Shown: positions 1-64,000 of the stretch, piece after piece
Layout of the letters: each line of letters starts with the position of its first letter
How positions within the stretch are numbered: position 1 is the stretch's first letter
The notes under the pieces: model-generated
Told to the model about the DNA's origin: nothing
The model's database searches: none
What the model saw: the letters and a program-made list of their open reading frames with translations, nothing else
NCBI RefSeq assembly: GCF_034627025.1
Contig: NZ_CP141049.1
Location: 248,001 to 312,000 of the forward strand
Origin: Microvirga lotononidis
GTDB lineage: Bacteria > Pseudomonadota > Alphaproteobacteria > Rhizobiales > Beijerinckiaceae
Reading direction: 5' to 3'
Length of the DNA: 64,000 nt
Position numbers and translations under genes: made by a program

Positions 1-45
1 ATTATGTTTGGCTCTGAGCCGCAATCATTGACCAGGAGTGTTGCT

Positions 46-660
46 ATGCACGCCCTCATCGTCGTTGCGCATCCCGATCCCAACTCACTCACCCATAGTG
101 TCGCCGGCCATCTTGCCGAGGGCGTGGCCTCCTCCGGTCATACGTTCGAAATCGCGGATCTTGCGGCGGAAGGCTTCGATCCGAGGTTCACCGCAGCCGA
201 CGTCGCTCTCTTTCGCAGGGAGGCGCCACCCCCTGGTGATGTTGCCGCCGAGCAGGCGAGGATTGATCGGGCTGACGCGCTCGTGCTGGCCTACCCCGTC
301 TATTGGTGGTCAATGCCTGGGCTGCTCAAGGGATGGATCGATCGTGTGTTTGCCAATGGCTGGGCCTACGATGAGGGCTCGGATGGCAAGATTGTAAAGA
401 AGCTTCGCCACCTTCAGGTCCACCTCGTTGCCATTGGTGGCGCCGATCTGCGAACTTATGCCCGTCACGGCTACTTTGGCGCCATGAGAACACAGATCGA
501 TCACGGGATCTTTGATTACTGCGGCGCACGTGTTGGGACGTCGGAGCTCCTGGTTCCAGCGGAAACGCAGGATCCCCGTTCTCATCCGGATGCTGCATAT
601 GCCATCGGCTGCAACCTCTTCAAGGCGTCGGAGCGACGCGAGGCTCCCGAGGCGGCATAA
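46..660 (+). CDS. Flavodoxin-fold NAD(P)H oxidoreductase (KefF/MdaB type)
   Basis: The 204-residue product opens with a beta-strand and phosphate loop (ALIVVAHPDPNSLTHS) typical of flavodoxin-like NAD(P)H:quinone reductases, followed by YPVYWWSMPGLLKGWIDRVF, the family signature around the FMN and dimer interface. It should be a soluble FMN enzyme reducing quinones or similar electrophiles with NAD(P)H. The start at 46 is preferred over an in-frame ATG at 4 because AGGAG lies 8 bases before it and the conserved fold begins directly there. No partner gene is close by on this strand. Family assignment is firm; the substrate is not known. Confidence 0.88.
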   Translation: MHALIVVAHPDPNSLTHSVAGHLAEGVASSGHTFEIADLAAEGFDPRFTAADVALFRREAPPPGDVAAEQARIDRADALVLAYPVYWWSMPGLLKGWIDRVFANGWAYDEGSDGKIVKKLRHLQVHLVAIGGADLRTYARHGYFGAMRTQIDHGIFDYCGARVGTSELLVPAETQDPRSHPDAAYAIGCNLFKASERREAPEAA

Positions 661-1003
661 GCGCGTAGCTCGCGGGGCTGCCGACCCACCACGAACGCGA
701 TCTCGTTGCCCCCAGCAGCATCAGCCCCTCCAGCGTGGTTGGAGCCGCCAGGCCTCTGGCCGCTTGCACATCGTCCCCCGGCTTAAGGCACGCAACTTCT
801 GAAGGTCGGGAAACGACACATTCGCGAACTAGGCCGAAGGTCTGTTGAGGAAGGGGACAGCAGACCTTCCTGGGTCGTGGGCAACTTCCTTAGATAACCC
901 CAAGGAGACATTCCGGCTCAGCTATCCGCATAGACGTTACGGACCCCACGCGCACACACTCGGCCCATACTCAGGGCTTGCGACACAGCCCCAATCGAGA
1001 AGC
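661..1003. other. Intergenic stretch, no gene seen
   Basis: This stretch lies between the oxidoreductase stop and the convergent stop of the ABC-2 permease. I see no convincing coding frame, strong terminator hairpin or repeat in it. Confidence 0.5.
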
Positions 1004-2173
1004 TCAGTCGAGCGTCTGCCGAAACCGCAGAACGGCGATGATCATCGCCGCCAGTGTGAAGGCGGCGAGCGCCAGCACGTCGACCTGAAGATCCATAAAG
1101 CCAGCCCCTTTCAGCATGACGCCGCGCACGATGCGCAGGTAGTGGGTCAGGGGCAGGATCTCGCCGATGGTCTGCGCCCACACCGGCATGCCGCGGAACG
1201 GGAACATAAATCCTGAGAGCAGCATGTTCGGAAGAAAGAAGAAGAACGACATCTGCATCGCCTGGAGCTGGCTCGTGGCGATGGTCGAGAAGGTGTAGCC
1301 CACTGACAGGTTGGCCAGGATGAACAACAGCGTCAGCGCTACGAGAACCGGGAGGCTGCCGATGATGGGCACGCCGAAGAGAATCTTGGCGGCCCCGAGG
1401 ATCAACCCCGCCTGCATGCTGCCAATTGCCAGGTAAGGGCCAATCTTTCCCAGCATGATCTCGACGGGGCGGATCGGCATGGCAAGCAGGCTCTCCATAG
1501 TGCCGCGCTCAACCTCCCGCGTGACCGAGAGCGCCGTGAAGATCAGCATGGTCAGCGTCAGGATTGTGCCCATGAGGCCGGGTACAATGTTGAGGCGTGT
1601 CTCGCCGGCCGGGTTGTAGCGGCGGTGAATGCGTAATTCGTAGGGCAGGGGCTTCGGCGCGAGATTAGCCACCGATCCGGTGAGCTCGCGAGAGAAGACG
1701 CTCGATGATAGACCCTGTAAGGCCGACACCGCGCCTCCGGCCGCCACGGGGTCGCTCGCATCCGCGATCACCAGCACGGCGGGGCGTTCGCCGCGGATCA
1801 GGTCGCGGCCGAAATGGGCCGGGATCTGCACGCCGAACTGGACCCGGCCCGACAGGATGAGATGATCGAGCTCCTCCTCGCTCGCAGCGCTCGCCTGGAT
1901 GTCGAAATATTCGCTCACCTGCATGGCCGCCAGAAAGGAGCGTGCAAAAGAGCTCTCGTCCTGAATCAGTACTGCGGTCGGCAGGTGTTTGGGGTCGGTA
2001 TTGATGGCGTAGCCGAACAGGAAGAGCTGGAAGAGCGGGATGAAGATCATTGTCGCAAACGTAATGCGGTCGCGACGAAGCTGCAGCAGCTCCTTGATGA
2101 AGGCGGCGTAGATGCGTTCCATCGAAGCCTGGAGGCCCTGCGTGTGCCGCGGGATGGCCGCTCCGACGCTCAT
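1004..2173 (-). CDS. ABC-2 type transporter permease
   Basis: The 389-residue protein has one N-terminal membrane segment (ITFATMIFIPLFQLFLFGYA), a large extracytoplasmic domain of about 150 residues, then five C-terminal membrane segments. This is the YhhJ/YbhR plan of ABC-2 exporters of drugs or organic ions. The signature VTREVERGTMESLLAMPIRP is the conserved ABC-2 loop. It is the last gene of a four-gene operon and overlaps the ATPase gene by 4 bases. With the HlyD-like adaptor it should form an inner-membrane exporter pumping toward the periplasm or an outer-membrane channel. No outer-membrane partner is encoded in the window. Confidence 0.92.
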   Translation of the reverse strand: MSVGAAIPRHTQGLQASMERIYAAFIKELLQLRRDRITFATMIFIPLFQLFLFGYAINTDPKHLPTAVLIQDESSFARSFLAAMQVSEYFDIQASAASEEELDHLILSGRVQFGVQIPAHFGRDLIRGERPAVLVIADASDPVAAGGAVSALQGLSSSVFSRELTGSVANLAPKPLPYELRIHRRYNPAGETRLNIVPGLMGTILTLTMLIFTALSVTREVERGTMESLLAMPIRPVEIMLGKIGPYLAIGSMQAGLILGAAKILFGVPIIGSLPVLVALTLLFILANLSVGYTFSTIATSQLQAMQMSFFFFLPNMLLSGFMFPFRGMPVWAQTIGEILPLTHYLRIVRGVMLKGAGFMDLQVDVLALAAFTLAAMIIAVLRFRQTLD

Positions 2174-3126
2174 GCGAAATTATCCTTCGTGCGACTCATC
2201 AGGTCGATGAACACATCCTCGAGACTTGCATGGCCTGGGGTCCAGACCTGTGGTCCGCTCTCCCGCAGGTCATGTGTCGCCGCGTCGAGCCGTTTCGCAT
2301 CGCGTCCGCTCACGTGCAGCGCCGTACCAAAGGGCGCCACCATGTCGACGCCGGGGAGAGACTTCAGGTGCTCGGCCAGGCCCGCGAGCTCTGGACCCGT
2401 GACATTGTAGGTGGTCAGGTGCGCGTTCGCGATCACCTCATCGACCGAGCCCTGCGTGAGCAGGTCCCCATAGGCGATGTAGGCAATCTCGTGGCAGCGC
2501 TCGGCTTCGTCCATGTAGTGGGTTGAGACCAGCACCGTGATGCCCTCATGGGCCAGCGTGTGGATCTCATCCCAAAAGTCACGGCGGGCCTTCGGATCGA
2601 CGCCGGCGGTCGGTTCATCGAGCAACAGGAGTTGTGGGCCCGGCAAGATGCAGGCACCAAGCGCCAAGCGCTGCTTCCAGCCCCCCGACAATTCACCCGC
2701 GAGCTGCTCGGCGCGGTTCTCGAGCCCGAGCCGGCGGATCGCGCCGCCAGCCGCCGCGTGCGGATCGGCGATGTTGTAGACACGAGCAACGAATTCGAGA
2801 TTTTCGCGGATCGAGAGATCGGCATAGAGGGAGAAACGCTGGGTCATGTAGCCCACGTGGCGTTTGATCTCGACCGACTGCGTGCGGATGTCATAGCCCA
2901 AGCAGATGCCACGCCCGTCGTCCGGCGTCAGCAGCCCGCAGAGCATACGCAGCGTGGTGGTCTTGCCGCTGCCGTTGGGGCCAAGAAAGCCGTAGATCAG
3001 CCCGCGACGGACCTGCATGGATAGATTTCGCACCACAGTCCGGCCACCGAAAGATTTGGTGAGCCCATGCACGTCGATGACGACGTCGGACGAGCTCGCG
3101 GACAGGGCGGCCGGGCCGGTGCTCAT
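2170..3126 (-). CDS. ABC transporter ATP-binding protein (efflux, DrrA/CcmA type)
   Basis: A single nucleotide-binding domain of 318 residues. It shows Walker A GPNGSGKTT, Q-loop region GYMTQRFSLYADLSIRENL, signature LSGGWKQRLALG, Walker B LLLLDEPTAGVD and a switch histidine in VLVSTHYMDEAERC. The last 100 residues are the C-terminal extension common in ABC-2 export ATPases. Stop and start overlaps of 4 bases with both neighbours indicate translational coupling. It powers the adjacent permease. The variant glycine-tryptophan in the signature (SGGWKQ) is usual for this subfamily. Confidence 0.94.
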   Translation of the reverse strand: MSTGPAALSASSSDVVIDVHGLTKSFGGRTVVRNLSMQVRRGLIYGFLGPNGSGKTTTLRMLCGLLTPDDGRGICLGYDIRTQSVEIKRHVGYMTQRFSLYADLSIRENLEFVARVYNIADPHAAAGGAIRRLGLENRAEQLAGELSGGWKQRLALGACILPGPQLLLLDEPTAGVDPKARRDFWDEIHTLAHEGITVLVSTHYMDEAERCHEIAYIAYGDLLTQGSVDEVIANAHLTTYNVTGPELAGLAEHLKSLPGVDMVAPFGTALHVSGRDAKRLDAATHDLRESGPQVWTPGHASLEDVFIDLMSRTKDNFA

Positions 3127-4112
3127 GATCCTGCCTCCGTCTCGATTGGCGTGACAGTCACAGGCAGGCCGATCGGCAATTCGGCACCGTCGACGGGGCG
3201 CGCCTCAACCCGGAAAACAAGCTTGGCGCGCTCCTCCTCGCTGAAGACAATAGGCGGAGTGAACTCGGCCTCGCGGGCGATGAAGCTGATCCGTGCCTGG
3301 AGGCGCGTTGGGCAGCTGTCGCATGAGAGACCAACGAAGGTGCCCAGCGCAAGGGTGGAGAGGCGCGGCTCCGGAACGTAGAAGCGAATGCGCCGGTTCT
3401 CCGGCGGCAGCAGCGCGAGGACCGGTTGACTGGCACTCACCGTTTCGCCAGCGCGGAAATAGACGTCCTGGACCTGGGCTGCGGCGGGCGCGACCACCTG
3501 GCGACGGGCGAGGCGTGTCTCGGCTTGGCGGAGAGCCGCCTCAGCAGCCTGTACGGAAGCTTCGGCGGCCCTGATCTCGGCGGTACGGCCAGTGATCTGT
3601 CCAGCCTCAATTTGGCGCTGCGCCTCTTCCACGGCAGCCTTGTCGCGCTCGAAGGCGGTGCGGGCCTGATCGAACTGGGCCTTAGAGGCGATGCCACGCT
3701 CGAAGAGAGTATGTTGCCGGTCGAGCTCGGCTTGTGAGAGGCTGAGCTGCGCTTGTGCCCGCCCCTCTTGGGCCTTCAGAATTGCGATCTGCTCCGGGCG
3801 CTGCAGAGCAGTCTGGAGATCGGCCAACTGGGCTCTGGCCTGATGCAGCCGCGCCTCGGCTTCGTTGCGCTGAGCAATCTGCATGGAGGATTCGAGCCTG
3901 AAGAGCAGTTGGCCTTGCGTGACCCGGTCGGCGGAATCGACCGCAAGCTGTTCGATGCGCCCGCCGTCTTCCGGCGCCATGAAGATCAAGTAGCCTTCGA
4001 CGTAGCCCTGAAAGCCGGTGTCGCTCGCCTGTGGGCGCAGCAGGAACCAAGCACTGGCCCCGCCCGCCAGGAGCAGGACCGCAAGAGTAGCGATGGCCAG
4101 CCTGCGTTTCAT
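3123..4112 (-). CDS. HlyD-family periplasmic adaptor (YbhG type)
   Basis: The 329-residue membrane-fusion protein has an N-terminal signal anchor (LAIATLAVLLLAGGASAWFLL) and a biotinyl-lipoyl-like segment (GYVEGYLIFMAPEDGGRIEQL). A long helical hairpin follows at about residues 80-200, rich in Ala, Gln and Glu, and then a beta-barrel region after RRQVVAPAAAQVQDVYFRAGETV. Such adaptors link an inner-membrane ABC pump to an outer-membrane channel. It overlaps the ATPase and TetR genes by 4 bases on each side. A residue pair CDSC near position 270 could form a disulfide, which is slightly unusual. Confidence 0.92.
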   Translation of the reverse strand: MKRRLAIATLAVLLLAGGASAWFLLRPQASDTGFQGYVEGYLIFMAPEDGGRIEQLAVDSADRVTQGQLLFRLESSMQIAQRNEAEARLHQARAQLADLQTALQRPEQIAILKAQEGRAQAQLSLSQAELDRQHTLFERGIASKAQFDQARTAFERDKAAVEEAQRQIEAGQITGRTAEIRAAEASVQAAEAALRQAETRLARRQVVAPAAAQVQDVYFRAGETVSASQPVLALLPPENRRIRFYVPEPRLSTLALGTFVGLSCDSCPTRLQARISFIAREAEFTPPIVFSEEERAKLVFRVEARPVDGAELPIGLPVTVTPIETEAGS

Positions 4113-4756
4113 GACGAGGGATCTTTCAGCGCCTTCATCATGAGAGCGAGATGCGCCTCCAGCATCGCGCCAACATCGATCGGCTCAAGTCGCTGGAACA
4201 AACTCGTCCAGAGAAGCGCCACCAGCCCCGGCGCGATGGCAAGCTGGGGAAACCGCACGAGCTCGTCCGAGCGGAACTCGCCGCGGGCGACGCCGCGCTC
4301 GGCAATGGTGCGCAGAAGTCCCAGACCGCGGCTGATGACCTCGCGATGATAGATTTCCGCGAGTTCGGGGAAGCGGGACGCCTCCCGCAGCAGCAGGCGC
4401 ACGATATCGCCCCGACGGGTGCCAAGCACCTCCTGGTGCAGGAAGGCAAAGAGGGCCTTGAGTTGCTCCTCGGCTGGGATGTCGAGGGCGAGGACCTTTT
4501 GCTCGATTGTTGCGATCGCTCCACCGATTCCGGATTGTGCCAGTGCCTCGAATAGCGCCTGCTTGGATGGCACGTAGAGGTAAATCGTGCCCTTGGCGAC
4601 GCCGGCCCGGGCGGCCACGTCGTCGAGGCGGGCTTCTGCGAAACCATTGTCCAGGAAGACGTCGAGCGCGGCGTCGAGGATCGCCTGAAGCTTCGCTCGG
4701 CGCTCGCTCTCGCTTCGGGCGGGGGTATTCTTGAAAGCATGCCGCTTCGTCGCCAT
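4109..4756 (-). CDS. TetR-family repressor of the efflux operon
   Basis: The 215-residue protein has a helix-turn-helix near residues 25-70 (ILDAALDVFLDNGFAEARLDDVAARAGVAKGTIYLYVPSK in outline) and a helical ligand domain resembling the TetR C-terminal family near YbiH/CecR. It is first in the operon with HlyD, ATPase and permease genes, overlapping the next gene by 4 bases. A perfect palindrome lies 18 bases before the start codon, so autorepression relieved by a pump substrate is the simplest model. The inducer cannot be read from sequence. Confidence 0.93.
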   Translation of the reverse strand: MATKRHAFKNTPARSESERRAKLQAILDAALDVFLDNGFAEARLDDVAARAGVAKGTIYLYVPSKQALFEALAQSGIGGAIATIEQKVLALDIPAEEQLKALFAFLHQEVLGTRRGDIVRLLLREASRFPELAEIYHREVISRGLGLLRTIAERGVARGEFRSDELVRFPQLAIAPGLVALLWTSLFQRLEPIDVGAMLEAHLALMMKALKDPSS

Positions 4757-4773
4757 TGCCTACCGTCTCGCTT

Positions 4774-4793
4774 ATGACTGACTGGTCAGTCAT
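4774..4793. promoter_or_regulatory. Palindromic operator for the TetR regulator
   Basis: Two perfect 9-base arms, ATGACTGAC and GTCAGTCAT, flank a 2-base centre. TGACTGAC/GTCAGTCA arms are common in operators of TetR repressors of this class. It sits 18 bases before the regulator start, where bound protein would block the efflux operon promoter. Confidence 0.8.
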
Positions 4794-4946
4794 TTTACTC
4801 CGTCCGCAGTTCTGTGTCGAGGCGTAAGCTCGCTGGGTGGGAAGAGCCCAACGAGCGACTGCGGAATGTCTCTTCTTGGCGATGTTGAAAAATTCTCGGG
4901 TGCTGCTTCGTCTGCCTATACGTGGCGCCTGAGGGGCCGATCAGAC

Positions 4947-5150
4947 TGTGAATCAGCACCGAATGCAGACCCTTTAGCCATTTGCAGTTAGGCATATGAC
5001 GTCGCTAGCGAATTCATGGCGTCAGCGGGGTCATCGTCGGCGCCGATCGTAACCCCGCTGGATTTCTGGGTTGGGTCGCTCAACCAAGGCGTTGCGCTTC
5101 CCCAAGCAGGGGTCGAAGCTTCGGTGCCGATTCACAGGCAGCCAAACGCT
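4947..5150. repeat. Dispersed repeat, copy A
   Basis: This non-coding segment can be aligned by eye with 30499-30705. Shared words are TGTGAATCAGC, CGAATGC, GCTAGCGA, TTCAT, CGCCGATCGT, CAACCAAGGC or AAACCAAGGC, and TTCGGTGC, in the same order and spacing. The opening word resembles the repeated terminal motifs of IS21-like elements, so it is probably the relic of an insertion-sequence end. The remaining bases between the operator and 5296 show nothing else. Confidence 0.55.
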
Positions 5151-5296
5151 GATTGGATCAGGGGCCTTGCGCCTGCCCCGCGATTTACCTGGGTTGGGCT
5201 TTGATGTCTTCGCCATGCCATCGATATGGATGCTCGTGAGGCAACGATCCAGGAGCTATTCCGGGAGAACCGTAGACCAGCCTGCCTCTCCGATCA

Positions 5297-5689
5297 TCAG
5301 GACAGCAAGGGCTGTGGTGATCCCCGGAGGTCTGCCTGAGCGCCCAGTCTGCTCGACGACTGGACCTTCGCTCCAGCCTTCAGCCTTGCGTTCTCGACCC
5401 GGAGCGCATCGACCTTCTCCACATGCTCCCGGTTGGCGCGGGTCAGTTCTTTGATTTCACCCTTCAGGTCCGCGATCTCAGCTTTCAGTTCTTCACGCTC
5501 GGCGGTAAGGCCATCCTCGTGTCTAGCCTGGGCCTGGAACTCACGAATTTGCTGCTTCTGATCCGCAACCTTCTCTTGCAGCGTCCTGATCTGCTGCTCA
5601 GCTTTCGCGAGCAGTCGCTTCAGGTCCTTTACCTGCTGCTCGGCCTCACCGGGTTCGGTGAGCTTTCGGTCTGAGCCGGTGCGAATCAT
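5297..5689 (-). CDS. Small coiled-coil protein of unknown function
   Basis: The 130-residue product is almost wholly a predicted coiled coil from about residue 10 to 105. It is rich in Glu, Lys, Gln and Leu in heptads (EQQVKDLKRLLAKAEQQI, LKAEIADLKGEIKELTR). I do not recognise a family. The start at 5689 is chosen because AAAGG lies upstream at normal spacing; an earlier ATG at 5731 has no visible ribosome site. The gene stands alone between a repeat and gene fragments. It could be a structural or scaffold protein, or the tail of a lost larger gene. Confidence 0.55.
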   Translation of the reverse strand: MIRTGSDRKLTEPGEAEQQVKDLKRLLAKAEQQIRTLQEKVADQKQQIREFQAQARHEDGLTAEREELKAEIADLKGEIKELTRANREHVEKVDALRVENARLKAGAKVQSSSRLGAQADLRGSPQPLLS

Positions 5690-5919
5690 GATCTGGTGGA
5701 CCTTTCTTGATCTATGCCTCAGAAAGAACAAACATAGAACCTATATCAGGGTCAAGTCACGCTTTGACCTCCTGCATCTTCCTTCGAGTTTGCTGCGAGC
5801 CGTCCGAGAGATCGGTTTTGACAGCCTTGGTAGGGATAGGGGCGGAGAAGCTCCATCTCGTCAGCAGCGCCATCCAGCGATAAAGTCGAAGAGGCTGGGA
5901 ATTACTCCTGGCAGGCACC

Positions 5920-6210
5920 ATGAACCAGATGTTCCGACCCGCACAGGCCGACCAGCGACCTGCCCTGGAGACCCTCGCGGGCTCAGTCGAGCGCGTCACC
6001 TTCCACAATGCGGACAATGGCTTTGCCGTCCTGAAGGTGCATACGCGGGGCAAACGTGACCTTGTGACAGTCGTGGGCCATACCCCGGCGGTGTCGGCCG
6101 GGGAGTGGATCACGGCAAGCGGACTATGGATCAGCGACCGCACGCACGGCCTCCAGTTCAAGGCCGAGGTTCTGAAGACCACCCCGCCGACTGGGGCAGA
6201 GGGCATTGAG
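5920..6210 (+). pseudogene. RecD2-like helicase, N-terminal fragment
   Basis: Residues 18-97 match the N-terminal OB-type domain of RecD2/RecD-like helicases: LAGSVERVTFHNADNGFAVL, then KVHTRGKRDLVTVVGHTP and SGLWISDRTHGLQFKAE. Intact RecD2 proteins exceed 700 residues and carry helicase motifs; here the homology stops near 6210 after TGAEGIE. The frame then runs into unrelated sequence and ends at 6246. The start and upstream region look native, so this is the 5' end of a gene cut by a deletion or recombination. Confidence 0.7.
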
Positions 6211-6215
6211 AATTT

Positions 6216-6458
6216 GTGGAAGGGCCGATGCTCGTTTGCGAGTTGATGGGCCGGGTGATCGCGAGGATGTGCTCCGGCTCCAAACTGCCGGGGCTGCTCG
6301 ATCTCTCTCTGTCCCGCCCGTTGGTGACGGTGCCGCTCGGCGTCAAACTGCTGAAGGTCACCCCAAAAGCAGTGGACCTCATGCTGCAGCAGTTAGGCGG
6401 GGCCCTTCTGCGGGAACTCACGGGCCGGACCCGCTATCGAGCGTGGGGCATCGTCTAA
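6216..6458 (+). pseudogene. C-terminal HTH fragment of a DUF1612-type protein
   Basis: The last 60 codons (LLDLSLSRPLVTVPLGVKLL, then VTPKAVDLMLQQL and GRTRYRAWGIV) resemble the C-terminal helix-turn-helix of the rhizobial DUF1612/RHE_PE00001 family, whose full proteins run about 350 residues. Only the tail remains, joined directly to the RecD2-like fragment in another frame. The two fragments mark one rearrangement scar. Identification is from memory of the conserved ending and is moderately sure. Confidence 0.5.
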
Positions 6459-6478
6459 CAGCCGCCGACATCAGTTCT

Positions 6479-8647
6479 CTAGCGCCACATTCCCCGCATC
6501 TTGGCTCCAATGTCGATGCGAACGTCTCTGGTGAACGATGGTCCGGTTGGTTGTTCCGGTGCGACCAGCGGCCATGATCTCTTCTCAAACTGTTTCAGGA
6601 GGGCGCTTGGAATGAATCGGGTGCGGGCGGCATAAACATGACGATCACCCGTGGCGGGTTGTTGATGGGTGAAGAACCGCTGCGGCACAACGAGGTGTAG
6701 ACTGTCCTTGGCCCGCGTCATGGCGACGTAGAGAACCCGCCGCTCCTCCTCGATCTCCGCCGTGGTGCCGGTACCGAGATCGGACGGGATGCAGCCATCG
6801 ACCACGTTCAGCACGAACACCGACTTCCATTCCTGGCCCTTGGCGGAATGGATGGTCGACAGGATCAGGTAGTCCTCATCGCGCAGAGGCACTCCAGCCT
6901 GATCGCTCGTGGCATCCGGCGGATCGAGTGTAAGCTCGGTCAGGAAGCGCTCGCGGGAGGTATAGCCTCCTGCAATCTGCTCCAACTGGATCAGGTCGGC
7001 TTTGCGGGTCGCGGCATCATCGTGCATACGCTCGAGGTGGGGCTCGTACCAGGTTCGCGCCTGTTCGAGTTCCGCCGGCCATCCTGGGGTGCCCGCGCGA
7101 AGCTGTGCAATCGTGTCGACAAACCGGTGCCACTCGTCTCCTGCCCGGGGCGGGGAAGGCACTTCCAGCAGCGCTCCGATCGGATCGGCGGCGTCATGCA
7201 TGCGATCGAGCACGCGCTGAGCCGAGGTCGGCCCGACGCCGGGCAGAAGCTGCATCAGCCGGAAGCCGGCGACCCGATCGCGTGGGTTCTGGACGAAGCG
7301 CAGCATCGCCAGCACGTCCTTGACGTGGGCGGCGTCAAGGAACTTGAGGCCCCCGAACTTCACGAAGGGGACGTTACGGCGGGTCAGCTCCACCTCCAGC
7401 GGTCCACTGTGATGGGAGGTGCGAAACAGCACCGCCTGCTGCTTGAGACTCATCCCGTTCTCGCGGTTCGCCAGCACCTGCTCGACCACGTAGCGGGCCT
7501 GATCGCCCTCGTCGCGCACGGCCACCAGCTGCGGCCGCTCGGCAGAGGTTCGGTCTGTCCAGAGGTTCTTGGTGAAGCGCTCCGAGGCGAGCTCGATCAC
7601 CGCATTGGCCGCGGCCAGGATCGGCTGGGAGGAGCGGTAGTTGCGGTCGAGGGTGACGATCTCAGCTGGCGGACTGAACTGCGCCGGGAAATCCAGGATG
7701 TTGCGGACGGTCGCAGCGCGGAAGGAATAGATCGACTGGGCATCGTCTCCAACAACCGTCAGCCCCTGGCCGTCGGGCTTGAGGGCGAGCAGGATCGAGG
7801 ACTGCAGCCGGTTCGTGTCCTGGTACTCGTCGACGAGGACATGATCAAAGCGCCCACCCAGTTCGGCTGCGATCGAGGGTTCGGCGGCCATCTGGGACCA
7901 GTAGAGCAGAAGGTCGTCGTAATCGAGCACGTTCTGGCGCTGTTTGGCCTCGACATAGGACGCAAACAACTGCCGCAACTCGGTGGTCCAGCCGGCGCAC
8001 CATGGATACGAGGCTCGCAGCACCTCCTCGAGGGCCGTCTCGGCGTTCACGCAACGGGAGTAGATCGCCAGACAGGTGCCTTTGGCGGGAAAGCGGCTCT
8101 CCGTCGAGGAGAACCCGCGTTCGTGCCGGACGAGGTTCATCAGGTCAGCCGAGTCCTCGCGGTCATGGATCGTGAAGGCAGGGTCGAGACCGATTTCGGG
8201 CGCGTAGTCGCGCAGGAGCCTAGCGCCGATGCCGTGGAACGTGCCGGCCCAGGTGAGGGCGTCGGTCATCACGCCAGCGCTCTGTCCCAGAACCTGGCTC
8301 GCGATCCGCTCGACCCGGCGCGCCATCTCGGCGGCGGCCCGACGGGAGAAGGTCAGCAGGAGGATGCGGCGGGGATCGGCGCCGTTGACGATCAGATGCG
8401 CCACCCGGTGGGCCAAGGTGTTGGTCTTGCCCGATCCTGCCCCGGCAATCACCAAGAGCGGGCGCGGCGAGGGCGGAGCCCTCCCGTCGTTGACACCATG
8501 TTCCACTGCCCGCCGCTGCTGTGGGTTGAGTTTGTCGAGATAACCGCCCGAAATGGACACTGACGAATCGCCCCCTGCTTCTTCTCGGACGATTGATCCT
8601 TGTTTCTGGTTTTGTTCGCAAGGGAAGATGGGCTGCTCCCGATCCAA
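6479..8647 (-). CDS. UvrD/Rep-type ATP-dependent DNA helicase
   Basis: This 722-residue superfamily 1A 3'-5' helicase has its motifs in order. Motif I is AGAGSGKTNTLAHR and Ia is LLTFSRRAAAEMARR. Motif II is DEYQDTNR, III is VGDDAQSIYSFRAA and IV is LDRNYRSSQPIL. Motif V is STIHSAKGQEWKSVFV and VI is YVAMTRAKDSLHL. It should unwind DNA in repair or restart of replication. It is shorter than chromosomal UvrD (about 780 or more) and sits among accessory genes, so it is likely an extra paralogue. The first 35 codons before LNQQQR-like LNPQQRRAVEHG are poorly conserved, so a later start is possible. Confidence 0.93.
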   Translation of the reverse strand: MDREQPIFPCEQNQKQGSIVREEAGGDSSVSISGGYLDKLNPQQRRAVEHGVNDGRAPPSPRPLLVIAGAGSGKTNTLAHRVAHLIVNGADPRRILLLTFSRRAAAEMARRVERIASQVLGQSAGVMTDALTWAGTFHGIGARLLRDYAPEIGLDPAFTIHDREDSADLMNLVRHERGFSSTESRFPAKGTCLAIYSRCVNAETALEEVLRASYPWCAGWTTELRQLFASYVEAKQRQNVLDYDDLLLYWSQMAAEPSIAAELGGRFDHVLVDEYQDTNRLQSSILLALKPDGQGLTVVGDDAQSIYSFRAATVRNILDFPAQFSPPAEIVTLDRNYRSSQPILAAANAVIELASERFTKNLWTDRTSAERPQLVAVRDEGDQARYVVEQVLANRENGMSLKQQAVLFRTSHHSGPLEVELTRRNVPFVKFGGLKFLDAAHVKDVLAMLRFVQNPRDRVAGFRLMQLLPGVGPTSAQRVLDRMHDAADPIGALLEVPSPPRAGDEWHRFVDTIAQLRAGTPGWPAELEQARTWYEPHLERMHDDAATRKADLIQLEQIAGGYTSRERFLTELTLDPPDATSDQAGVPLRDEDYLILSTIHSAKGQEWKSVFVLNVVDGCIPSDLGTGTTAEIEEERRVLYVAMTRAKDSLHLVVPQRFFTHQQPATGDRHVYAARTRFIPSALLKQFEKRSWPLVAPEQPTGPSFTRDVRIDIGAKMRGMWR

Positions 8648-8749
8648 ATCCTGTTGGGAGGGGTGTGATCTTCGGAACGGCAGACAAGTTTGGTAAGGGA
8701 CTGCAGATTACCGTGCAGCGGCGTCGTTCCTAGGGCCGGAGAAAGAGCC

Positions 8750-9268
8750 ATGAGAGGCATTCTGCTTGCCGCGGTTGCGATTGTCTTTGCCCCCGCCGCA
8801 ACTCTGGCTGACGGACTGAGCCTCGCAGGTTCCCTGTGGCAATGCACCCGCGCCTCTGACCGATCTCAGTTCGTCATCACCTTCTATCCGGGTGGTGGTG
8901 TCGGGGGAGGGGAGTTCGAGAACGACGAGGTGAGCCCCTACATCTTCGATTCCTCCCGAACCAAACCGGGCCAATGGCCGGGCCAGTGGAGGCAGACAGG
9001 CCGGCGCTTCACCTGGGCGTTCCCCGATCAGAGCATGCGGATCGACGGGAGCTTTTCAGGCCCGGGGCGGGCCACTGCGCGGCTCAGGGGCACCGAGACC
9101 TCGTCGGGAGAACGCTCGGCGATCACCTGTACCGCCCTGTCCAAGCTGCCAAAGATCGGGGAGGGGTTGGTCATTCCCAAGAACGGTCGGTTCATCAACC
9201 TGGATCGGGAAGAAGGCGAACTGAAGGTGCCAGCGGGGATCTCGCTGCAGGAGCCAGGAGGACGCTAG
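8750..9268 (+). CDS. Secreted hypothetical protein
   Basis: The 172-residue product begins with a clear signal peptide (RGILLAAVAIVFAPAATLADG, cleavage probably after ALA-like TLA). The mature part is rich in Gly, Ser and Thr with two cysteines (WQC, ITC) that may pair. GSLWQCTRASDRSQFVITFYPGG suggests a small beta-sandwich of lipocalin-like type, but I recognise no named family. The start at 8750 follows GGAGAAAGAG; an earlier in-frame start at 8690 would bury the signal peptide. Periplasmic or secreted location is inferred. Confidence 0.72.
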   Translation: MRGILLAAVAIVFAPAATLADGLSLAGSLWQCTRASDRSQFVITFYPGGGVGGGEFENDEVSPYIFDSSRTKPGQWPGQWRQTGRRFTWAFPDQSMRIDGSFSGPGRATARLRGTETSSGERSAITCTALSKLPKIGEGLVIPKNGRFINLDREEGELKVPAGISLQEPGGR

Positions 9269-9685
9269 GAGTTACGATCGCGGTGAGCAGAGCTCAGTCG
9301 CATCTCGGTGCTCGGCCGAGCGACTTCGGCATTTCGATGTGATGGTCTCCAGTCCTACAACTGTGGCGAGCCTGCGACACAATGTTCGCCCTGATCCGCT
9401 TGCCAATTGTATTTCAGTCCTTATATCAGGCTTACCCCAGCGGACATCGTATGTGGACTTCGTGAGCGACGGGCGTCACCGTGTGCTCCGATGAGACCGT
9501 GCCGGACGGATGTACTCCAGCACGAGCTGTTCCTGCGCTTGTCTGACGATGCGAGCGCCCGTCTGGTACCCCATTAGCCCAGGCCCGTAGTGCGCGAGGC
9601 GGAGGTGCGAAGGCACCCTGTCCGTACGCCCCGGAGCCTGGGCTTTTCCATTTTCTGTCAGGTCCTGATGAGAGCAGCGCGAGCC
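9269..9685. other. Intergenic stretch, no gene seen
   Basis: This stretch separates the secreted protein from the convergent glycosyltransferase stop. No long conserved frame, clear terminator or repeat is visible. Confidence 0.45.
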
Positions 9686-10912
9686 CTACTGATATTCCCC
9701 TCGGATCGCAGCAATCAGCATTTCGGCGGCGAGTACCGCCCCATTACCGCGGATCGTCATAGCGATTGCGAACGCTCTCTCGCGAGTATCCGCCGCTAAT
9801 GCCGTCCTGAGCGGGACAAAGAGCGACCCGGCACTCGGAATCGGGCCATCGTGCGCAGCACCAATGCCGAGTCCGATGACACGACTGGCCCAAAAGGGCT
9901 GGTCGGCGACTTGAGGCACCACCACCTGAGGCGCGCCAGCGCGGGCAGCTGCCGTGGTCGTTCCGGCGCCGCCATGGTGCACGACGGCGGCGACCCGGGC
10001 GAAGAGCGCCTGCTGGTTCACCTCGCCGACAACGAAGCAGTCTCCCTGATCATCGATCAACGCGAGATTGGCCCAGCCCTGGGCGAGGATCACGCGCCGG
10101 CCTTGTGCCCGGACTGCTTCGATGGCCACGCGAGCAGGGTCCTCCGCCGCGTGCATAGCCATGCTGCCGAAGCCGACATAAACCGGAGGCTCTCCAGAAG
10201 CGAGAAATGCCTCCAACTCGGCTGGGAGCTGACGGGTGTCCGGCAGGATCCACGCCCCTGTCTGCACCGCATCGGTAAGGTCAGCCGGACGCCATGGGCC
10301 GAGAACCGGGTCTGATGCCAGCCATGGCCGGTGTGTGAAGACATGGTCGCGGACATTGTCGAAGGTCGGCAGGCCGATTGCGGCGCGGTGAGTGTTGACC
10401 GATTCACCGAAGAGCGCGTTCTTCGCCTGGGCGTTGAACGCCCACAGAGCCAGATTGTCGGTCAGTTCCGGCGGGTGCGGCCAGCCGGGGTATTCCATGG
10501 GTGGGTGGTGCGGCGAGGGCACCATGAGCGGGCAAAAGGCCGCCCAGCTAAAATGGATCCCCTGCGTTTCAGCCACGGCCTGCGCCGCTGCTACCGACGG
10601 GAACAAGCCGGTCGCCACAATGGCATCGCAGCCCTCGGCCGCCTTCGCAATCGCCTCATATTGGGCCGGCACCATCTTGGCCGCCAGCTGGCGCAGGCGC
10701 AGGCCGGACTGCTTCGCCTCCTCAATCCATTGGCGCACCGGCATGAAGGCCGGTGCTAGCGGCACGTCCTCTCGTTCCAGCAGATCGACGAATTCCGCGT
10801 CAGTCGGAGCAGATATCACTGCCTCCACGCCCATCGACTGCAAGGCCAGGCCAAGTGCCACCAGCGGCTGGACATCCCCACGTGACCCATAGGTCGACAA
10901 CAGTACACGCAT
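9686..10912 (-). CDS. GT-B glycosyltransferase, UGT/MGT type
   Basis: The 408-residue enzyme starts with MRVLLSTYGSRGDVQPLVAL, the signature N-terminus of GT1/GT28 glycosyltransferases. It carries the C-terminal nucleotide-sugar motif VHHGGAGTTTAAARAGAPQV followed by PQVADQPFWASRV. It should move a sugar from an NDP-sugar to a lipid, sterol-like or polyketide acceptor in the cytosol. Relatives include macrolide and sterol glucosyltransferases. It has no obvious operon partner, so the acceptor is unknown. Length is normal for the family. Confidence 0.9.
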   Translation of the reverse strand: MRVLLSTYGSRGDVQPLVALGLALQSMGVEAVISAPTDAEFVDLLEREDVPLAPAFMPVRQWIEEAKQSGLRLRQLAAKMVPAQYEAIAKAAEGCDAIVATGLFPSVAAAQAVAETQGIHFSWAAFCPLMVPSPHHPPMEYPGWPHPPELTDNLALWAFNAQAKNALFGESVNTHRAAIGLPTFDNVRDHVFTHRPWLASDPVLGPWRPADLTDAVQTGAWILPDTRQLPAELEAFLASGEPPVYVGFGSMAMHAAEDPARVAIEAVRAQGRRVILAQGWANLALIDDQGDCFVVGEVNQQALFARVAAVVHHGGAGTTTAAARAGAPQVVVPQVADQPFWASRVIGLGIGAAHDGPIPSAGSLFVPLRTALAADTRERAFAIAMTIRGNGAVLAAEMLIAAIRGEYQ

Positions 10913-11117
10913 TTTCTCTGCTCCCTCATGTGTGATCGAGGGCCGCGTTTATGGAGTACGACCGGGGGCTTGCCGCAAGCCGGGGGTCCGCTACAAAACA
11001 ATAATGGAAGGGCGTGACCGCTCTTCCATAGCCCTTCAAGCTATAGACGAACGTGCGCTAGGCAATGCTGCGACCGCGTGGAAAGTCGCCCGCGGCGAAC
11101 TAACGATCGTCAGACGC

Positions 11118-11861
11118 CTAGGACTGAAGAAGCTTCGATGTGCTAAGGGCAACGCCGGTCGCAGCAAAAGCAGCCGTATTGTCGAAGATGCACCATGCTG
11201 CTCGGCTGGCCTCTACATGGTCCCGAAGGGTCTTGACAGTTTCTGCGATGACGTCTTGTGAGTAAGCCGAGTAGTACATCTTGGGCGACCCATGCAGGCG
11301 GTAGTAGACCAGCCCAGTCCAGCCGCCCGGAGTACCGGCACTCGGATGAGGTTTGGGATCGGCCGCCACCCGTGCGATCCGGTGCTCCACAAGGAAGGCG
11401 TCGACATCGGCCGTGAACCATGAGGCGTGCCGCGGCTCCCAAACGAGATCTCCGGCGAAGGACTCTCGAAGCCTCTCAACGAATGATCGAACGTCCGCAG
11501 GGGCGAACTTCAGGCTCGGAGGAAGCTGGATGAGGATCGGTCCGAGCTTGTGCCCGAGTCCGGCGATTTCTTCCAGAAAGCGCTGCAACGGCTCGTCAAA
11601 ATCGCGCAGACGGGCTTCATGGGTGATCGTCTTCGGCATTTTCACGGCAAAGCGGAAGTGCTCCGGGACATCACCGGCCCAGCGCTGATACGTCGACACG
11701 CGGTGCGGACGATAAAACGAGGAGTTGATCTCGACGCTGTCAAACCGGCTCGCATAGCGCACGAGATGGCTGCCCTCACTTGGGAAAGCGTCATCGTACT
11801 GCTTCGGGATCGCCCAGGCGGCGGTCCCAACAAAGATGCGGTGTTCACTCCTACCCAACAT
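11118..11861 (-). CDS. DUF72 family protein (YecE-like)
   Basis: The 247-residue protein has the DUF72 hallmarks: VGTAAWAIPKQ near the start, then FDSVEINSSFYRPHRVSTYQ, FRFAVKMPKTITHE and YYRLHGSPKMYYSAYS, with C-terminal WCIFDNTAAFAATG. The fold is a TIM barrel and the biochemical role is unknown. I place the start at 11861 because conservation begins there and an upstream extension would overlap the DUF3606 gene. Its last part replaces the usual N-A-L-L ending with a slightly longer tail. Confidence 0.85.
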   Translation of the reverse strand: MLGRSEHRIFVGTAAWAIPKQYDDAFPSEGSHLVRYASRFDSVEINSSFYRPHRVSTYQRWAGDVPEHFRFAVKMPKTITHEARLRDFDEPLQRFLEEIAGLGHKLGPILIQLPPSLKFAPADVRSFVERLRESFAGDLVWEPRHASWFTADVDAFLVEHRIARVAADPKPHPSAGTPGGWTGLVYYRLHGSPKMYYSAYSQDVIAETVKTLRDHVEASRAAWCIFDNTAAFAATGVALSTSKLLQS

Positions 11862-11883
11862 CAGGGCACCGGGCTGCCAGGAG

Positions 11884-12072
11884 TCAGCCTCGCTTGAGCT
11901 TTCCAGCCGCTGCGTCGAGCTTCTCGCGGCTATTCCCGTGCTCTTTGACCAACTCTTCGGCCTGCGCAACACTGATGCCGTGTTTCCGGGCAAAGTAGCC
12001 GACCTCGTATTCTTCTCCGCCGGCGACCCGGCCTCGGTCGGCACCGCCGCGATTGGCTTTGTCATCAGACAT
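11884..12072 (-). CDS. DUF3606 small protein
   Basis: The 62-residue protein reads MSDDKANRGGADRGRVAGGE, then YEVGYFARKHGISVAQAEEL and a final KLKRG. This fits the DUF3606 family of small basic alphaproteobacterial proteins, often found with stress or DNA-repair genes. AAGGAG lies 7 bases before the start. It sits 22 bases upstream of the DUF72 gene and is probably cotranscribed with it. Ku and LigD lie just beyond on the opposite strand. Function is unknown. Confidence 0.8.
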   Translation of the reverse strand: MSDDKANRGGADRGRVAGGEEYEVGYFARKHGISVAQAEELVKEHGNSREKLDAAAGKLKRG

Positions 12073-12270
12073 TTTGTTACTCCTTACACAACAACCACGT
12101 TTCAAAAATGCGCCACGATGGAGAGTGGTTTCCTGGGCCGTTAACCGGCCCCGAGACTCCTGTGGAGAACTCGGAACGAGTCATTTCGGGGCGACGTTGC
12201 TGACTCGTGACGGTACCGGGCAAGGTTGCCAGACCCGCCACACAGTAGCGTATCGCTGGGAGTTCTACCC

Positions 12271-13149
12271 ATGGCTGAACGGACGGTTTGGAAAGGTCAC
12301 ATCAAGCTCTCTCTCGTGTCCTGCGCGGTCGGCCTCTATCCCTCCACCTCCTCAGGCGGCAAGATCCGCTTCAACACTCTCAACCGTAAAACCGGCAACC
12401 GCGTGAAGCGTCAGTTCATCGACAGCGAGACCGAGGAAGTGGTCGAGAGTGAAGACCAGGTCAAAGGATTCGTGGTCGGGAAGGGCAGCTACATCCAGGT
12501 CGAGGACGAAGAACTCGACGCCCTGAAGCTGGAAAGCACCCACACCATCGACATCGAGAGCTTTGTGCCGCGCGAGGAGGTCGACGAGCGCTTCCTCGAC
12601 ACCGCCTACTATATCGCCCCGGCCGATAAGGTGTCCAACGAAGCCTTTTGCGTCATTCGTGATGCCATCCGCGACAAAGGCATGGCTGGCATTGCCCGCA
12701 TTGTGCTGGCGCGGCGTGAGCGCATGATCCTGCTTGAACCGCTAGATGAAGGACTTGTCGGAACAACACTGCACGCAGCTGATGAAGTGCGTAACGAGGA
12801 CAAAGTGTTCGATGAGATCAGTGAGGTCAAGTATCCCAAGGAGATGAAGGATCTCGCTGCTCACATCATCGACAGCAAGGCGGCCCACTTCGATCCGAAG
12901 CAATTCGATGATCGTTATGAGGAAGCGGTCGCGGAGTTGTTGAAGTCAAAGCAGGCCGGCAAGCCGCTGAAAGAGGAGCCGTCCGAGAAGCCCTCGAACG
13001 TTGTCAATCTGATGGATGCGTTTAAGCGCAGCGTCTCGGCCGAGAAGGCAGGGTCCGCTGGCAAGAAATCTGCTCCGGCGAAGAAAGCCGCGGCAAAGAA
13101 GGCGCCGAAAAAGCCCGCACCCAAGGCTAAGGCGCGCAAGGCCGGGTGA
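12271..13149 (+). CDS. ku: Ku DNA end-binding protein
   Basis: The 292-residue bacterial Ku homodimer subunit binds double-strand DNA ends and recruits LigD in non-homologous end joining. The core starts with RTVWKGHIKLSLVSCAVGLYP and includes KRQFIDSETEEVV and YYIAPADKVSNEAFCVIRDA. The C-terminal tail from about residue 250 is very rich in Lys, Ala and Pro (KKSAPAKKAAAKKAPKKPAP), as in Ku proteins with DNA-binding extensions. The start is the ATG before AERT. It lies 32 bases ahead of ligD, so they form an operon. Confidence 0.97.
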   Translation: MAERTVWKGHIKLSLVSCAVGLYPSTSSGGKIRFNTLNRKTGNRVKRQFIDSETEEVVESEDQVKGFVVGKGSYIQVEDEELDALKLESTHTIDIESFVPREEVDERFLDTAYYIAPADKVSNEAFCVIRDAIRDKGMAGIARIVLARRERMILLEPLDEGLVGTTLHAADEVRNEDKVFDEISEVKYPKEMKDLAAHIIDSKAAHFDPKQFDDRYEEAVAELLKSKQAGKPLKEEPSEKPSNVVNLMDAFKRSVSAEKAGSAGKKSAPAKKAAAKKAPKKPAPKAKARKAG

Positions 13150-13181
13150 CCCTGACGTCCCGTGTTGCGTAGGAGAGTATC

Positions 13182-15761
13182 ATGGTCGCGGTCCCACCTC
13201 GTCTGAAAACCAGGAAGGCCCCGTCGCGAAGCCGGGCCACCACGAAAAGAGCCTCCGGTTCGCTCGCCACCTACCGGGCGAAACGCGACTTCTCTATCAC
13301 GAGCGAACCCAAGGCGGCGAGAGCCAAGTCCCAGGGCAACCGCTTTGTGGTGCAGAAACATGATGCTCGCCGCTTGCACTATGACCTGCGGCTGGAGCTT
13401 GATGGGGTTCTCAAAAGCTGGGCGGTGACGAGAGGACCGAGCCTGGTCCCGGGCGAGAGGCGCCTCTCGGTGCATACCGAGGATCATCCCCTGAAGTACA
13501 TCGATTTCGAGGGCGTCATTCCGGCTGGCCAGTATGGCGGCGGGACGATGATCGTCTGGGATCAGGGCCGCTGGATTCCGGAAGGCGATCCGCATGCCGA
13601 TTATGCCCGTGGTCGTTTGACGTTCACCCTTGAGGGCGACCGTCTCAAGGGCAAGTGGCACCTCGTGCGGACCCGCGGCAAACCGGGCGAGAAGAATGAG
13701 CAGTGGCTGCTGCTCAAGTCCGACGATGAGGCTGCTCGGACCAGTGAAGATCCGGACATTTTGGCGCAGGAGACGACTTCGCTCAAATCAGGCCGGAGCA
13801 TTGAGGAACTGGCTGCCCAGGGCGCCATCCGGGTCGATCATGCTGCACGCGAAAAGGTGGCCAGATCCAAGCCGCAGAAATCGCGACGACCCTTGAAGGT
13901 CAAAGGTGCAAAGAAGGGTATTCTGCCAGCCTTTGTCGAACCGGCATTGGCACAATTGGTTGAGAGTGCCCCAAGAGGTGGCACCTGGCTTCACGAGATC
14001 AAGCTCGATGGCTATCGCATGCAGGCCCGCATCGATGCAGGCCAGGTCCAACTTCTGACCCGCAAGGGCCTCGACTGGACTGCGAAGTTCAAACCAATCG
14101 CAAATGCCCTCAAAGAATTGAAGATCCCCTCAGCATTGCTTGACGGCGAAATCGTCGTGGAGGATGAGGCAGGTGTAGCAAGCTTCTCGGCGCTCCAGCA
14201 GGAGCTAAAGGGCGGGAAAGGCGAGCGCTTCGTCTACTATGTCTTCGATCTGCTTTATCTCGACGGAGAGGACCTGAGGAAGGCGACACTGGCAGACCGC
14301 AAGGCGGTCTTGCGGCTCCTGCTTGATGACCTGCCTCAGGGTGGCGCCATCCGCTTCAGTGAACATCTTGAGGAGGATGGCGCAACTCTCGTGCGGCACG
14401 CGTGCCGGATGGGTCTGGAGGGGATCATCTCCAAGCGCGCCGATCAGCCCTACAGATCGGGACGAGGCGACGACTGGGTCAAGTCGAAGTGCACGCAGCG
14501 CCAGGAACTGGTGATCGCCGGCTACCTGCCATCAAGCGCGAGCAAGAAGGCTGTGGGCTCGCTCGTCATGGGGGTCTATGAGGCTGGCAAGCTTATCCCT
14601 GTCGGTCGCGTCGGCACCGGCTTCACATCGGAGGTCGCGGGCGCACTCTACAAGACCCTCACGTCGATCGAGATCAAGGCCTCGCCCTTTGCCAAGAAGC
14701 TCCCTGCCACCGCAAGCCGTGGGGTGAAATGGGTGAACCCGGAACTGGTTGCTGAGGTGGAGTTCCGCGGGTGGACCCATGACGGCATGATCCGGCAAGG
14801 CTCCTTCCAAGGGCTGCGCGAGGACAAGGATCCGCGGGACGTCGTGCGGGAGACAACAGTGCAGGGCTCTCGCGACACAAGCCCTGGTGCTGCGATCCTT
14901 GAGAAGGCCCATCTCACGCATCCAGACCGCGTGCTGTGGGAGGACGAAGGGATCACCAAGCTCGGGCTCGCAGAGTTCTATACGGAGATCTCCGATTGGA
15001 TCCTGCCGCACATCGTGAACCGGCCGCTGTCGCTCCTGCGCTGCCCAGGCGGATCGCAGAAGGAGTGCTTTTTCCAGAAGCACGCCTGGGCGGGCCTTGA
15101 TGAGGACCTGATCCAGCGGGTCCGCGTCGGAGAGGATGAGGCTGTTGCGATCCAGGATCTGTCCGGGCTTTTCGCCTTGGTGCAAGCCGGCGTTCTTGAG
15201 ATTCACCCATGGGGCTCAACGCTGAAGAACCCGGAGAAACCCGATCGGCTTGTCTTCGACCTGGATCCAGGGGAGGGCGTCAGCTGGGATGGGGTCGTAC
15301 AAGGCGCAATCGACGTGCGTGATCATCTGCAGGGTATTAGCCTTGAGAGCTTCGTCAAAACCTCTGGAGGCAAAGGTCTGCACGTTGTCGTGCCGCTCCG
15401 CCCAAAAGCTTCCTGGGAGGAGGCCAAAGAGTTCGCTGATAGCGTCGCAGCAGCCATGACGAAGGCAAGCCCGGCTCTCTACACGGATACTATGGCGAAG
15501 CGGGCCAGGACGGGCCGGATCTTCATCGATTACCTGCGGAATGGGCGGGGGGCGACAGCCGTGGCGCCCTATTCTACCCGAGCCAGGGCTGGCGCTCCGG
15601 TGTCCACGCCAGTGACGTGGGAGGAACTGTCGACGATCCGCAGCGGCAATCAATATCGAATCAGCAATCTGGCCGCGCGCTTGCTTCATCTTCAGGATGA
15701 CCCTTGGGGCGAGTTTGGAAACATCGACCAAGTGATCCCGAAATCCGGGACACGTTCTTAG
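13182..15761 (+). CDS. ligD: DNA ligase D (phosphoesterase-ligase-polymerase)
   Basis: The 859-residue enzyme holds three NHEJ activities in the order phosphoesterase, ligase, polymerase. Residues about 50-200 are the 3'-phosphoesterase (FVVQKHDARRLHYDLRLELD). The ligase follows with adenylation motif KLDGYR, lysine near residue 274, and SALLDGEIVVEDE. From about residue 570 the primase-like polymerase begins (LTHPDRVLWEDEGITKLGLA), with FDLDPGEGVSWDGV and KTSGGKGLHVVVPL. It seals and fills Ku-bound ends. AGGAGAG precedes the start. All catalytic motifs look intact. Confidence 0.97.
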   Translation: MVAVPPRLKTRKAPSRSRATTKRASGSLATYRAKRDFSITSEPKAARAKSQGNRFVVQKHDARRLHYDLRLELDGVLKSWAVTRGPSLVPGERRLSVHTEDHPLKYIDFEGVIPAGQYGGGTMIVWDQGRWIPEGDPHADYARGRLTFTLEGDRLKGKWHLVRTRGKPGEKNEQWLLLKSDDEAARTSEDPDILAQETTSLKSGRSIEELAAQGAIRVDHAAREKVARSKPQKSRRPLKVKGAKKGILPAFVEPALAQLVESAPRGGTWLHEIKLDGYRMQARIDAGQVQLLTRKGLDWTAKFKPIANALKELKIPSALLDGEIVVEDEAGVASFSALQQELKGGKGERFVYYVFDLLYLDGEDLRKATLADRKAVLRLLLDDLPQGGAIRFSEHLEEDGATLVRHACRMGLEGIISKRADQPYRSGRGDDWVKSKCTQRQELVIAGYLPSSASKKAVGSLVMGVYEAGKLIPVGRVGTGFTSEVAGALYKTLTSIEIKASPFAKKLPATASRGVKWVNPELVAEVEFRGWTHDGMIRQGSFQGLREDKDPRDVVRETTVQGSRDTSPGAAILEKAHLTHPDRVLWEDEGITKLGLAEFYTEISDWILPHIVNRPLSLLRCPGGSQKECFFQKHAWAGLDEDLIQRVRVGEDEAVAIQDLSGLFALVQAGVLEIHPWGSTLKNPEKPDRLVFDLDPGEGVSWDGVVQGAIDVRDHLQGISLESFVKTSGGKGLHVVVPLRPKASWEEAKEFADSVAAAMTKASPALYTDTMAKRARTGRIFIDYLRNGRGATAVAPYSTRARAGAPVSTPVTWEELSTIRSGNQYRISNLAARLLHLQDDPWGEFGNIDQVIPKSGTRS

Positions 15762-15918
15762 GCAACACGGGCCTGTTCAGCACAGGTCAGGCAATACATC
15801 GTGAAGCAAAAGCCCGAGGACGTTATTTGCGCCGTCCCGCCGTTGCGAGATCCTCAACGAGCCTTTAACAAGCCAAAATCCAACAGGCCTTCTGCTACAA
15901 TGTTATGAAAGTCGTTCG

Positions 15919-16836
15919 ATGCAGGACAGGATTGAGGTCAACCACTACGGCTCCCGCTTCAGGGACCATTGGAAGGTCCGTGAAGGAACCTTGGTCTCAA
16001 CGTCCTTGCCGAAGTCGACAGGCGTGACGATCGCCAGGGTTACCGCCGGGGCGAATTACGGTCTCGTCCAACCTGTTCCCGCCCAAGACGGATTTGCACT
16101 ATCACTCGAACTCAAGAACTTCGAACGAGGAGAACTTTGGCTCGATGGGCGCAAGCGCAAGCAGGAGCAGCTATGGGAAAATTACAGTGTCTTCTATGAT
16201 CTGCGGCATGACGTCGAGGCCCATCTAGAAGATCCGTTTGATTTCATCCAATTCCACGTCACGCGGGCCTTCCTGGACGAGCTAGCGGGCAACCACGGCG
16301 TCTCCCCAATCGGAGACTTGACCTTTCAGACAGGCACTGGCGTCGACGATCCCATTATCGCAAGCCTCAGCAAGATCCTCTTGCCTGCTCTCGACAGGTC
16401 GCACGAAGTGAGCCTTCTGTTCGTGGATCACATCACCATGGCGCTCTGTGCTCACATCAGTCAACAGTACGGGGGGGGCTTTGCGCCGTTGGAGGCCGAT
16501 CGTGGAGGGCTCGCTCCACGGCAGCTCCGCCGGGCACAAGAGCTCATCGACAGCAGTCTCACCGGTGATATCTCTATGTCAGAGATCGCGCAGCAATGTA
16601 TGCTGACGCCGAGCTATTTCAGTCGGCAGTTCAAGCGTTCGACCGGTTTAACGCCTGTTCAATGGCTGCAGAGACGCCGCGTAGAGACAGCGAAAGCCAT
16701 GTTGTGTGATCCGAAGCTCTCGCTTGCGGATATCGCTGTGGCCTGTGGCTTTGCGGATCAAAGCCATCTTACCCGCGTTTTCGGCCAGCTAACGGGCTCA
16801 ACCCCGAAGGCTTGGCGCAAACAAGCTAGCCTTTAG
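15919..16836 (+). CDS. AraC-family transcriptional regulator
   Basis: The 305-residue protein has a divergent N-terminal sensor region and a C-terminal AraC domain at about residues 200-305. Its two helix-turn-helix units are SMSEIAQQCMLTPSYFSRQF and SLADIAVACGFADQSHLTRV, with the family ending GSTPKAWR. The subgroup resembles regulators that act on catabolic or efflux genes. No clear target gene lies next to it: downstream is IS debris and upstream is ligD. It may control a distant gene or a neighbour lost to the IS-rich region. Confidence 0.92.
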   Translation: MQDRIEVNHYGSRFRDHWKVREGTLVSTSLPKSTGVTIARVTAGANYGLVQPVPAQDGFALSLELKNFERGELWLDGRKRKQEQLWENYSVFYDLRHDVEAHLEDPFDFIQFHVTRAFLDELAGNHGVSPIGDLTFQTGTGVDDPIIASLSKILLPALDRSHEVSLLFVDHITMALCAHISQQYGGGFAPLEADRGGLAPRQLRRAQELIDSSLTGDISMSEIAQQCMLTPSYFSRQFKRSTGLTPVQWLQRRRVETAKAMLCDPKLSLADIAVACGFADQSHLTRVFGQLTGSTPKAWRKQASL

Positions 16837-17151
16837 AGAGAGCGACTGACACGAGAGCGGCTGCACAGTCCAGTGATATGAGACGCAACGCTTGGTACTC
16901 GCGAGCTTACGGGATCGTGCAGCCGCCATCAAAAATCCAGCCCCTTTTCCAAGGCTCCCACTGGAAGTGGGAAACCTCATATGGATCGGTTTCGATGGAC
17001 ACCCGCTTCACATGATGAACGGCGAGAGAGTCAGATTGAAGTCTGAGGGTTGAGTTTCGCAGATCCGTGTCGTCGTCGGCAGGAGTGCTTGACCCGCCTC
17101 CGTCGCAAATCTGGGGTAGGGACGAGAAAGGAGCCGGTCTTCCTGATATGC
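16837..17151. other. Intergenic stretch ahead of IS6 debris
   Basis: There is no credible coding frame. The string CTCCGTCGCAAATCTGG near 17098 resembles terminal repeats of IS6-family elements and may be the remaining right end of the truncated IS6 copy that follows. That reading is weak. Confidence 0.3.
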
Positions 17152-17625
17152 TCATGCGGCGAGCAGGTGAAACTGCTCCGCGAGGGACGGCTGCCGATTG
17201 CAGGCATACTTCGCCTGCTGCTTGCGCATCATGTGGATCATCTCGATCCCACCGAGGATCACACGGGCAGTGGCCATGGACTGGAAGCCCAGCATCGGCC
17301 GCCCCCGCCTCTTGATGGCGCGGTGATCCTGCTCAATGCGATTGTTCAGGTAGGCACTTCGCCGGATCCGGATCGGCTTCAGCTCGCGCCTTGACCGGTC
17401 CTGAAGCCGGCTTTCCGGATCGCAGGCCAGGATCGCCTCGCGGTTGGTCTGGCTGCCGTCGATCACGATCCGCTCGGGCCGGCTATGCCGCTTGAGTGCT
17501 TTGCGCAGAACCCGTTTGGCCGCAGTGAGGTTTCGCTGGGCACTGAACCAGAATTCGATCGTGTCGCCATTGCTGTCGATGGCTCGATAGAGATATTTCC
17601 ATTCGCCTCGGACTTTGATGTACAT
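17152..17625 (-). pseudogene. IS6-family transposase, C-terminal fragment
   Basis: The frame covers the last 157 residues of an IS6/IS26-type DDE transposase. It begins at MYIKVRGEWKYLYRAIDSNG, includes the second catalytic aspartate in RIVIDGSQTN and the glutamate in NNRIEQDHRAIKRR, and runs to the native stop. The N-terminal HTH and the first catalytic aspartate (normally D-E-T-Y-I-K-V) are missing: the frame before 17625 reads LEC instead. The break is abutted by a second, oppositely oriented IS6 fragment, so neither is active. Confidence 0.88.
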
Positions 17626-17634
17626 GCATTCGAG

Positions 17635-17885
17635 TAAAGGGCAAATTGGTCTACCTGTACCGTGCCGTTGATGCAGCCGGACAGACCATCGACTTTCTGC
17701 TCTCACCCAGGCGGGATGCAGCGGCCGCCCGGCGGTTCTTCCGCAAGGCTTTGGGACAGCCGCATACGGGCAATCCGCGGGCCATCACGGTCGACAAGAA
17801 CGCCGCTTATCCGATTGCAGTGAAAGCCATGAAACGGGCCGGAGAACTCTGGCGTTGCGCCAAACTCCGGCAGGTGAAATTTCTC
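17635..17885 (+). pseudogene. Second IS6-family transposase fragment
   Basis: Starting inside KGKLVYLYRAVDAAGQTIDF, this frame matches the middle of another IS6-type transposase through ITVDKNAAYPIAVKAM and ELWRCAKLRQVKFL, where homology stops at about 17885. It differs clearly from the neighbouring fragment, so it comes from a different element. Both the N-terminal part and the region holding the catalytic glutamate are missing. The two fragments point away from each other across roughly ten bases. Confidence 0.8.
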
Positions 17886-18155
17886 ACGGATGTATTTGAC
17901 AAGCCGTTTTCGATAGCAGACAGCTCTTTTGTCTTTCGCCACTGCCCTGCAGTCGTTCGCGTCCAACCGCTCACTGTTGATTGGAGTGCGCCAGGGCCTG
18001 ACGAGAGGCGCGCTGGGGCTGCCTGGATTGCAAGAGCGCAGACGGCTCGGGCCTACCGGCGAGTGGATTGGCAGGGCTGGTTTTGCTATAGTTGACAGGC
18101 TCGGGTGACCCCGGAGCGAAGAGCAGGGCGTGAGGTTGCAACCCTGCCGCGCAGC
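17886..18155. other. Unassigned DNA between IS fragments
   Basis: This segment links the second IS6 fragment to the end of the IS110 fragment. Open frames cross it, but none resembles a known transposase or gene. It may contain the outer end of the IS110 element. Confidence 0.35.
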
Positions 18156-18959
18156 TTAGGATCGTCGCACCTCATTGGCGGCACCCGAGCACCCTTTCGG
18201 CGCTCGCTGTTTCCAGGTGGCCACCGACTTGCCGCGCTTGTTCCTGATACGGACGAAGAAAGCCCGCAGTGGGCCAGGTACGCCGGAGATCACCCAAGCG
18301 GCTTCAACCAGCATTGACCGGGCGTGCGCCCGACCCTGCCTGCTGATGCGGCCATGATAGGCGGGCTTGTCGCCGGACTGCCGCACCTTCGGATTGAGGC
18401 CGAAGTAGCTCACCAGCTTTTGCGGCGAGGAGAAGCGTGTGATGTCGCCGATCGCCGCCAGCACGCTCATGGCCACCGTGGCATTCACCCCCGTGATCGT
18501 CATCAAGCGCCTGACCTGTGGATCATCAAGGGCCTTCTGGGCGAGGCTCTTGTCCAGCTCCGCGAGCTCGGCCCCAAGCCGATCCAGTTCACCGGCATGG
18601 CGCAGCACGACACGACGCTGATCCTCGGCGAGCGGGAGGGCCTCCAACCAGGCCCTCCCGCGTTTCGAGAACAGGCTGCCTTGATAGGGTGGGATCAGGT
18701 GAGCATGCAGAACCGAGTGGATCCGGTTCTTGAGGCGGGTCATCTGCGCGACCAGTTGGGTGCGTTCTGCCGAGACACGGCGGCGGGCCTCGGTCTCCTC
18801 GTCCGGCATCCAGACTTCGGGCAGGAACCCGCTGGCATGGAGCTTCGCCAGCACGCGAGCATCAATCTTGTCGGTCTTGACCTTGGCCCAGGCGATCGCC
18901 CGCACCAGGTTGGGATTGGCAATCACCACCCGTGCCACGAACGGCGACAGCAGGCGCAC
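18156..18959 (-). pseudogene. IS110-family transposase, 5'-truncated
   Basis: The frame encodes 267 residues of an IS110-type DEDD transposase. DKIDARVLAKLHASGFLPEV belongs to the RuvC-like half, and the C-terminal transposase_20 domain is present (LMTITGVNATVAMSVLAAIG, YFGLNPKVRQSG, GRISRQGRAHARSMLVEAAW). Full proteins have about 340 residues. The N-terminal beta-strands with the first catalytic aspartate are missing, replaced by the start of an IS21-like gene in another frame. It is inactive unless supplied in trans. Confidence 0.85.
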
Positions 18960-18975
18960 GATGGCGCTGGTGTTG

Positions 18976-19081
18976 CCGTCGGCTCGATCGTGCCAGCGTT
19001 CAGATACTTTTTGATGGTGTTGCGAGACAGGCCAGTCCGCCGTGCGTTCTCCCGGATCGGCAGCTTCTCCCGGAAGGTCAT
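18976..19081 (-). pseudogene. IS21-type IstA N-terminal fragment
   Basis: A short frame reads MTFREKLPIRENARRTGLSR and NTIKKYLNAGTIEP, the N-terminal helix-turn-helix of IS21-family IstA transposases. Homology ends at about 18976, where the IS110 remnant begins. It is not the same sequence as the complete IS21 element at 26616-29240, so it represents another member of the family. Confidence 0.6.
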
Positions 19082-19267
19082 CAACTCCGCTTGGGTGCCG
19101 CTGAAGCGGATCAGAAAATGCGACGTGCTCGTGCTAGACCTATAGCAGAGCCATCCCATCTCGAGACCGACACGCGGTAATCTGGTGGCGCCTGTTCCCG
19201 AAAGCCGGATCCATGAACCTCATCAACCGATGGCAAGTGACTGTGACTCCCTGTTGACGCTTGACTC

Positions 19268-19318
19268 ATTCATAACTCGTCGGTTATGGATAAGTTAGAT
19301 AGCCGAATGGTTATGAAT
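19268..19318. promoter_or_regulatory. Candidate ArsR-family operator
   Basis: Inverted words surround the promoter region just before the ArsR start. CATAAC-N6-GTTATG lies at 19271-19288, and the larger pair ATTCATAAC (19268-19276) and GTTATGAAT (19310-19318) spans it. ArsR-family repressors usually bind AT-rich dyads of this type overlapping their own promoter. Confidence 0.6.
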
Positions 19319-19322
19319 TCCG

Positions 19323-19646
19323 ATGCCATCACCGCACGATGTCCTTTTCAGAGCGCTCGCCGATCCAACCCGGCGGGCCATTTTCGAGCGGCTATGCCGC
19401 GACGGAGACCAGACGGTGGCGGCCCTGACCGCCCACGCTGGTGTTTCGCAGCCTGCCGTCTCAAAGCATCTCGGCGTCCTGAAGCAGGCTGGCTTGGTGC
19501 GTGACCGCCACCAGGGTCGTCAAACGCACTACAGCGCACTAGCGGGTGCCTTGGCCCCGCTGATCGATTGGACAAGCCAGATGGCCGGCTTCTGGCAAAG
19601 CCGGTTCGACGATCTTGAAGACTTGCTAAAGAGGATGGACCAATGA
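19323..19646 (+). CDS. ArsR-family HTH repressor
   Basis: The 107-residue winged-helix protein reads LFRALADPTRRAIFERL, then LTAHAGVSQPAVSKHLGVLK and QGRQTHYSALAGALAPLIDW. It lacks the metal-binding cysteines of true arsenic sensors and belongs to the group paired with AHSA1/SRPBCC proteins. It overlaps the next gene by 4 bases and probably represses the three-gene operon from the dyads at 19268-19318. The signal it senses is unknown. Confidence 0.92.
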   Translation: MPSPHDVLFRALADPTRRAIFERLCRDGDQTVAALTAHAGVSQPAVSKHLGVLKQAGLVRDRHQGRQTHYSALAGALAPLIDWTSQMAGFWQSRFDDLEDLLKRMDQ

Positions 19647-20074
19647 ACGAAATAGTGACCGAGACGCGCTCGGTGGTTGTCGAGCGGGAGATCCCTCATC
19701 CGTCGGAGAAGATCTGGCGTGCACTCACCCAGCCGCACCTGATCGCGGAGTGGCTCATGAAGAATGACTTTGCGCCTGCCGTGGGCCACCGGTTTAATCT
19801 TCGTGGAGACTGGGGCGGGGCGCTGGATTGCGAGGTCCTGGCCATCGAGCCAAACAGCCTGCTGTCCTACACCTGGAATTTCACGCACGACGATCCGGCC
19901 TTCGATCTGCGAAGCGTTGTGACCTTCACTTTGACCCCAACGAGCACCGGAACGCTTTTGCGCATGGAGCAGGTGGGCTTCCGGCCGGAGCAGAAGCAGG
20001 CCTACGGGGGGGCCCGGGCCGGGTGGCCGGGGTTCTTCGCGAACCTGGAGCAGGTCTTGGCGCGCATCGATTGA
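19643..20074 (+). CDS. SRPBCC (AHSA1-like) domain protein
   Basis: The 143-residue START-like protein has the AHSA1 pattern. It opens with VVEREIPHPSEKIWRALTQP, then HLIAEWLMKNDFAP and FNLRGDWGGALDCEVLAIEP, and ends with RAGWPGFFANLEQVLARID. This fold binds hydrophobic ligands. Members next to ArsR repressors are common but have no fixed function. Translational coupling to the ArsR gene (4-base overlap) indicates that the two act together. Confidence 0.9.
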   Translation: MNEIVTETRSVVVEREIPHPSEKIWRALTQPHLIAEWLMKNDFAPAVGHRFNLRGDWGGALDCEVLAIEPNSLLSYTWNFTHDDPAFDLRSVVTFTLTPTSTGTLLRMEQVGFRPEQKQAYGGARAGWPGFFANLEQVLARID

Positions 20075-20082
20075 AAGCCGCT

Positions 20083-20110
20083 GCCGAGCGGATCAGGTGA
20101 TCCGCTCGGC
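20083..20110. terminator. Perfect 28-base hairpin within the ArsR operon
   Basis: Thirteen-base arms, GCCGAGCGGATCA and TGATCCGCTCGGC, are separated by GG. This very stable structure lies between the AHSA1-like and small membrane-protein genes, 9 bases after the former's stop. Few T bases follow, so it could be an attenuating or RNA-stabilising hairpin rather than a strict terminator. Confidence 0.65.
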
Positions 20111-20131
20111 TCATGTTTGGAGGAAAGCACA

Positions 20132-20359
20132 ATGAATTGGAACACATGGGTTCGGCAGGGGCACCGCTGGCTGTCGCTCGCCTTTACGGTTACCGTCGTC
20201 GCAAACTTCGTTGCCATGGCGCTGGGAGAGCCTCCTGCCTTAGTGGTCTATGCGCCGCTGCTCCCGCTCTTCCTGCTCTTATTCACCGGTCTCTACATGT
20301 TCGTGTTGCCATATGCCGTCAGGAGGAAAACTAGACGACAGCTTGCCGAACAGGGGTGA
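20132..20359 (+). CDS. Small two-helix membrane protein
   Basis: The 75-residue protein has two hydrophobic segments (WLSLAFTVTVVANFVAMAL and LLPLFLLLFTGLYMFVLP) with a short loop, ending in a basic tail (RRKTRRQLAEQG). It resembles small inner-membrane proteins found after ArsR/AHSA1 pairs. GGAGG precedes the ATG at normal spacing. Its role is unknown; cotranscription with the two preceding genes is likely unless the hairpin at 20083-20110 stops transcription. Confidence 0.8.
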   Translation: MNWNTWVRQGHRWLSLAFTVTVVANFVAMALGEPPALVVYAPLLPLFLLLFTGLYMFVLPYAVRRKTRRQLAEQG

Positions 20360-20677
20360 CCAAATTACTGGTAAGTCCGGAACACCGCCGGATGAGCTAC
20401 GGACCAGGAGTGTCTCCGTATGGAGGGAATTCACACCGTGTGAACGTTCGCCGCCGGTACTCCTGAGACGTCGCCACTCGGTTCGCTTCGGCGCTTGGGA
20501 GTTTACATTCGCTGCGCGGCCGCAAAGTGGAGGATTGACCTCTGTATGGACCGGCCGTGCGTTGCAAGAGGCTTTGTAGATGGTGACGTTGGTCTTGCGA
20601 CGCACGGCTGGTCCCGAAGGGGCACGGGGCGGATGCAAATTCGGTGTCCGCTGCGGCACTTGAGATCAACTCCGCAT

Positions 20678-20924
20678 TTGCACCAAGCCAGCCCAAGACC
20701 GTTGCGGCCAGTATTTCGGGAGTGTAGCGCCTCGTGTCGAGGAAGCGGGTGCCGTCTGGCATTGCGTCCTGTGCAGCCAAGCAGCGATTGACCTGGGTCA
20801 AGCGCCACTCCCGGACCTGCTCATTCCGGGCGCGATTGGGAGACATCGTCTGGAGTTCAATCCGCTGACGCAAAACTTTTGTATCGACGGAGAGGAAAAC
20901 ATGAAGGACGTCCTCACCAGACCG
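20678..20924 (-). pseudogene. Remnant of a P-loop kinase-like (TmrB-type) protein
   Basis: Residues SGEDVLHVFLSVDTKVLRQR, IELQTMSPN, QVREWRLTQVNRCLAAQDAM and GTRFLDTRRYTPEILAATVL match the C-terminal half of small AAA/nucleotide-kinase-like proteins (TmrB or chloramphenicol-phosphotransferase type). The N-terminal P-loop half is absent. The frame opens further at both ends (20397-20978), but that sequence looks unrelated. The stretch 20360-20677 otherwise holds nothing I can name. Confidence 0.55.
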
Positions 20925-21065
20925 AGCTGATGCAGACAAACTGCTGAACCGCCTAGGGTGAGCAGACTCTAGGTGCATTCCATAAAGGGCCTGCGCGAAA
21001 TTACCTTATAGCAGCCATCTAAAAATGTCAGGGCCCTGCCATGTAGGAATGTCAGTTCCAGTTCC

Positions 21066-21086
21066 CCCTCCCTGCGCATGGGAGGG
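21066..21086. repeat. Inverted repeat near the transposase remnant
   Basis: CCCTCCC and GGGAGGG flank a 7-base loop. It lies just before the transposase-like frame at 21094 and may be part of a decayed IS end. The words ATGTCAG (21026, 21047) repeat nearby. Confidence 0.4.
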
Positions 21087-21093
21087 TCAGGGC

Positions 21094-21245
21094 CATGACG
21101 GTAATCAGCATGAGGACTGGGAACTGTATCGGCTGCGTGTGGTGACGGATCTGATCGCGGACCGCCGGACCGCAACGAAGGCTGCCACCCAACTCCATCT
21201 AACCGAGCGCCCGGTGTAGCGCCTGCTCCGCCGCTTCCTTCAGGA
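21094..21245 (+). pseudogene. ISNCY-type transposase N-terminal remnant
   Basis: A decayed frame begins with MTVISM and, after a frameshift, continues ELYRLRVVTDLIADRRTATK, then AATQLHLTERPV, an in-frame stop, and RLLRRFLQD. This is the N-terminal helix-turn-helix of ISNCY-like transposases. A frameshift, a nonsense codon where tyrosine is expected, and truncation by the GlxA-regulator gene show that it is dead. The assignment rests on the HTH pattern only. Confidence 0.5.
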
Positions 21246-22268
21246 CTGTGCCGCACTTGAGGTGTTCCGGCTCGCGTGCCGCGCAAATCGGCGTTGGTAC
21301 TCGCGCGGAGTCAGTCCGGTCTTGCGCTTGAAGAGCTCGCGAAATGTGCTGAGATCGCCATAGCCGATACGTTGGCTCACGCCTTCAAGGCTGGCGTGGC
21401 CCGCCTCGAGCAACCGCTTGGCGACTTCGATACGGAGGGACTGGAGATATTCCAGGGGCGTGTCACCCACTGCTTGCTTGAAACGTCGGTTGAGGGTCCG
21501 TTCGCTGACGGCAAGATAAGCTGCGAGTTCGGACAGCCGAAACCCGTGTTGAAGTGTTGCCTCCATCCGGATCTGAGCGCGGGCGACAAGGCGATCGGAG
21601 TGTCCATGCTCGTCGAGCAACGTCGCATATGATGCCTGCGACACACGATTGGTGTCAATCAACAGGGCCTTGGCGGTCGTCGTGGCCAAATTGGCATCGC
21701 CGATCATCTCGACGAGGCGCAGGGCCAGGTTGAGAAAGGATGTCACAGCGCCGGTACAGAGAACGCGATCCTGTTCGGTCATAACTTCATTGGCTCGAAG
21801 TTCAACCCTTGGGTACCGCCGGGCGAAGTCCGTAGCCCGATCCCAGTGGGTAGTGGCAATACGGCCATCAAGTAGTCCCGCTTCGGCCAGCAGATAACTG
21901 CCGGTGCAATAGGAAGCTACCACCGCGCCCGCTGCGTGTTGCCGCCGCAGTGCAGACGACAGTGCGTGCAGTTGCTCGCGCCGGGAGACAAACTCCTCCA
22001 TGTCGGCGACGAACGGTGCGGTCACCAGAATTGCGTCGGCCCGCCCGCGGGCATCGATCCTCCCGTCGACCGCTACGGTTTGACCCGAAGCACTATGCAC
22101 CGGTTTGCCATTAAGAGATTCCACACGCCACCGGATCGGCTGGAACGGCTGGCGACGGTTCACAGGGCTCTTGGCGGCAATGCGGTTAGCTGCTGCGAAG
22201 ACGTCGATTGGACCAGATACGCCCGAGGCCAGGACACCATCATATACCCAGATACGGATCATTCTCAT
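21240..22268 (-). CDS. GlxA-family (DJ-1/PfpI plus AraC) regulator
   Basis: The 342-residue protein joins an N-terminal DJ-1/PfpI-like domain (IRIWVYDGVLASGVSGPIDV, with VVASYCTGSYLLAEAGLLDG carrying the cysteine at the nucleophile elbow) to a C-terminal AraC domain (RLSELAAYLAVSERTLNRRF; HASLEGVSQRIGYGDLSTFR). Such regulators often control nitrogen or small-molecule catabolism. It is divergent from the tautomerase gene with 100 bases between them, so it probably controls that gene. The shared region has no single clear dyad. Confidence 0.93.
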   Translation of the reverse strand: MRMIRIWVYDGVLASGVSGPIDVFAAANRIAAKSPVNRRQPFQPIRWRVESLNGKPVHSASGQTVAVDGRIDARGRADAILVTAPFVADMEEFVSRREQLHALSSALRRQHAAGAVVASYCTGSYLLAEAGLLDGRIATTHWDRATDFARRYPRVELRANEVMTEQDRVLCTGAVTSFLNLALRLVEMIGDANLATTTAKALLIDTNRVSQASYATLLDEHGHSDRLVARAQIRMEATLQHGFRLSELAAYLAVSERTLNRRFKQAVGDTPLEYLQSLRIEVAKRLLEAGHASLEGVSQRIGYGDLSTFRELFKRKTGLTPREYQRRFARHASRNTSSAAQS

Positions 22269-22368
22269 CTATGTCTGATCTTCCTCCAAAGATGGCGATC
22301 CTGCCAATTTCTGGCGGGCCTGTGAAGACCTAAACTGGACGTATCGAAATGGCGAATGGAGTTTAGGG

Positions 22369-22893
22369 ATGCCGATGCTCGATGCATTTATTCCGGAAGG
22401 CGCGTTGTCGCCCGCCGCGGAAGCACGGTTGCTGCAGGAGGTCACGGACCTCTTGATGCAGCACGAGGGGATTGATCCGGCGAACGAGAAGGCGCGGGCG
22501 GTGAGCCTCATCTTCCTGCATAGGCCGGTAGTGTATGTCGCGGGAGCGCTGACGACCTCGCCGCGCTATCGATTCATCCCTTCCGTGATGGAAGGCCTCT
22601 ACGATGACAAGCGGAGAAGCGCGATCGTGCGCGAGATCACTGAAGCAGTGTCTCGGGCGGAGGGAGCGACGTTCGAAGACGTCGCACCGCGCGTTTGGGT
22701 GTTCCCTACCGAGATCGCAGACGGCCGCTGGGGTGGTCGTGGCGTGATCCGCCGGCTTCCGGAATTCCTCGCCTATGCGCTCGGCGACGAGGCGAGCGCC
22801 GATGGAGCCCGTCGCCTGGCCGAGCGGCGCCGGCAAGAGGCGGTGGCTGTTCTTGAGGCCGCGCGAGGCGCTGCAGCCACTGAGGCGTCATAA
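22369..22893 (+). CDS. Tautomerase-superfamily protein
   Basis: The 174-residue protein starts MPMLDAFIPEGALSPAAEAR, so removal of the first methionine leaves the catalytic N-terminal proline of the 4-oxalocrotonate tautomerase/MIF superfamily. It is about twice the classic monomer length, as in two-repeat tautomerases; the second half lacks a clear second proline. Expected chemistry is keto-enol tautomerisation or dehalogenation. It is transcribed divergently from the GlxA-type regulator. The last 30 residues are an Arg/Ala-rich helix. Confidence 0.8.
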   Translation: MPMLDAFIPEGALSPAAEARLLQEVTDLLMQHEGIDPANEKARAVSLIFLHRPVVYVAGALTTSPRYRFIPSVMEGLYDDKRRSAIVREITEAVSRAEGATFEDVAPRVWVFPTEIADGRWGGRGVIRRLPEFLAYALGDEASADGARRLAERRRQEAVAVLEAARGAAATEAS

Positions 22894-23404
22894 AGCGGCG
22901 AGTCGCGTCTTGCCGCTGCCCAAGGGGCCGGTGATGAAGGTCAGCGGCTGGATGTCGCGCAGCTCAAACCGTTCGCCGCCCCACGGCCACGGCAGATTGA
23001 CTGCCATGCTGAGACTGGGGGAGCCGCTCAGGCCCGAGAGCTCTCCGGCCGTAGGCACATGGCCTTGAGCAAGGTCGACCCGGAGCTTGCGGATCTTTTT
23101 GATTGCGCCGTTCGTCTGACGAACTTGCTCCTCAAGCCGCTCTTGATGGGCTGCCAGGGCTGGCTCCAGATCTCGCGGGTTGGCACCCAACACGTGCGCC
23201 ACCTGGGCGAGGCTTAGGCCAAGCGTCCGCAACGCCGCGATGTCGGCGGAGCGGGCCATCTCGCCAGGATCATAGGCCCGCCACTCGGTGCCGAGCGGAT
23301 CGGGCGACCAAGTCGCGCTGCTCATAGAGGCGCAGAGCCTTGGTGGAGACGCCGAGCCGCTTGGCCGCTTCGGAAGGGCTGAAGAATTGGGCGGAAGAGC
23401 TCAC
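22888..23404 (-). pseudogene. MerR-type regulator fused to ATPase, broken
   Basis: From a GTG at 23404 the sequence reads SSSAQFFSPSEAAKRLGVST, then KALRLYEQRDLVA, a MerR helix-turn-helix. Near 23300 the frame shifts and continues as DPLGTEWRAYDPGEM, with ALRTLGLSLAQVAHVLG. A coiled coil and a P-loop (TFITGPLGSGKTRLA) follow. The gene then stops two codons after the Walker A motif at 22888, overlapping the tautomerase stop, so the rest of the ATPase domain is missing. One frameshift and one truncation mark it as a pseudogene. Confidence 0.72.
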
Positions 23405-23592
23405 GACGCACCTCAGTTTTGCTAACCGCTCCTCTTATCGAGGCTGCCCCAGGGGACAGATCAAGAGGATGCTCGCGCATATTTCGTCCTATCGCTTATG
23501 GACGACGTGTTGGAATTATTTGCGCGCCCGTGTCCGCGGTCCCCTTTCACGCGCGCATAGTAGGTTAGGCAGGCCAACAGCTGATCCAGGAC

Positions 23593-24177
23593 ATGCAGAG
23601 CCATAACGTGAACCGTGCTGAAGAGGCTGAAGAGGCGGCAGCGGACCTTGCCCGTGCGATCCAAGTCCTGTCGGAAGGGGATCTGCTTCGCCTCAAGGCG
23701 CTCGCCCGGCTCAGAGCCCGCAGCCTCCCAGGGGTCGAATGGGCGGACGTGCTCAACGAAACCATCATGCGCGCGCTCAGTGGCACGCGCCGGTGGCCAC
23801 CTGGGGTGCCAATCATTAGCTTTCTGGCCTGGGCGATGCGAAGCGTCTGTGACGAATATTGGCGGAAGGCGCGACGGGAACGAAGCGTCATCGTCAGCAT
23901 CGAGGTGAGCAGTGGTGGCTGGCCGCCCGATCAGGCCGACGACGCGCCCGACGCCGATCCCGAGCGCACCGCGGCTGCCGTCCAGATGCTAGCCGTTCTC
24001 GATGCCTTGTTCGCCCAGGATGAAACTGCCCTCAAGATCATTGCCGGGCTGGAGGATGGTCTGTCAGCGGCAGAGATCCGCCTTCGATATGGCTTGTCCG
24101 AGACGGAATACGACAGCGCGCGCAAACGCATGAGACGGACCTTGCTGCGCCATAACTTGAAAGGTTGGGAGCGATGA
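23593..24177 (+). CDS. Sigma-70-like (ECF type) factor
   Basis: The 194-residue protein has a region 2-like part (VEWADVLNETIMRALSGTRR, then ISFLAWAMRSVCDEYWRKAR) and a region 4-like helix-turn-helix (GLEDGLSAAEIRLRYGLSET, then EYDSARKRMRRTLL). This fits divergent ECF sigma factors or sigma-like regulators. Its stop overlaps the start of the next small gene by 4 bases, which in turn overlaps a methyltransferase gene. No anti-sigma with a membrane segment is present; the 78-residue protein next door may take that role. Confidence 0.75.
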   Translation: MQSHNVNRAEEAEEAAADLARAIQVLSEGDLLRLKALARLRARSLPGVEWADVLNETIMRALSGTRRWPPGVPIISFLAWAMRSVCDEYWRKARRERSVIVSIEVSSGGWPPDQADDAPDADPERTAAAVQMLAVLDALFAQDETALKIIAGLEDGLSAAEIRLRYGLSETEYDSARKRMRRTLLRHNLKGWER

Positions 24178-24410
24178 AGCGCCTCAGACCAGAGCAAAAG
24201 CTCGATCATGTCCTTGCCGATCTCGCTCAGGACATCGTCGACGCTGGCGATCCAGAACTCAGGCAGGCGGCCTCCGGCCGGTCTCTGCGAGCCACGCTCA
24301 CGGAGATCCGGTCCATCGTTCAGGCGGCCGTCGCGCGTTGCGAGACGCTGCCCAACGCCGTCCCGACACAGGATGACACCATCGAGGACCAAGCTGATGA
24401 CCGAGAATGA
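24174..24410 (+). CDS. Small protein between sigma factor and methyltransferase
   Basis: The 78-residue acidic protein (MKRLRPEQKLDHVLADLAQD, IVDAGDPELRQAASGRSLR) looks largely helical and has no membrane segment. I do not recognise a family. It overlaps the sigma-factor stop by 4 bases and the methyltransferase start by 14 bases, so all three are one coupled unit. A role in modulating the sigma-like protein is only an inference from position. Confidence 0.7.
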   Translation: MKRLRPEQKLDHVLADLAQDIVDAGDPELRQAASGRSLRATLTEIRSIVQAAVARCETLPNAVPTQDDTIEDQADDRE

Positions 24411-25281
24411 GCTTTCAATCGTCCGGCGTGCCTATGCCAAGCAGATCATGGCGGCCGACTGGCCGGTGGTCAGTCAACAGGTGGAGGATGCCTTTGCGGC
24501 CGTTCCGCGGGAGCATTTCCTAGGTCCGGGTCCCTGGCCGATCTTCCGCTTCTGGCAGAACGGTTATATGACCACGCCCAGCGCCGATCCGGTCTATCTC
24601 TACACCAACGACCTCGTCGGCATCGCCCCGGAGCGGCACATCAACAATGGCCAACCGTCCTTACACGCTCATCTCCTCGCCTGTGCGGCACCCAACGAGG
24701 GCGAACATGTCGTCCATGTCGGGGCCGGACTCGGCTACTACTCCGCGATCATGGCCGAGATGATTGGGCCCTCCGGGCAGGTGACCGCGATCGAGTACGA
24801 GCTGGATCTGGCGGCTCGGGCGAGGGAGAATCTCTCCCGCTATGCCAACGTCTCTGTAATCCAGGGAGATGGGGCCTCTGTGCCCTTCGAGCCGGCCGAC
24901 GTGATCTACGTCAATGCCGGCACAACGAAGCCCGCCGACATCTGGCTCGACCGGCTCCGGGACGGCGGCAGGCTCATCCTGCCGCTGACGACCGACAAAA
25001 GCTTCCGATCGGCCGAACCCGGTCCGATCAGCCGCCGCGGCGCGGTCTTCCTCATCACACGCCGAGGACCGGATTTCCTGGCCCGCTGGGTGTCGCCGGT
25101 CGCGATCTATCCCTGCGCCGGCCTGCGGGATGAGGCCTCGGAGCATGCCCTGGCCGCAGCCTTCGAGAAGGGCGACTGGAAGCGGGTGACAGGATTGCGC
25201 CGCACAGCCAATCTTCCGGAAGAGCAGTGTTGGCTTCGGGCTCAGGGCTGGAGCCTCACCTACGAGGAGCCCGTCGCGTGA
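24397..25281 (+). CDS. Protein-L-isoaspartate O-methyltransferase-like enzyme
   Basis: The 294-residue SAM-dependent methyltransferase has an N-terminal PCMT-like part (VEDAFAAVPREHFLGPGPWP). Its SAM-binding motif I (VVHVGAGLGYYSAIMAEMIG) and acidic motif (VTAIEYELDLAARARENL) are intact, as is DVIYVNAGTTKPADIWLDRL. The family repairs isoaspartyl residues in aged proteins, but many members next to sigma-like genes have other targets. The canonical HxxGT-like segment appears as NNGQPSLHAHL. The roughly 80 C-terminal residues are specific to this subgroup. Confidence 0.82.
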   Translation: MTENELSIVRRAYAKQIMAADWPVVSQQVEDAFAAVPREHFLGPGPWPIFRFWQNGYMTTPSADPVYLYTNDLVGIAPERHINNGQPSLHAHLLACAAPNEGEHVVHVGAGLGYYSAIMAEMIGPSGQVTAIEYELDLAARARENLSRYANVSVIQGDGASVPFEPADVIYVNAGTTKPADIWLDRLRDGGRLILPLTTDKSFRSAEPGPISRRGAVFLITRRGPDFLARWVSPVAIYPCAGLRDEASEHALAAAFEKGDWKRVTGLRRTANLPEEQCWLRAQGWSLTYEEPVA

Positions 25282-25390
25282 GGCGAATAGCACGGCATTC
25301 AACAGCATTGGATGCGCGTCACGAGGCGCGGCTTGCAGGGCTGCGCGCTCACCCACCCGGACAACCGTAAGCCTCTCATCGAGGTATGCT

Positions 25391-26615
25391 TCATTTCCTT
25401 CGACACCGGTCCAGGTCCTGAGTGCTGACGAGTCGTTCGTCCGTTCCCCGAAGGAGAATGCGCATCCTCACCGCCAAGAGGACCGCCAGCAGCGATGCGA
25501 GCCCGAGAAGAAGGCCCATGTCACGGAAGGCCGCGCTATAGCCGAACCAGCCGACCCAAGGCTGGCTGGCCAGCGGTGACAGGAATTGCCCTAGAAAGAT
25601 GCTGGCCGTCAGCCCGCCTGCGACCCGCCCGCGAACCGACGGTGGGGCGAGCGTCATGGCACCCGCCATGAGGCCCGGCATGACGCAGCCCATGCCCGCC
25701 CCCGTCGCGACGAGTCCAGTCAGGACGAAGGCATGGGACGCCGCGGCCGCAATGATGCCGTAGCCCACAGCCATGAGACCGAAGCCGAGACCGAACCCTC
25801 CGAGGATCCCGATCCGGTTCCGGAGATAGCCGTAGCCCAGCGAGGCTGCCGCGATCGCAAGATTGAAGACGCCGAGCGTCATCCCTACGACACCGGGCGA
25901 GGTGACGCCGAGAGCGTAAAGATGAAAAGGGAGCTGGGTAGGGATCAGATAGAAGATCAGGCTGTTGAAGGCCGCTGCCAGAAACAGAACCGCGATCGGC
26001 AGCCAGGGGAGCGCTGCTGCCGGCTCCGCCGCCATCATCTGGCCTGTGCGCCTCGGTTCGGCGAGGCAGACCACGACGGCGGGAAGCACGATGAAGGCAA
26101 GCCCATAGATCGCGAAGGGGGCCCGCCAGCCCGCTTCGGACAGGAGGCCTCCGGCGCTCATGAACACCAAGCCGCCCACACCTGTGAAGGCCGCCTGTAA
26201 ACCTATGAAGCGATCACGGGCCGGTCCAGCATAAAGATCCCCGATGAGGGCTGTTGTGGCCGTCATGATCCCGGCCACGGCCGCCCCTAGCACGGCTCGT
26301 CCGAAGAGCAGCCCGTGCAACGTGTCGAGGACAAGACCGGACATGCCGGCGAAGCCATAAAGAAGAATGGCACAGACCAGGACACGCCAGCGTCCGAAGC
26401 AGTCCGTGAGGCTGCCTGCCACCGGCGCCACGCAGGCGATGACGAGAGCCGGCATGGTGATCAGGAGCCGCGTCAGCAAGGCTGCGTTCTCTGTGCCCGC
26501 GAACGCCGCCTCTATGGCAGGAAGCCCCGGCGAGATTGCCGTCGCGGCCATGATCGTGAGAGCGCTCACGCACAGCAGCGTGACCGCGGATCCACGCGGG
26601 CGGGGAGGTCGCCCC
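25391..26615 (-). pseudogene. MFS efflux transporter, main part (split by IS21)
   Basis: This segment encodes about 405 residues of a 12-helix major facilitator protein of the Bcr/CflA or drug-efflux type (ALTIMAATAISPGLPAIEAA; GSLTDCFGRWRVLVCAILLY, the motif A region). A GTG at 26569 could start a shortened product lacking part of helix 1. The native 5' end (29241-29317) lies beyond a complete IS21 element. Removing the element and one copy of the 6-base duplication gives one frame of 431 residues, starting MKVVNPSRLEHSAARTTSVG. Before the insertion it followed the FMN reductase gene in a SoxR-linked operon. Confidence 0.85.
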
Positions 26616-26744
26616 TATTGCGCGACAATCTGGATTGGAAGTGCGCGACGATCAGGATGGTGATTGGCTGTCGCGGCGGGCATAATGATTGTCGCGCCGC
26701 GACACAGATGCAAGCGCTTTCTTGATTGTCGCTGCGAGCGTCAA

Positions 26745-29074
<2,330 letters not shown>

Positions 29075-29240
29075 TCATTGGCGTGAAGACATCCAATCCT
29101 TAGCCGGTCGGCCGCGACTGCCAGACGGTGTGGTCCTGACGGATCACACCGTCGCCGCTCTCGCCCCCCTTAAGAAGCGACAGCGGCCTCGCATCTCATC
29201 CTGATTGCCGATCAACTGCCACCCTGATCGCCGCGCGGCA

Positions 29241-29317
29241 CGCCCCGGATCGGAGAGGCCAACCGATGTGGTGCGGGCAGCAGAGTGCTCCAGCCGGGAG
29301 GGATTCACAACCTTCAT
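29241..29317 (-). pseudogene. MFS transporter, severed 5' end
   Basis: These 77 bases hold the true start of the transporter gene. The ATG at 29317 overlaps the FMN-reductase stop (ATGA), and 25 codons follow (MKVVNPSRLEHSAARTTSVG, then LSDPG) up to the duplicated CGCCCC. Joining them to 26609 and downstream keeps the frame and gives GRPPRPRGSAVTLLCVSALT across the junction, a normal lead into transmembrane helix 1. Confidence 0.85.
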
Positions 29318-29892
29318 GCCGCCATCTCGCCGTACGGGGCAGCCCGACGGGCCTCGCGCAGGACGAAAGCCCACCAGCGCAGGCGCGACGCCATGGTGGC
29401 CATGGCGCTTCGGGCATCGTCAGCGTCGATCAGCCGACCGTCGGCGTCGAAACGGTGCCAGGGATTGGCGAAGCTCACGCAGTCCCGGATCGTGACGGCA
29501 TGAAGTTCGGCGAAGACCAGGCGCAACTGCTCGACCGCGCGCAGACCTCCGGAGATCCCCCCATAGGACACGAAGGCCACGGGCTTGGCCTGCCACTCGC
29601 GATGGGCCGAGTCGATCAGGAACTTGAGCGGGGCCGGATAGCCATGGTTGTACTCAGGCGTGACGACGATGAAGGCGTCGGCATTGCCAAGCCGCTTCCT
29701 GAGCTCCGCAAGGGCTGGGTCGTCGCTCGGCCCGTGACGGGCAGGCAGGTCCAGCTCGGCTGGGTCGATCAGGTCGAGGAGGAAGTCGTTGCGGCTCCAA
29801 ATCTCGTTGGCGGCCCAGGTCGCGACCCTGTCGCAGAAGCGGCCTTCGCGCGTGCTGCCGTAGATCAGGGCCAGCTTGATCGGATCGTTCAT
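29314..29892 (-). CDS. NADPH-dependent FMN reductase
   Basis: The 192-residue flavodoxin-fold enzyme reads IKLALIYGSTREGRFCDRVA, with the phosphate-binding turn GSTREGR, then VVTPEYNHGYPAPLKFLIDS and SYGGISGGLRAVEQLR. It reduces FMN, quinones or similar acceptors with NAD(P)H. It is divergent from soxR with a perfect SoxR box between them and overlaps the start of the MFS gene. It therefore fits a redox-cycling-compound response, reducing and expelling quinone- or phenazine-like agents. Confidence 0.92.
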   Translation of the reverse strand: MNDPIKLALIYGSTREGRFCDRVATWAANEIWSRNDFLLDLIDPAELDLPARHGPSDDPALAELRKRLGNADAFIVVTPEYNHGYPAPLKFLIDSAHREWQAKPVAFVSYGGISGGLRAVEQLRLVFAELHAVTIRDCVSFANPWHRFDADGRLIDADDARSAMATMASRLRWWAFVLREARRAAPYGEMAA

Positions 29893-29938
29893 GTGTTCAG
29901 GGCTCCATGCTTGCCAGTGACGGAGGCCCAGTGCTACG

Positions 29939-29958
29939 ACCTCAACTAAGGTTGAGGT
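29939..29958. promoter_or_regulatory. SoxR box
   Basis: ACCTCAACTAAGGTTGAGGT is a perfect 8-base inverted repeat (ACCTCAAC/GTTGAGGT) with a 4-base centre. It closely follows the known SoxR binding site, CCTCAA...TTGAGG. It lies 13 bases before the soxR start and 46 bases before the FMN-reductase start, so one site can serve both promoters. Confidence 0.92.
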
Positions 29959-29971
29959 CAAGGAGCTTTTC

Positions 29972-30433
29972 ATGGGCAGGGTGACACCGGAGACGTCCCA
30001 CCGGGAACTGACCGTGGGCGAGGTCGCGGCCCGGAGTGGGGTAGCCGTGTCCACCCTCCACTTCTACGAGGCCAAGGGCCTGATCCGGAGCACCCGCAAC
30101 CAGGGCAATCAACGGCGCTATCCGCGCGAAGTGCTGCGGCGAGTGGCGATCATCAAGGTGGCGCAGCGCACGGGCATTCCGCTGGCCGAAATCCGCGAGG
30201 CGCTGTCGACCCTTCCGCAGGGGCGCACCCCCACGGCGACTGACTGGAGCCGGCTCTCGGCCCAGTGGAAGGCCGATCTGGACGCGCGCATCGCCCGGCT
30301 CACACGACTACGCGACCAGCTCAACGACTGCATCGGTTGTGGGTGCCTCTCGACAGCGGCATGCCCACTGCGCAATCCGTTCGACGAGCTCTCGGAGCAA
30401 GGGGCGGGACCACGGCTCCTGGATCCTACATAG
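29972..30433 (+). CDS. soxR: Redox-sensing activator SoxR
   Basis: The 153-residue MerR-family protein has the [23 protein letters not shown], a coiled dimer helix and the [2Fe-2S] cluster motif [14 protein letters not shown] (C-x2-C-x-C-x5-C) near residues 123-134. Oxidation of the cluster by redox-active drugs activates target promoters by untwisting a long spacer. The adjacent SoxR box and divergent FMN reductase/MFS genes match the usual SoxR regulon outside enterics, where no SoxS is used. Confidence 0.96.
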
Positions 30434-30498
30434 GGGTTGGTGATGCCTGCTGCCGAATGGCGAACCGGTCGTTCAGGCAAATGGCATTGTTCCAAATC

Positions 30499-30705
30499 TG
30501 TGAATCAGCGTCGAATGCTGTCCCCACTCTAACCGCCATTCAGTGCATAATGCTGCTAGCGACTTCATAGCACCGGCGGATTTACCATCGCGCCGATCGT
30601 GACCCGATCAAGTTTCCAATTTTTTTCGTCAAACCAAGGCATTACGCTTCTCTCACGAAGGGTCAAAGTTCGGTGCTGCCTCACACTCGGAGGCAATGGA
30701 AAGCG
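30499..30705. repeat. Dispersed repeat, copy B
   Basis: It shares ordered words with 4947-5150 (TGTGAATCAGC, CGAATGC, GCTAGCGA, TTCATAGC, CGCCGATCGTGACC, CCAAGGC, TTCGGTGC) but is clearly diverged. It fills most of the soxR to VOC-gene gap, which otherwise has no gene. It is likely a relic of the non-coding end of an IS21-like element. Confidence 0.55.
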
Positions 30706-30743
30706 CCCGATCAAAGGCGGATGTTTGACAAAGGGAGATCAGG

Positions 30744-31148
30744 TTGAAGCAGAGCATCGCGCATATCGCTCTCGTGGTTCGAGACTACGACGAAGCCATC
30801 GACTTTTACGTCAACAAGCTTCGGTTTGAGCTGGTTGAGGACACGTACCAGCCGGAGCAGGACAAGCGTTGGGTTGTCGTACGCCCTCAAGGCGATGGAA
30901 CGACGTCCTTGCTTCTGGCACGCGCCTCCACTCCCCACGAGGAGACATTCATCGGCAACCAGGCTGGCGGTCGCGTTTTCCTGTTCCTTCGGACTGAGGA
31001 CTTTCAGAGGGACTATGCCGCGATGGTTGAGCAGGGCATCAAGTTCGTTCGCGAGCCAAAGGAGGCTCCCTACGGCACCGTCGCAGTGTTCGGGGATCTG
31101 TACGGCAATCTGTGGGATCTTGTTCAATTCACGGACGGCCGGGACTGA
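30744..31148 (+). CDS. VOC (glyoxalase/dioxygenase) superfamily protein
   Basis: The 134-residue single-chain vicinal-oxygen-chelate protein reads IAHIALVVRDYDEAIDFYVN, then RVFLFLRTEDFQRDYAAMVE and AVFGDLYGNLWDLVQF. Likely metal ligands are the histidine in IAHIAL and the terminal D/E positions, though the usual glutamate near the end is aspartate (WDLVQF). Roles of such proteins include glyoxalase-like detoxification and antibiotic binding. It starts with TTG at 30744, with AAGGGAG 7 bases before it; no in-frame ATG precedes the fold. Confidence 0.85.
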   Translation: MKQSIAHIALVVRDYDEAIDFYVNKLRFELVEDTYQPEQDKRWVVVRPQGDGTTSLLLARASTPHEETFIGNQAGGRVFLFLRTEDFQRDYAAMVEQGIKFVREPKEAPYGTVAVFGDLYGNLWDLVQFTDGRD

Positions 31149-31179
31149 GGACCCAGCAGACCGGCTCAATCGGGCCGAC

Positions 31180-32094
31180 TTATGGTGCAGAAACAAGACC
31201 TGCTTCTGGCGCTGCCCTGCTGGCGAGCTCTCCTTTCAACCAGTCGCGGAATGCCCTCACTGCCCGTGTCGGAGGTGCCGACAAGGAGGTCACAAACCAA
31301 TATGCGATCCCGGTGGCGTAGCGATCCGGGAACGGAGCGGACAGGCGACCCATGGCGATGGCATCGCAGGCCAGCGTCTCCCAGCCGAGGAAGACACCCT
31401 GGCCCGCCACCGCCGCGTCCAGGCAAAGCGAGGCGTCCGAGAAGACGGGGCCGTCGCCAAGGATCGTCTCATCGAGACCATTGGGGCCAAGCCAGGCGTC
31501 CCAGCCAAACATCGGGGTTGGTTCGCGGATGATCGGAACATGGGCAAGATCGCGGGGATGGCGCAGCCGCTCGGCAAGGACCGGGCTGCACACCGGGAAC
31601 ACGAGCTGGTCAAGCAGTTGCTCGGCCCTGACATTCGGCCAGTTGCCGCGGCCAACCCGGATGCACACGTCCACATCCGACGCGTTTGGATCCACCAGGG
31701 CAACGTCCGCGTCGATGCGAATGCGGATGTTGGGATGGAGGTCACGGAAGCGCTGGAGGCGCCACACCAGCCACTTGCTGGCGAAGACGGGAGCAACCGA
31801 AACGGTGAGAACGCCCTCGCGCCGACGGTCGCCGAGGGCGAGGCCGGCGGAGATCTCTGCGAAGCCCGCGCTGAGGTAACGCAGCACTTCCTCTCCAAAA
31901 GGTGTTGGCCTCAGCCCCTTGGGGTGGCGCTCGAACACCGGGCGGCCGAACTGCTCCTCGGCCTTGAGCACCTGCTGGCTCACCGCCCCGATGGTGACGC
32001 CAAGTTCCCCGGCCGCTGCCCGCAGGCTACCCAGGCGCCCGGCGGCCTCAAGGGCACGCAGCCCATTCAGGTGAAAGCGGTTCAGGTTCTGCAT
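31180..32094 (-). CDS. LysR-family regulator (GcvA-like)
   Basis: The 304-residue regulator has the N-terminal winged HTH (LNRFHLNGLRALEAAGRLGS, then LRAAAGELGVTIGAVSQQVL) and a periplasmic-binding-fold effector domain (REGVLTVSVAPVFASKWLVW, typical of the GcvA subgroup). It ends convergent to the VOC gene. Upstream lie a dyad, the remains of a DUF1275 gene and a symporter gene, which may be its targets. The effector is not known. Confidence 0.92.
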   Translation of the reverse strand: MQNLNRFHLNGLRALEAAGRLGSLRAAAGELGVTIGAVSQQVLKAEEQFGRPVFERHPKGLRPTPFGEEVLRYLSAGFAEISAGLALGDRRREGVLTVSVAPVFASKWLVWRLQRFRDLHPNIRIRIDADVALVDPNASDVDVCIRVGRGNWPNVRAEQLLDQLVFPVCSPVLAERLRHPRDLAHVPIIREPTPMFGWDAWLGPNGLDETILGDGPVFSDASLCLDAAVAGQGVFLGWETLACDAIAMGRLSAPFPDRYATGIAYWFVTSLSAPPTRAVRAFRDWLKGELASRAAPEAGLVSAP

Positions 32095-32099
32095 ATAGC

Positions 32100-32123
32100 T
32101 TTCCTACACTCCGGTGCAGGAAA
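32100..32123. promoter_or_regulatory. Dyad at the LysR-regulator promoter
   Basis: TTTCCTACAC and GTGCAGGAAA form a 10-base inverted repeat with a single mismatch and a 4-base centre. It lies 5 bases before the LysR start codon. That suits an autoregulatory site that could also control the rightward genes. Confidence 0.6.
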
Positions 32124-32474
32124 ACGCGATTTCTTGCGTGAGGCAAGTGGCCCAGACTGTAGGCATGCTTAACCTAATCGCACTCACCAAACGGCTTAAG
32201 AGCTCCTGAGGTTTCGAGAGGAACCTCCCGGCTGGGAAACAGAACGAGAGAGAGATCCGTACTCTCATCCCATTCTGCAACGCATGACATCCGACGAACT
32301 CGCCGACCTGCCGTTCGAGCGAGACATTCCGCTGGCAAGCTCCGGCCAGGGGCCAATTCGGCTTCCTTGGCCAAAGCGGCACGATGAAGCTTCGCTCCCT
32401 CCTCCGATACAGGGTTCTAGCAGCAGACGGTGATGGTTGGGGCTCGCTGTTAGTGCTAACAACCGAGGCATGGC
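32124..32474. other. Gap with a possible 5' remnant of the DUF1275 gene
   Basis: A frame at 32284 starts MTSDELADLPFERDIPLASS, with a tone like the N-termini of DUF1275 proteins. It is out of frame with the coding remnant at 32475 and soon stops. It may be the original start of that gene before an internal deletion. Nothing else is visible here. Confidence 0.3.
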
Positions 32475-32954
32475 CTGTTGCTGGAGGCGCTCCTGCTCGC
32501 GGCAGCGGTTGGTCTGGCCAGCTCCGGATGGACCATCTCGGCCGCAATCCTCCCAGTCGTGGCCGCGATGGGCGTGCAGAACACCGCCCTGCACCCGATG
32601 AATGGTGTGCGGCTGGGCGTGACCTTCATCACCGGCACGCTGGTGAGCCTGGGGCAGGCGTTGGGTCAGACCCTGACCGGCAGGGCGCAGCCACGACAAT
32701 TGGGAGGCCACGCCCTGCTGTGGTGTGCTTTGACCACAGGGGCCGCGGCCGGCGCGACCCTGCACGGCGCCTTGGGCCCTGTGGCCCTGTTTGTTCCGGC
32801 CATTCTGGTCACCGGCCTGGCAATGCTCAGTGCGCTGGCGGTGCTGGGAGCCGAATCCCGACGAGGGGGTCCTCCGCAAACATCTTCATCGCCGCCGGTC
32901 CGGCACCGCGTCGATCCACGCCAGGACCGCCCATCCGTGTGGCCTTACTACTGA
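32475..32954 (+). pseudogene. DUF1275 (YoaK-type) membrane protein, C-terminal half
   Basis: About 130 residues match the second half of DUF1275 membrane proteins: MGVQNTALHPMNGVRLGVTF, then ITGTLVSLGQAL, followed by two hydrophobic helices. Family members have 220-250 residues and six membrane helices. The first half and a proper start codon are absent (only TTG or CTG codons precede). The last 30 residues (GGPPQTSSSPPVRHRVDPRQ) look like sequence beyond a frameshift. It is most likely a decayed gene. Confidence 0.6.
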
Positions 32955-32996
32955 GGCTTCCCGCAAGCAAACCCGACATCTCAACTGGAACCGACA

Positions 32997-33977
32997 ATGC
33001 GCAAGATCGACCCATTTTTCCTGCTGATCATGGCGGCCGTCGCCGTGGCTAGCGTCCTTCCTGCGCAGGGTGCCAGCGCCGAGATCCTCGACACCCTGGG
33101 GATCATGGGCATCGCGTTGCTGTTCTTCGTGCACGGCGCGGCCCTCCCGCGGGCGGTGGTGATCCAGGGACTCGTGCAATGGCGGCTGCACCTCTTCATC
33201 TTCGCCATCACGTTCGTCGTGTTCCCAGTGGCCGTGCTGCCATTCGGCGTGCTGCCGTCGGAGTGGATGCCGGCGGACCTGCTGTTGGGCTTTCTCTACC
33301 TGGCGGCGCTGCCGTCGGCGGTGTCATCCTCAATCGCATTCACCGCCATGGCCAGGGGCAACGTACCGACGGCCATCTGCAGCTCCGCAGCGTCGAATGT
33401 CTTCGGCCTGCTGCTAACGCCGGTATCGCTCTCGCTGCTCACCCGGATGTCGGTCAAGGGCAGCTTCGACCTCACTACAGCCCTGGGCGACGTGATCCTT
33501 CAGCTTCTGGTCCCCTTCGCGGCTGGCCAGATCGCGCGGCCATGGCTGGCCGGCATCATGGCTCGGCACGAGTCTCGGATCGGCCAGCTTGACCAGGGTG
33601 TCATCCTGCTGATTGTCTACGCGGCGTTCTCGCAGTCGGTGATCGACGGCCTGTGGTCACGGCTTCCGCCGGCCAGCTTAGCCCTAACAGCGGTGCTGTG
33701 CTTGGTGCTGCTGACGTTGGTGCTGGTCGTTACGGCCTTCATCGCCCGCCGGATCGGCTTCTCCCGGAGCGACGAGATTGCGGCGGTGTTCTGCGGCTCC
33801 AAGAAGAGTCTGGCCTCAGGTCTGCCGCTGGCGAAGGTCTTGTTCGCGACTGCTCCAGGCTTCGGCATGATCGTGCTGCCGATCATGTTCTACAACCAGA
33901 TCCAGATCTTGGTCGGGGCGGTCCTGGCGCGCTGGTACGCTCAGCGCATCGCTGCCGCATGCAACCCGGCGGAATGA
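32997..33977 (+). CDS. Bile acid:sodium symporter-like transporter (SBF)
   Basis: The 326-residue integral membrane protein has about 9-10 helices and the SBF-like signatures FLYLAALPSAVSSSIAFTAM and CGSKKSLASGLPLAKVLF (the conserved crossover motif with G-S-K-K-S-L). Relatives include YfeH and plant BASS-type carriers of organic anions. The substrate is unknown. No strong ribosome site is seen before the ATG, but the conserved first helix begins soon after. It may be controlled by the LysR regulator at 31180-32094. Confidence 0.88.
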   Translation: MRKIDPFFLLIMAAVAVASVLPAQGASAEILDTLGIMGIALLFFVHGAALPRAVVIQGLVQWRLHLFIFAITFVVFPVAVLPFGVLPSEWMPADLLLGFLYLAALPSAVSSSIAFTAMARGNVPTAICSSAASNVFGLLLTPVSLSLLTRMSVKGSFDLTTALGDVILQLLVPFAAGQIARPWLAGIMARHESRIGQLDQGVILLIVYAAFSQSVIDGLWSRLPPASLALTAVLCLVLLTLVLVVTAFIARRIGFSRSDEIAAVFCGSKKSLASGLPLAKVLFATAPGFGMIVLPIMFYNQIQILVGAVLARWYAQRIAAACNPAE

Positions 33978-34342
33978 CTGTGAGACGAAGGCCGATCCTG
34001 TTTCGCTGATATGCCACCAACATCTATTTCGACCCGGGCGCTAGGCTCCACAACAATCGTGCGAGGCCCAACCCTGCTCTGGTGAAGCAAGAGATGCTTT
34101 AGTGATCTGATCCGACCGCACGATTTATCCTAGGGAGAGCAGCACGTGCATAGTAAAGACAAAGCATTGACTCTTGCTTCGATGATCTGGAGTGAGCGGC
34201 TGTTTTGGAATTGCACATCCGGATTTAGATCAGATGGGCGCGCAGATTTTCCTTTGTGTGAGATGTACGCCTTCTTTGATCCTATTTGCGGGAATCGAAG
34301 AACAAGCCATGTGGAAATAGCGACAGGGCTGCTCTGTCCCTG
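33978..34342. other. Intergenic stretch, no gene seen
   Basis: This A+T-richer gap separates the symporter from the convergent nagA stop. A 66-codon frame at 34146 has no recognisable features and I do not call it. No clear terminator is visible. Confidence 0.45.
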
Positions 34343-35506
34343 TTAATCATTGCGGAGAACAAATGGGGCGTTGACCAGAGCCTCGCCCCTGATCCAAGTC
34401 TGCTGCACCTGCAGGCTCCCATCGAGGAGAAGGAGATCGGCGCGATAGCCTGGTGCGATGCGGCCCAGTTCGTGATCGAGGCGCAGGAACTGCGCCGGAA
34501 TCAATGAGGCCATGCGCAGCACGTCCGGCAGGCCGAGGCCGAGCCGTTGCACGCTGTTGCGTACGGCGCCCGCCATGTCGAGGTCGGAGCCCGCGAGCGT
34601 TCCGTCCTTGGTGGTGAGCCTGCCGTCCCGGCGGTAGATGGTGCGGCCGTGCAGGTCGAAGCTGATGAGATCGGTGCCGGTCACCGACATGGCGTCGGTC
34701 ACGAGCATCATCCGCTCCGTGCCCTTGGCCGCGATGGCCACGCGCAGAGCGGCATCGCTCACATGGTGCCCGTCGACGATGAGACCGCACCATGTGTCCG
34801 GGCTGTCGAGCGCCGCGCCCACCGGGCCCGGATCGCGCCCGGCCATGGGCGGCATGGCGTTGTAGAGATGGGTGAAGCCGCGCAGGCCATGGCGCGCCGC
34901 TTCCACGATGGTCGCGTAGTCGCCCGCCGTGTGCCCGGCGCAGACCAGCACGCCCGCTGCCGCCAGACGCGCAATCGCCGCCAGGCCGGTGCGCTCGGGC
35001 GCCAGCGTCACGAGGGTGCGGCCCTCGGTGAGAGACGTCAGGATCGCGATGTCCTCATCCTCCATGGGGCGAATGAAGGCGGGGTTGTGCACGCCCTTGC
35101 GCTCGGGGCTGATGAAGGGGCCTTCGAGATGGATGCCGAGAACGCCGGGAACGCGCGCCGCGAGCGCCGCGCGCATGGCCTCCACGGCCTCCGCCATGGT
35201 CTCTCGCGTATCAGTAATGAAGGTCGGCAGAAGGCCTGTCGTGCCGTAGGCGCGGTGCGCCTCGGCAATCGTCCGGATGCCCTCGACACTGCGGACATCG
35301 TTGTAGAGCACGCCGCCGCCGCCATTGACCTGCACGTCGATGAAGCCGGGCGCGAGCAACCCCTCGATGCGCTGACGTTCGATCCCGGCGCCGAGATCCC
35401 GTTCATGGGGCAGGCCGATGATGCGGCCGTTCCCGATCACGACGGCGCGGCCGTCGAGCATGTGCGCGCCGTCGAAGACGCGGGCTCCCACGAGGGCGAT
35501 CGGCAT
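34343..35506 (-). CDS. nagA: N-acetylglucosamine-6-phosphate deacetylase
   Basis: The 387-residue amidohydrolase converts GlcNAc-6-P to GlcN-6-P and acetate. Visible motifs are PGFIDVQVNGGGGVLYND, the metal ligand glutamate in LGIHLEGPFISPERKG, histidines in VCAGHTAGD and GFTHLYNAMPPM, and the catalytic aspartate in VTDAMSVTG. It is the last gene of the leftward sialic-acid arm. The start codon overlaps the stop of the SIS gene. The same frame is open far upstream, but only this part is conserved. Confidence 0.95.
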   Translation of the reverse strand: MPIALVGARVFDGAHMLDGRAVVIGNGRIIGLPHERDLGAGIERQRIEGLLAPGFIDVQVNGGGGVLYNDVRSVEGIRTIAEAHRAYGTTGLLPTFITDTRETMAEAVEAMRAALAARVPGVLGIHLEGPFISPERKGVHNPAFIRPMEDEDIAILTSLTEGRTLVTLAPERTGLAAIARLAAAGVLVCAGHTAGDYATIVEAARHGLRGFTHLYNAMPPMAGRDPGPVGAALDSPDTWCGLIVDGHHVSDAALRVAIAAKGTERMMLVTDAMSVTGTDLISFDLHGRTIYRRDGRLTTKDGTLAGSDLDMAGAVRNSVQRLGLGLPDVLRMASLIPAQFLRLDHELGRIAPGYRADLLLLDGSLQVQQTWIRGEALVNAPFVLRND

Positions 35507-36549
35507 CACACGGTCTCCGTCACCTTGCGCAGGCGCGGCGGGCTGTCGGGATCGCGGCCGCGCGCCAGCGCAATGGCATTCACGAGGGGATAGAAGCTCT
35601 GGATGAGGGCAATGGGGGCAAGATAGGGATGCGCATCCTCGCCCCCCGGCAGCGTGACGCCTGCGGGACCTTCGGCGGCGCCGGCGACGATCACCGGGAC
35701 GCCCTGCTCGTTCAGCTTCGTGACCAGATCGTTCACGCCGATCAAGGTCTCGTCCCGCTGGCTCAGGACCAAGATCGGGAAGTGATTGCCCGCGAGCGTC
35801 CAGGGGCCGTGCATCAGCTCGGCGGCGCTCATCGCCTCGGCGTGCACGCCGGAGGTTTCCTTGAGCTTGAGGGCGGCTTCCTGGGCGACGGCGAAGCCCA
35901 CGCCGCGCCCGACGACGAACAGGTTGTCGGCGTCGGAGAGCACCGGAAGCGCCGCCGACCAGTCGGTCGCGGCGGCCTTCGCCAGCACGTCGGGCAGGGT
36001 GTCGAGGGCCTCGAGCAGCGCCCGGTCCTGCGACCAGTGCGCCACGAGCTGCAATCCGGCCGCGAGTGCCGCGATGAAGGATTTCGTGGCCGCCACGCTC
36101 TTCTCGGGGCCGGCGTGCAGCGGCAGCACGACCTCGCAGGTGGAGGCGAGCGGCGAGGTCGTGTCGTTCACGAGCGCGACCGTCAGGGCGCCGTCGTCGC
36201 GCCCGGCCTGGGCAAGGTTGAGGATGTCGGGGCTGCGGCCCGATTGTGACACGGCGAGGAAGAGGGCGTCGCGCATGCGCGGGCGCGCCTCGTAGACGGA
36301 GGTCACGGACGGACCGACGGAGGCGGTGACGAGGCCGGAATGAATCTCGAGCAGGTATTTGACGAAGGTCGCGGCATTGTCGGAGCTGCCGCGCGCGCAG
36401 GTGACGGCGAAGGGCGGCGGGGAGGCGCGCAGGCGCTCGCCGAGGTCGCGGCACAGGGGCGCATTGCTCTTAAGGAGGTGCGCGACCACCTGCGGAGCCT
36501 CTTGGGCCTCCCTTAGCATCACCGTTCTGACGTTCGATCGGTCCGACAT
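35506..36549 (-). CDS. SIS-domain GlcN-6-P deaminase/isomerase (NagB-II/AgaS type)
   Basis: The 347-residue protein has two SIS domains: FAVTCARGSSDNAATFVKYL with LAVSQSGRSPDILNL, and NLFVVGRGVGFAVAQEAALK with AEAMSAAELMHGPW. It matches the isomerase half of GlmS without the glutaminase domain. In nan/nag clusters such proteins act as NagB-II, turning GlcN-6-P into fructose-6-P and ammonia, which completes the route after NagA. The start at 36549 has AAGG at good spacing; an ATG at 36576 is an alternative. Confidence 0.9.
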   Translation of the reverse strand: MSDRSNVRTVMLREAQEAPQVVAHLLKSNAPLCRDLGERLRASPPPFAVTCARGSSDNAATFVKYLLEIHSGLVTASVGPSVTSVYEARPRMRDALFLAVSQSGRSPDILNLAQAGRDDGALTVALVNDTTSPLASTCEVVLPLHAGPEKSVAATKSFIAALAAGLQLVAHWSQDRALLEALDTLPDVLAKAAATDWSAALPVLSDADNLFVVGRGVGFAVAQEAALKLKETSGVHAEAMSAAELMHGPWTLAGNHFPILVLSQRDETLIGVNDLVTKLNEQGVPVIVAGAAEGPAGVTLPGGEDAHPYLAPIALIQSFYPLVNAIALARGRDPDSPPRLRKVTETV

Positions 36550-36588
36550 ATCAAACCTTGGCTGTTGAAGCATCATAGAGAGAAGTGA

Positions 36589-38202
36589 CTACACGTTGAG
36601 AGCGGCCGCTCCGGTGACTAGAGTCGGAGCCGTCTCATCGCTCTCAAGATGAGCTCGCCGATCTAGGAGATCGGCTGCGCCTAAGAGGCCGGCATCGGCA
36701 CCAAGACGAGCCAGCGCTAGGGAGGGCTTGAGAGCGGAAGGAAACCGCGTAAGAGCCGCCTCCAGACGAGGCACGAAACCTGTCGCGAGGCCGACGCCGC
36801 CACCGATCACGATGATCTGGGGATCAAGAAGGGCCTGCAGGCCCGGGAGAGCCAGAGCGAGATGTTCCACGGCTGCGTCCACGATGCGCTCGGCCCAGGT
36901 CTCGCCTGCGGCCATGGCGGCGAAAATCGCTTTGGCGTCGGCATCCTGGCCAGCCGTGCGGGCCGCGGCCGCCATAGCGAAGCCGGATGCTAGATCTTCC
37001 AGACGGTGATGGCGGTTTCCGGGAGACGGCACTGGAATCTGGCCCACGTGGCCAGCAAGACCACCGGCTCCGCGCAGGAGCTGCCCACCGACAACCGCCC
37101 CTCCGCCGATTCCGCTGGAGATGGTCAGGAAGAGAAGATCGCGTCCTTGGCCAGCACCGAAGCAATACTCTCCCCAGGCAGCGGCCTGAGCATCATTCAG
37201 TGCCAGGACGGGTTGACCGAATTGTTCGGCCAGGCGTGACACGATCGGGAAGTCTTCCGGCACAGGCAGGGTCGCCGGATTGACGGCAGTCCAGCGGCCG
37301 TCCCGGACCAAGCCCGTCACCGCAGCGGCGACACCACGATATTGGCCACGCCAGTCACGTGCAGCGTGGGCGGCGGCGCTGAGCCACATCTCCGCTCCGT
37401 CGGCTGGCCGTGTCGGAACCTGCCGCCGCTCAATGATCTGGTCGCCTCGCACAAGCGCGACCGCCGTCTTTGTTCCACCAATATCGATTGCGAGCACTGG
37501 TTTCTGCGGCGTCGCTTCCGCCGCAATCGCGTCCACGAACCACTGTGTGATGTGCTCCGGGCGCGTGATGGCAGAACCGACAACGACCGCAATCGCTCCG
37601 GCTCGTATGGCGGCGGCGGCGAGACGGGGCTCGTTGTATCGACCTTCGGCGAGGACCGGCTTGCCGAGCCCAAAGGCTTCCCGCACCAACCTGATATCAG
37701 GCGTTCGCGGCGGTGGACCCACGTCGGTGTAGCCGGACATGGTGGTGCCGATGATGTCTGCGCCGAGTGCGCTTGCCTTCCTTGCCTCGTCCACATTCGC
37801 AATGTCGGCCATTGCAATGCAGCCCCGAGCATGGATCGTCTCGATCAATGTCCCGATCGCTACAGGTCTTGGTCTGTCCGTGGCGTCAATGGCGACAATC
37901 ACCGCGCCTGCTTCGGCAAGGGCGATGACGTCCTCAACCCAAGGCGTGATGCGGACCGGCGTTTCCGCGAGGTCGCGTTTGACAAGGCCAATGATCGGAA
38001 TCGAGCAGGCAGCGGCGACCGCGGCAACGTTGGCCGCGCCCTCTATCCGAAGCGCGCTGGCGCCCGCATTCTGGGCGGCCAGTGCAAAGCGCGTAACAGA
38101 TTCGGGACCGTCGAACGGCCCGCCGGGAACAGGCTGGCACGAGACAACCAGTCCGCCTCTCAAGGATTCGGTAAGCGCTGTGGCCGCAGGCTGAGATGTC
38201 AT
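36589..38202 (-). CDS. nanEK: NanE-NanK fusion: ManNAc-6-P epimerase and ManNAc kinase
   Basis: The 537-residue fusion joins an epimerase (about 1-230) to a ROK kinase (about 235-530). In the NanE half, GGLVVSCQPVPGGPFD, IIGLVKRDLAETPVRITPW and ADIIGTTMSGYT are typical. The kinase begins PVLAIDIGGTKTAVALVRGD and has GIGGGAVVGGQLLRGAGGLA. It would phosphorylate ManNAc and epimerise the product to GlcNAc-6-P for NagA. The zinc motif C-x-C-G-x2-G-C usual in ROK kinases is missing: after GHVGQIPVPSPGNRHHRLED no cysteine is present. The start follows AAAGG; 38226 is an alternative. Confidence 0.94.
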   Translation of the reverse strand: MTSQPAATALTESLRGGLVVSCQPVPGGPFDGPESVTRFALAAQNAGASALRIEGAANVAAVAAACSIPIIGLVKRDLAETPVRITPWVEDVIALAEAGAVIVAIDATDRPRPVAIGTLIETIHARGCIAMADIANVDEARKASALGADIIGTTMSGYTDVGPPPRTPDIRLVREAFGLGKPVLAEGRYNEPRLAAAAIRAGAIAVVVGSAITRPEHITQWFVDAIAAEATPQKPVLAIDIGGTKTAVALVRGDQIIERRQVPTRPADGAEMWLSAAAHAARDWRGQYRGVAAAVTGLVRDGRWTAVNPATLPVPEDFPIVSRLAEQFGQPVLALNDAQAAAWGEYCFGAGQGRDLLFLTISSGIGGGAVVGGQLLRGAGGLAGHVGQIPVPSPGNRHHRLEDLASGFAMAAAARTAGQDADAKAIFAAMAAGETWAERIVDAAVEHLALALPGLQALLDPQIIVIGGGVGLATGFVPRLEAALTRFPSALKPSLALARLGADAGLLGAADLLDRRAHLESDETAPTLVTGAAALNV

Positions 38203-38240
38203 GACTGTTCCGGACCTTTGTGGCATGGCCGAGCGGGGCG

Positions 38241-39242
38241 TTAAACCCGCGCAGTGGCAGTAACCGAGACCTCGCGCCGGCTACGGCTGGCCTCATGTGC
38301 CGCCTCGATGCAGGCAACCACATGGCGTCCGTAGGAACCGGTAACCGGGGAGGGCGTATCGTTAATGATGCTGGCGGCGAGGGCCCGCCACTCACGCGCC
38401 ACGGCTGCGCCCATCCAGTTCGGCTCGATGGAGCCCAGAACGGGTGTCCAGACGCCACCTTTGCCCGTGGAGACGCCGTGATCGAAGTCGATCCGGATCG
38501 TCCCCTTCTCACAGACGAGATCCATGGCGAACGTGACCGCTCCATCGCGATAGCCGACGCTGGCGACTTGGCCGATCCGGCCGTCAGCAAAGCGCAGGCC
38601 GATCAGGGCCGCGTCATCGGCCTCCTGCTCGTGGAAGTAGTTACCAGCCATCGCCGTGACCCCGGCCACCGGCTGACCCATGAGCCAGATCAGCCGATCG
38701 AGTGCGTGAATGCCCGCTGTCATCAGCATCCCGCCCCCTGAAGCATGATTGAGATGCCAGGGTCGCCGGTTGCTCTCCATCCAGAGCTTGATCATCCAGC
38801 TCGACCCCAAAACCGGAGCACCGAGCACGCCCGAGTCGATAATCTCCCTGGCCCTGAGACAGGGCAGGGCGAAGTGCATCACGTGCCCGATCATAAGCTT
38901 GACCCGGGTTGCCTCTGCAGTCGCGAGCATAGCGTCGCAAGCCGCCAGGCTGGGCGCCATCGGTTTCTCAAGCAGGATATGCTTGCCGGCCCGGGCGGCC
39001 GCGATGGTGATTTCTTCGTGGAGGTGGTGCGGCGTGGCGATGAGAACGGCATCGACCATCGGATCGTCCAATAAAGCGCGCCAGTCGCTGTAACTCTTGC
39101 CCCCATGCTCAGCCGCGAAGGCAGCCGCTGCGTCCACATTCTCCCGGCAGGATGCGACGAGCCTGACCTCGTCAACGTCGGTCATGGCTCGAGCATGAAC
39201 CGCTCCGAAGTGGCCGGCCCCGATAATACCTACGCCGATCAT
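38241..39242 (-). CDS. Gfo/Idh/MocA oxidoreductase (first)
   Basis: The 333-residue NAD(P)-dependent enzyme starts MIGVGIIGAGHFGAVHARAM, a Rossmann GxGxxG motif. It carries the EKP motif in HILLEKPMAPSLAACDAML and a substrate-domain histidine in AGIHALDRLIWLMG. It overlaps the next oxidoreductase by 4 bases. In sialic-acid clusters, enzymes of this family (YjhC/NanOx type) convert 2,7-anhydro-Neu5Ac to Neu5Ac through an oxidised intermediate, so this is a candidate. Other sugar dehydrogenase roles are possible. Confidence 0.88.
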   Translation of the reverse strand: MIGVGIIGAGHFGAVHARAMTDVDEVRLVASCRENVDAAAAFAAEHGGKSYSDWRALLDDPMVDAVLIATPHHLHEEITIAAARAGKHILLEKPMAPSLAACDAMLATAEATRVKLMIGHVMHFALPCLRAREIIDSGVLGAPVLGSSWMIKLWMESNRRPWHLNHASGGGMLMTAGIHALDRLIWLMGQPVAGVTAMAGNYFHEQEADDAALIGLRFADGRIGQVASVGYRDGAVTFAMDLVCEKGTIRIDFDHGVSTGKGGVWTPVLGSIEPNWMGAAVAREWRALAASIINDTPSPVTGSYGRHVVACIEAAHEASRSRREVSVTATARV

Positions 39243-40210
39243 GCCTTTGCCTTCTCATATGCGGCATCGATGACCTTCATCGCTGCCAGGTAATCTTCGA
39301 GGCCGATAGTCGGGCGCTCACCCGAGCGAAGCCGGTCGAACGTGTCGGCCATGAACAAGCGGTAGCGCGTGCTTGGATGTTCGGGGGCGAGCACGCGGAC
39401 GTCCCCGTCATCCAGGGTCGCGCACTGTGCCGTCTCGCCTCGGTCAATGATGTAAGCATTGCCCGTGGCGATCCGCCACTCGAAGTCCCCCCCTGGAGCC
39501 ATGGAGGCGAAGGTGTAGCCTGCCTCGACCGTGAAGAGCGTTCCAGCATCGTCACACAGGACGACATGGGCGTGGTCTTCGACCGGCTGGTCATGGATGC
39601 GATTGGCGACCGAGGACGCAACGATGCGTAAGGCTCCTTCCGCAAGCGAAAGGGCCGCATCGATGCCGTGAATGCCGAGATTGCGCAGCGCTCCGCCGCC
39701 TCCAATCGTCGGGTCGAGCATCCACTCGACCCCATCCTCGCGGTAACGCAGAGGAGGGCCGTTGACGATCCGAAAATGGCAGTGGGCAATCTTGCCGAGA
39801 CGCCCTTCCGCCTCAAGCGCTACCATTGCGCCGAAAGCGGGGCCGAAGCGATTGGGAAGAGGCACAGCAACGAAAATGTCTCGTTCCTGGGCAGCCTTCA
39901 GGATCTCCATCAAGCCGCGAGTCGTGGGGGCGGCGGGCTTTTCGAGAACTATCGGAATGCCGGCGGATACCGCCTTCAAGACAAGGCCTGGAACGTCCTC
40001 GGGCGAACCCATGACGACGGCCAAGTTGGGCGTCGTCGAGAATGCCTCTTCGATATGAGCACAGGCGGGGACATCGTGGGACCGGGCAAAAACGGCTGCG
40101 CTTCTCGGGTCGCAATCCCAAACGGCTGAGATCTCACCGCCTGAGGCTCTCACCGCATCCAGATGCATCGCAGCGTGCCAGTGACTCACACCCAAGAGAC
40201 AAACCCTCAT
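39239..40210 (-). CDS. Gfo/Idh/MocA oxidoreductase (second)
   Basis: The 323-residue paralogue begins MRVCLLGVSHWHAAMHLDAV, with a modified nucleotide loop (G-x-S-H-W-H) instead of the normal GxGxxG. It contains PIVLEKPAAPTTRGLMEILK, the EKP motif, and LRNLGIHGIDAALSLAEGAL. The altered loop suggests different cofactor handling or a non-catalytic partner of the first enzyme. It is the first gene of the leftward arm and is divergent from the FadR-type regulator. The conserved start is at 40210; longer forms would run through the operator. Confidence 0.85.
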   Translation of the reverse strand: MRVCLLGVSHWHAAMHLDAVRASGGEISAVWDCDPRSAAVFARSHDVPACAHIEEAFSTTPNLAVVMGSPEDVPGLVLKAVSAGIPIVLEKPAAPTTRGLMEILKAAQERDIFVAVPLPNRFGPAFGAMVALEAEGRLGKIAHCHFRIVNGPPLRYREDGVEWMLDPTIGGGGALRNLGIHGIDAALSLAEGALRIVASSVANRIHDQPVEDHAHVVLCDDAGTLFTVEAGYTFASMAPGGDFEWRIATGNAYIIDRGETAQCATLDDGDVRVLAPEHPSTRYRLFMADTFDRLRSGERPTIGLEDYLAAMKVIDAAYEKAKA

Positions 40211-40234
40211 GTCCCATACCTGTCCAGCTGTCCA

Positions 40235-40254
40235 CTTGATGGATATCCTACAAG
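40235..40254. promoter_or_regulatory. Palindrome between the two sialic-acid arms
   Basis: CTTGATGGATATCCTACAAG pairs at 16 of 20 positions around its centre (CTTG, GGAT/ATCC, CAAG). It sits in the 112-base gap between the two divergent arms. A second small pair, CTACA (40248) and TGTAG (40261), overlaps it. GntR/FadR proteins bind dyads of this size, so it is the best operator candidate for the whole island. Confidence 0.6.
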
Positions 40255-40322
40255 CTGATATGTAGCAAGCCAGATAATGAAATTCGCCTGGATCGGGCTG
40301 CGGCCTCATAGAGGAGTGAAGA

Positions 40323-41045
40323 ATGTCCGGCTTGAAAGGCATAAAGCCCTTGACCAAGCCTCCCTCACTGCACGTGACAGTGCAGGAGAGCTTGCGCGGC
40401 TATATCGAGGACAATCAGCTCAAAGCCGGAGACGCGCTGCCGCCTGAGTCCTTCCTCGCTCAGCAGCTCGGCGTCAGCCGCAACTCTGTTCGAGAAGCGA
40501 TCAAGGCGCTCGAGTCGGTAGGGATTCTGGAGACCCGCCGCGGCATTGGCGTCTTCGTAAAGGAATTTTCGTTCCAGCCGCTTCTGGACAATCTCGCCTA
40601 TGGGCTCGGTGACGCCTTGCGGGATGTCGAAGAGCTTCGCGAGCTGCGGCGCGTTCTCGAGACCGGGCTCATTCACAAGACCGTAGAGATGATCAGCGAG
40701 GAAGATCTCGCTGCTTTGCGTCAAGTCACGGAGCGCATGCGGCAGCGAGCCGAGCGCGCCGAGAGCTTCGCTGAGGAAGACGAGCAATTCCACCGGCTGC
40801 TGTTTCGCTGCCAGAACAACCGAATGCTCACCGGCCTGATCGAGGTCTTCTGGAGAGCCTTCTACAAGGCATCCAACTTCGCCAATCTGGCCAATTCCGA
40901 CCCGCTCTCCACGTGGCGCGACCACCATGAGATCGTTGAGGCGGTTGCGGCGCGCGATGTCGAACGAGCCCGAGAGAGGCTCGACAAGCACTACGAGGGC
41001 ATTCTCGAAGTAATCGCCAATAACAGAAAGTCGACCGAAGGTTAG
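40323..41045 (+). CDS. FadR-subfamily GntR regulator of the sialic-acid island
   Basis: The 240-residue protein has a winged HTH (LPPESFLAQQLGVSRNSVRE, then AIKALESVGILETRRGIGVF) and an all-helical FCD ligand domain with metal-ligand positions (EEDEQFHRLLFRCQNNRM; TWRDHHEIVEAVAARDVE). The FadR group includes NanR, which releases DNA on binding sialic acid. Its position as first gene of the rightward arm, 9 bases before the binding-protein gene, supports a NanR-like role. The name NanR is inferred from context. Confidence 0.9.
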   Translation: MSGLKGIKPLTKPPSLHVTVQESLRGYIEDNQLKAGDALPPESFLAQQLGVSRNSVREAIKALESVGILETRRGIGVFVKEFSFQPLLDNLAYGLGDALRDVEELRELRRVLETGLIHKTVEMISEEDLAALRQVTERMRQRAERAESFAEEDEQFHRLLFRCQNNRMLTGLIEVFWRAFYKASNFANLANSDPLSTWRDHHEIVEAVAARDVERARERLDKHYEGILEVIANNRKSTEG

Positions 41046-41054
41046 AGGGAGGAA

Positions 41055-42641
41055 ATGATGCAACTGAAAGCTTTGACACGAACCATCTCCGTCGCGGCGT
41101 TTCTCGGAGCAACGGCTCTGACGACTGCGGCGGCGGCCCAGGAGCAGAAGACCATCACCGGCGGCTTTGACGTCGGTCCAGGCGGCTTCCAAGGCAACTT
41201 CAACCCGCTGGCGGCGACGGGCGGATTCACTTGGCTCAACGTCTACTTCGAGCCTTTGGTCAACTATAATGCTGATCTGACAGCGATCGACGGTGCTCTC
41301 GCCACCGAATATTCGGTCAACGCTGACAAAACCGAGTACACCTTCAAACTCGCCAAGGAGACTTGGCACGACGGCAAGCCCTTCACGTCCAAGGATGTGA
41401 AGTTTACGGTCGACCTTGCCAAGAACGGCGAGACCGGAACAGTCTTTGCCGCCCGTCTCAATGCGGTCTCCTCCGTTGAGACGCCCGATGAACGTACCGC
41501 AATCATCAAGCTCTCGCGTCCGGACGCCGGCTTCCTGGCGACGCTGACAAAGCTCATGATCCTTCCGGAGCATGCGCTTGCCGGCACAACGCCGAAGGAG
41601 CTGGCGACCAGCACGTGGTGGGCGACCAAGCCGGTTGGAACCGGACCCTTCAAGTTCAAGCAATATGTGACCGACCAGTACGTCGAACTGGTGGCCGACG
41701 ACGACTACCGCCTCGGTCGCCCGAAGGTGGACCGCGTGATCAACCGCTATTTCAAGAACACGGCCGCGGCCGTGGCGGCGCTGCGCGCGGGCGAAATCCA
41801 GTTCACCTATGTCGAGCCCGACGACGTTGCAGTCTTCAAGGACAACAAAGATTTCCACGTCATCGAGGGGCAATCCTTCGTCGTCAACTATCTCGGCTTC
41901 AACCAACAGGTCCCGCTCTGGAAGGACGTCCGCGTGCGGCAAGCCGTGATGCACGCCATAGACCGCCAAGCCATCATCGACAGCCTCTATGGCGGAGCCG
42001 CGACCGCTGCCAACTGCGGCTATGTCGCCAAACAGCTTGTCCCGGAAGGCCTGAACCCTTACCAGTACGACCCGGCCAAGGCCAAGGCCCTCCTGGCGGA
42101 AGCGGGCTGGGACAAGATCAATGGCAACAAGCCAGTCACTTGGCTCACCTATTACAACACACCCCAGGCTGCCAACGTCATGGCGGCCGTTCAGGCGATG
42201 CTCGCGCAGGTCGGTATCAACGTGGTGCCACGCGTGGTCGACACGCCGACCTACAACGGCATCATTTACGCCGGCAACCCAGATTTCAGCCAGTTCCCGC
42301 TGGTCTATGCCGGCCTGCAGAACGGCCCTGATCCGTTGGGCATCAACATCGGCCTGAACGCGGCCCAGAAGCCCCCAGCGGGGGCAAACTTCTTGCGCAT
42401 TGACATGCCGGAGTTGACCAAGGCGCTGGATGCTGCGTTGGCCGAGACGAACCCGCAGCAGCTCGATGCGCGCTACCAGGATGTGTGCAAGGCGATGAAC
42501 GCGAATCTGCCGTGGGCGACCATGTGGGTGGCCAACCGTTACGGCGTCGCCTCGACAAAGCTCAAGGACTTCGTCTGGGTGCCGGCTCCAGCTGGCGGAC
42601 CCTACAGCGCGCACCCGGAGAAATGGTCGATCGAGAAGTAA
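41055..42641 (+). CDS. Periplasmic binding protein, peptide/Sat type (SBP family 5)
   Basis: The 528-residue lipid- or signal-peptide-exported protein begins with a Sec signal (TRTISVAAFLGATALTTAAA, cleavage near AQEQ). Family 5 marks are LVNYNADLTAIDGALATEYS, DKTEYTFKLAKETWHDGKPF and VRQAVMHAIDRQAIIDSLYG. Similar proteins bind di- or oligopeptides, nickel or, as SatA, sialic acid. With NanA, NanEK, NagA and NanM genes around it, Neu5Ac or a derivative is the likely ligand. The ribosome site GAGGGAGGAA is strong. Confidence 0.9.
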   Translation: MMQLKALTRTISVAAFLGATALTTAAAAQEQKTITGGFDVGPGGFQGNFNPLAATGGFTWLNVYFEPLVNYNADLTAIDGALATEYSVNADKTEYTFKLAKETWHDGKPFTSKDVKFTVDLAKNGETGTVFAARLNAVSSVETPDERTAIIKLSRPDAGFLATLTKLMILPEHALAGTTPKELATSTWWATKPVGTGPFKFKQYVTDQYVELVADDDYRLGRPKVDRVINRYFKNTAAAVAALRAGEIQFTYVEPDDVAVFKDNKDFHVIEGQSFVVNYLGFNQQVPLWKDVRVRQAVMHAIDRQAIIDSLYGGAATAANCGYVAKQLVPEGLNPYQYDPAKAKALLAEAGWDKINGNKPVTWLTYYNTPQAANVMAAVQAMLAQVGINVVPRVVDTPTYNGIIYAGNPDFSQFPLVYAGLQNGPDPLGINIGLNAAQKPPAGANFLRIDMPELTKALDAALAETNPQQLDARYQDVCKAMNANLPWATMWVANRYGVASTKLKDFVWVPAPAGGPYSAHPEKWSIEK

Positions 42642-42658
42642 GTTCATCTGTCGGAGCA

Positions 42659-42698
42659 TCGGGAAGGCGGCCTGCTCAGGCTTTAGCTGCCTTCCCGA
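42659..42698 (+). promoter_or_regulatory. Hairpin after the binding-protein gene
   Basis: TCGGGAAGGC and GCCTTCCCGA form 10-base arms with a 20-base loop that can pair further. It lies between the abundant binding-protein cistron and the permease gene. Such structures commonly protect the upstream mRNA and lower downstream expression. Confidence 0.7.
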
Positions 42699-42716
42699 AA
42701 CTACAAGGGCATTCTC

Positions 42717-43676
42717 ATGCTGCCATATATCCTGAGGCGACTTGCCACCGGCCTGTTGATGCTCGTCGCCCTAAGCATGCTCGTCTTCATCCTTCTGCGT
42801 CTAGCGCCGGGTGATCCGATCGACGCCTATGTGAATCCCAATGTTGCCATGTCCCAAGCGGAGATGGATGCTCTAAGAACACGTCTCGGGCTGGATCAGC
42901 CCTTACCCATTCAGTATCTCGCATGGCTGCAGGCTGCCGCCACCGGTGATCTCGGCTACTCGATCCAGCGCAATGGCGTGAGGGTTCTGCCCCTCGTCCT
43001 TGAACGGATAGGCCCCACCATCCTGCTGATGGCAGCCGGGCTTGCTATCGCAATCGTGACCGGCATTGCAGCAGGCATCCTCAGCGCTGTCAGGCGCAAT
43101 TCCCCGACGGACATCGGCTTTTCCGTCGTCGCCTTCATTGGCATTTCCAGCCCGGCCTTCCTGACGGCAATCCTCGGACTTTATCTGTTCTCAGTGGTTC
43201 TTCACTGGGCACCGTCCGGTGGGATGCTGACACCTGGCGCTCCATTCTCGGTCAGTGACCTCCTGTCTCACCTCATCTTGCCCGCGTGCCTCCTGTCAAT
43301 CGGCCACGCTGCGCTGATCATGCGCTACATGCGCGCGTCACTCCTTGAGGTCTTGAACCAGGATTATGTCCGCACCGCGCGGGCAAAGGGCGTCAAGGAG
43401 TTCTGGGTAATCATGAAGCATGCGGTTCGTAACGCGCTCCTGCCGGTCGTGACTCTCATCGGGTCAACCATCGGCATCGCCGTAGGCGGCGCGATCTTCA
43501 TCGAGAGCGTGTTCAACTGGCCCGGCATGGGCCTGCTGTTGATCAATGCCGTCGACACCCGTGACTACCCGGTCATCATGGGAGCCACGCTCATCATCGG
43601 AGCCTGCGTCATCGTGGTCAATCTCCTGACCGACATTGCTTATGCCGCAGTCGATCCCCGCATCCAGGTGGCCTGA
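42717..43676 (+). CDS. ABC permease, DppB/OppB type
   Basis: The 319-residue inner-membrane protein reads [20 protein letters not shown], typical of DppB, with [15 protein letters not shown] in the first periplasmic loop. The EAA loop is [20 protein letters not shown], and six helices are visible. It forms the import channel with the DppC-type partner, whose gene starts 2 bases after this stop. Confidence 0.94.
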
Positions 43677-43678
43677 CA

Positions 43679-44560
43679 ATGAGCGCTGCAGTTGCTGTCC
43701 CTGGATCCAGCCAAGGGCCGACGGCCCGGGCCCTCGGTCGTTTTGTCACCAACCGGCTCGCGTTGGCGGGACTTGTCGTCCTCGCTGCCATTCTCATTGC
43801 GATCCTGACCTATCCACTCTGGTGGACGTATACGCCCAACCAGATTGACCTGCGGGCCCTCAATAAGGGTCCCAGCGCCAGCCACTGGTTTGGAACCGAT
43901 GGTGTCGGGCGCGACGTCTTCGCGCGTCTGATGCAGGGTGGCCGTATCTCGCTCCTCGTCGCCGTCACATCGGTCGCGGTTTCGCTCGTGATCGGCTTCC
44001 TTGTGGGTGCCGTGTCGGCCTTCAGCGGCGGCTTAGCAGACGGGGCCATCATGCGTCTCGTTGATCTCGCCATGACGCTCCCGCCGGTGATCCTGCTGCT
44101 TGTGCTCGCATCTATCGTGGGGACGGGCATCGTGCCTACAATCGCCGTGATCTCGCTGCTCTCCTGGCCCGTGCTGTCCCGCATGGTCCGCGCCCGCCTT
44201 CTCGAGCTGCGTGAGCGTGACTTCGTTGTCGCCGCACGTGGCATGGGCGCCGGGATGGGTCACCTGCTGTTCCGACACGGGCTCCCAAACTGCATCGACA
44301 TCCTAGTCGTCTACGCAACCCTGCAGATCGCCAATGCCATCCTGCTCGAGGCTGGCCTCTCCTTCCTCGGACTCGGGATTGCTCCCCCGGAGGCCAGTTG
44401 GGGCAACATGCTGAACGCAGCGCGCTCAACCAGCGTGCTCGAGCAGTATGTCTGGCAATGGATGTTTCCCGGCGCAGCGCTCGTCATCACGGTGCTGGCG
44501 ATCAACTTCGTTGGCGACGGCCTGCGCGACGCCTTCGATCCCCGTTCCGATCTTCAATAA
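43679..44560 (+). CDS. ABC permease, DppC/OppC type
   Basis: The 293-residue partner permease has a soluble N-terminus, then [20 protein letters not shown] as helix 1. [20 protein letters not shown] is the conserved DppC signature, and the EAA loop is [20 protein letters not shown]. The C-terminus [17 protein letters not shown] is standard. It completes the membrane part of the island's importer. Confidence 0.94.
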
Positions 44561-44580
44561 CCAAGCTACAAAGGTTCACT

Positions 44581-45498
44581 ATGACCAATCTCCGCGGCGT
44601 CGTTCCTCCCGTTGTCACTCCTCTGACCGAGAACTTTGAGGTCGACTATCCCTCCTATACCAAGGTTCTGGAACATCTCATTGCAGGCGGCGTGCATGGC
44701 CTCTTCGTGCTCGGCTCGACGAGTGAGGTGATCTTCCACGATGAGGCAACCCGGCGCCAGATCCTCGAACACACCGTGAAGGTGGTGAACGGACGCCTGC
44801 CGGTTTTGGCCGGTGTTATCGATCCGACGACCGACCGGGTCATCGGCCACGCCAGAGCGGCGCAGTCGATCGGGGTCGACGCCGTGGTGGTGACGGCTCC
44901 CTTCTATACCCGCACGAGCCAGCCGGAGGTCGCTGACCATTTCCGCTACGTGCGTGAAGCGATTGATCTACCCGTCATCGCCTACGACATTCCGGTCTGT
45001 GTTCACACCAAGCTGGACCGCAAGACAACGGTGACCCTAGCCCGCGAGGGCACCATTGCCGGGCTCAAGGACTCGAGTGGCGACGACGGCAACTTCCGGT
45101 TCTGCCTGCTAGATCTCATGGACAAGCCCGACGTCTTCCTCATGACGGGTTCTGAGATCGTCGTCGACAATGCCCTCCAGATGGGAGCGCATGGTGTGGT
45201 CCCGGGCCTCGCGAATGTGGACCCGCACGGCTATGTGCGGCTGTGGAACCACGCTCAGGTGGGGAATTGGGAAGCAGCGCGCAAGGAGCAGGAGCGCCTG
45301 TGCCGCCTTTTTGAGATGGTCTGGGTCTCGCTCCCCCGCACCAGTGCAGGTTCAGCAGGGGTCGGCGCTTTCAAGACGGCGATGCGCGCCCTCGGGGTCA
45401 TTGCCACTAACACGATGGCCCGGCCTCAGCGCTCCCTCAATGCCGAGGAAGCCGCACAGGTGGAAGAAATCGTCCGTGCCGCTGGACTCGCGAGCTGA
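44581..45498 (+). CDS. nanA: DHDPS/NanA-family aldolase (putative sialic acid lyase)
   Basis: The 305-residue class I aldolase has [31 protein letters not shown], the catalytic tyrosine 135 in IAYDIPV and the Schiff-base lysine 163 in [10 protein letters not shown]. It would split N-acetylneuraminate into ManNAc and pyruvate, feeding NanEK. DHDPS-type proteins share this motif set, but the island context favours the lyase role. It lies between the permease and ATPase genes, an unusual position within a transporter operon. Confidence 0.87.
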
Positions 45499-45502
45499 AG
45501 CC

Positions 45503-46513
45503 ATGCATGTCGCCCCGATCCTGGATATCTCTGGCCTCAAGACGGTGTTTCGCATTGGCGGCCGTCCGGTCGCCGCCGTACAGGATCTGAATCTGACGAT
45601 TGCGCCAGGCGAAACCCTGGCGCTCGTCGGCGAGTCTGGATCGGGCAAGTCCGTCACCAGCCTGTCGGTCATGGGGCTTCTCCCCAGAGGCGTGGGGCAG
45701 GTGGCCGAGGGCACAATCCTGTTTCGTGGCAAGACGGGGCTGACGCAGGACCTCACAAAACTCGATGCCGAGGGTCTGCGGCAGATCCGAGGCAATGACA
45801 TCGCCATGGTCTTCCAGGAGCCCATGACGAGCCTCAACCCGGTCTATACAATCGGCGAGCAGATCGCCGAGCCCATGCGCATCCATCTCGGTCGCAGCCA
45901 CAAGGATGCGGCGGCTGCCGCGATCAAACTCCTGGCCGATGTCGGCATCCCCGATCCCGAGCGGCGTGCCAGACAGTATCCGCACGAACTCTCAGGCGGC
46001 ATGCGCCAGCGTGCCACCATCGCGATGGCGCTTGCCTGTGATCCGGTCCTTCTGATTGCCGATGAGCCGACCACCGCGCTCGACGTGACGATCCAAGCCC
46101 AGATCCTCGACCTCCTGCAGAAGCTGCAGGCGGAGCGGGGCATGGGGATCCTGTTCGTCACCCATAACTTGGGCGTGGTGGCGGAGATCGCTGACCGGGT
46201 GGCGGTGATGTATGCCGGCCGGATCGTCGAGACGGGCACCGTTGCCGAGGTATTTGCACATCCACGCCATCCCTACACAATAGGGCTGATGCGGTCGATC
46301 CCGAAGCTGGGAGAAGCGACCGCATTGAAGCGGCAAGGCACCCCGCTACCGACGATTGCAGGCTCGGTACCGAGCCTCATCCAGCTTCCGAACGGCTGCT
46401 CGTTCGCCCCACGCTGCCCCTATGCCATCGACGCATGCTGGGCGGACGTTCCACCCTTGTATGATACAGGCACTGGTCAAAGGAGCCGCTGCATCAGATG
46501 GCAGGAGGTCTAA
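45503..46513 (+). CDS. ABC ATPase, DppD/OppD type
   Basis: The 336-residue ATPase has Walker [22 protein letters not shown]-loop [14 protein letters not shown], signature [20 protein letters not shown] and Walker [17 protein letters not shown]. The oligopeptide-ATPase C-terminal region includes [16 protein letters not shown], a cysteine cluster known in this family to bind Fe-S or metal. It pairs with the DppF-type ATPase just downstream. Confidence 0.95.
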
Positions 46514-46515
46514 AC

Positions 46516-47484
46516 ATGCAGGAGCCGCTGCTCTCGGTCAGGGGCCTGACCAAGCATTTCAAGCCAACAGGCTTTTCCCGCGGATCCATCGTTCGCGCGA
46601 TCGAGAACGTCTCCTTTGATGTACCACGCGGAAAGGTCGTCGGCCTCGTAGGCGAGTCAGGCAGCGGAAAAACCACAATCGGGCGGTCTGTACTGCGCTT
46701 GATCGAGCCAACGTCCGGCGAGGTGCGCTTCAATGGGATCGACATTACGAAGCTCTCTGCGGCCCAGCTGCGCCGCCAACGCAAGAGCATGCAGTACATT
46801 TTCCAGGATCCATTCGCGAGCCTGTCGCCGCGCATGACCATCGGGCAAATCCTGACGGAAGGTCTCGAAATCCAGCATGTAGGGGCGCGCCAAGAGCGAA
46901 TGCAACGCGCGAAGGCCGCTCTCGCTGCAGTCGACCTACCGGCCGACGCCTTCGGCCGCTATGCGCATGAATTCTCAGGCGGGCAGCGCCAGCGCATCGG
47001 GATCGCGCGAGCCTTGGCACTCGGACCCCAGCTGATCGTGGCCGACGAACCTGTTTCGGCGCTCGACGTCTCGATCCAGGCTCAGATCGTCAATCTGCTG
47101 CGTGATCTGCAGATCCGCCTCGGATTGACGATGCTGTTCATCTCGCACGACCTGGCGGTCGTCGAATACATCTGTGATACGGTCATCGTTCTCTACCTGG
47201 GGCGCATCATGGAGATTGCGCCGAGCGAGAAGCTCTATGCTGATCCGCGTCATCCCTATACACGGGCTCTGCTCTCGGCGATCCCGTCGCCAGATCCCAC
47301 CAAGGCCCGTACGCGGCAGATTCTGACTGGGGATATCCCCAGCCCCGCCAATCCGCCCTCCGGGTGTGTGTTCCGCACCCGTTGTCCGCACGCTGCTGAG
47401 CAATGTGCGGCGGTGGTGCCTCCACTCGAAGAAGTCTCCCCTGGTCACTTCAAGGCCTGCATCCGACGCGACGTCAGCGGGTGA
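46516..47484 (+). CDS. ABC ATPase, DppF/OppF type
   Basis: The 322-residue second ATPase has Walker [22 protein letters not shown]-loop [15 protein letters not shown], signature [20 protein letters not shown] and Walker [16 protein letters not shown]. The C-terminal cysteine cluster is [15 protein letters not shown]. The start at 46516 follows AGGAGGT by 6 bases; an upstream ATG at 46498 would overlap the DppD-type gene and lacks a better site. Confidence 0.95.
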
Positions 47485-47665
47485 CGGATTGTTGCGTCAG
47501 GTCACGTGGTTCATGGAGGAAATAAAGACAATCCCGAGCTGCGATCCCGCGGCCGTCCCGAGTGCAAGCAGGACTTTTGCAGAGCAGACCCTGCTATTTC
47601 AAGAGTTTCTTCGGGAGAAGACAGTTCACCAGACTTTCACCACAGAAAAACCAGGAGGGAGGCCC

Positions 47666-48832
47666 ATGACATCGAAAGCTCTCACAAGATCGCTGGCCGG
47701 CAGCGCCGTTGCCATCGGTCTTTCCGTAAACGTCGCGACGGCAGGATCTGATTGGCCAGATCTTCCGGTCGGAGTGAAGAACGGGATCTCCGCTCAGATC
47801 GGCGATACAATTTATGTAGGTCTAGGCTCAGCTGGAACAGCCTTCTACTCGCTCGATCTTAAGGATCGTGCAAAGGGTTGGGTCACGCGGTCTGCCTTCC
47901 CAGGGCCTGCCACGAATGGCGCAGCAGTCGCGACCTCGAACGGGCAGATCTTCATCTTCAGCGGCAATGGCAAACCAACCCCGGATGCCAAGTCTCCGAT
48001 CATCTTCGATACCGTCTACAGATATGACCCAGCCGCTGACAAATGGGCCAGCGTTGATTCAAAGACTCCGGTGGGATTATCAGGTGCAAGGGCATTCAGC
48101 ATCCCTGACGGCAGGATCGCCATTGTCGGAGGATACAACAAGGAGCACTTCGACAAATATTTGGCTGACGTGAGTTCTATCGATAAGGATGAGAATCCGC
48201 AGGAATACGGACGTCTGGTTAGCTCTTACATGAGTATGCAACCTAGGGCATATCGATGGAACAACAAATTGCTTGCGTTTGATCCCGTCGATGGTCGTTG
48301 GAGCGAACTTGGCGATAATCCGTTCCTGCCGAACTGTGATTCCGGCCTTGTGCGAACAGGTGAGGGCGCCTTCCTGATCATCAGTGGCGAGATCAAACCC
48401 GGGCTTCGCACCCCTAACACCAAAGCGATCAAGATCACCAGTGACAGTGTCGAATGGGAGCAAGGCCCAGATCTGCCCGCCCCCTCGCCAGAAGTCCTTC
48501 AGGAAGGGATAGCCGGCCCATATGCTGGCGCTGTTGGGACCGACGTGCTTGTGGCCGGCGGCGCGAACTTCGCAGGGGCTCGCGCCCGTGCTGAGGCCGG
48601 CCATTGGTTTGCTCATGACGGTCTTACCAAGTCTTGGCGCAAAGAAATTTACATCTGGAATGGTACAAAGTGGGCCCAGATAGGCCAACTTCCGGTTGGG
48701 CTCGCCTATGGCGCATCGTTCAGTACACCTGACGGCGTGTTGATCGTCGGTGGAGAAGATGAACGAGGTTCTGCTCGACCAGATGCGTTCCTGCTGAAGT
48801 GGGACGGAAAAGCTGTCACGATCGAAGATTAG
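47666..48832 (+). CDS. nanM: Kelch-repeat sialic acid mutarotase (NanM-like)
   Basis: The 388-residue exported protein has a signal peptide ([20 protein letters not shown], cleavage near TAG) followed by a six-bladed Kelch beta-propeller: [20 protein letters not shown], then VPGLGSAG-like [38 protein letters not shown] and ILVVGGEDE-like VLIVGGEDE. NanM in the periplasm speeds anomer interconversion of Neu5Ac, and related forms make or open 2,7-anhydro-Neu5Ac. AGGAGGG precedes the start. It closes the rightward arm, 181 bases after the DppF-type gene. Confidence 0.92.
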
Positions 48833-48890
48833 ACAGCGTTTGGTCCCTGACGGGCTGATGCCTGTATTGGATCGCTGCTTTTGCCGGGCC

Positions 48891-49497
48891 TTAGATCAGC
48901 GTTGAGATAAGGCCAGGTAAGGAAATTGGCATGATAATCTTAAAGAACGCTCCATATCGCGAACAGCCATCAATCATCGCGGATTCCTCAAGCTCCCGTG
49001 GCAGAGAAAGAAAGAAGCTACGCATCAGCCACATGACATATGGAACAAGGAAGGTGCTATAGGCCAGGATAAGCGTGATGTGCTTATCCGTCAGGCCTAG
49101 TTGCCGTGCCACCAGAAACATGGGTACCGCGAGGGCTATGGGCGGAACACCCCGCGACAGGAGAATGAGGACTCCAAAGGTTGCCGCTCCACGAAGCCGG
49201 ATGCGGGCGAGCGCGTAGCCCGCCATCGTCCCGACCACGATCGACAGAAGGCCTGACCCTGCGGCTACGATGAGGGTATTAATCAGGCGCCGCTCAATGT
49301 CGGCTCGCCGGAAGTACTCCACATAAGTGGAGACGGTTGGCGTGAAGAAGAACTTCGGCGGACTGGTAAAGATATCAACCTGCTGCTTGAAGGAGGTCAG
49401 AACCATCCAAAAGACCGGGAACAGGAAGAGCAGGGTTACTGCAACCCCAGGGACGATCCGGATCCGGTGACCGAGTTGTCCAGACGGAAGAGATGAA
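48891..49497 (-). pseudogene. Carbohydrate ABC permease (MalG type), truncated
   Basis: The frame reads VAVTLLFLFPVFWMVLTSFK, the first helix of a MalG/UgpE-type permease, and continues to FFLSLPRELEESAMIDGCSR and FFKIIMPISLPGLISTLI, the EAA loop. A stop then appears where roughly 60 more residues are expected. No good start codon precedes the first helix. The missing partners (MalF, binding protein, ATPase) are not near. It appears to be a stranded fragment of a sugar importer between the two islands. Confidence 0.75.
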
Positions 49498-49713
49498 GCG
49501 GACGTTGTGCGCGACGTGCATGATGTCGCTCCCGGAAACGCCGATATCCTCCAGCTCAGGGGCGGACTGGGCGCTCAGCTGTCGGGCCGTTTCACGAGCA
49601 CGGAGCTTAGGGGACAGGCCGCCAAGCCCTTATCAAGGAACAATCGCCCAAGCCATACGTGGTCGAGAAGCCCACATCAGAGCCAGTTCAAACATTGATG
49701 CCCTAAGTCAACT

Positions 49714-49725
49714 TTGCGGCCGCAA
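49714..49725. promoter_or_regulatory. Short palindrome near the LacI-type site
   Basis: TTGCGGCCGCAA is a perfect 12-base palindrome centred 29 bases left of the larger palindrome at 49740. It might be a second half of a paired operator; chance occurrence cannot be excluded. Confidence 0.35.
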
Positions 49726-49739
49726 GACCTCTTGCAACC

Positions 49740-49757
49740 TTTGCACACGTGTGCAAA
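49740..49757. promoter_or_regulatory. LacI-type operator 1
   Basis: TTTGCACACGTGTGCAAA is a perfect 18-base palindrome with a central CG, the usual form of LacI/GalR-family sites. It resembles a second site at 51626 at 14 of 18 positions. It precedes the phosphatase genes at 50068 and 50706, and a LacI regulator is encoded in the same island. Confidence 0.75.
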
Positions 49758-50067
49758 ATTATCCGTGCTTCACCCATTTGATGGGAAGCCCAGCGAACTG
49801 ACCGCCCATCCGGCTAGACCGGATGAGAGCACCCGAATGTCGGACGCGATGGGGAAACGCTTTTTGGCCGACCTCCGGTCATGGGAAGGATGTAACGGAA
49901 TGACGAGCCCGGCGGCACCAGCGCGATCTTCATCGAGCGGCTTCCCGGTAGGGGCATTTACCGTCCGCGGTCGAGACCAGTCCCAGCTGAGACGGAACAC
50001 CTGGGGTCTTTCAGCTGGTTCGCTTCCCCTGGCTCGCACCCCTAAAGTCCGAGGATCACAATCTCCC
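49758..50067. other. Leader region before the HCX5R phosphatase
   Basis: About 310 bases follow the LacI-type palindrome before the phosphatase start. The frame is open but unlike any known protein. I treat it as a leader of unknown content; a small gene cannot be excluded. Confidence 0.35.
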
Positions 50068-50691
50068 ATGACGAGTCCATTTAAGTTCAAGCGCCCGTCG
50101 ATGAGCCTCATCGTGGATGAGCTGCCTCCCTTCGGAATCAAACTGTTCGTCGGAGGTGCCGCGGCCGCAGCGGACAAGTCCCTCCTCGAGCGCAACGATA
50201 TCGCTATTGTGCTCAATTGCGCCGTCAACCTCGATATCAATTATGCCGCCGGGGTTGAAGCTTCTGACGTTGCCTCCCCGCACGGTCCTATCCGGAACTA
50301 CAAGCTGGGCCTCATTGATGATGCGGGCAATCCAGACACGATGCTGCTCGCTGGTTACTACCTGCTCGACGGCGCCCTGCATCAGCAGCTGCCCGACCGC
50401 TACACTTACCCGCATCGTCGACGCGGTAATGTCCTGCTGCACTGCCGCGGCGGGCGGAGCAGGTCTGTGATCCTGGCCGCCTTATACATTCACATTCAGA
50501 TGCCTGACCAATTCCCCACTCTCGACGCAGCGATCGACCATCTCCGAGTCGCCCGCGAGCTACACCCGAGCGAGTGGATGGAAACGCCAAAGCCGATGCT
50601 GATCGAGGCTGCCCGGCACGCGGCAACATGGGTCCGCCGGATCGAGCAGGAGAAGCATCCAGTGCCGAAGCTCGCGATTTCCCACAAATAA
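50068..50691 (+). CDS. Dual-specificity-type phosphatase (HCX5R)
   Basis: The 207-residue protein has the cysteine phosphatase loop VLLHCRGGRSRSVILAALYI (C-R-G-G-R-S-R, matching CX5R) and an upstream acid region in RNYKLGLIDDAGNPD. It fits the dual-specificity/PTP-like fold, with no signal peptide. Members act on phosphoproteins, but PTP-like enzymes also dephosphorylate inositol phosphates and sugar phosphates. It lies 14 bases before an inositol-monophosphatase-family gene, which favours a small-molecule substrate. The start at 50068 fits the conserved VDELPPFGIKLFVGGA opening. Confidence 0.78.
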   Translation: MTSPFKFKRPSMSLIVDELPPFGIKLFVGGAAAAADKSLLERNDIAIVLNCAVNLDINYAAGVEASDVASPHGPIRNYKLGLIDDAGNPDTMLLAGYYLLDGALHQQLPDRYTYPHRRRGNVLLHCRGGRSRSVILAALYIHIQMPDQFPTLDAAIDHLRVARELHPSEWMETPKPMLIEAARHAATWVRRIEQEKHPVPKLAISHK

Positions 50692-50705
50692 GCAGGAAAT
50701 TCATT

Positions 50706-51563
50706 ATGTTCGTCAAGTCCGCTGGCCAGGTTTTCGACCTAGCCTCCCACGCCGTACCCGGCGAGATTGGTCTCAGGCTGCCGGTCGCGTGCGCGGCAGC
50801 GCGTGAGGCAGGCTCCCTCGCGCGGCGCCGCTTCAATGGACGGCCAGGTCTCTCCAGCATCAATCTCAAGGGGCACCAGGACTATCTCTCAGCGGTCGAT
50901 GCCGAGGTTGAAGCCCTGTTGCGTTTGAGGCTGCTCGAGAGCTTTCCCGAAGACTCATTCTTTGGCGAAGAGGGAGGCGGCTCCTTCGACAACAATGTTT
51001 GGGTCGTCGATCCCGTCGACGGGACAGCCAATTTCGTGCGTGGCATTTCGCAGTTCTGCATTTCGCTCGCCTATGTTCGAGGCGGTCAGACGCAAATCGG
51101 CATCATCTACGATCCAATGGCTGACGAGATGTTCGTCGCCGAGCGGGGCAGAGGGGCGACCCTCAACGGGGAGCTGATCCGGGTCAGCGGGCTGGAGGAA
51201 ATCGGTTCGTCAACCATCGAAGCGGGATGGTCGAACCGGTTGCCGTTCAGCCAGTACGTGGACTTGATTGGCCGCCTGCTCGGCGATGGGGCGGGCATCC
51301 GCCGTGGCGGATCGGGCGCTCTAGCTCTGGCCTATGTATCGGCCGGGCGGCTGGACGGCTATTGCGAACTGCACATGAATTCGTGGGACGCACTGGCAGG
51401 ATTGCTTCTTATCGAGGAGGCCGGCGGCTGGGTGAACGACTTCCTGGCCAATGACGGCCTACGCAACGGAAATGGCGTGCTCGGCTGCACGCCGGGACTT
51501 CGAGAGCGCTTAGTTCGCCTGACCGGCGTTGTCTCATCAAGCGGACCTCCACCAAGACTCTAA
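50706..51563 (+). CDS. Inositol-monophosphatase-family phosphatase (first)
   Basis: The 285-residue Mg-dependent phosphatase has the metal site EDSFFGEEGG, the signature WVVDPVDGTANFVRG and the C-terminal MNSWDALAGLLLIEEAGG. Family substrates include inositol phosphates, histidinol phosphate, fructose-1,6-bisphosphate and PAP. It forms a pair with the HCX5R phosphatase gene. A second family member lies at 56361 in the same island, so two positions or substrates may be served. Confidence 0.92.
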   Translation: MFVKSAGQVFDLASHAVPGEIGLRLPVACAAAREAGSLARRRFNGRPGLSSINLKGHQDYLSAVDAEVEALLRLRLLESFPEDSFFGEEGGGSFDNNVWVVDPVDGTANFVRGISQFCISLAYVRGGQTQIGIIYDPMADEMFVAERGRGATLNGELIRVSGLEEIGSSTIEAGWSNRLPFSQYVDLIGRLLGDGAGIRRGGSGALALAYVSAGRLDGYCELHMNSWDALAGLLLIEEAGGWVNDFLANDGLRNGNGVLGCTPGLRERLVRLTGVVSSSGPPPRL

Positions 51564-52018
51564 AACAACTTCAGTGACAGAAGAACAGAGCATGGTCTGA
51601 ATAAGAAGTCACAGTCGTCATCCCTGTTGCACAGGTGTGCATCGCGTGGTTTAATACAAATGTCCTTGGTTTAGTTGGAGCTTCTGTTCAACCGCAGACG
51701 ATCAAGACACTCATTCGAACGCAATCATCGCTGCCGGCTCGCGGCGATGAAGCAAAAGACCGGGACTGGATCGCGTGAGCGAACCGGACAAACCTGGCAG
51801 CTGCCCATCTGCAGAAATGTACAAGTCGCGGCCATCACGGGAGGAAGATGTGAGGCATCGCAATGCTATCGGGTCAAACGATCCGATTCCACGGTCGAGT
51901 GCAGCGCCAACCTGCTGGGCCGGGTGTCACCATTCCAGTAATGTCTCCCAAGACGGAAGCGAGGTCACGGGAGCACTGCAATCACTGGAGTTTGCCCTAA
52001 GCTCGATGGTAGCGCGAC
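51564..52018. other. Intergenic region with LacI-type site, no gene seen
   Basis: This gap holds the operator candidate at 51626-51643 and then about 375 bases with no convincing gene before the permease. Short open frames here lack family features or good starts. Confidence 0.45.
51626..51643. promoter_or_regulatory. LacI-type operator 2
   Basis: GTTGCACAGGTGTGCATC matches the perfect palindrome at 49740 in 14 of 18 positions, with the core TTGCACA and GTGTGCA intact. It precedes the ABC importer, second phosphatase and phosphoesterase genes, so both blocks could be controlled together by the island's LacI protein. Confidence 0.65.
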
Positions 52019-53878
52019 ATGCGACCGCTTAATTCAACGGCAAGAGATGCCTCTTTTGTGAGTGGCAGAAAAACCCCGTCGCAGCCCACGGCCTACCAGC
52101 GTTTACGCTACAGGCTCAAAATCTCCCTGAGGGAGCCGACGACCGTCATCGGCATCCTGACTGCGTTGCTGTTCGCCTATCTGGTTGTCGTGCCGATCGG
52201 TTCCATGTTGACTGATGCTGTCCATGTACAGTTCGGTGACGAGAGACGGGTCGGCAGGCACTTCGGCGAGCTCACCCTCTATTATCTCAACAGAGTCTTT
52301 CTGGCTCCTATCTCGCCTACGCTGTTCTGGACTCCGTTGCTGAATACCCTTTCCGTGTCGCTCGGCGCAATCGTGCTCTCGTTCCTGGTCGGAACACCGC
52401 TGGCATGGCTTATCAGCCGAACCGACATGCTTGGGCGAAAGTGGTTCGCTACAGCGCTCATCGTCCCCTACATGTTGCCGGCGTGGACCTTCGCGCTCGC
52501 CTGGACCACCTTGTTCAAGAACCGCACGGTCGGCGGGCAGCCGGGATGGATCGAGGCACTGGGTTTCGCCCCACCCAATTGGCTGGCTTACGGGCAGTTT
52601 CCAATCACCGTTGTCCTCGCGCTGCACTATACGCCGTTTATCATCCTGCTGTTCGGCAGCGCCCTGCGGCGCTTTGACTCCCAGCTTGAGGACTCGGCCC
52701 GCATCCTCGGCGCCCGGCAATATCAGGTCGCGTGGCGGATCATCCTGCCGCTCATGCGGCCAGCGCTGCTCTCCGCCATGGTGCTCATCTTCGCAAAGTG
52801 CCTCGGCGAGTTCGGCGTACCTTACGTTCTCGGCCTGCCGGTAAAGTTCGAGGTGCTCTCGACGTCACTCTTCCGGAGCATTTCATCGCGGCAGAGCGGG
52901 GTCGCGGCGGTTCTCGCGGGAGCCATCATGTTGATCGGCATCATCACGCTGCTGATCGACGCCAAGCTCGTCAAGGAAGCTCGCCGGTTCGTCACTGTCG
53001 GCTCCAAGGGTACGATGAATCGCCTGACACACCTCGGCCGGCTCCGGGTCGTCGCGACGCTGTTTGCCGCAACCGTTTTCATACTGAGCGTCGGACTGCC
53101 GCTCCTGACCCTATTCCTCTCCACGATCATGGAAGTGCCAGGCCGCTTCGCGTTCGACAATTTTACCCTGGACTACTGGATTGGACGGGATCTGGACAGT
53201 GTCGCTCTTCGGACCGGGATCCTCCTGAGCTCGGATCTCTGGAGAGCCGCCTGGAATACGCTGTGGATCGTCGGCTTGGCCTCGATTGCGTCCGGGCTTC
53301 TTGGACTCCTTGTAGGATACGTGACGGTGCGCACATCGTTCCGGCCGCTTGCGACTTTCCTGCGTCAGGTCACATTCCTTCCCTACCTCGTTCCCGGCAT
53401 CGCCTTCGCGACGGCGTATCTGTCGCTGTTCGCGGTACAGCGTGGTCCAATTCCTGCTCTGTACGGAACGTCCGCAATCCTCATGCTGGCCCTTATGGCC
53501 GACCAGATGCCCTATGCATCTCGCGCCGGCGTCTCGGCCATGATGCAGCTTGGGAGGGATCCGGAGGAAGCCGCACAGGTCGCAGGCGCAGGATGGTTTA
53601 GGCGCATGCTAACGGTGGTCATTCCTATCCAGAAGGGATCGCTGGTCACCGGAATCCTGCTGCCTTTCATCTCGGGGATTAAGGGCCTCAGCCTCTTTGT
53701 GGTTCTCGCGGTGCCGAGCACCGACGTTCTGACGACCTTCTCAATGCGCCTTGTGGACTATCACTACACGCAGGCCGCAAACGCCGTGGTGCTGATTGTC
53801 GCGGGCATCGCCTATACGGGCACGCTCGCGGCGCAAAAACTGACCAGGACCAACCTCGCAGAAGGACTCGGAGGCTGA
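52019..53878 (+). CDS. Fused ABC permease, FbpB/AfuB type
   Basis: The 619-residue permease is a tandem fusion of two six-helix halves. Each half has an EAA loop: EDSARILGARQYQVAWRIIL in the first and EEAAQVAGAGWFRRMLTVVI in the second. This arrangement is typical of ferric (FbpB, SfuB) and sugar-phosphate (AfuB) importers. Its stop overlaps the ATPase start (TGATG). The N-terminus before helix 1 (about 45 residues) is basic and cytoplasmic. No strong ribosome site is visible. Confidence 0.92.
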   Translation: MRPLNSTARDASFVSGRKTPSQPTAYQRLRYRLKISLREPTTVIGILTALLFAYLVVVPIGSMLTDAVHVQFGDERRVGRHFGELTLYYLNRVFLAPISPTLFWTPLLNTLSVSLGAIVLSFLVGTPLAWLISRTDMLGRKWFATALIVPYMLPAWTFALAWTTLFKNRTVGGQPGWIEALGFAPPNWLAYGQFPITVVLALHYTPFIILLFGSALRRFDSQLEDSARILGARQYQVAWRIILPLMRPALLSAMVLIFAKCLGEFGVPYVLGLPVKFEVLSTSLFRSISSRQSGVAAVLAGAIMLIGIITLLIDAKLVKEARRFVTVGSKGTMNRLTHLGRLRVVATLFAATVFILSVGLPLLTLFLSTIMEVPGRFAFDNFTLDYWIGRDLDSVALRTGILLSSDLWRAAWNTLWIVGLASIASGLLGLLVGYVTVRTSFRPLATFLRQVTFLPYLVPGIAFATAYLSLFAVQRGPIPALYGTSAILMLALMADQMPYASRAGVSAMMQLGRDPEEAAQVAGAGWFRRMLTVVIPIQKGSLVTGILLPFISGIKGLSLFVVLAVPSTDVLTTFSMRLVDYHYTQAANAVVLIVAGIAYTGTLAAQKLTRTNLAEGLGG

Positions 53879-55014
53879 TGCCGACAATTACCCTGCGCGA
53901 CGCGCAAAAAAGCTATGGAAGCAACTCGGCGAACGCCGTCTCGAATCTCGATCTTGAGATCAGCGACGGGGCGTTCATGTGCCTGCTCGGGCCCTCGGGC
54001 TGCGGAAAGACGACGACCCTGCGCATGATTGCCGGTCTCGAAAACCTCTCAGACGGAGAGATTCGGATTGGCGATCGCATCGTGGACTCCGTCCGCCAGG
54101 GCGTCTTTGTACCGCCCGAGAAGCGGGAGATGGGGCTCGTCTTTCAGAGCTACGCGCTCTGGCCGCATCTGACCATTGAGCACAACACGGATTTCGGACT
54201 GCGCCTGCGCAAGGTGCCAAAGGCCGAGCGGGAGGCGCAGGTCGAGCGAGTGATGCGTGCCCTCGACATCGAGAAATACCGTCACCGGTATCCATCGCAA
54301 TTATCTGGCGGACAGCAGCAGCGCGTGGCTCTCGCCCGGATGCTCGCCGTCAATCCCGGCATCCTGCTGCTCGACGAGCCCTTGTCGAACCTCGACGCAA
54401 GGCTGCGGCTGGAAATGCGAGCGGAGCTGAAGCGGATTCATCGAGAGTTCAACACCACAATTGTGTTCGTGACGCATGACCAGTGGGAAGCCATGACGCT
54501 TGCGACCAAGATCGCCGTGATGAACCAGGGCACGCTCCAGCAACTCGGCACGCCGAACGAGATTTACGACCGGCCTGCGAACCGCTTTGTGGCGGAGTTC
54601 GTCGGTGGTCCTCCGATCAACATCTTGAATATCGAAGACACAGACGGCTCCGGACTGGCCGGAGCGGCCCGCCGGTATCTGGCCCGGTGGCACTCGGGCC
54701 CAGAGAGCATCGGTTCCATCGGGATCCGGCCCGAAGCACTCCGCCTAGCCTCGTCACCGGACGAGGTGCCCGAGGGAAGCTTCAGCGGCCTTGTCGATGT
54801 GACCGGAATCCTACCGACCGGCGGCAGCTGGATCCTCGAACTTGCCGGGGAGGGCGATCCACTTTTCATGACGATGCACGAGGCGCCGGAGGTCGATGTG
54901 GGAACGAAGGTGCATTTCTGGACGAAGCCAGGTGCCTTGCATGTCTTCGACACCAAGGGACAACGCGTGGCCGCCTTCGACAGCAACGTCCGCCGCCGCT
55001 TTCCGACGCAATAG
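53878..55014 (+). CDS. ABC ATPase, FbpC/PotA type
   Basis: The 378-residue ATPase has Walker A LGPSGCGKTTTLRMIAGLEN, the signature YPSQLSGGQQQRVALARMLA and Walker B ILLLDEPLSNLDARLRLEMR. A C-terminal TOBE-type domain (IGIRPEALRLASSPDEVPEG) follows. The subfamily serves iron, polyamine, sulfate and sugar-phosphate importers. It is translationally coupled to the permease gene. Confidence 0.95.
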   Translation: MPTITLRDAQKSYGSNSANAVSNLDLEISDGAFMCLLGPSGCGKTTTLRMIAGLENLSDGEIRIGDRIVDSVRQGVFVPPEKREMGLVFQSYALWPHLTIEHNTDFGLRLRKVPKAEREAQVERVMRALDIEKYRHRYPSQLSGGQQQRVALARMLAVNPGILLLDEPLSNLDARLRLEMRAELKRIHREFNTTIVFVTHDQWEAMTLATKIAVMNQGTLQQLGTPNEIYDRPANRFVAEFVGGPPINILNIEDTDGSGLAGAARRYLARWHSGPESIGSIGIRPEALRLASSPDEVPEGSFSGLVDVTGILPTGGSWILELAGEGDPLFMTMHEAPEVDVGTKVHFWTKPGALHVFDTKGQRVAAFDSNVRRRFPTQ

Positions 55015-55037
55015 GAACTGAGGCGTCAGACCACTGG

Positions 55038-55069
55038 TGCGGTGCGAGCGAGGATGGCTCTGCACCGCA
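55038..55069 (+). promoter_or_regulatory. Hairpin between ATPase and binding-protein genes
   Basis: TGCGGTGC pairs with GCACCGCA, and inner GAGC pairs with GCTC, around a 7-base loop. It lies 24 bases after the ATPase stop and may tune the relative levels of the ATPase and the binding protein downstream. Confidence 0.55.
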
Positions 55070-55108
55070 TCATCCCAGCAAAAGCGAACGACAAAAGGGA
55101 GAGAAACG

Positions 55109-56260
55109 ATGATGAAGTTCCATTCCGAGGTCGAGTGCCGGAGGCAAACGAGCGCGGCATTTCCCACTGCTGGTCTCGCGGCGCTTCTGCTGCTGGCGTC
55201 GATCCCTACGGCGGTTGCCCAGGACACCGGCCTCGAGGCGCTCATCGCAGCGGCCAAGAAAGAAAGTCCGATCAACGTCTACGATAGCACCGGGAAGATC
55301 GTCGAGATCGCCACGGGGTTCAGCAAGAAATATGGTCTGAAGGCCACTGGCATGAAAGTCTCGGCCAATAGTCAGCTTGAGATGATCGTCCGGGAAGGGC
55401 GAGCCGGCAATGTCCAGGGCGACGTGGTCCTGATCACCGACACGCCCGCCGCTCTTGCGCAGTTGATGCCGCAGGGCTTCGTGGAGAGCTGGGTGCCACC
55501 GGAGATGGCGAATAAGATCCCTGCTCAGTTCCAGAAGCCGCTCGCCATTTCGACGAACGCCAATGTGTGGGCCTACAACACGGAAGTTTACGACAAGTGT
55601 CCGGTCACGAACCTTTGGGAGATGACAGAACCCAAGTGGAAGGGGAAGGTCGCGTTCATCGATCCGCTCACCAAGGGCAGCTACACGGACTGGTTCAACC
55701 AGATGGCCCAACATGGGGATGCCGAGGTGGCGGCCGCCTATAAGGCGTATTTTGGCAAGGATTTGACGACTAAGGAGGCGAGCGCCACCGCGGCGTGGCT
55801 CAAGGCTTTTGCGGCAAACGCGCCGCTCGTCACGGATGGGGACGATCCCATTTCCGAGGCCATCGGTGCGCCCGGACAGAAGGCCCCGTTCTTCGGCCTC
55901 GTGAGTTCGGCCAAGTTCCGGGATAATGTCGACAAGGGATATAAGCTTGGTCTGTGCACAGACCTCAAGCCCTGGGTCGGCTGGACCTACACCAAGCTCG
56001 GACTGATCGCACAGAAGACCAAGAGCCCCAATGCCGCAAAGCTGTTCATTCACTATCTCCTCACACCCGAGGGAATTGCCCCGCAGATGCAGGACGGCAA
56101 GATGCCGACCAATACCGACATCAAACTCCCGGAGGACGAACCGTCCAGGGTCGGCGATGTCGCGGATCGGCTCTTCCAATACGATGCATCCACTGGCCTT
56201 AGCGATTGGGATAGCCGTCAGGACTGGCAGGACTTTTGGCAGGTAAACTACAAAAAGTAA
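55109..56260 (+). CDS. Periplasmic binding protein, ferric/AfuA type
   Basis: The 383-residue protein has a signal peptide (TAGLAALLLLASIPTAVAQD) and the family 1 ferric-type fold (SPINVYDSTGKIVEIATGFS, GDVVLITDTPAALAQL, NAAKLFIHYLLTPEGIA). FbpA-type iron binders carry two adjacent tyrosines in the C-terminal lobe; no such pair exists anywhere here. With four phosphatase-type genes in the island, a phosphorylated sugar or cyclitol is a better guess, as shown for AfuA. The binding gene follows the ATPase gene, unlike the usual binding-protein-first order. Confidence 0.88.
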   Translation: MMKFHSEVECRRQTSAAFPTAGLAALLLLASIPTAVAQDTGLEALIAAAKKESPINVYDSTGKIVEIATGFSKKYGLKATGMKVSANSQLEMIVREGRAGNVQGDVVLITDTPAALAQLMPQGFVESWVPPEMANKIPAQFQKPLAISTNANVWAYNTEVYDKCPVTNLWEMTEPKWKGKVAFIDPLTKGSYTDWFNQMAQHGDAEVAAAYKAYFGKDLTTKEASATAAWLKAFAANAPLVTDGDDPISEAIGAPGQKAPFFGLVSSAKFRDNVDKGYKLGLCTDLKPWVGWTYTKLGLIAQKTKSPNAAKLFIHYLLTPEGIAPQMQDGKMPTNTDIKLPEDEPSRVGDVADRLFQYDASTGLSDWDSRQDWQDFWQVNYKK

Positions 56261-56285
56261 GTCGTTCAGCGCCGGTGAGGGCGCG

Positions 56286-56312
56286 GCCGGACAGGCTCGT
56301 GGGCTCTCCGGC
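56286..56312 (+). other. Small hairpin before the second phosphatase gene
   Basis: GCCGGA pairs with TCCGGC around a 15-base loop that has GGCTC elements able to pair partly. It is 49 bases upstream of the second inositol-phosphatase gene. Its effect is not clear; the following bases are not T-rich. Confidence 0.35.
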
Positions 56313-56360
56313 GGCTTCTTGTGCCGGGATCGGCGCTCCACTTTCCATCACGGTGTCCGT

Positions 56361-57230
56361 ATGACAGTCTCAAGGGAATCGTCCCGCCTCCTCAGTGTCG
56401 CCCAGCGGGCCGCGCTGGAAGTCCGCGATCCGTTGCGTGAAGCTTTCCGCTCGACCATTGCGGTCGACTACAAGGTCGATCTTCATGACGTGGTGACAGA
56501 GCACGACAAGCGCTCGGAAGAAGCAATCACTGCATTCATCATGCGCGAAGTTCCGGATTCCGTCCTGCTCGGCGAGGAAGGTGGCAGCGTCGGTAGCGGC
56601 TCTATTCAATGGTATGTCGATCCAATCGACGGCACCTCCAATTTCGCACGCGGACTTGCCTTTTGGTGTGTATCCATTGCGGCCGTCGTCGAGGGTGAAA
56701 TCGCGGCGGGCGTCGTCTACGATCCGATTTCCGACAACCTGTTCACGGCTGATCTTGACGGCGCTTATCTCAACGGTCGCCGCATCGTCTCGCAAGCGGT
56801 GCCACACGAGCAGCACGCGACACTCATCACCGGATACCCCATGACCCGCGACTTTCGCCTCGACGGGAAGCGGCAGTCTCTCGACGACATTGGCCTCCTG
56901 ATCGAGACGTTCTCGACCGTCAGGCGCCCCGGCAGCGCGGCGCTCAGTATCGCTCATGTAGCGGCCGGATGGGTGGATGCGGCGGCAGGCTTCGGAGTCA
57001 ATCCCTGGGACGTCACGGCTGCGATCCTGATCCTCCGACAGGCGCGCGGAACCTATCTCCCGCTCACGCTCGGAAAGGTTGATGAGGCCGCGAAGGATTA
57101 TGCCTGCCCAGGTTATGTGGCTATTGGCGAGGGCGGGAACTACCCGACACTGACCGGCATCGCAAAAAGAATTTCGGAAAGGCGGCGGACACTTTCATCT
57201 GGCCCGCGCGTATCGGCCGCCAAGGCATGA
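56361..57230 (+). CDS. Inositol-monophosphatase-family phosphatase (second)
   Basis: The 289-residue enzyme has DSVLLGEEGGSVG, WYVDPIDGTSNFARG and the C-terminal GFGVNPWDVTAAILILRQAR, all the metal and substrate sites of the family. It differs strongly from the first copy at 50706 and so is not a recent duplication. It is in the transporter operon, directly after the binding protein, which suggests it acts on the imported phosphorylated compound. The start is the ATG after TCCGT; the ribosome site is weak. Confidence 0.92.
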   Translation: MTVSRESSRLLSVAQRAALEVRDPLREAFRSTIAVDYKVDLHDVVTEHDKRSEEAITAFIMREVPDSVLLGEEGGSVGSGSIQWYVDPIDGTSNFARGLAFWCVSIAAVVEGEIAAGVVYDPISDNLFTADLDGAYLNGRRIVSQAVPHEQHATLITGYPMTRDFRLDGKRQSLDDIGLLIETFSTVRRPGSAALSIAHVAAGWVDAAAGFGVNPWDVTAAILILRQARGTYLPLTLGKVDEAAKDYACPGYVAIGEGGNYPTLTGIAKRISERRRTLSSGPRVSAAKA

Positions 57231-57246
57231 AGGACCCGACCCTCCT

Positions 57247-59037
57247 GTGACGTTTATTTCAAGCCACACTGCGATGCCGCCGAAGATCGCGATCATCGCC
57301 GATCCGCATTTCCATGATACCACCTTCCAGCCCCCCGGCGTGCGGGAGGATTTCGCGTCGGTCCGCACCTTGGCGGACACGGTCGCATCGACGCGCGTGT
57401 TCAATGAGAGCGGCCATACCCTTCGCGCCGTACTCGACGATGTGGCGGCGCGACGTATTCGGCTTGTGGTCATTGTCGGAGACCTCCTGGATGACGGTCA
57501 GGTCTTCAACCGTACGGCAGGGATGTCTCTGCTGCGGGAATACACGAAACGCTATGGCATGCGGTTCTTCGCGACACCGGGCAACCACGACCTGTTCGGA
57601 CTTGTCGGGCGGCATATGGGCAAACGCTTCCTCGATGCAGACGGAGCGCATGTCCTAGTCACGAGCGATAAGGACCACCCGTGTGAAGGCTCCGTCAGTC
57701 GCATCGTGGCGCAGGCAGCCTTCTGCGACGGCTATGCGTCTGCGCTTCCGGACATGGCGGAGCTCGGTTACTTCCGGCACGAAGCTGACATATTGTGGGA
57801 AAGTCCCTTCGGTACCTCAGACGCTCTCGAGACCAGACATTATGCGGTGCGCTCCGTTGACGGTCTGACCGAGACGCGCATGATCGATGCCTCCTATCTG
57901 GTTGAGCCTAGCGAGGGATTATGGATCCTTTCCCTGGACGCGAATGTCTATAAACCGCTCGATGATGAGAGAGCGGACTTTGTTGATAGAAGCGAGGCCG
58001 GCTGGAACGCAGTGCTGGAGGACAAGCCCTTCCTGCTATCCTGGGTGAGAGATGTAGCGCTCCGCGCCAAGACCCTGAACAAGCGCCTCCTGGTCTTCTC
58101 GCATTATCCCGTTATCGGCCCTCTGAACGCCACGCTTGAGGACGAAGTCCGGCTGTTTGGTGAAACAACGTTTTCCCGTAGAATGCCGGCTCCAGCCGTA
58201 GCTGAGGCCGTCCAGGACGCTGGGATCAGGGTACATTTCAGTGGCCATTGGCACGTCAACGATACGGCAGTTTCCCGCAGCGACCAAGCCTTTCTGATCA
58301 ATGTCGCGGTGCCTTCACTAACAGCCTTCCCGGCGGCCTATAAGATCGCTGCGTTCGAACGCGAGGAAATGTCCATCACGACAATCCCCTTGCGCGACGC
58401 GCCTGGTTTTGATGCGGCCTTCCGAGCCTATGCGATCGAGTCCGCCCACACGGGCATGGATGTGGGGGATATCCTCCGAGCACCCACATATCCAGATTTC
58501 CTGAACAGTCACTTGGCCCACCTGGTTCGTCGCCGCTACCTGCCGCGGGAATGGCGAGAGGATTTCGCCTCTGCTGTATCTCACTTCACGATCAGGGACC
58601 TCTTCCGGCTTGCGGAGACGGAAGGCGATTTACCAGTGGCGCACCTGGCGACTGCGTCGCGTGGGTCGCCCAGGCCGATTGGGGACGCTGTCGTGATGTC
58701 TTCTTTAGAGCCTGAGCCTGGAGACATTCATTCTCTCCCGTTTTTCGAGTTGGTGGTCGACTGGTATCGCCTGCGCAAGGGAAAAGAACTGGCACTCGAA
58801 CATATCCCGAGGGAGAGGCTTGCGGTCTACAGAGCACTGGTGTCGCGCTACGCGGCCCGGTCATGGGAGAGCGGGAGCCTTCAATCCGACCTGGCTGCTT
58901 TCATGAGCATGCTCGGACAGTATCTTGCGAGCCCGCCTTCCAAGGATTTCGCGATTGATCTCACGACAGGCGAAATCAGGGATGCTAAGCCTTCCTACTT
59001 CGGCCGAACAGACTTGCGCCAGACCGGAAGAGGCTGA
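57247..59037 (+). CDS. Calcineurin-like metallophosphoesterase
   Basis: The product (596 residues from GTG at 57247, or 587 from ATG at 57274) has the dimetal motifs in order: IIADPHFHD, VVIVGDLLDDGQ, ATPGNHDLFG, VFSHYPVIG and HFSGHWHVND. The first 340 residues form the phosphoesterase domain; the remaining 250 are helical and not familiar to me. It lacks a signal peptide, so it acts inside the cell. The GTG start has AAGGA upstream and is slightly favoured. Its 3' end overlaps the convergent LacI gene by 43 bases. Confidence 0.88.
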   Translation: MTFISSHTAMPPKIAIIADPHFHDTTFQPPGVREDFASVRTLADTVASTRVFNESGHTLRAVLDDVAARRIRLVVIVGDLLDDGQVFNRTAGMSLLREYTKRYGMRFFATPGNHDLFGLVGRHMGKRFLDADGAHVLVTSDKDHPCEGSVSRIVAQAAFCDGYASALPDMAELGYFRHEADILWESPFGTSDALETRHYAVRSVDGLTETRMIDASYLVEPSEGLWILSLDANVYKPLDDERADFVDRSEAGWNAVLEDKPFLLSWVRDVALRAKTLNKRLLVFSHYPVIGPLNATLEDEVRLFGETTFSRRMPAPAVAEAVQDAGIRVHFSGHWHVNDTAVSRSDQAFLINVAVPSLTAFPAAYKIAAFEREEMSITTIPLRDAPGFDAAFRAYAIESAHTGMDVGDILRAPTYPDFLNSHLAHLVRRRYLPREWREDFASAVSHFTIRDLFRLAETEGDLPVAHLATASRGSPRPIGDAVVMSSLEPEPGDIHSLPFFELVVDWYRLRKGKELALEHIPRERLAVYRALVSRYAARSWESGSLQSDLAAFMSMLGQYLASPPSKDFAIDLTTGEIRDAKPSYFGRTDLRQTGRG

Positions 59038-60020
59038 AAGCGAACTGGCTCGCCATCTTCCAGCAAGGTGGGCGTTTCATCAAGATGCTGGACGATGTGG
59101 TCGGCGATCTGATCAATCGGCTGCCGGAATGTCGTGAGGTCGTAGGAGGCCCACCCAGCCTGCTCGATATCATCGAACCCAACGACACAGAAGTCTTCCG
59201 GAATGGATAGCCCGAATTCGTGCCGTGCGACGTCCATGAACCCGAAAGCTAAGAGGTCTGTGACGCAGAATGCCCCATCGGGGGCGTCGGAACGGCTAAG
59301 CAGAAGCCTCGCAGCCTCAGAGCCCGAGGTATAAGCGGTAGGCCCATATTGCAGTATCGTGATGTCGACGCCTGCCTCTGCGGCGGCAATCTGGAAGTTC
59401 TTCGCGCGGTTCACGATGCTGGGTGTCCCCACCTGCGAGGAGACGACGGCGATCCTCTGACATCCGGCTCGTCGGAGCATATGAAAGGCTTCCCTTGCGG
59501 GACCGGCGCTATCAACCACAATGTTCGCCGACCCACTGAGGTGATCGTCACGGTTGATTAGTATAACATTCTGGCCATTGTTGATGCAGGTGTGGATGAG
59601 GGAGGCGCTCGGAGCTCCCGAGAAGACGACAGTCGCATCGGCTCTGTAATTGAGGGATTTGTGTAGCGCACCCGCAACGCTGTCGCTTTCCCCGGAGGTA
59701 TTGACGACCATGGCGACTTTGTTGATCTCCTGCAGCCGCCTGGTCATCGTCTCGAGCATCCGAGCTTGGAACGGGGTGTTGAGATCGGCAGAGATAAGGC
59801 AGACAATATCACTACGTTCATGGATAAGACCGCGGGCCAAGTGGTTGACGTGGTAGCCGAGCGTCTCCGCTGCCTGTATGACCTTCTTCCGTGTGGTCTC
59901 CGATACGCTGGCGCCCGCCGTGAAGGTGCGGGAAACTGCTGAGCGCGAAACACCTGCAAGCTCCGCCACACGTTGGGCGTTCACGAAAGTCTTATTCGGC
60001 TTGATGTCGGACACTGCCAT
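58995..60020 (-). CDS. LacI/GalR-family regulator of the phosphatase island
   Basis: The 341-residue protein has the N-terminal HTH (VAELAGVSRSAVSRTFTAGA) with the hinge helix YHVNHLARGL. The periplasmic-binding-type domain follows (DIVCLISADLNTPFQARMLE; FVVGFDDIEQAGWASYDLTT-like CVVGFDDIEQAG). It should bind a sugar-like effector. Two palindromes of LacI type lie at 49740 and 51626, but none is visible just before this gene. It is convergent with the phosphoesterase gene. Confidence 0.93.
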   Translation of the reverse strand: MAVSDIKPNKTFVNAQRVAELAGVSRSAVSRTFTAGASVSETTRKKVIQAAETLGYHVNHLARGLIHERSDIVCLISADLNTPFQARMLETMTRRLQEINKVAMVVNTSGESDSVAGALHKSLNYRADATVVFSGAPSASLIHTCINNGQNVILINRDDHLSGSANIVVDSAGPAREAFHMLRRAGCQRIAVVSSQVGTPSIVNRAKNFQIAAAEAGVDITILQYGPTAYTSGSEAARLLLSRSDAPDGAFCVTDLLAFGFMDVARHEFGLSIPEDFCVVGFDDIEQAGWASYDLTTFRQPIDQIADHIVQHLDETPTLLEDGEPVRFQPLPVWRKSVRPK

Positions 60021-60530
60021 ACCTGTTGACGGTTATAAGGTGGGACGAATCGAACCGGTAGACCCAAAAGGTGAGAGACGTCGTCTGCTCTCTAAAATAG
60101 GCCCGGCGGCCGGCATGGCGCAATCAAGCCCCCACTCTCATTAGCAAGTATCGCCAAAGCGCGTTCCGATCTACGAAGCGGTCTCATTCTTCCAATGGGG
60201 ACTAGGTGGCACACCACTTACAGTGGACCTGCCCCTCAAACTGGTCCATTAGGAGGAGAACTTTTCGGGACACTTGTGGACCTGCCCCGAACGCTGGACC
60301 ACGGCCGAGCGGGCTTCCCGGCCTCACTGTGGACCTTAGACGAGCCTAAGTCCTGGTGAAGCAAGGCCATCGGTGGCTAAGCATTTCAACCTTCTCGCCG
60401 GCTGGGTCCGGACAAGAACCCGACGATCGTCGGGCCCCTGCTGCAAAATTGCGACGCAACCGCTGGGAGGGACCACGTTCGGTACGATTGCATTCAGTTC
60501 GGGTTAGCGACGGTTCGCCTGTCAAAAAGA
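60021..60530. other. Intergenic region with short direct repeats
   Basis: No gene is seen. GTGGACCTGCCCC occurs at 60223 and again at 60276, exactly 53 bases apart, and CTGGTCCA/CTGGACCA follow both copies at equal distance. A third partial copy (GTGGACCT) lies near 60330. They look like decayed ends of an insertion sequence or a small tandem duplication. Confidence 0.4.
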
Positions 60531-60558
60531 AGGGCGCTCCTCCCAGCAGGAGCGCCCT
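60531..60558 (-). terminator. Rho-independent terminator of the chemoreceptor gene
   Basis: AGGGCGCTCCT and AGGAGCGCCCT are perfect 11-base arms around a 6-base loop. Read on the minus strand, the stem is followed at once by TCTTTTTGAC, giving the required U tract. It lies about 85 bases past the chemoreceptor stop. Confidence 0.88.
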
Positions 60559-60641
60559 CCATTTCCAACTAACCTGGAGGGTGAGCCCCTCCGACCGACC
60601 TAAGACTGCCGTTCCCCGTCATATGGCGTAGATTGCTTGCC

Positions 60642-62333
60642 TTAGGCTGCCTTCACGCCCTGAAGGAACTGGCCGACCTCGTCGCCAAGGCTATTGGAGT
60701 GACGAGCCAGTTCCTGGGCCGCGCTCAGCACCTGAGACGCGGCAGCCCCGGTCTCACCGGCACCCCGGCGCACGTCGCCGATGTTGCCGGTCACATGCTC
60801 GGTGCCGCGGGCCGCTTCGTGCACGTTGCGAGCGATCTCGCCCGTTGCAGCGCCTTGTTCCTCCATGGCTGCGGCGATCGTGACCGAGATCTGCGACATT
60901 TCTCCGATCGTCTGCGTGATGGTATGGATAGCCTGTACCGCCTCTCGGGTGGCCTGCTGCACCGATGCGATCTGCGTCGAGATCTCATCCGTGGCCTTTG
61001 CCGTCTGGTTGGCCAGTTCCTTGACCTCGGAGGCAACGACCGCAAAGCCCTTGCCCGCCTCACCAGCGCGAGCCGCCTCGATGGTGGCGTTGAGCGCGAG
61101 CAGGTTGGTCTGTCCAGCCACCGAATTGATCAGGGCGATGACGTTGCCGATCCGCTCCGCCGTGGAAGCCAGCTGCTGCACGATGGCGTCGGTGCGCTGG
61201 GCATCATGCACCGCACGTTCCGCAATCCGCGAGGACTGGGATACCTGCGAGGCGATTTCCCTGATCGAGATCGACAACTCTTCCGTGGCGGCTGCCACCG
61301 TCTGCACGTTGGCAGAGGTTTGCTCGGCGGCCGAGGCCGCGCTGACCGTCTGGTTGTTGGTCTGATCGGCAATCGACGTCATGGTCTGCGCCGTGGCTTC
61401 CATTTCCGTCGCAGCCGAAGCCAACCCCTGTGTCATGGCAGAGACATTGCGCTCGAAGTCCTTGGTCAGCTGATCGAGCACTTGGGCGCGGCGCATCTTC
61501 GCTTCGTTCTCGGCCTCCTGCTCGGCAGCAAGGCGTCGGGCTTCAATGGCGTTATCCTTGAAGACCTGGAGCGACCGGGCGAGCGCGCCCACTTCGTCCT
61601 TGCGCTCTGTGCCGGTCACGGCGACCGACAGATCGCCGTTGGCGAGCTGGCCCATTGCAGCTGTCATGGCGCCAAGGGGGCGCGTGACCCCATAGATCAC
61701 GATCGCGCCGATCAAACCCACGGCCGCAAGAATGCCAACCGCCGCGGCCTCGATGAGCTTCCACGATGTATCCGTTGCTAGCTCATCGGCGTCATCGGCG
61801 CCTTTGGCCAAGGCCTTCTTGCTGCTCTCCACACGCTGAGCGAGAAGGTCGCGAAGCTTAATACGAGCATCCCGCCCCTCACCGTTCGAGATCTTGAGGG
61901 CACCTTCGTCGTCGTTGAGCTTGCCACGCTCAACACTCTTATCCAGCAAGCCAAAGTAATTGACGATAGTGGCCTTCAGGTCAGTATCGAAGGTTTTCTG
62001 CTCCGACGTTTCTGCAAGAGCAATCAGCTCGTCTGCATGCGTTAGGGCGAGGCTCCTATAGGTATTGAAGGTCTTTTCGCCAGTCTTGATCATCTCCGGA
62101 TCGCTGAAGAGGATCAGGTTCTTTTCCTGAGTCGTTGTCTCGTTGACCTCAGCGTTGATCTGCAGGACGAGCGTTTGGCGCGCCACCTCCTGTTCAACCA
62201 ATTCCTGAGTGTCCTGAGCCATATCGCCGAGCCCGGCCCTTGCCAGGGCGACCAGCCCAACGGCCACTGCAACAAAGATAGTGACTGGAATGGCAAGCTT
62301 TGTGAGAAGCTTCAGATTATTGAGCGTACGCAT
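60642..62333 (-). CDS. Methyl-accepting chemotaxis protein
   Basis: The 563-residue chemoreceptor has a first membrane helix ([20 protein letters not shown]), a periplasmic four-helix-type sensor domain to about residue 185, and a second helix ([20 protein letters not shown]). A HAMP domain starts at [20 protein letters not shown]. The cytoplasmic signalling rod contains [20 protein letters not shown] and ends [14 protein letters not shown]. The ligand is unknown. The start is set at 62333, directly before the first helix; an upstream extension is basic and unlike the family. Confidence 0.94.
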
Positions 62334-62749
62334 TGTCTTTCGTTGGCCCGCCTGCATCGCCGCGGGAAGCACGCGCCATCTGACGCGCATAAATCGGGCG
62401 CGGCGAAGATGAGCCAAAGCGATGAAGGAGATCTTAAGCTTTAGAAGGGTTCGGAGAAGAAGACTTCCTATAAGTGGTTCTACCTATTAAGGTTCATCTG
62501 CGAACTATTTACCCAAAAATCGCCATGGGACGCTTCATTCCCGCGGTGGGAAAACCACCGCTTCTGGTTCACGGAGACACGAGCAAATCGGATTTGATGA
62601 TCTCACGTTTGAGGTCCGCGATGAGCACGGTTCCACCGTCGCACATCTGGTCGTCAATAACGCGTGCATTTTCGCAGATACGTTGGTCTGCCGGAACCAT
62701 GCATCCCGTCCGGGGTTAGATACGGCGATCAAAATAAGGGGTTCATCGC
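62334..62749. other. Intergenic region with two small dyads
   Basis: There is no recognised gene. GCGGTGG-GAAAA-type loop-CCACCGC forms a hairpin at 62543-62561, and CAAATCGGATTTG is a perfect palindrome at 62584-62596. A frame crossing 62590-62700 (FEVRDEHGSTVAHLVVNNAC) could be the remnant of a small domain, but I cannot name it. Confidence 0.4.
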
Positions 62750-63067
62750 ATGCGGAAGGCTGTCATCGCACTCGCTTCGCTATCGGCGCTCACACTTTTC
62801 CCGACTTTCGCCATGGCGCAGAACCGCACAGCGGTTGGGGTCGGGACTGGTGCAGTGGCGGGTGCTATTGTCGGCGGTCCTGTCGGGGCTGCCGTTGGCG
62901 GCGTAATCGGCGGTGTCATTGGTGCAAACTCGGGCCGCGGGCACTCTCGAGCATACCGGCATTATCGGAAGCCAGTTTATACCAGCTACAGGAATCGACA
63001 TCGGCCAGTGCGTCAGCCCACCCGTACGGTTCCTCAGCGCAGACACGAATTCCATCCCCTGGGATAA
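62750..63067 (+). CDS. Small exported glycine-zipper protein
   Basis: The 105-residue protein has a signal peptide (AVIALASLSALTLFPTFAMA, cleavage near AQN). A glycine-zipper segment follows (GVGTGAVAGAIVGGPVGAAV, then GGVIGGVIGANSG), and the tail is rich in Arg, His, Tyr and Pro. Similar alphaproteobacterial proteins sit in or near the envelope and react to stress; no enzymatic role is known. The gene stands alone. Confidence 0.8.
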   Translation: MRKAVIALASLSALTLFPTFAMAQNRTAVGVGTGAVAGAIVGGPVGAAVGGVIGGVIGANSGRGHSRAYRHYRKPVYTSYRNRHRPVRQPTRTVPQRRHEFHPLG

Positions 63068-63477
63068 CCCTCACTGCCCAACATCTGTGCGAGATCGGAT
63101 TGTTGGGGCACTGCATGATGGCACTCCGCCACCAAAGGCAGCGAAAGCGAAATCCGGTGCAGCCATTGTGTCTGTCCGCGTTGATCAGTGCGGGCGCACG
63201 AACGGCAAGACAAAACCGCAATGTCCCCATGCGGGCATTCATTGCGTGATTGTTGGCATTGGAATGTTTGCCCTTGATTCCCGCGGCTCGTCAAGCAGCA
63301 AAAGAATGCCCCGCAGTCCATGGGATGCCCGACAGGCCTGGGATTACAGCGCCGTACCGAAACGCGAGCGCGATTGTTATCAAGCGCTCTGATCATCACC
63401 AAAGTGTACATCTGCTGGCGCACGATTGCCCCATTCAGACGCTCATCTCCTGACCGATTCCGAAGGAAGGCGTAGCG
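63068..63477. other. Intergenic stretch, no gene seen
   Basis: Open frames cross this gap on both strands but none has a credible start and family pattern. No terminator is evident after the glycine-zipper gene. Confidence 0.4.
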
Positions 63478-63645
63478 ATGGATTTCACGGAGGCTTTGCG
63501 CATGGCTGAGCGGAACCTGACGGAAGGCGCCACGCTCGCTGAACTCAGGGAACTCGCTCAGGACCTTCGGGCTCTCACCCCCAACAGCCTTCTTGCGGAT
63601 CTAATCGAACTCAAGATCGCTGTTATCGAGGGATATTGGGGCTGA
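63478..63645 (+). CDS. Small ORF of 55 residues
   Basis: The frame MDFTEALRMAERNLTEGATL continues AELRELAQDLRALTPNSLLA and ends EGYWG. It is predicted to be helical and acidic. GAAGGAAGG lies 8 bases before the ATG, a good ribosome site, and codon use is normal for the window. I do not recognise a family. It is a plausible genuine small protein. Confidence 0.5.
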   Translation: MDFTEALRMAERNLTEGATLAELRELAQDLRALTPNSLLADLIELKIAVIEGYWG

Positions 63646-64000
63646 GAATGAGGCGTGAATTCATCTGCATGTCGCATCCGACATGTTTTTATCAAGGCTC
63701 CCGATCGGGCAAATTCTCGTCATGGCCCACGCGTGCCGCATGTCTTATAATCACGTGGGAACTCAGTTCTCGCCTGAGATGCATATGCGGCGATGATGAG
63801 CTCGATGTCATTTCTACCGCGCAGCCCATTCAGGATAGGGCCAACCCGGACGAGAAGCACCCCAAGACCAGCACCAATGGTGACAGGGCTATGGTCGCGA
63901 GCAAGTCTTTTGCGATTGATACGACGTCTTTCGTGTGCCGTCGTTTGTCCCGCCTGGCCTATCCGATGGTCGCTTGGCACGGCGGTAGGTTTATCTCACG
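63646..64000. other. Window end, no gene called
   Basis: The last 355 bases have an open leftward frame (63720-63980) without recognisable features. It may be the edge of something outside the window, but nothing can be supported. Confidence 0.3.

Follow-up and report, generated by a model that had tools for sequence, protein, structure and literature searches.

Described importers and the composition of the locus

In ferric importers of the FbpA/FutA type, the binding protein holds Fe(III) through two adjacent tyrosines. These importers share their overall fold and their fused permease/ATPase architecture with the system analyzed here, whereas their Tyr-Tyr pair is missing from its binding protein. 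The PhnSTUV and PhnT2-PhnU2 importers of 2-aminoethylphosphonate supply the best NCBIfam model for its permease (TIGR03262, PhnU2; 122.7 bits) and the second-best for its ATPase (TIGR03265, PhnT2; 328 bits), but neither protein reached the equivalog cut-off (593 and 458 bits, respectively); in Vibrio, a separate aminoethylphosphonate cluster adjoined a copy of the importer. Two systems of Actinobacillus are also related, namely AfuABC, a hexose/heptose-phosphate importer whose AfuA protein uses the sugar-binding set His205/Asp206/Glu229 (accessible text of PMC4546632), and P5PA, which serves active vitamin B6 (accessible text of PMC8427247). Unlike AfuABC, the present system comes with phosphatases of the cytoplasm, a LacI-family regulator and, in relatives, phytases; its binding protein is only 20% identical to AfuA and does not evidently carry the sugar-binding set. 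The ligand of P5PA differs from the one proposed below. We know of no phosphatase set for P5PA. Inositol use in alphaproteobacteria is common ground with IbpA-IatA-IatP and the iol genes. IbpA-IatA-IatP was described as a myo-inositol importer, an RpiR-type IolR was reported in Caulobacter, and a Sinorhizobium meliloti SMb20712 mutant did not grow on inositol (accessible text of PMC2597717). However, that importer is a different one and takes free inositol, whereas the present system would feed the same pathway from phosphorylated inositol.

The locus lies in a 64,000-nucleotide stretch of the Microvirga lotononidis genome, hereafter the window, and contains the following features:

49741..49756, no strand: LacI operator 1, perfect palindrome TTGCACACGTGTGCAA (0 mismatches), 5' of the phosphatase pair
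50083..50691, + strand: DSP, dual-specificity/PTP-like phosphatase with HCX5R loop, no apparent signal peptide
50703..51563, + strand: IMPase-1, inositol-monophosphatase family (Pfam Inositol_P, E 8.6e-52)
51627..51642, no strand: LacI operator 2, TTGCACAGGTGTGCAT (2 mismatches), 5' of the permease
52019..53878, + strand: fused ABC permease of PhnU2/ferric type, two BPD_transp_1 stretches
53878..55014, + strand: ABC ATPase with TOBE_2 domain
55109..56260, + strand: periplasmic solute-binding protein, adjacent tyrosines absent
56361..57230, + strand: IMPase-2, inositol-monophosphatase family (Pfam Inositol_P, E 3.6e-46)
57274..59037, + strand: calcineurin-like metallophosphoesterase (Pfam Metallophos, E 2.3e-11)
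58995..60020, - strand: LacI-family regulator, convergent with the phosphoesterase gene

All named genes were intact open reading frames at these positions, which bears out the preliminary description in its grouping of an HCX5R phosphatase, two IMPase-family enzymes and a calcineurin-like phosphoesterase with an importer and a LacI-family regulator. Its starting point, 49740, actually marked the first operator, about 330 bp 5' of the DSP gene. No signal peptides were apparent in the four phosphatases. The DSP loop reads HCRGGRSR; its Cys and Arg were kept in all 25 aligned DSP sequences, and the His was found in 7 of them (Asn in 17, Ser in one). IMPase-1 carries EEGG, DPVDGT and WD, which we take to be inositol-monophosphatase family motifs, and the metallophosphoesterase, whose closest PDB sequence was 2xmo (E 9.3e-7), carries DxH, GDxxD, GNHD and GHxH, presumably the motifs of calcineurin-like phosphoesterases. 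IMPase-family and DSP enzymes have broad substrate ranges. Every NCBIfam row shown for the cluster scored under its curated cut-off, and NCBIfam and Pfam alone indicated no substrate for the window proteins.

Neighbourhood conservation and putative LacI operators

Co-occurrence of these genes was counted by tblastn on 51 fetched loci of other genomes (about 21 kb or less), which are not phylogenetically independent. We found that LacI, DSP, ATPase and binding protein were jointly present in all 51 loci and the permease in 50, the last locus ending at the edge of its fetched stretch, while IMPase-1, the metallophosphoesterase and IMPase-2 occurred in 39, 36 and 30 loci, respectively. Because the genes were found together across these loci, their grouping is not due to chance, and the neighbourhood on which the initial proposal depended proved to be conserved in relatives rather than scattered. 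Wherever the binding protein shared at least 60% identity with that of the window (27 loci), IMPase-2 was also encoded, compared with 3 of the remaining 24 loci. Binding-protein matches numbered one in 15 loci, two in 17 and three in 19 (n = 51). A Na/Pi transporter gene lay in the cluster in 27 of the 51 loci, with an operator at its promoter in nine of these 27.

The system was found in rhizobia, Devosia, Rhodobacterales and some Gammaproteobacteria. Pfam analysis revealed a DSP-IMPase-1 fusion in Klebsiella and Erwinia, and apparently likewise in Celerinatantimonas; the Klebsiella version was absent from E. coli genomes at megablast sensitivity. The S. meliloti ortholog is located on pSymB near 176 kb, and the literature found via guessed locus tags gives, in its accessible text, no characterization of this locus. 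The importer was rare, with 3 carriers among the 398 genomes sampled from the phylum (window genome included) and 5/390 and 2/394 in two orders reached through genomes G158 and G398.

A search across the loci for palindromes with central CG did not bring out the operator. The operator consensus, the palindrome TTGCACA-NN-TGTGCAA with two sites in the window cluster, was spotted by eye in the window sequence and then searched. With up to three mismatches, 90 sites were present in 82 partly overlapping sequences vs 2 in shuffles. The permease promoter carried a site (up to four mismatches) in 42 of 47 relatives, and at least one of three promoters had an operator in 45 of 51 loci. The 7.3-Mb window genome contained exactly two perfect matches, the 49741 site and one 5' of a paralogous importer on its largest contig, which is accompanied by a near-identical DSP and IMPase-1. 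This second system also includes a HAD-like protein, so labelled by reading. A fourth operator candidate in the same genome (C2:709296, 2 mismatches) lay beside transposase-like genes and was dismissed as chance. Some of the loci that were later scored had also contributed to the operator matrix; in shuffles scored with this matrix, none of 324,615 positions reached 22 and one reached 20. Judged from sequence, the cluster appears to be a LacI-controlled regulon whose cognate operators are conserved alongside the regulator; LacI binding to these candidate sites and the identity of the effector are likewise what we infer.

Phytases and inositol catabolism in relatives

Seeds store phosphorus chiefly as phytate, which, together with its partial breakdown products, constitutes a large organic phosphorus pool in soil and seeds; bacterial phytases have been much studied. 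Of 63 loci scanned, nine had a phytase close to the importer, and three phytase types were represented: beta-propeller phytases (PF02333) in L015, L018, L026, L048, L049 and L079, histidine-acid phytases in L052 and L056 (in L056 closest to the PDB sequence of 3-phytase 2wnh, E 8.5e-82), and a MINPP-type phytase in L058 (closest 6rxd, E 5.1e-70; next MINPP 7zgf). A phytase unit divergent from the permease, with an operator in or beside the intervening region, was observed in L015, L026, L048, L049, L058 and L079. Four of these six operators were recovered by the window-derived consensus (up to three mismatches), and those of L015 and L048 by the matrix alone. L018, L052 and L056 lacked a separate operator at the linked phytase. 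Next to the phytase, L052, L056, L058, L103 and L104 carried a porin gene (Porin_4 or KdgM).

In 11 genomes the phytase lay away from the importer; the operator was strong in two, weak in one (G915), and none scored at least 11 in eight. The G675 MINPP, on another contig than the importer, had a site 104 bp upstream (score 22.8), and the phytase of Devosia limi, also on another contig, had sites scoring 21.1 and 20.3; both phytase sequences were fetched after the matrix had been made. In G675, the phytase is close to a contig end and about 12 kb separate the importer from the end of the contig that carries it, and the two may be truly linked. A nearby site scoring at least 11 was absent for the Rhizobium histidine-acid phosphatases (G1182, G1183 and G1187), the Marinomonas MINPP (G1175) and the phytases of G158, G692, G742 and G1157, all counted as negative. 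No phytase stood beside the importer in Erwinia, Marinomonas, G158, G675, G692, G742, G559 or G915.

Overall, 18 of 58 importer genomes had a phytase of the two families searched, in 7 of the 18 within 10 kb of the importer; the other 40, and also the window genome, had neither family. Background frequencies, unmatched in size and lineage, were 9/190 genomes of the window's class for beta-propeller phytase and 1/244 genomes of the order of G158 for the histidine-acid family. On the side of catabolism, iolE matches passed the cut-off in 45 of the 51 genomes with the importer vs 23 of 190 (window genome in both; size and lineage unmatched), and in Devosia Root635 iolC-iolD-iolE adjoined phytase and importer. 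Linkage to phytase and inositol catabolism was thus seen in part of the relatives and not in the window genome. An inositol phosphate, one of the substrates suggested in the preliminary description, gained support from the phytases of three types that in relatives adjoin the importer or carry its operator, and no specific support emerged for the glycerophosphoinositol or phosphodiester suggested with it.

Candidate substrate and proposed function

Public records label relatives of the importer as iron transporters. The window binding protein has no Tyr-Tyr pair anywhere, which agrees with the initial reading. The Tyr-Tyr of the Campylobacter ferric-binding protein 1y4t aligned, weakly, to Pro260-Phe261; columns 260-262 had no Tyr in 38 aligned binding proteins, of which three had Tyr-Tyr at other positions, and six Lys/Arg outside the C-terminal helix were invariant. 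PDB neighbours from fold searches bind iron, citrate, sugar phosphates or vitamin B6 phosphate, so that these searches reveal the fold and no ligand. Because of the linkage of phytases, operators and iol genes in relatives, together with the missing ferric Tyr-Tyr, an inositol-phosphate importer is the most likely explanation, and we consider that the cluster probably serves to take up phytate-derived inositol phosphates and to dephosphorylate them.

An AfuABC-like importer of hexose or other sugar phosphates, with the phytase linkage reflecting general phosphorus or carbon scavenging, seems unlikely. For such a substrate one phosphatase would be enough, and in relatives iol genes and phytases of three types lie near the importer or bear its operator. 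In a weak profile alignment that leaves 205-206 uncovered, the two Glu of the AfuA stretch PCEGTGYE, one of which is probably Glu229, aligned to Val290 and Thr295 of the window binding protein. A broad organophosphate importer supplying phosphorus from sugar, glycerol, inositol and nucleotide phosphates through overlapping binding proteins and phosphatases would account for the one to three binding-protein matches per locus, the multiple phosphatase families, the metallophosphoesterase and the HAD-like protein of the second system. However, among the window genome and the phytase neighbourhoods examined, the strong operators outside the importer clusters sit at phytases, and the Na/Pi transporter of 27 of the 51 loci, if exporting, is odd for pure phosphorus scavenging, which makes this explanation very unlikely. 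Finally, phytate binds Fe(III) and the importer family is ferric-type, and hence phytate or its products might act as an iron carrier taken up as Fe(III)-inositol-phosphate complexes; with the Tyr-Tyr pair absent, a LacI rather than an iron-type regulator and dedicated phosphatases present, we regard this as extremely improbable.

In the favored inositol-phosphate system, an extracytoplasmic phytase would trim phytate to lower inositol phosphates. Some relatives encode this enzyme; the window strain, in whose genome neither of the phytase families searched was found, would take up products generated by other organisms. The binding protein would catch the lower inositol phosphates, its presumed ligands, and the fused permease and ATPase would bring them in intact. 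The cytoplasmic DSP, two IMPase-family enzymes and metallophosphoesterase would then remove the phosphates successively, in an order that we infer, giving phosphate and myo-inositol, the latter entering the Iol pathway. The Na/Pi transporter, if export is indeed its direction, may carry excess phosphate out, and the LacI-family repressor would govern the genes through the TTGCACA-NN-TGTGCAA operators. More tentatively, and with rather more doubt than confidence, we suggest a dedicated proteobacterial pathway that combines import of intact inositol polyphosphates rather than of inositol or phosphate alone, completion of phytate breakdown within the cell for carbon, phosphate export by a co-regulated Na/Pi transporter and a pairing of tandem binding proteins, each with a phosphatase partner (the window-type binding protein with IMPase-2, the second importer with the near-identical DSP and IMPase-1).

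Literature searches returned no bacterial importer of inositol phosphates and no described gene set like that of the window. Our analysis offers a concrete candidate importer with a defined operator, for which S. meliloti is a ready test organism. If the assignment is true, the 'iron(III) transport' annotation across relatives needs correcting. It also raises the possibility that bacteria take carbon from phytate and give phosphate away; if the dedicated pathway exists, soil and root bacteria would release phytate phosphate as a waste product of inositol consumption.

Importer and phosphatase genes in the window and its relatives

In this analysis, we found eight intact genes at 49.7-60.0 kb of the window, which belongs to a contig (C2, bases 248001-312000) of 1.18 Mb in a genome of 7.3 Mb.

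Genes of the cluster, in order
50083-50691: DSP, a dual-specificity/PTP-like phosphatase
50703-51563: IMPase-1, inositol-monophosphatase family
Fused ABC permease
ABC ATPase
Periplasmic binding protein
56361-57230: IMPase-2, inositol-monophosphatase family
Calcineurin-like phosphoesterase
LacI-family regulator, on the opposite strand

What we take to be the catalytic motifs of all four phosphatases were seen by eye in the window sequences. The HCX5R loop of DSP kept Cys and Arg in 25/25 aligned sequences, yet His, present in the window, in only 7/25. Reading by eye revealed no evident signal peptide at the N-terminus of any of the four, so that, judged from sequence, they should act in the cytoplasm. 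Adjoining the gene set, 171 aa of a MalG/GlcU-type permease are encoded (48891-49406, minus strand), which is below family-model length and perhaps a gene remnant. Judged by eye, positions 43679-48832 hold Opp-type ABC importer genes, an aldolase frame of DapA type and a Kelch-like protein, a group that presumably resembles genes for sialic-acid use.

The closest named relatives of the binding protein were from Microvirga (79-89% identity). Scanning one genome per species yielded 51 loci with a relative of this protein, mainly from Rhizobiales and Rhodobacterales but also from Marinomonas and Celerinatantimonas; copies of the importer cluster in Klebsiella, Erwinia and Vibrio were located on plasmids. 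By tblastn, ATPase, DSP and LacI regulator were each present in all 51 loci, followed by the permease (50/51), IMPase-1 (39/51), the phosphoesterase (36/51) and IMPase-2 (30/51), and some loci, such as L053, had broken reading frames. The binding protein was matched once in 15 loci, twice in 17 and three times in 19 (n=51), mostly in tandem, although in two Microvirga loci one counted match is part of a second importer. IMPase-2 occurred in 27/27 loci whose binding protein was at least 60% identical to that of the window, versus 3/24 elsewhere, which suggests that a binding protein and its own phosphatase move as a pair. A Na/Pi transporter gene was present in 27/51 loci (identity checked by Pfam or NCBIfam for two members).

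Several other arrangements were observed. IMPase and DSP form a single fused protein in Klebsiella (L056 10102-11538) and Erwinia (L057 10107-11690), and apparently also in Celerinatantimonas (L052 11131-12558), a hint that both work on one substrate. Immediately upstream of their main cluster, three Shinella loci (L030, L038, L050) carry an extra unit of fused permease (~27% identical), ATPase and IMPase. The inositol-phosphate-type cluster of Vibrio sp. HDW18 directly adjoins a 2-aminoethylphosphonate importer with a phnW/phnR cluster (L058 13691-19023). For Sinorhizobium meliloti, a published table of PhaR-dependent genes (PMC12542648) includes ferric-type ABC genes and an inositol-phosphate phosphatase under adjacent locus tags (SMb20362-SMb20365), possibly another phosphorylated-compound importer.

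A common putative operator and a second importer

A perfect palindrome, TTGCACACGTGTGCAA, lies ~330 bp upstream of DSP (49741-49756), and a near copy with 2 mismatches (51627-51642) upstream of the permease. Allowing at most 3 mismatches, 82 sequences contained 90 sites (including repeats, as the sequences partly overlap) versus 2 in shuffled sequence. At up to 4 mismatches, sites were present in 42/47 permease, 27/50 LacI and 9/27 Na/Pi promoters, with 47 more outside these promoters in 996,904 bp, and 45/51 loci had at least one.

The whole genome contains only one other perfect copy, upstream of a paralogous cluster on its largest contig, C1.

Second cluster
C1:2568000-2587000 (L093 6278-15162): paralogous LacI, importer, DSP and IMPase genes with a perfect operator copy

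Compared with the window, identity was 81% for DSP and 80% for IMPase-1, versus 44% for LacI, 36% for the fused permease, 30% for the binding protein and 44% for the ATPase. Thus, two different importers share the same type of phosphatase pair and a common operator sequence. On C1, DSP and IMPase-1 are followed by another IMPase-family gene and a HAD-like gene (labelled by eye), and in Microvirga subterranea and M. rosea both importers together flank one single DSP-IMPase pair.

Phytases and inositol catabolism

The decisive evidence on the substrate comes from relatives; a search of the window's own genome for histidine-acid family and beta-propeller phytases found neither. Upstream of the permease, the Klebsiella plasmid encodes a porin of KdgM type and a histidine-acid phosphatase whose nearest solved sequence is 3-phytase 2wnh (E 8.5e-82); in Celerinatantimonas, a KdgM porin and a 52% identical phosphatase lie downstream of LacI. 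In the Vibrio copy, the operator separates the permease from a divergently oriented porin and MINPP-type phosphatase; the PDB entry nearest to this phosphatase is 6rxd ('histidine acid phosphatase'), followed by MINPP 7zgf. A beta-propeller phytase (PF02333) adjoins the importer in two Devosia, Yoonia, Donghicola, genome G321 and Wenxinia. In all but the last, an operator lies within or next to the promoter region that the two share, those of Devosia Root635 (at least 4 mismatches) and Donghicola (score 14.1) being detected only by a matrix built partly from the same loci. The partial Wenxinia frame (254 aa, phytase-like) starts 10 bp after the Na/Pi gene and had no matrix site scoring 11 or more. 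Yoonia, Donghicola and G321 also encode a secreted-looking protein (~190-221 aa); for that of Yoonia, neither Pfam nor NCBIfam gave a match at the thresholds applied.

Secreted-looking protein between operator and beta-propeller phytase
L120 4343-5005
L121 4814-5368
L079 7613-8176

Overall, 9/63 importer loci scanned contained a phytase, and 18/58 importer genomes encode one (11 of the beta-propeller type and 7 of the histidine-acid family); in 7/18, it is no more than 10 kb away from the importer. We estimate chance proximity at random positions as about 0.5% per 4-Mb genome. Among the other 11 genomes, the phytase had strong operator sites in two, weak ones in one (G915, scores 11.9 and 11.7) and none scoring 11 or more in eight. 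The strong sites belong to the G675 MINPP (104 bp upstream, score 22.8; porin gene directly downstream) and the Devosia limi phytase (21.1 and 20.3), both on a different contig from the importer; linkage is possible in G675, because both genes lie within ~12 kb of contig ends. Background frequencies were 9/190 genomes of the window's class (beta-propeller) and 1/244 of the order of genome G158 (histidine-acid family), unmatched to importer genomes in size and lineage, and the enrichment is only supportive.

Next to phytase and importer, Devosia Root635 carries iolD, iolE and an iolC-aldolase fusion, each above its NCBIfam cut-off. An iolE above cut-off was present in 45/51 importer genomes, including the window's, with split or short matches in two more. 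Since the background (23/190 genomes of the class, the window's own among the 23) was likewise unmatched in genome size and lineage, this enrichment backs inositol use in a supportive way only.

To our knowledge, no inositol-phosphate importer has been described in bacteria, and a literature search, whose coverage excluded most subscription journals and bioRxiv preprints, returned none. The evidence best supports reading the cluster as a LacI-controlled system that would import inositol phosphates derived from phytate and dephosphorylate them in the cytoplasm, for which we infer both the isomers taken up and the order of the phosphatases, and in which the Na/Pi protein may export phosphate.
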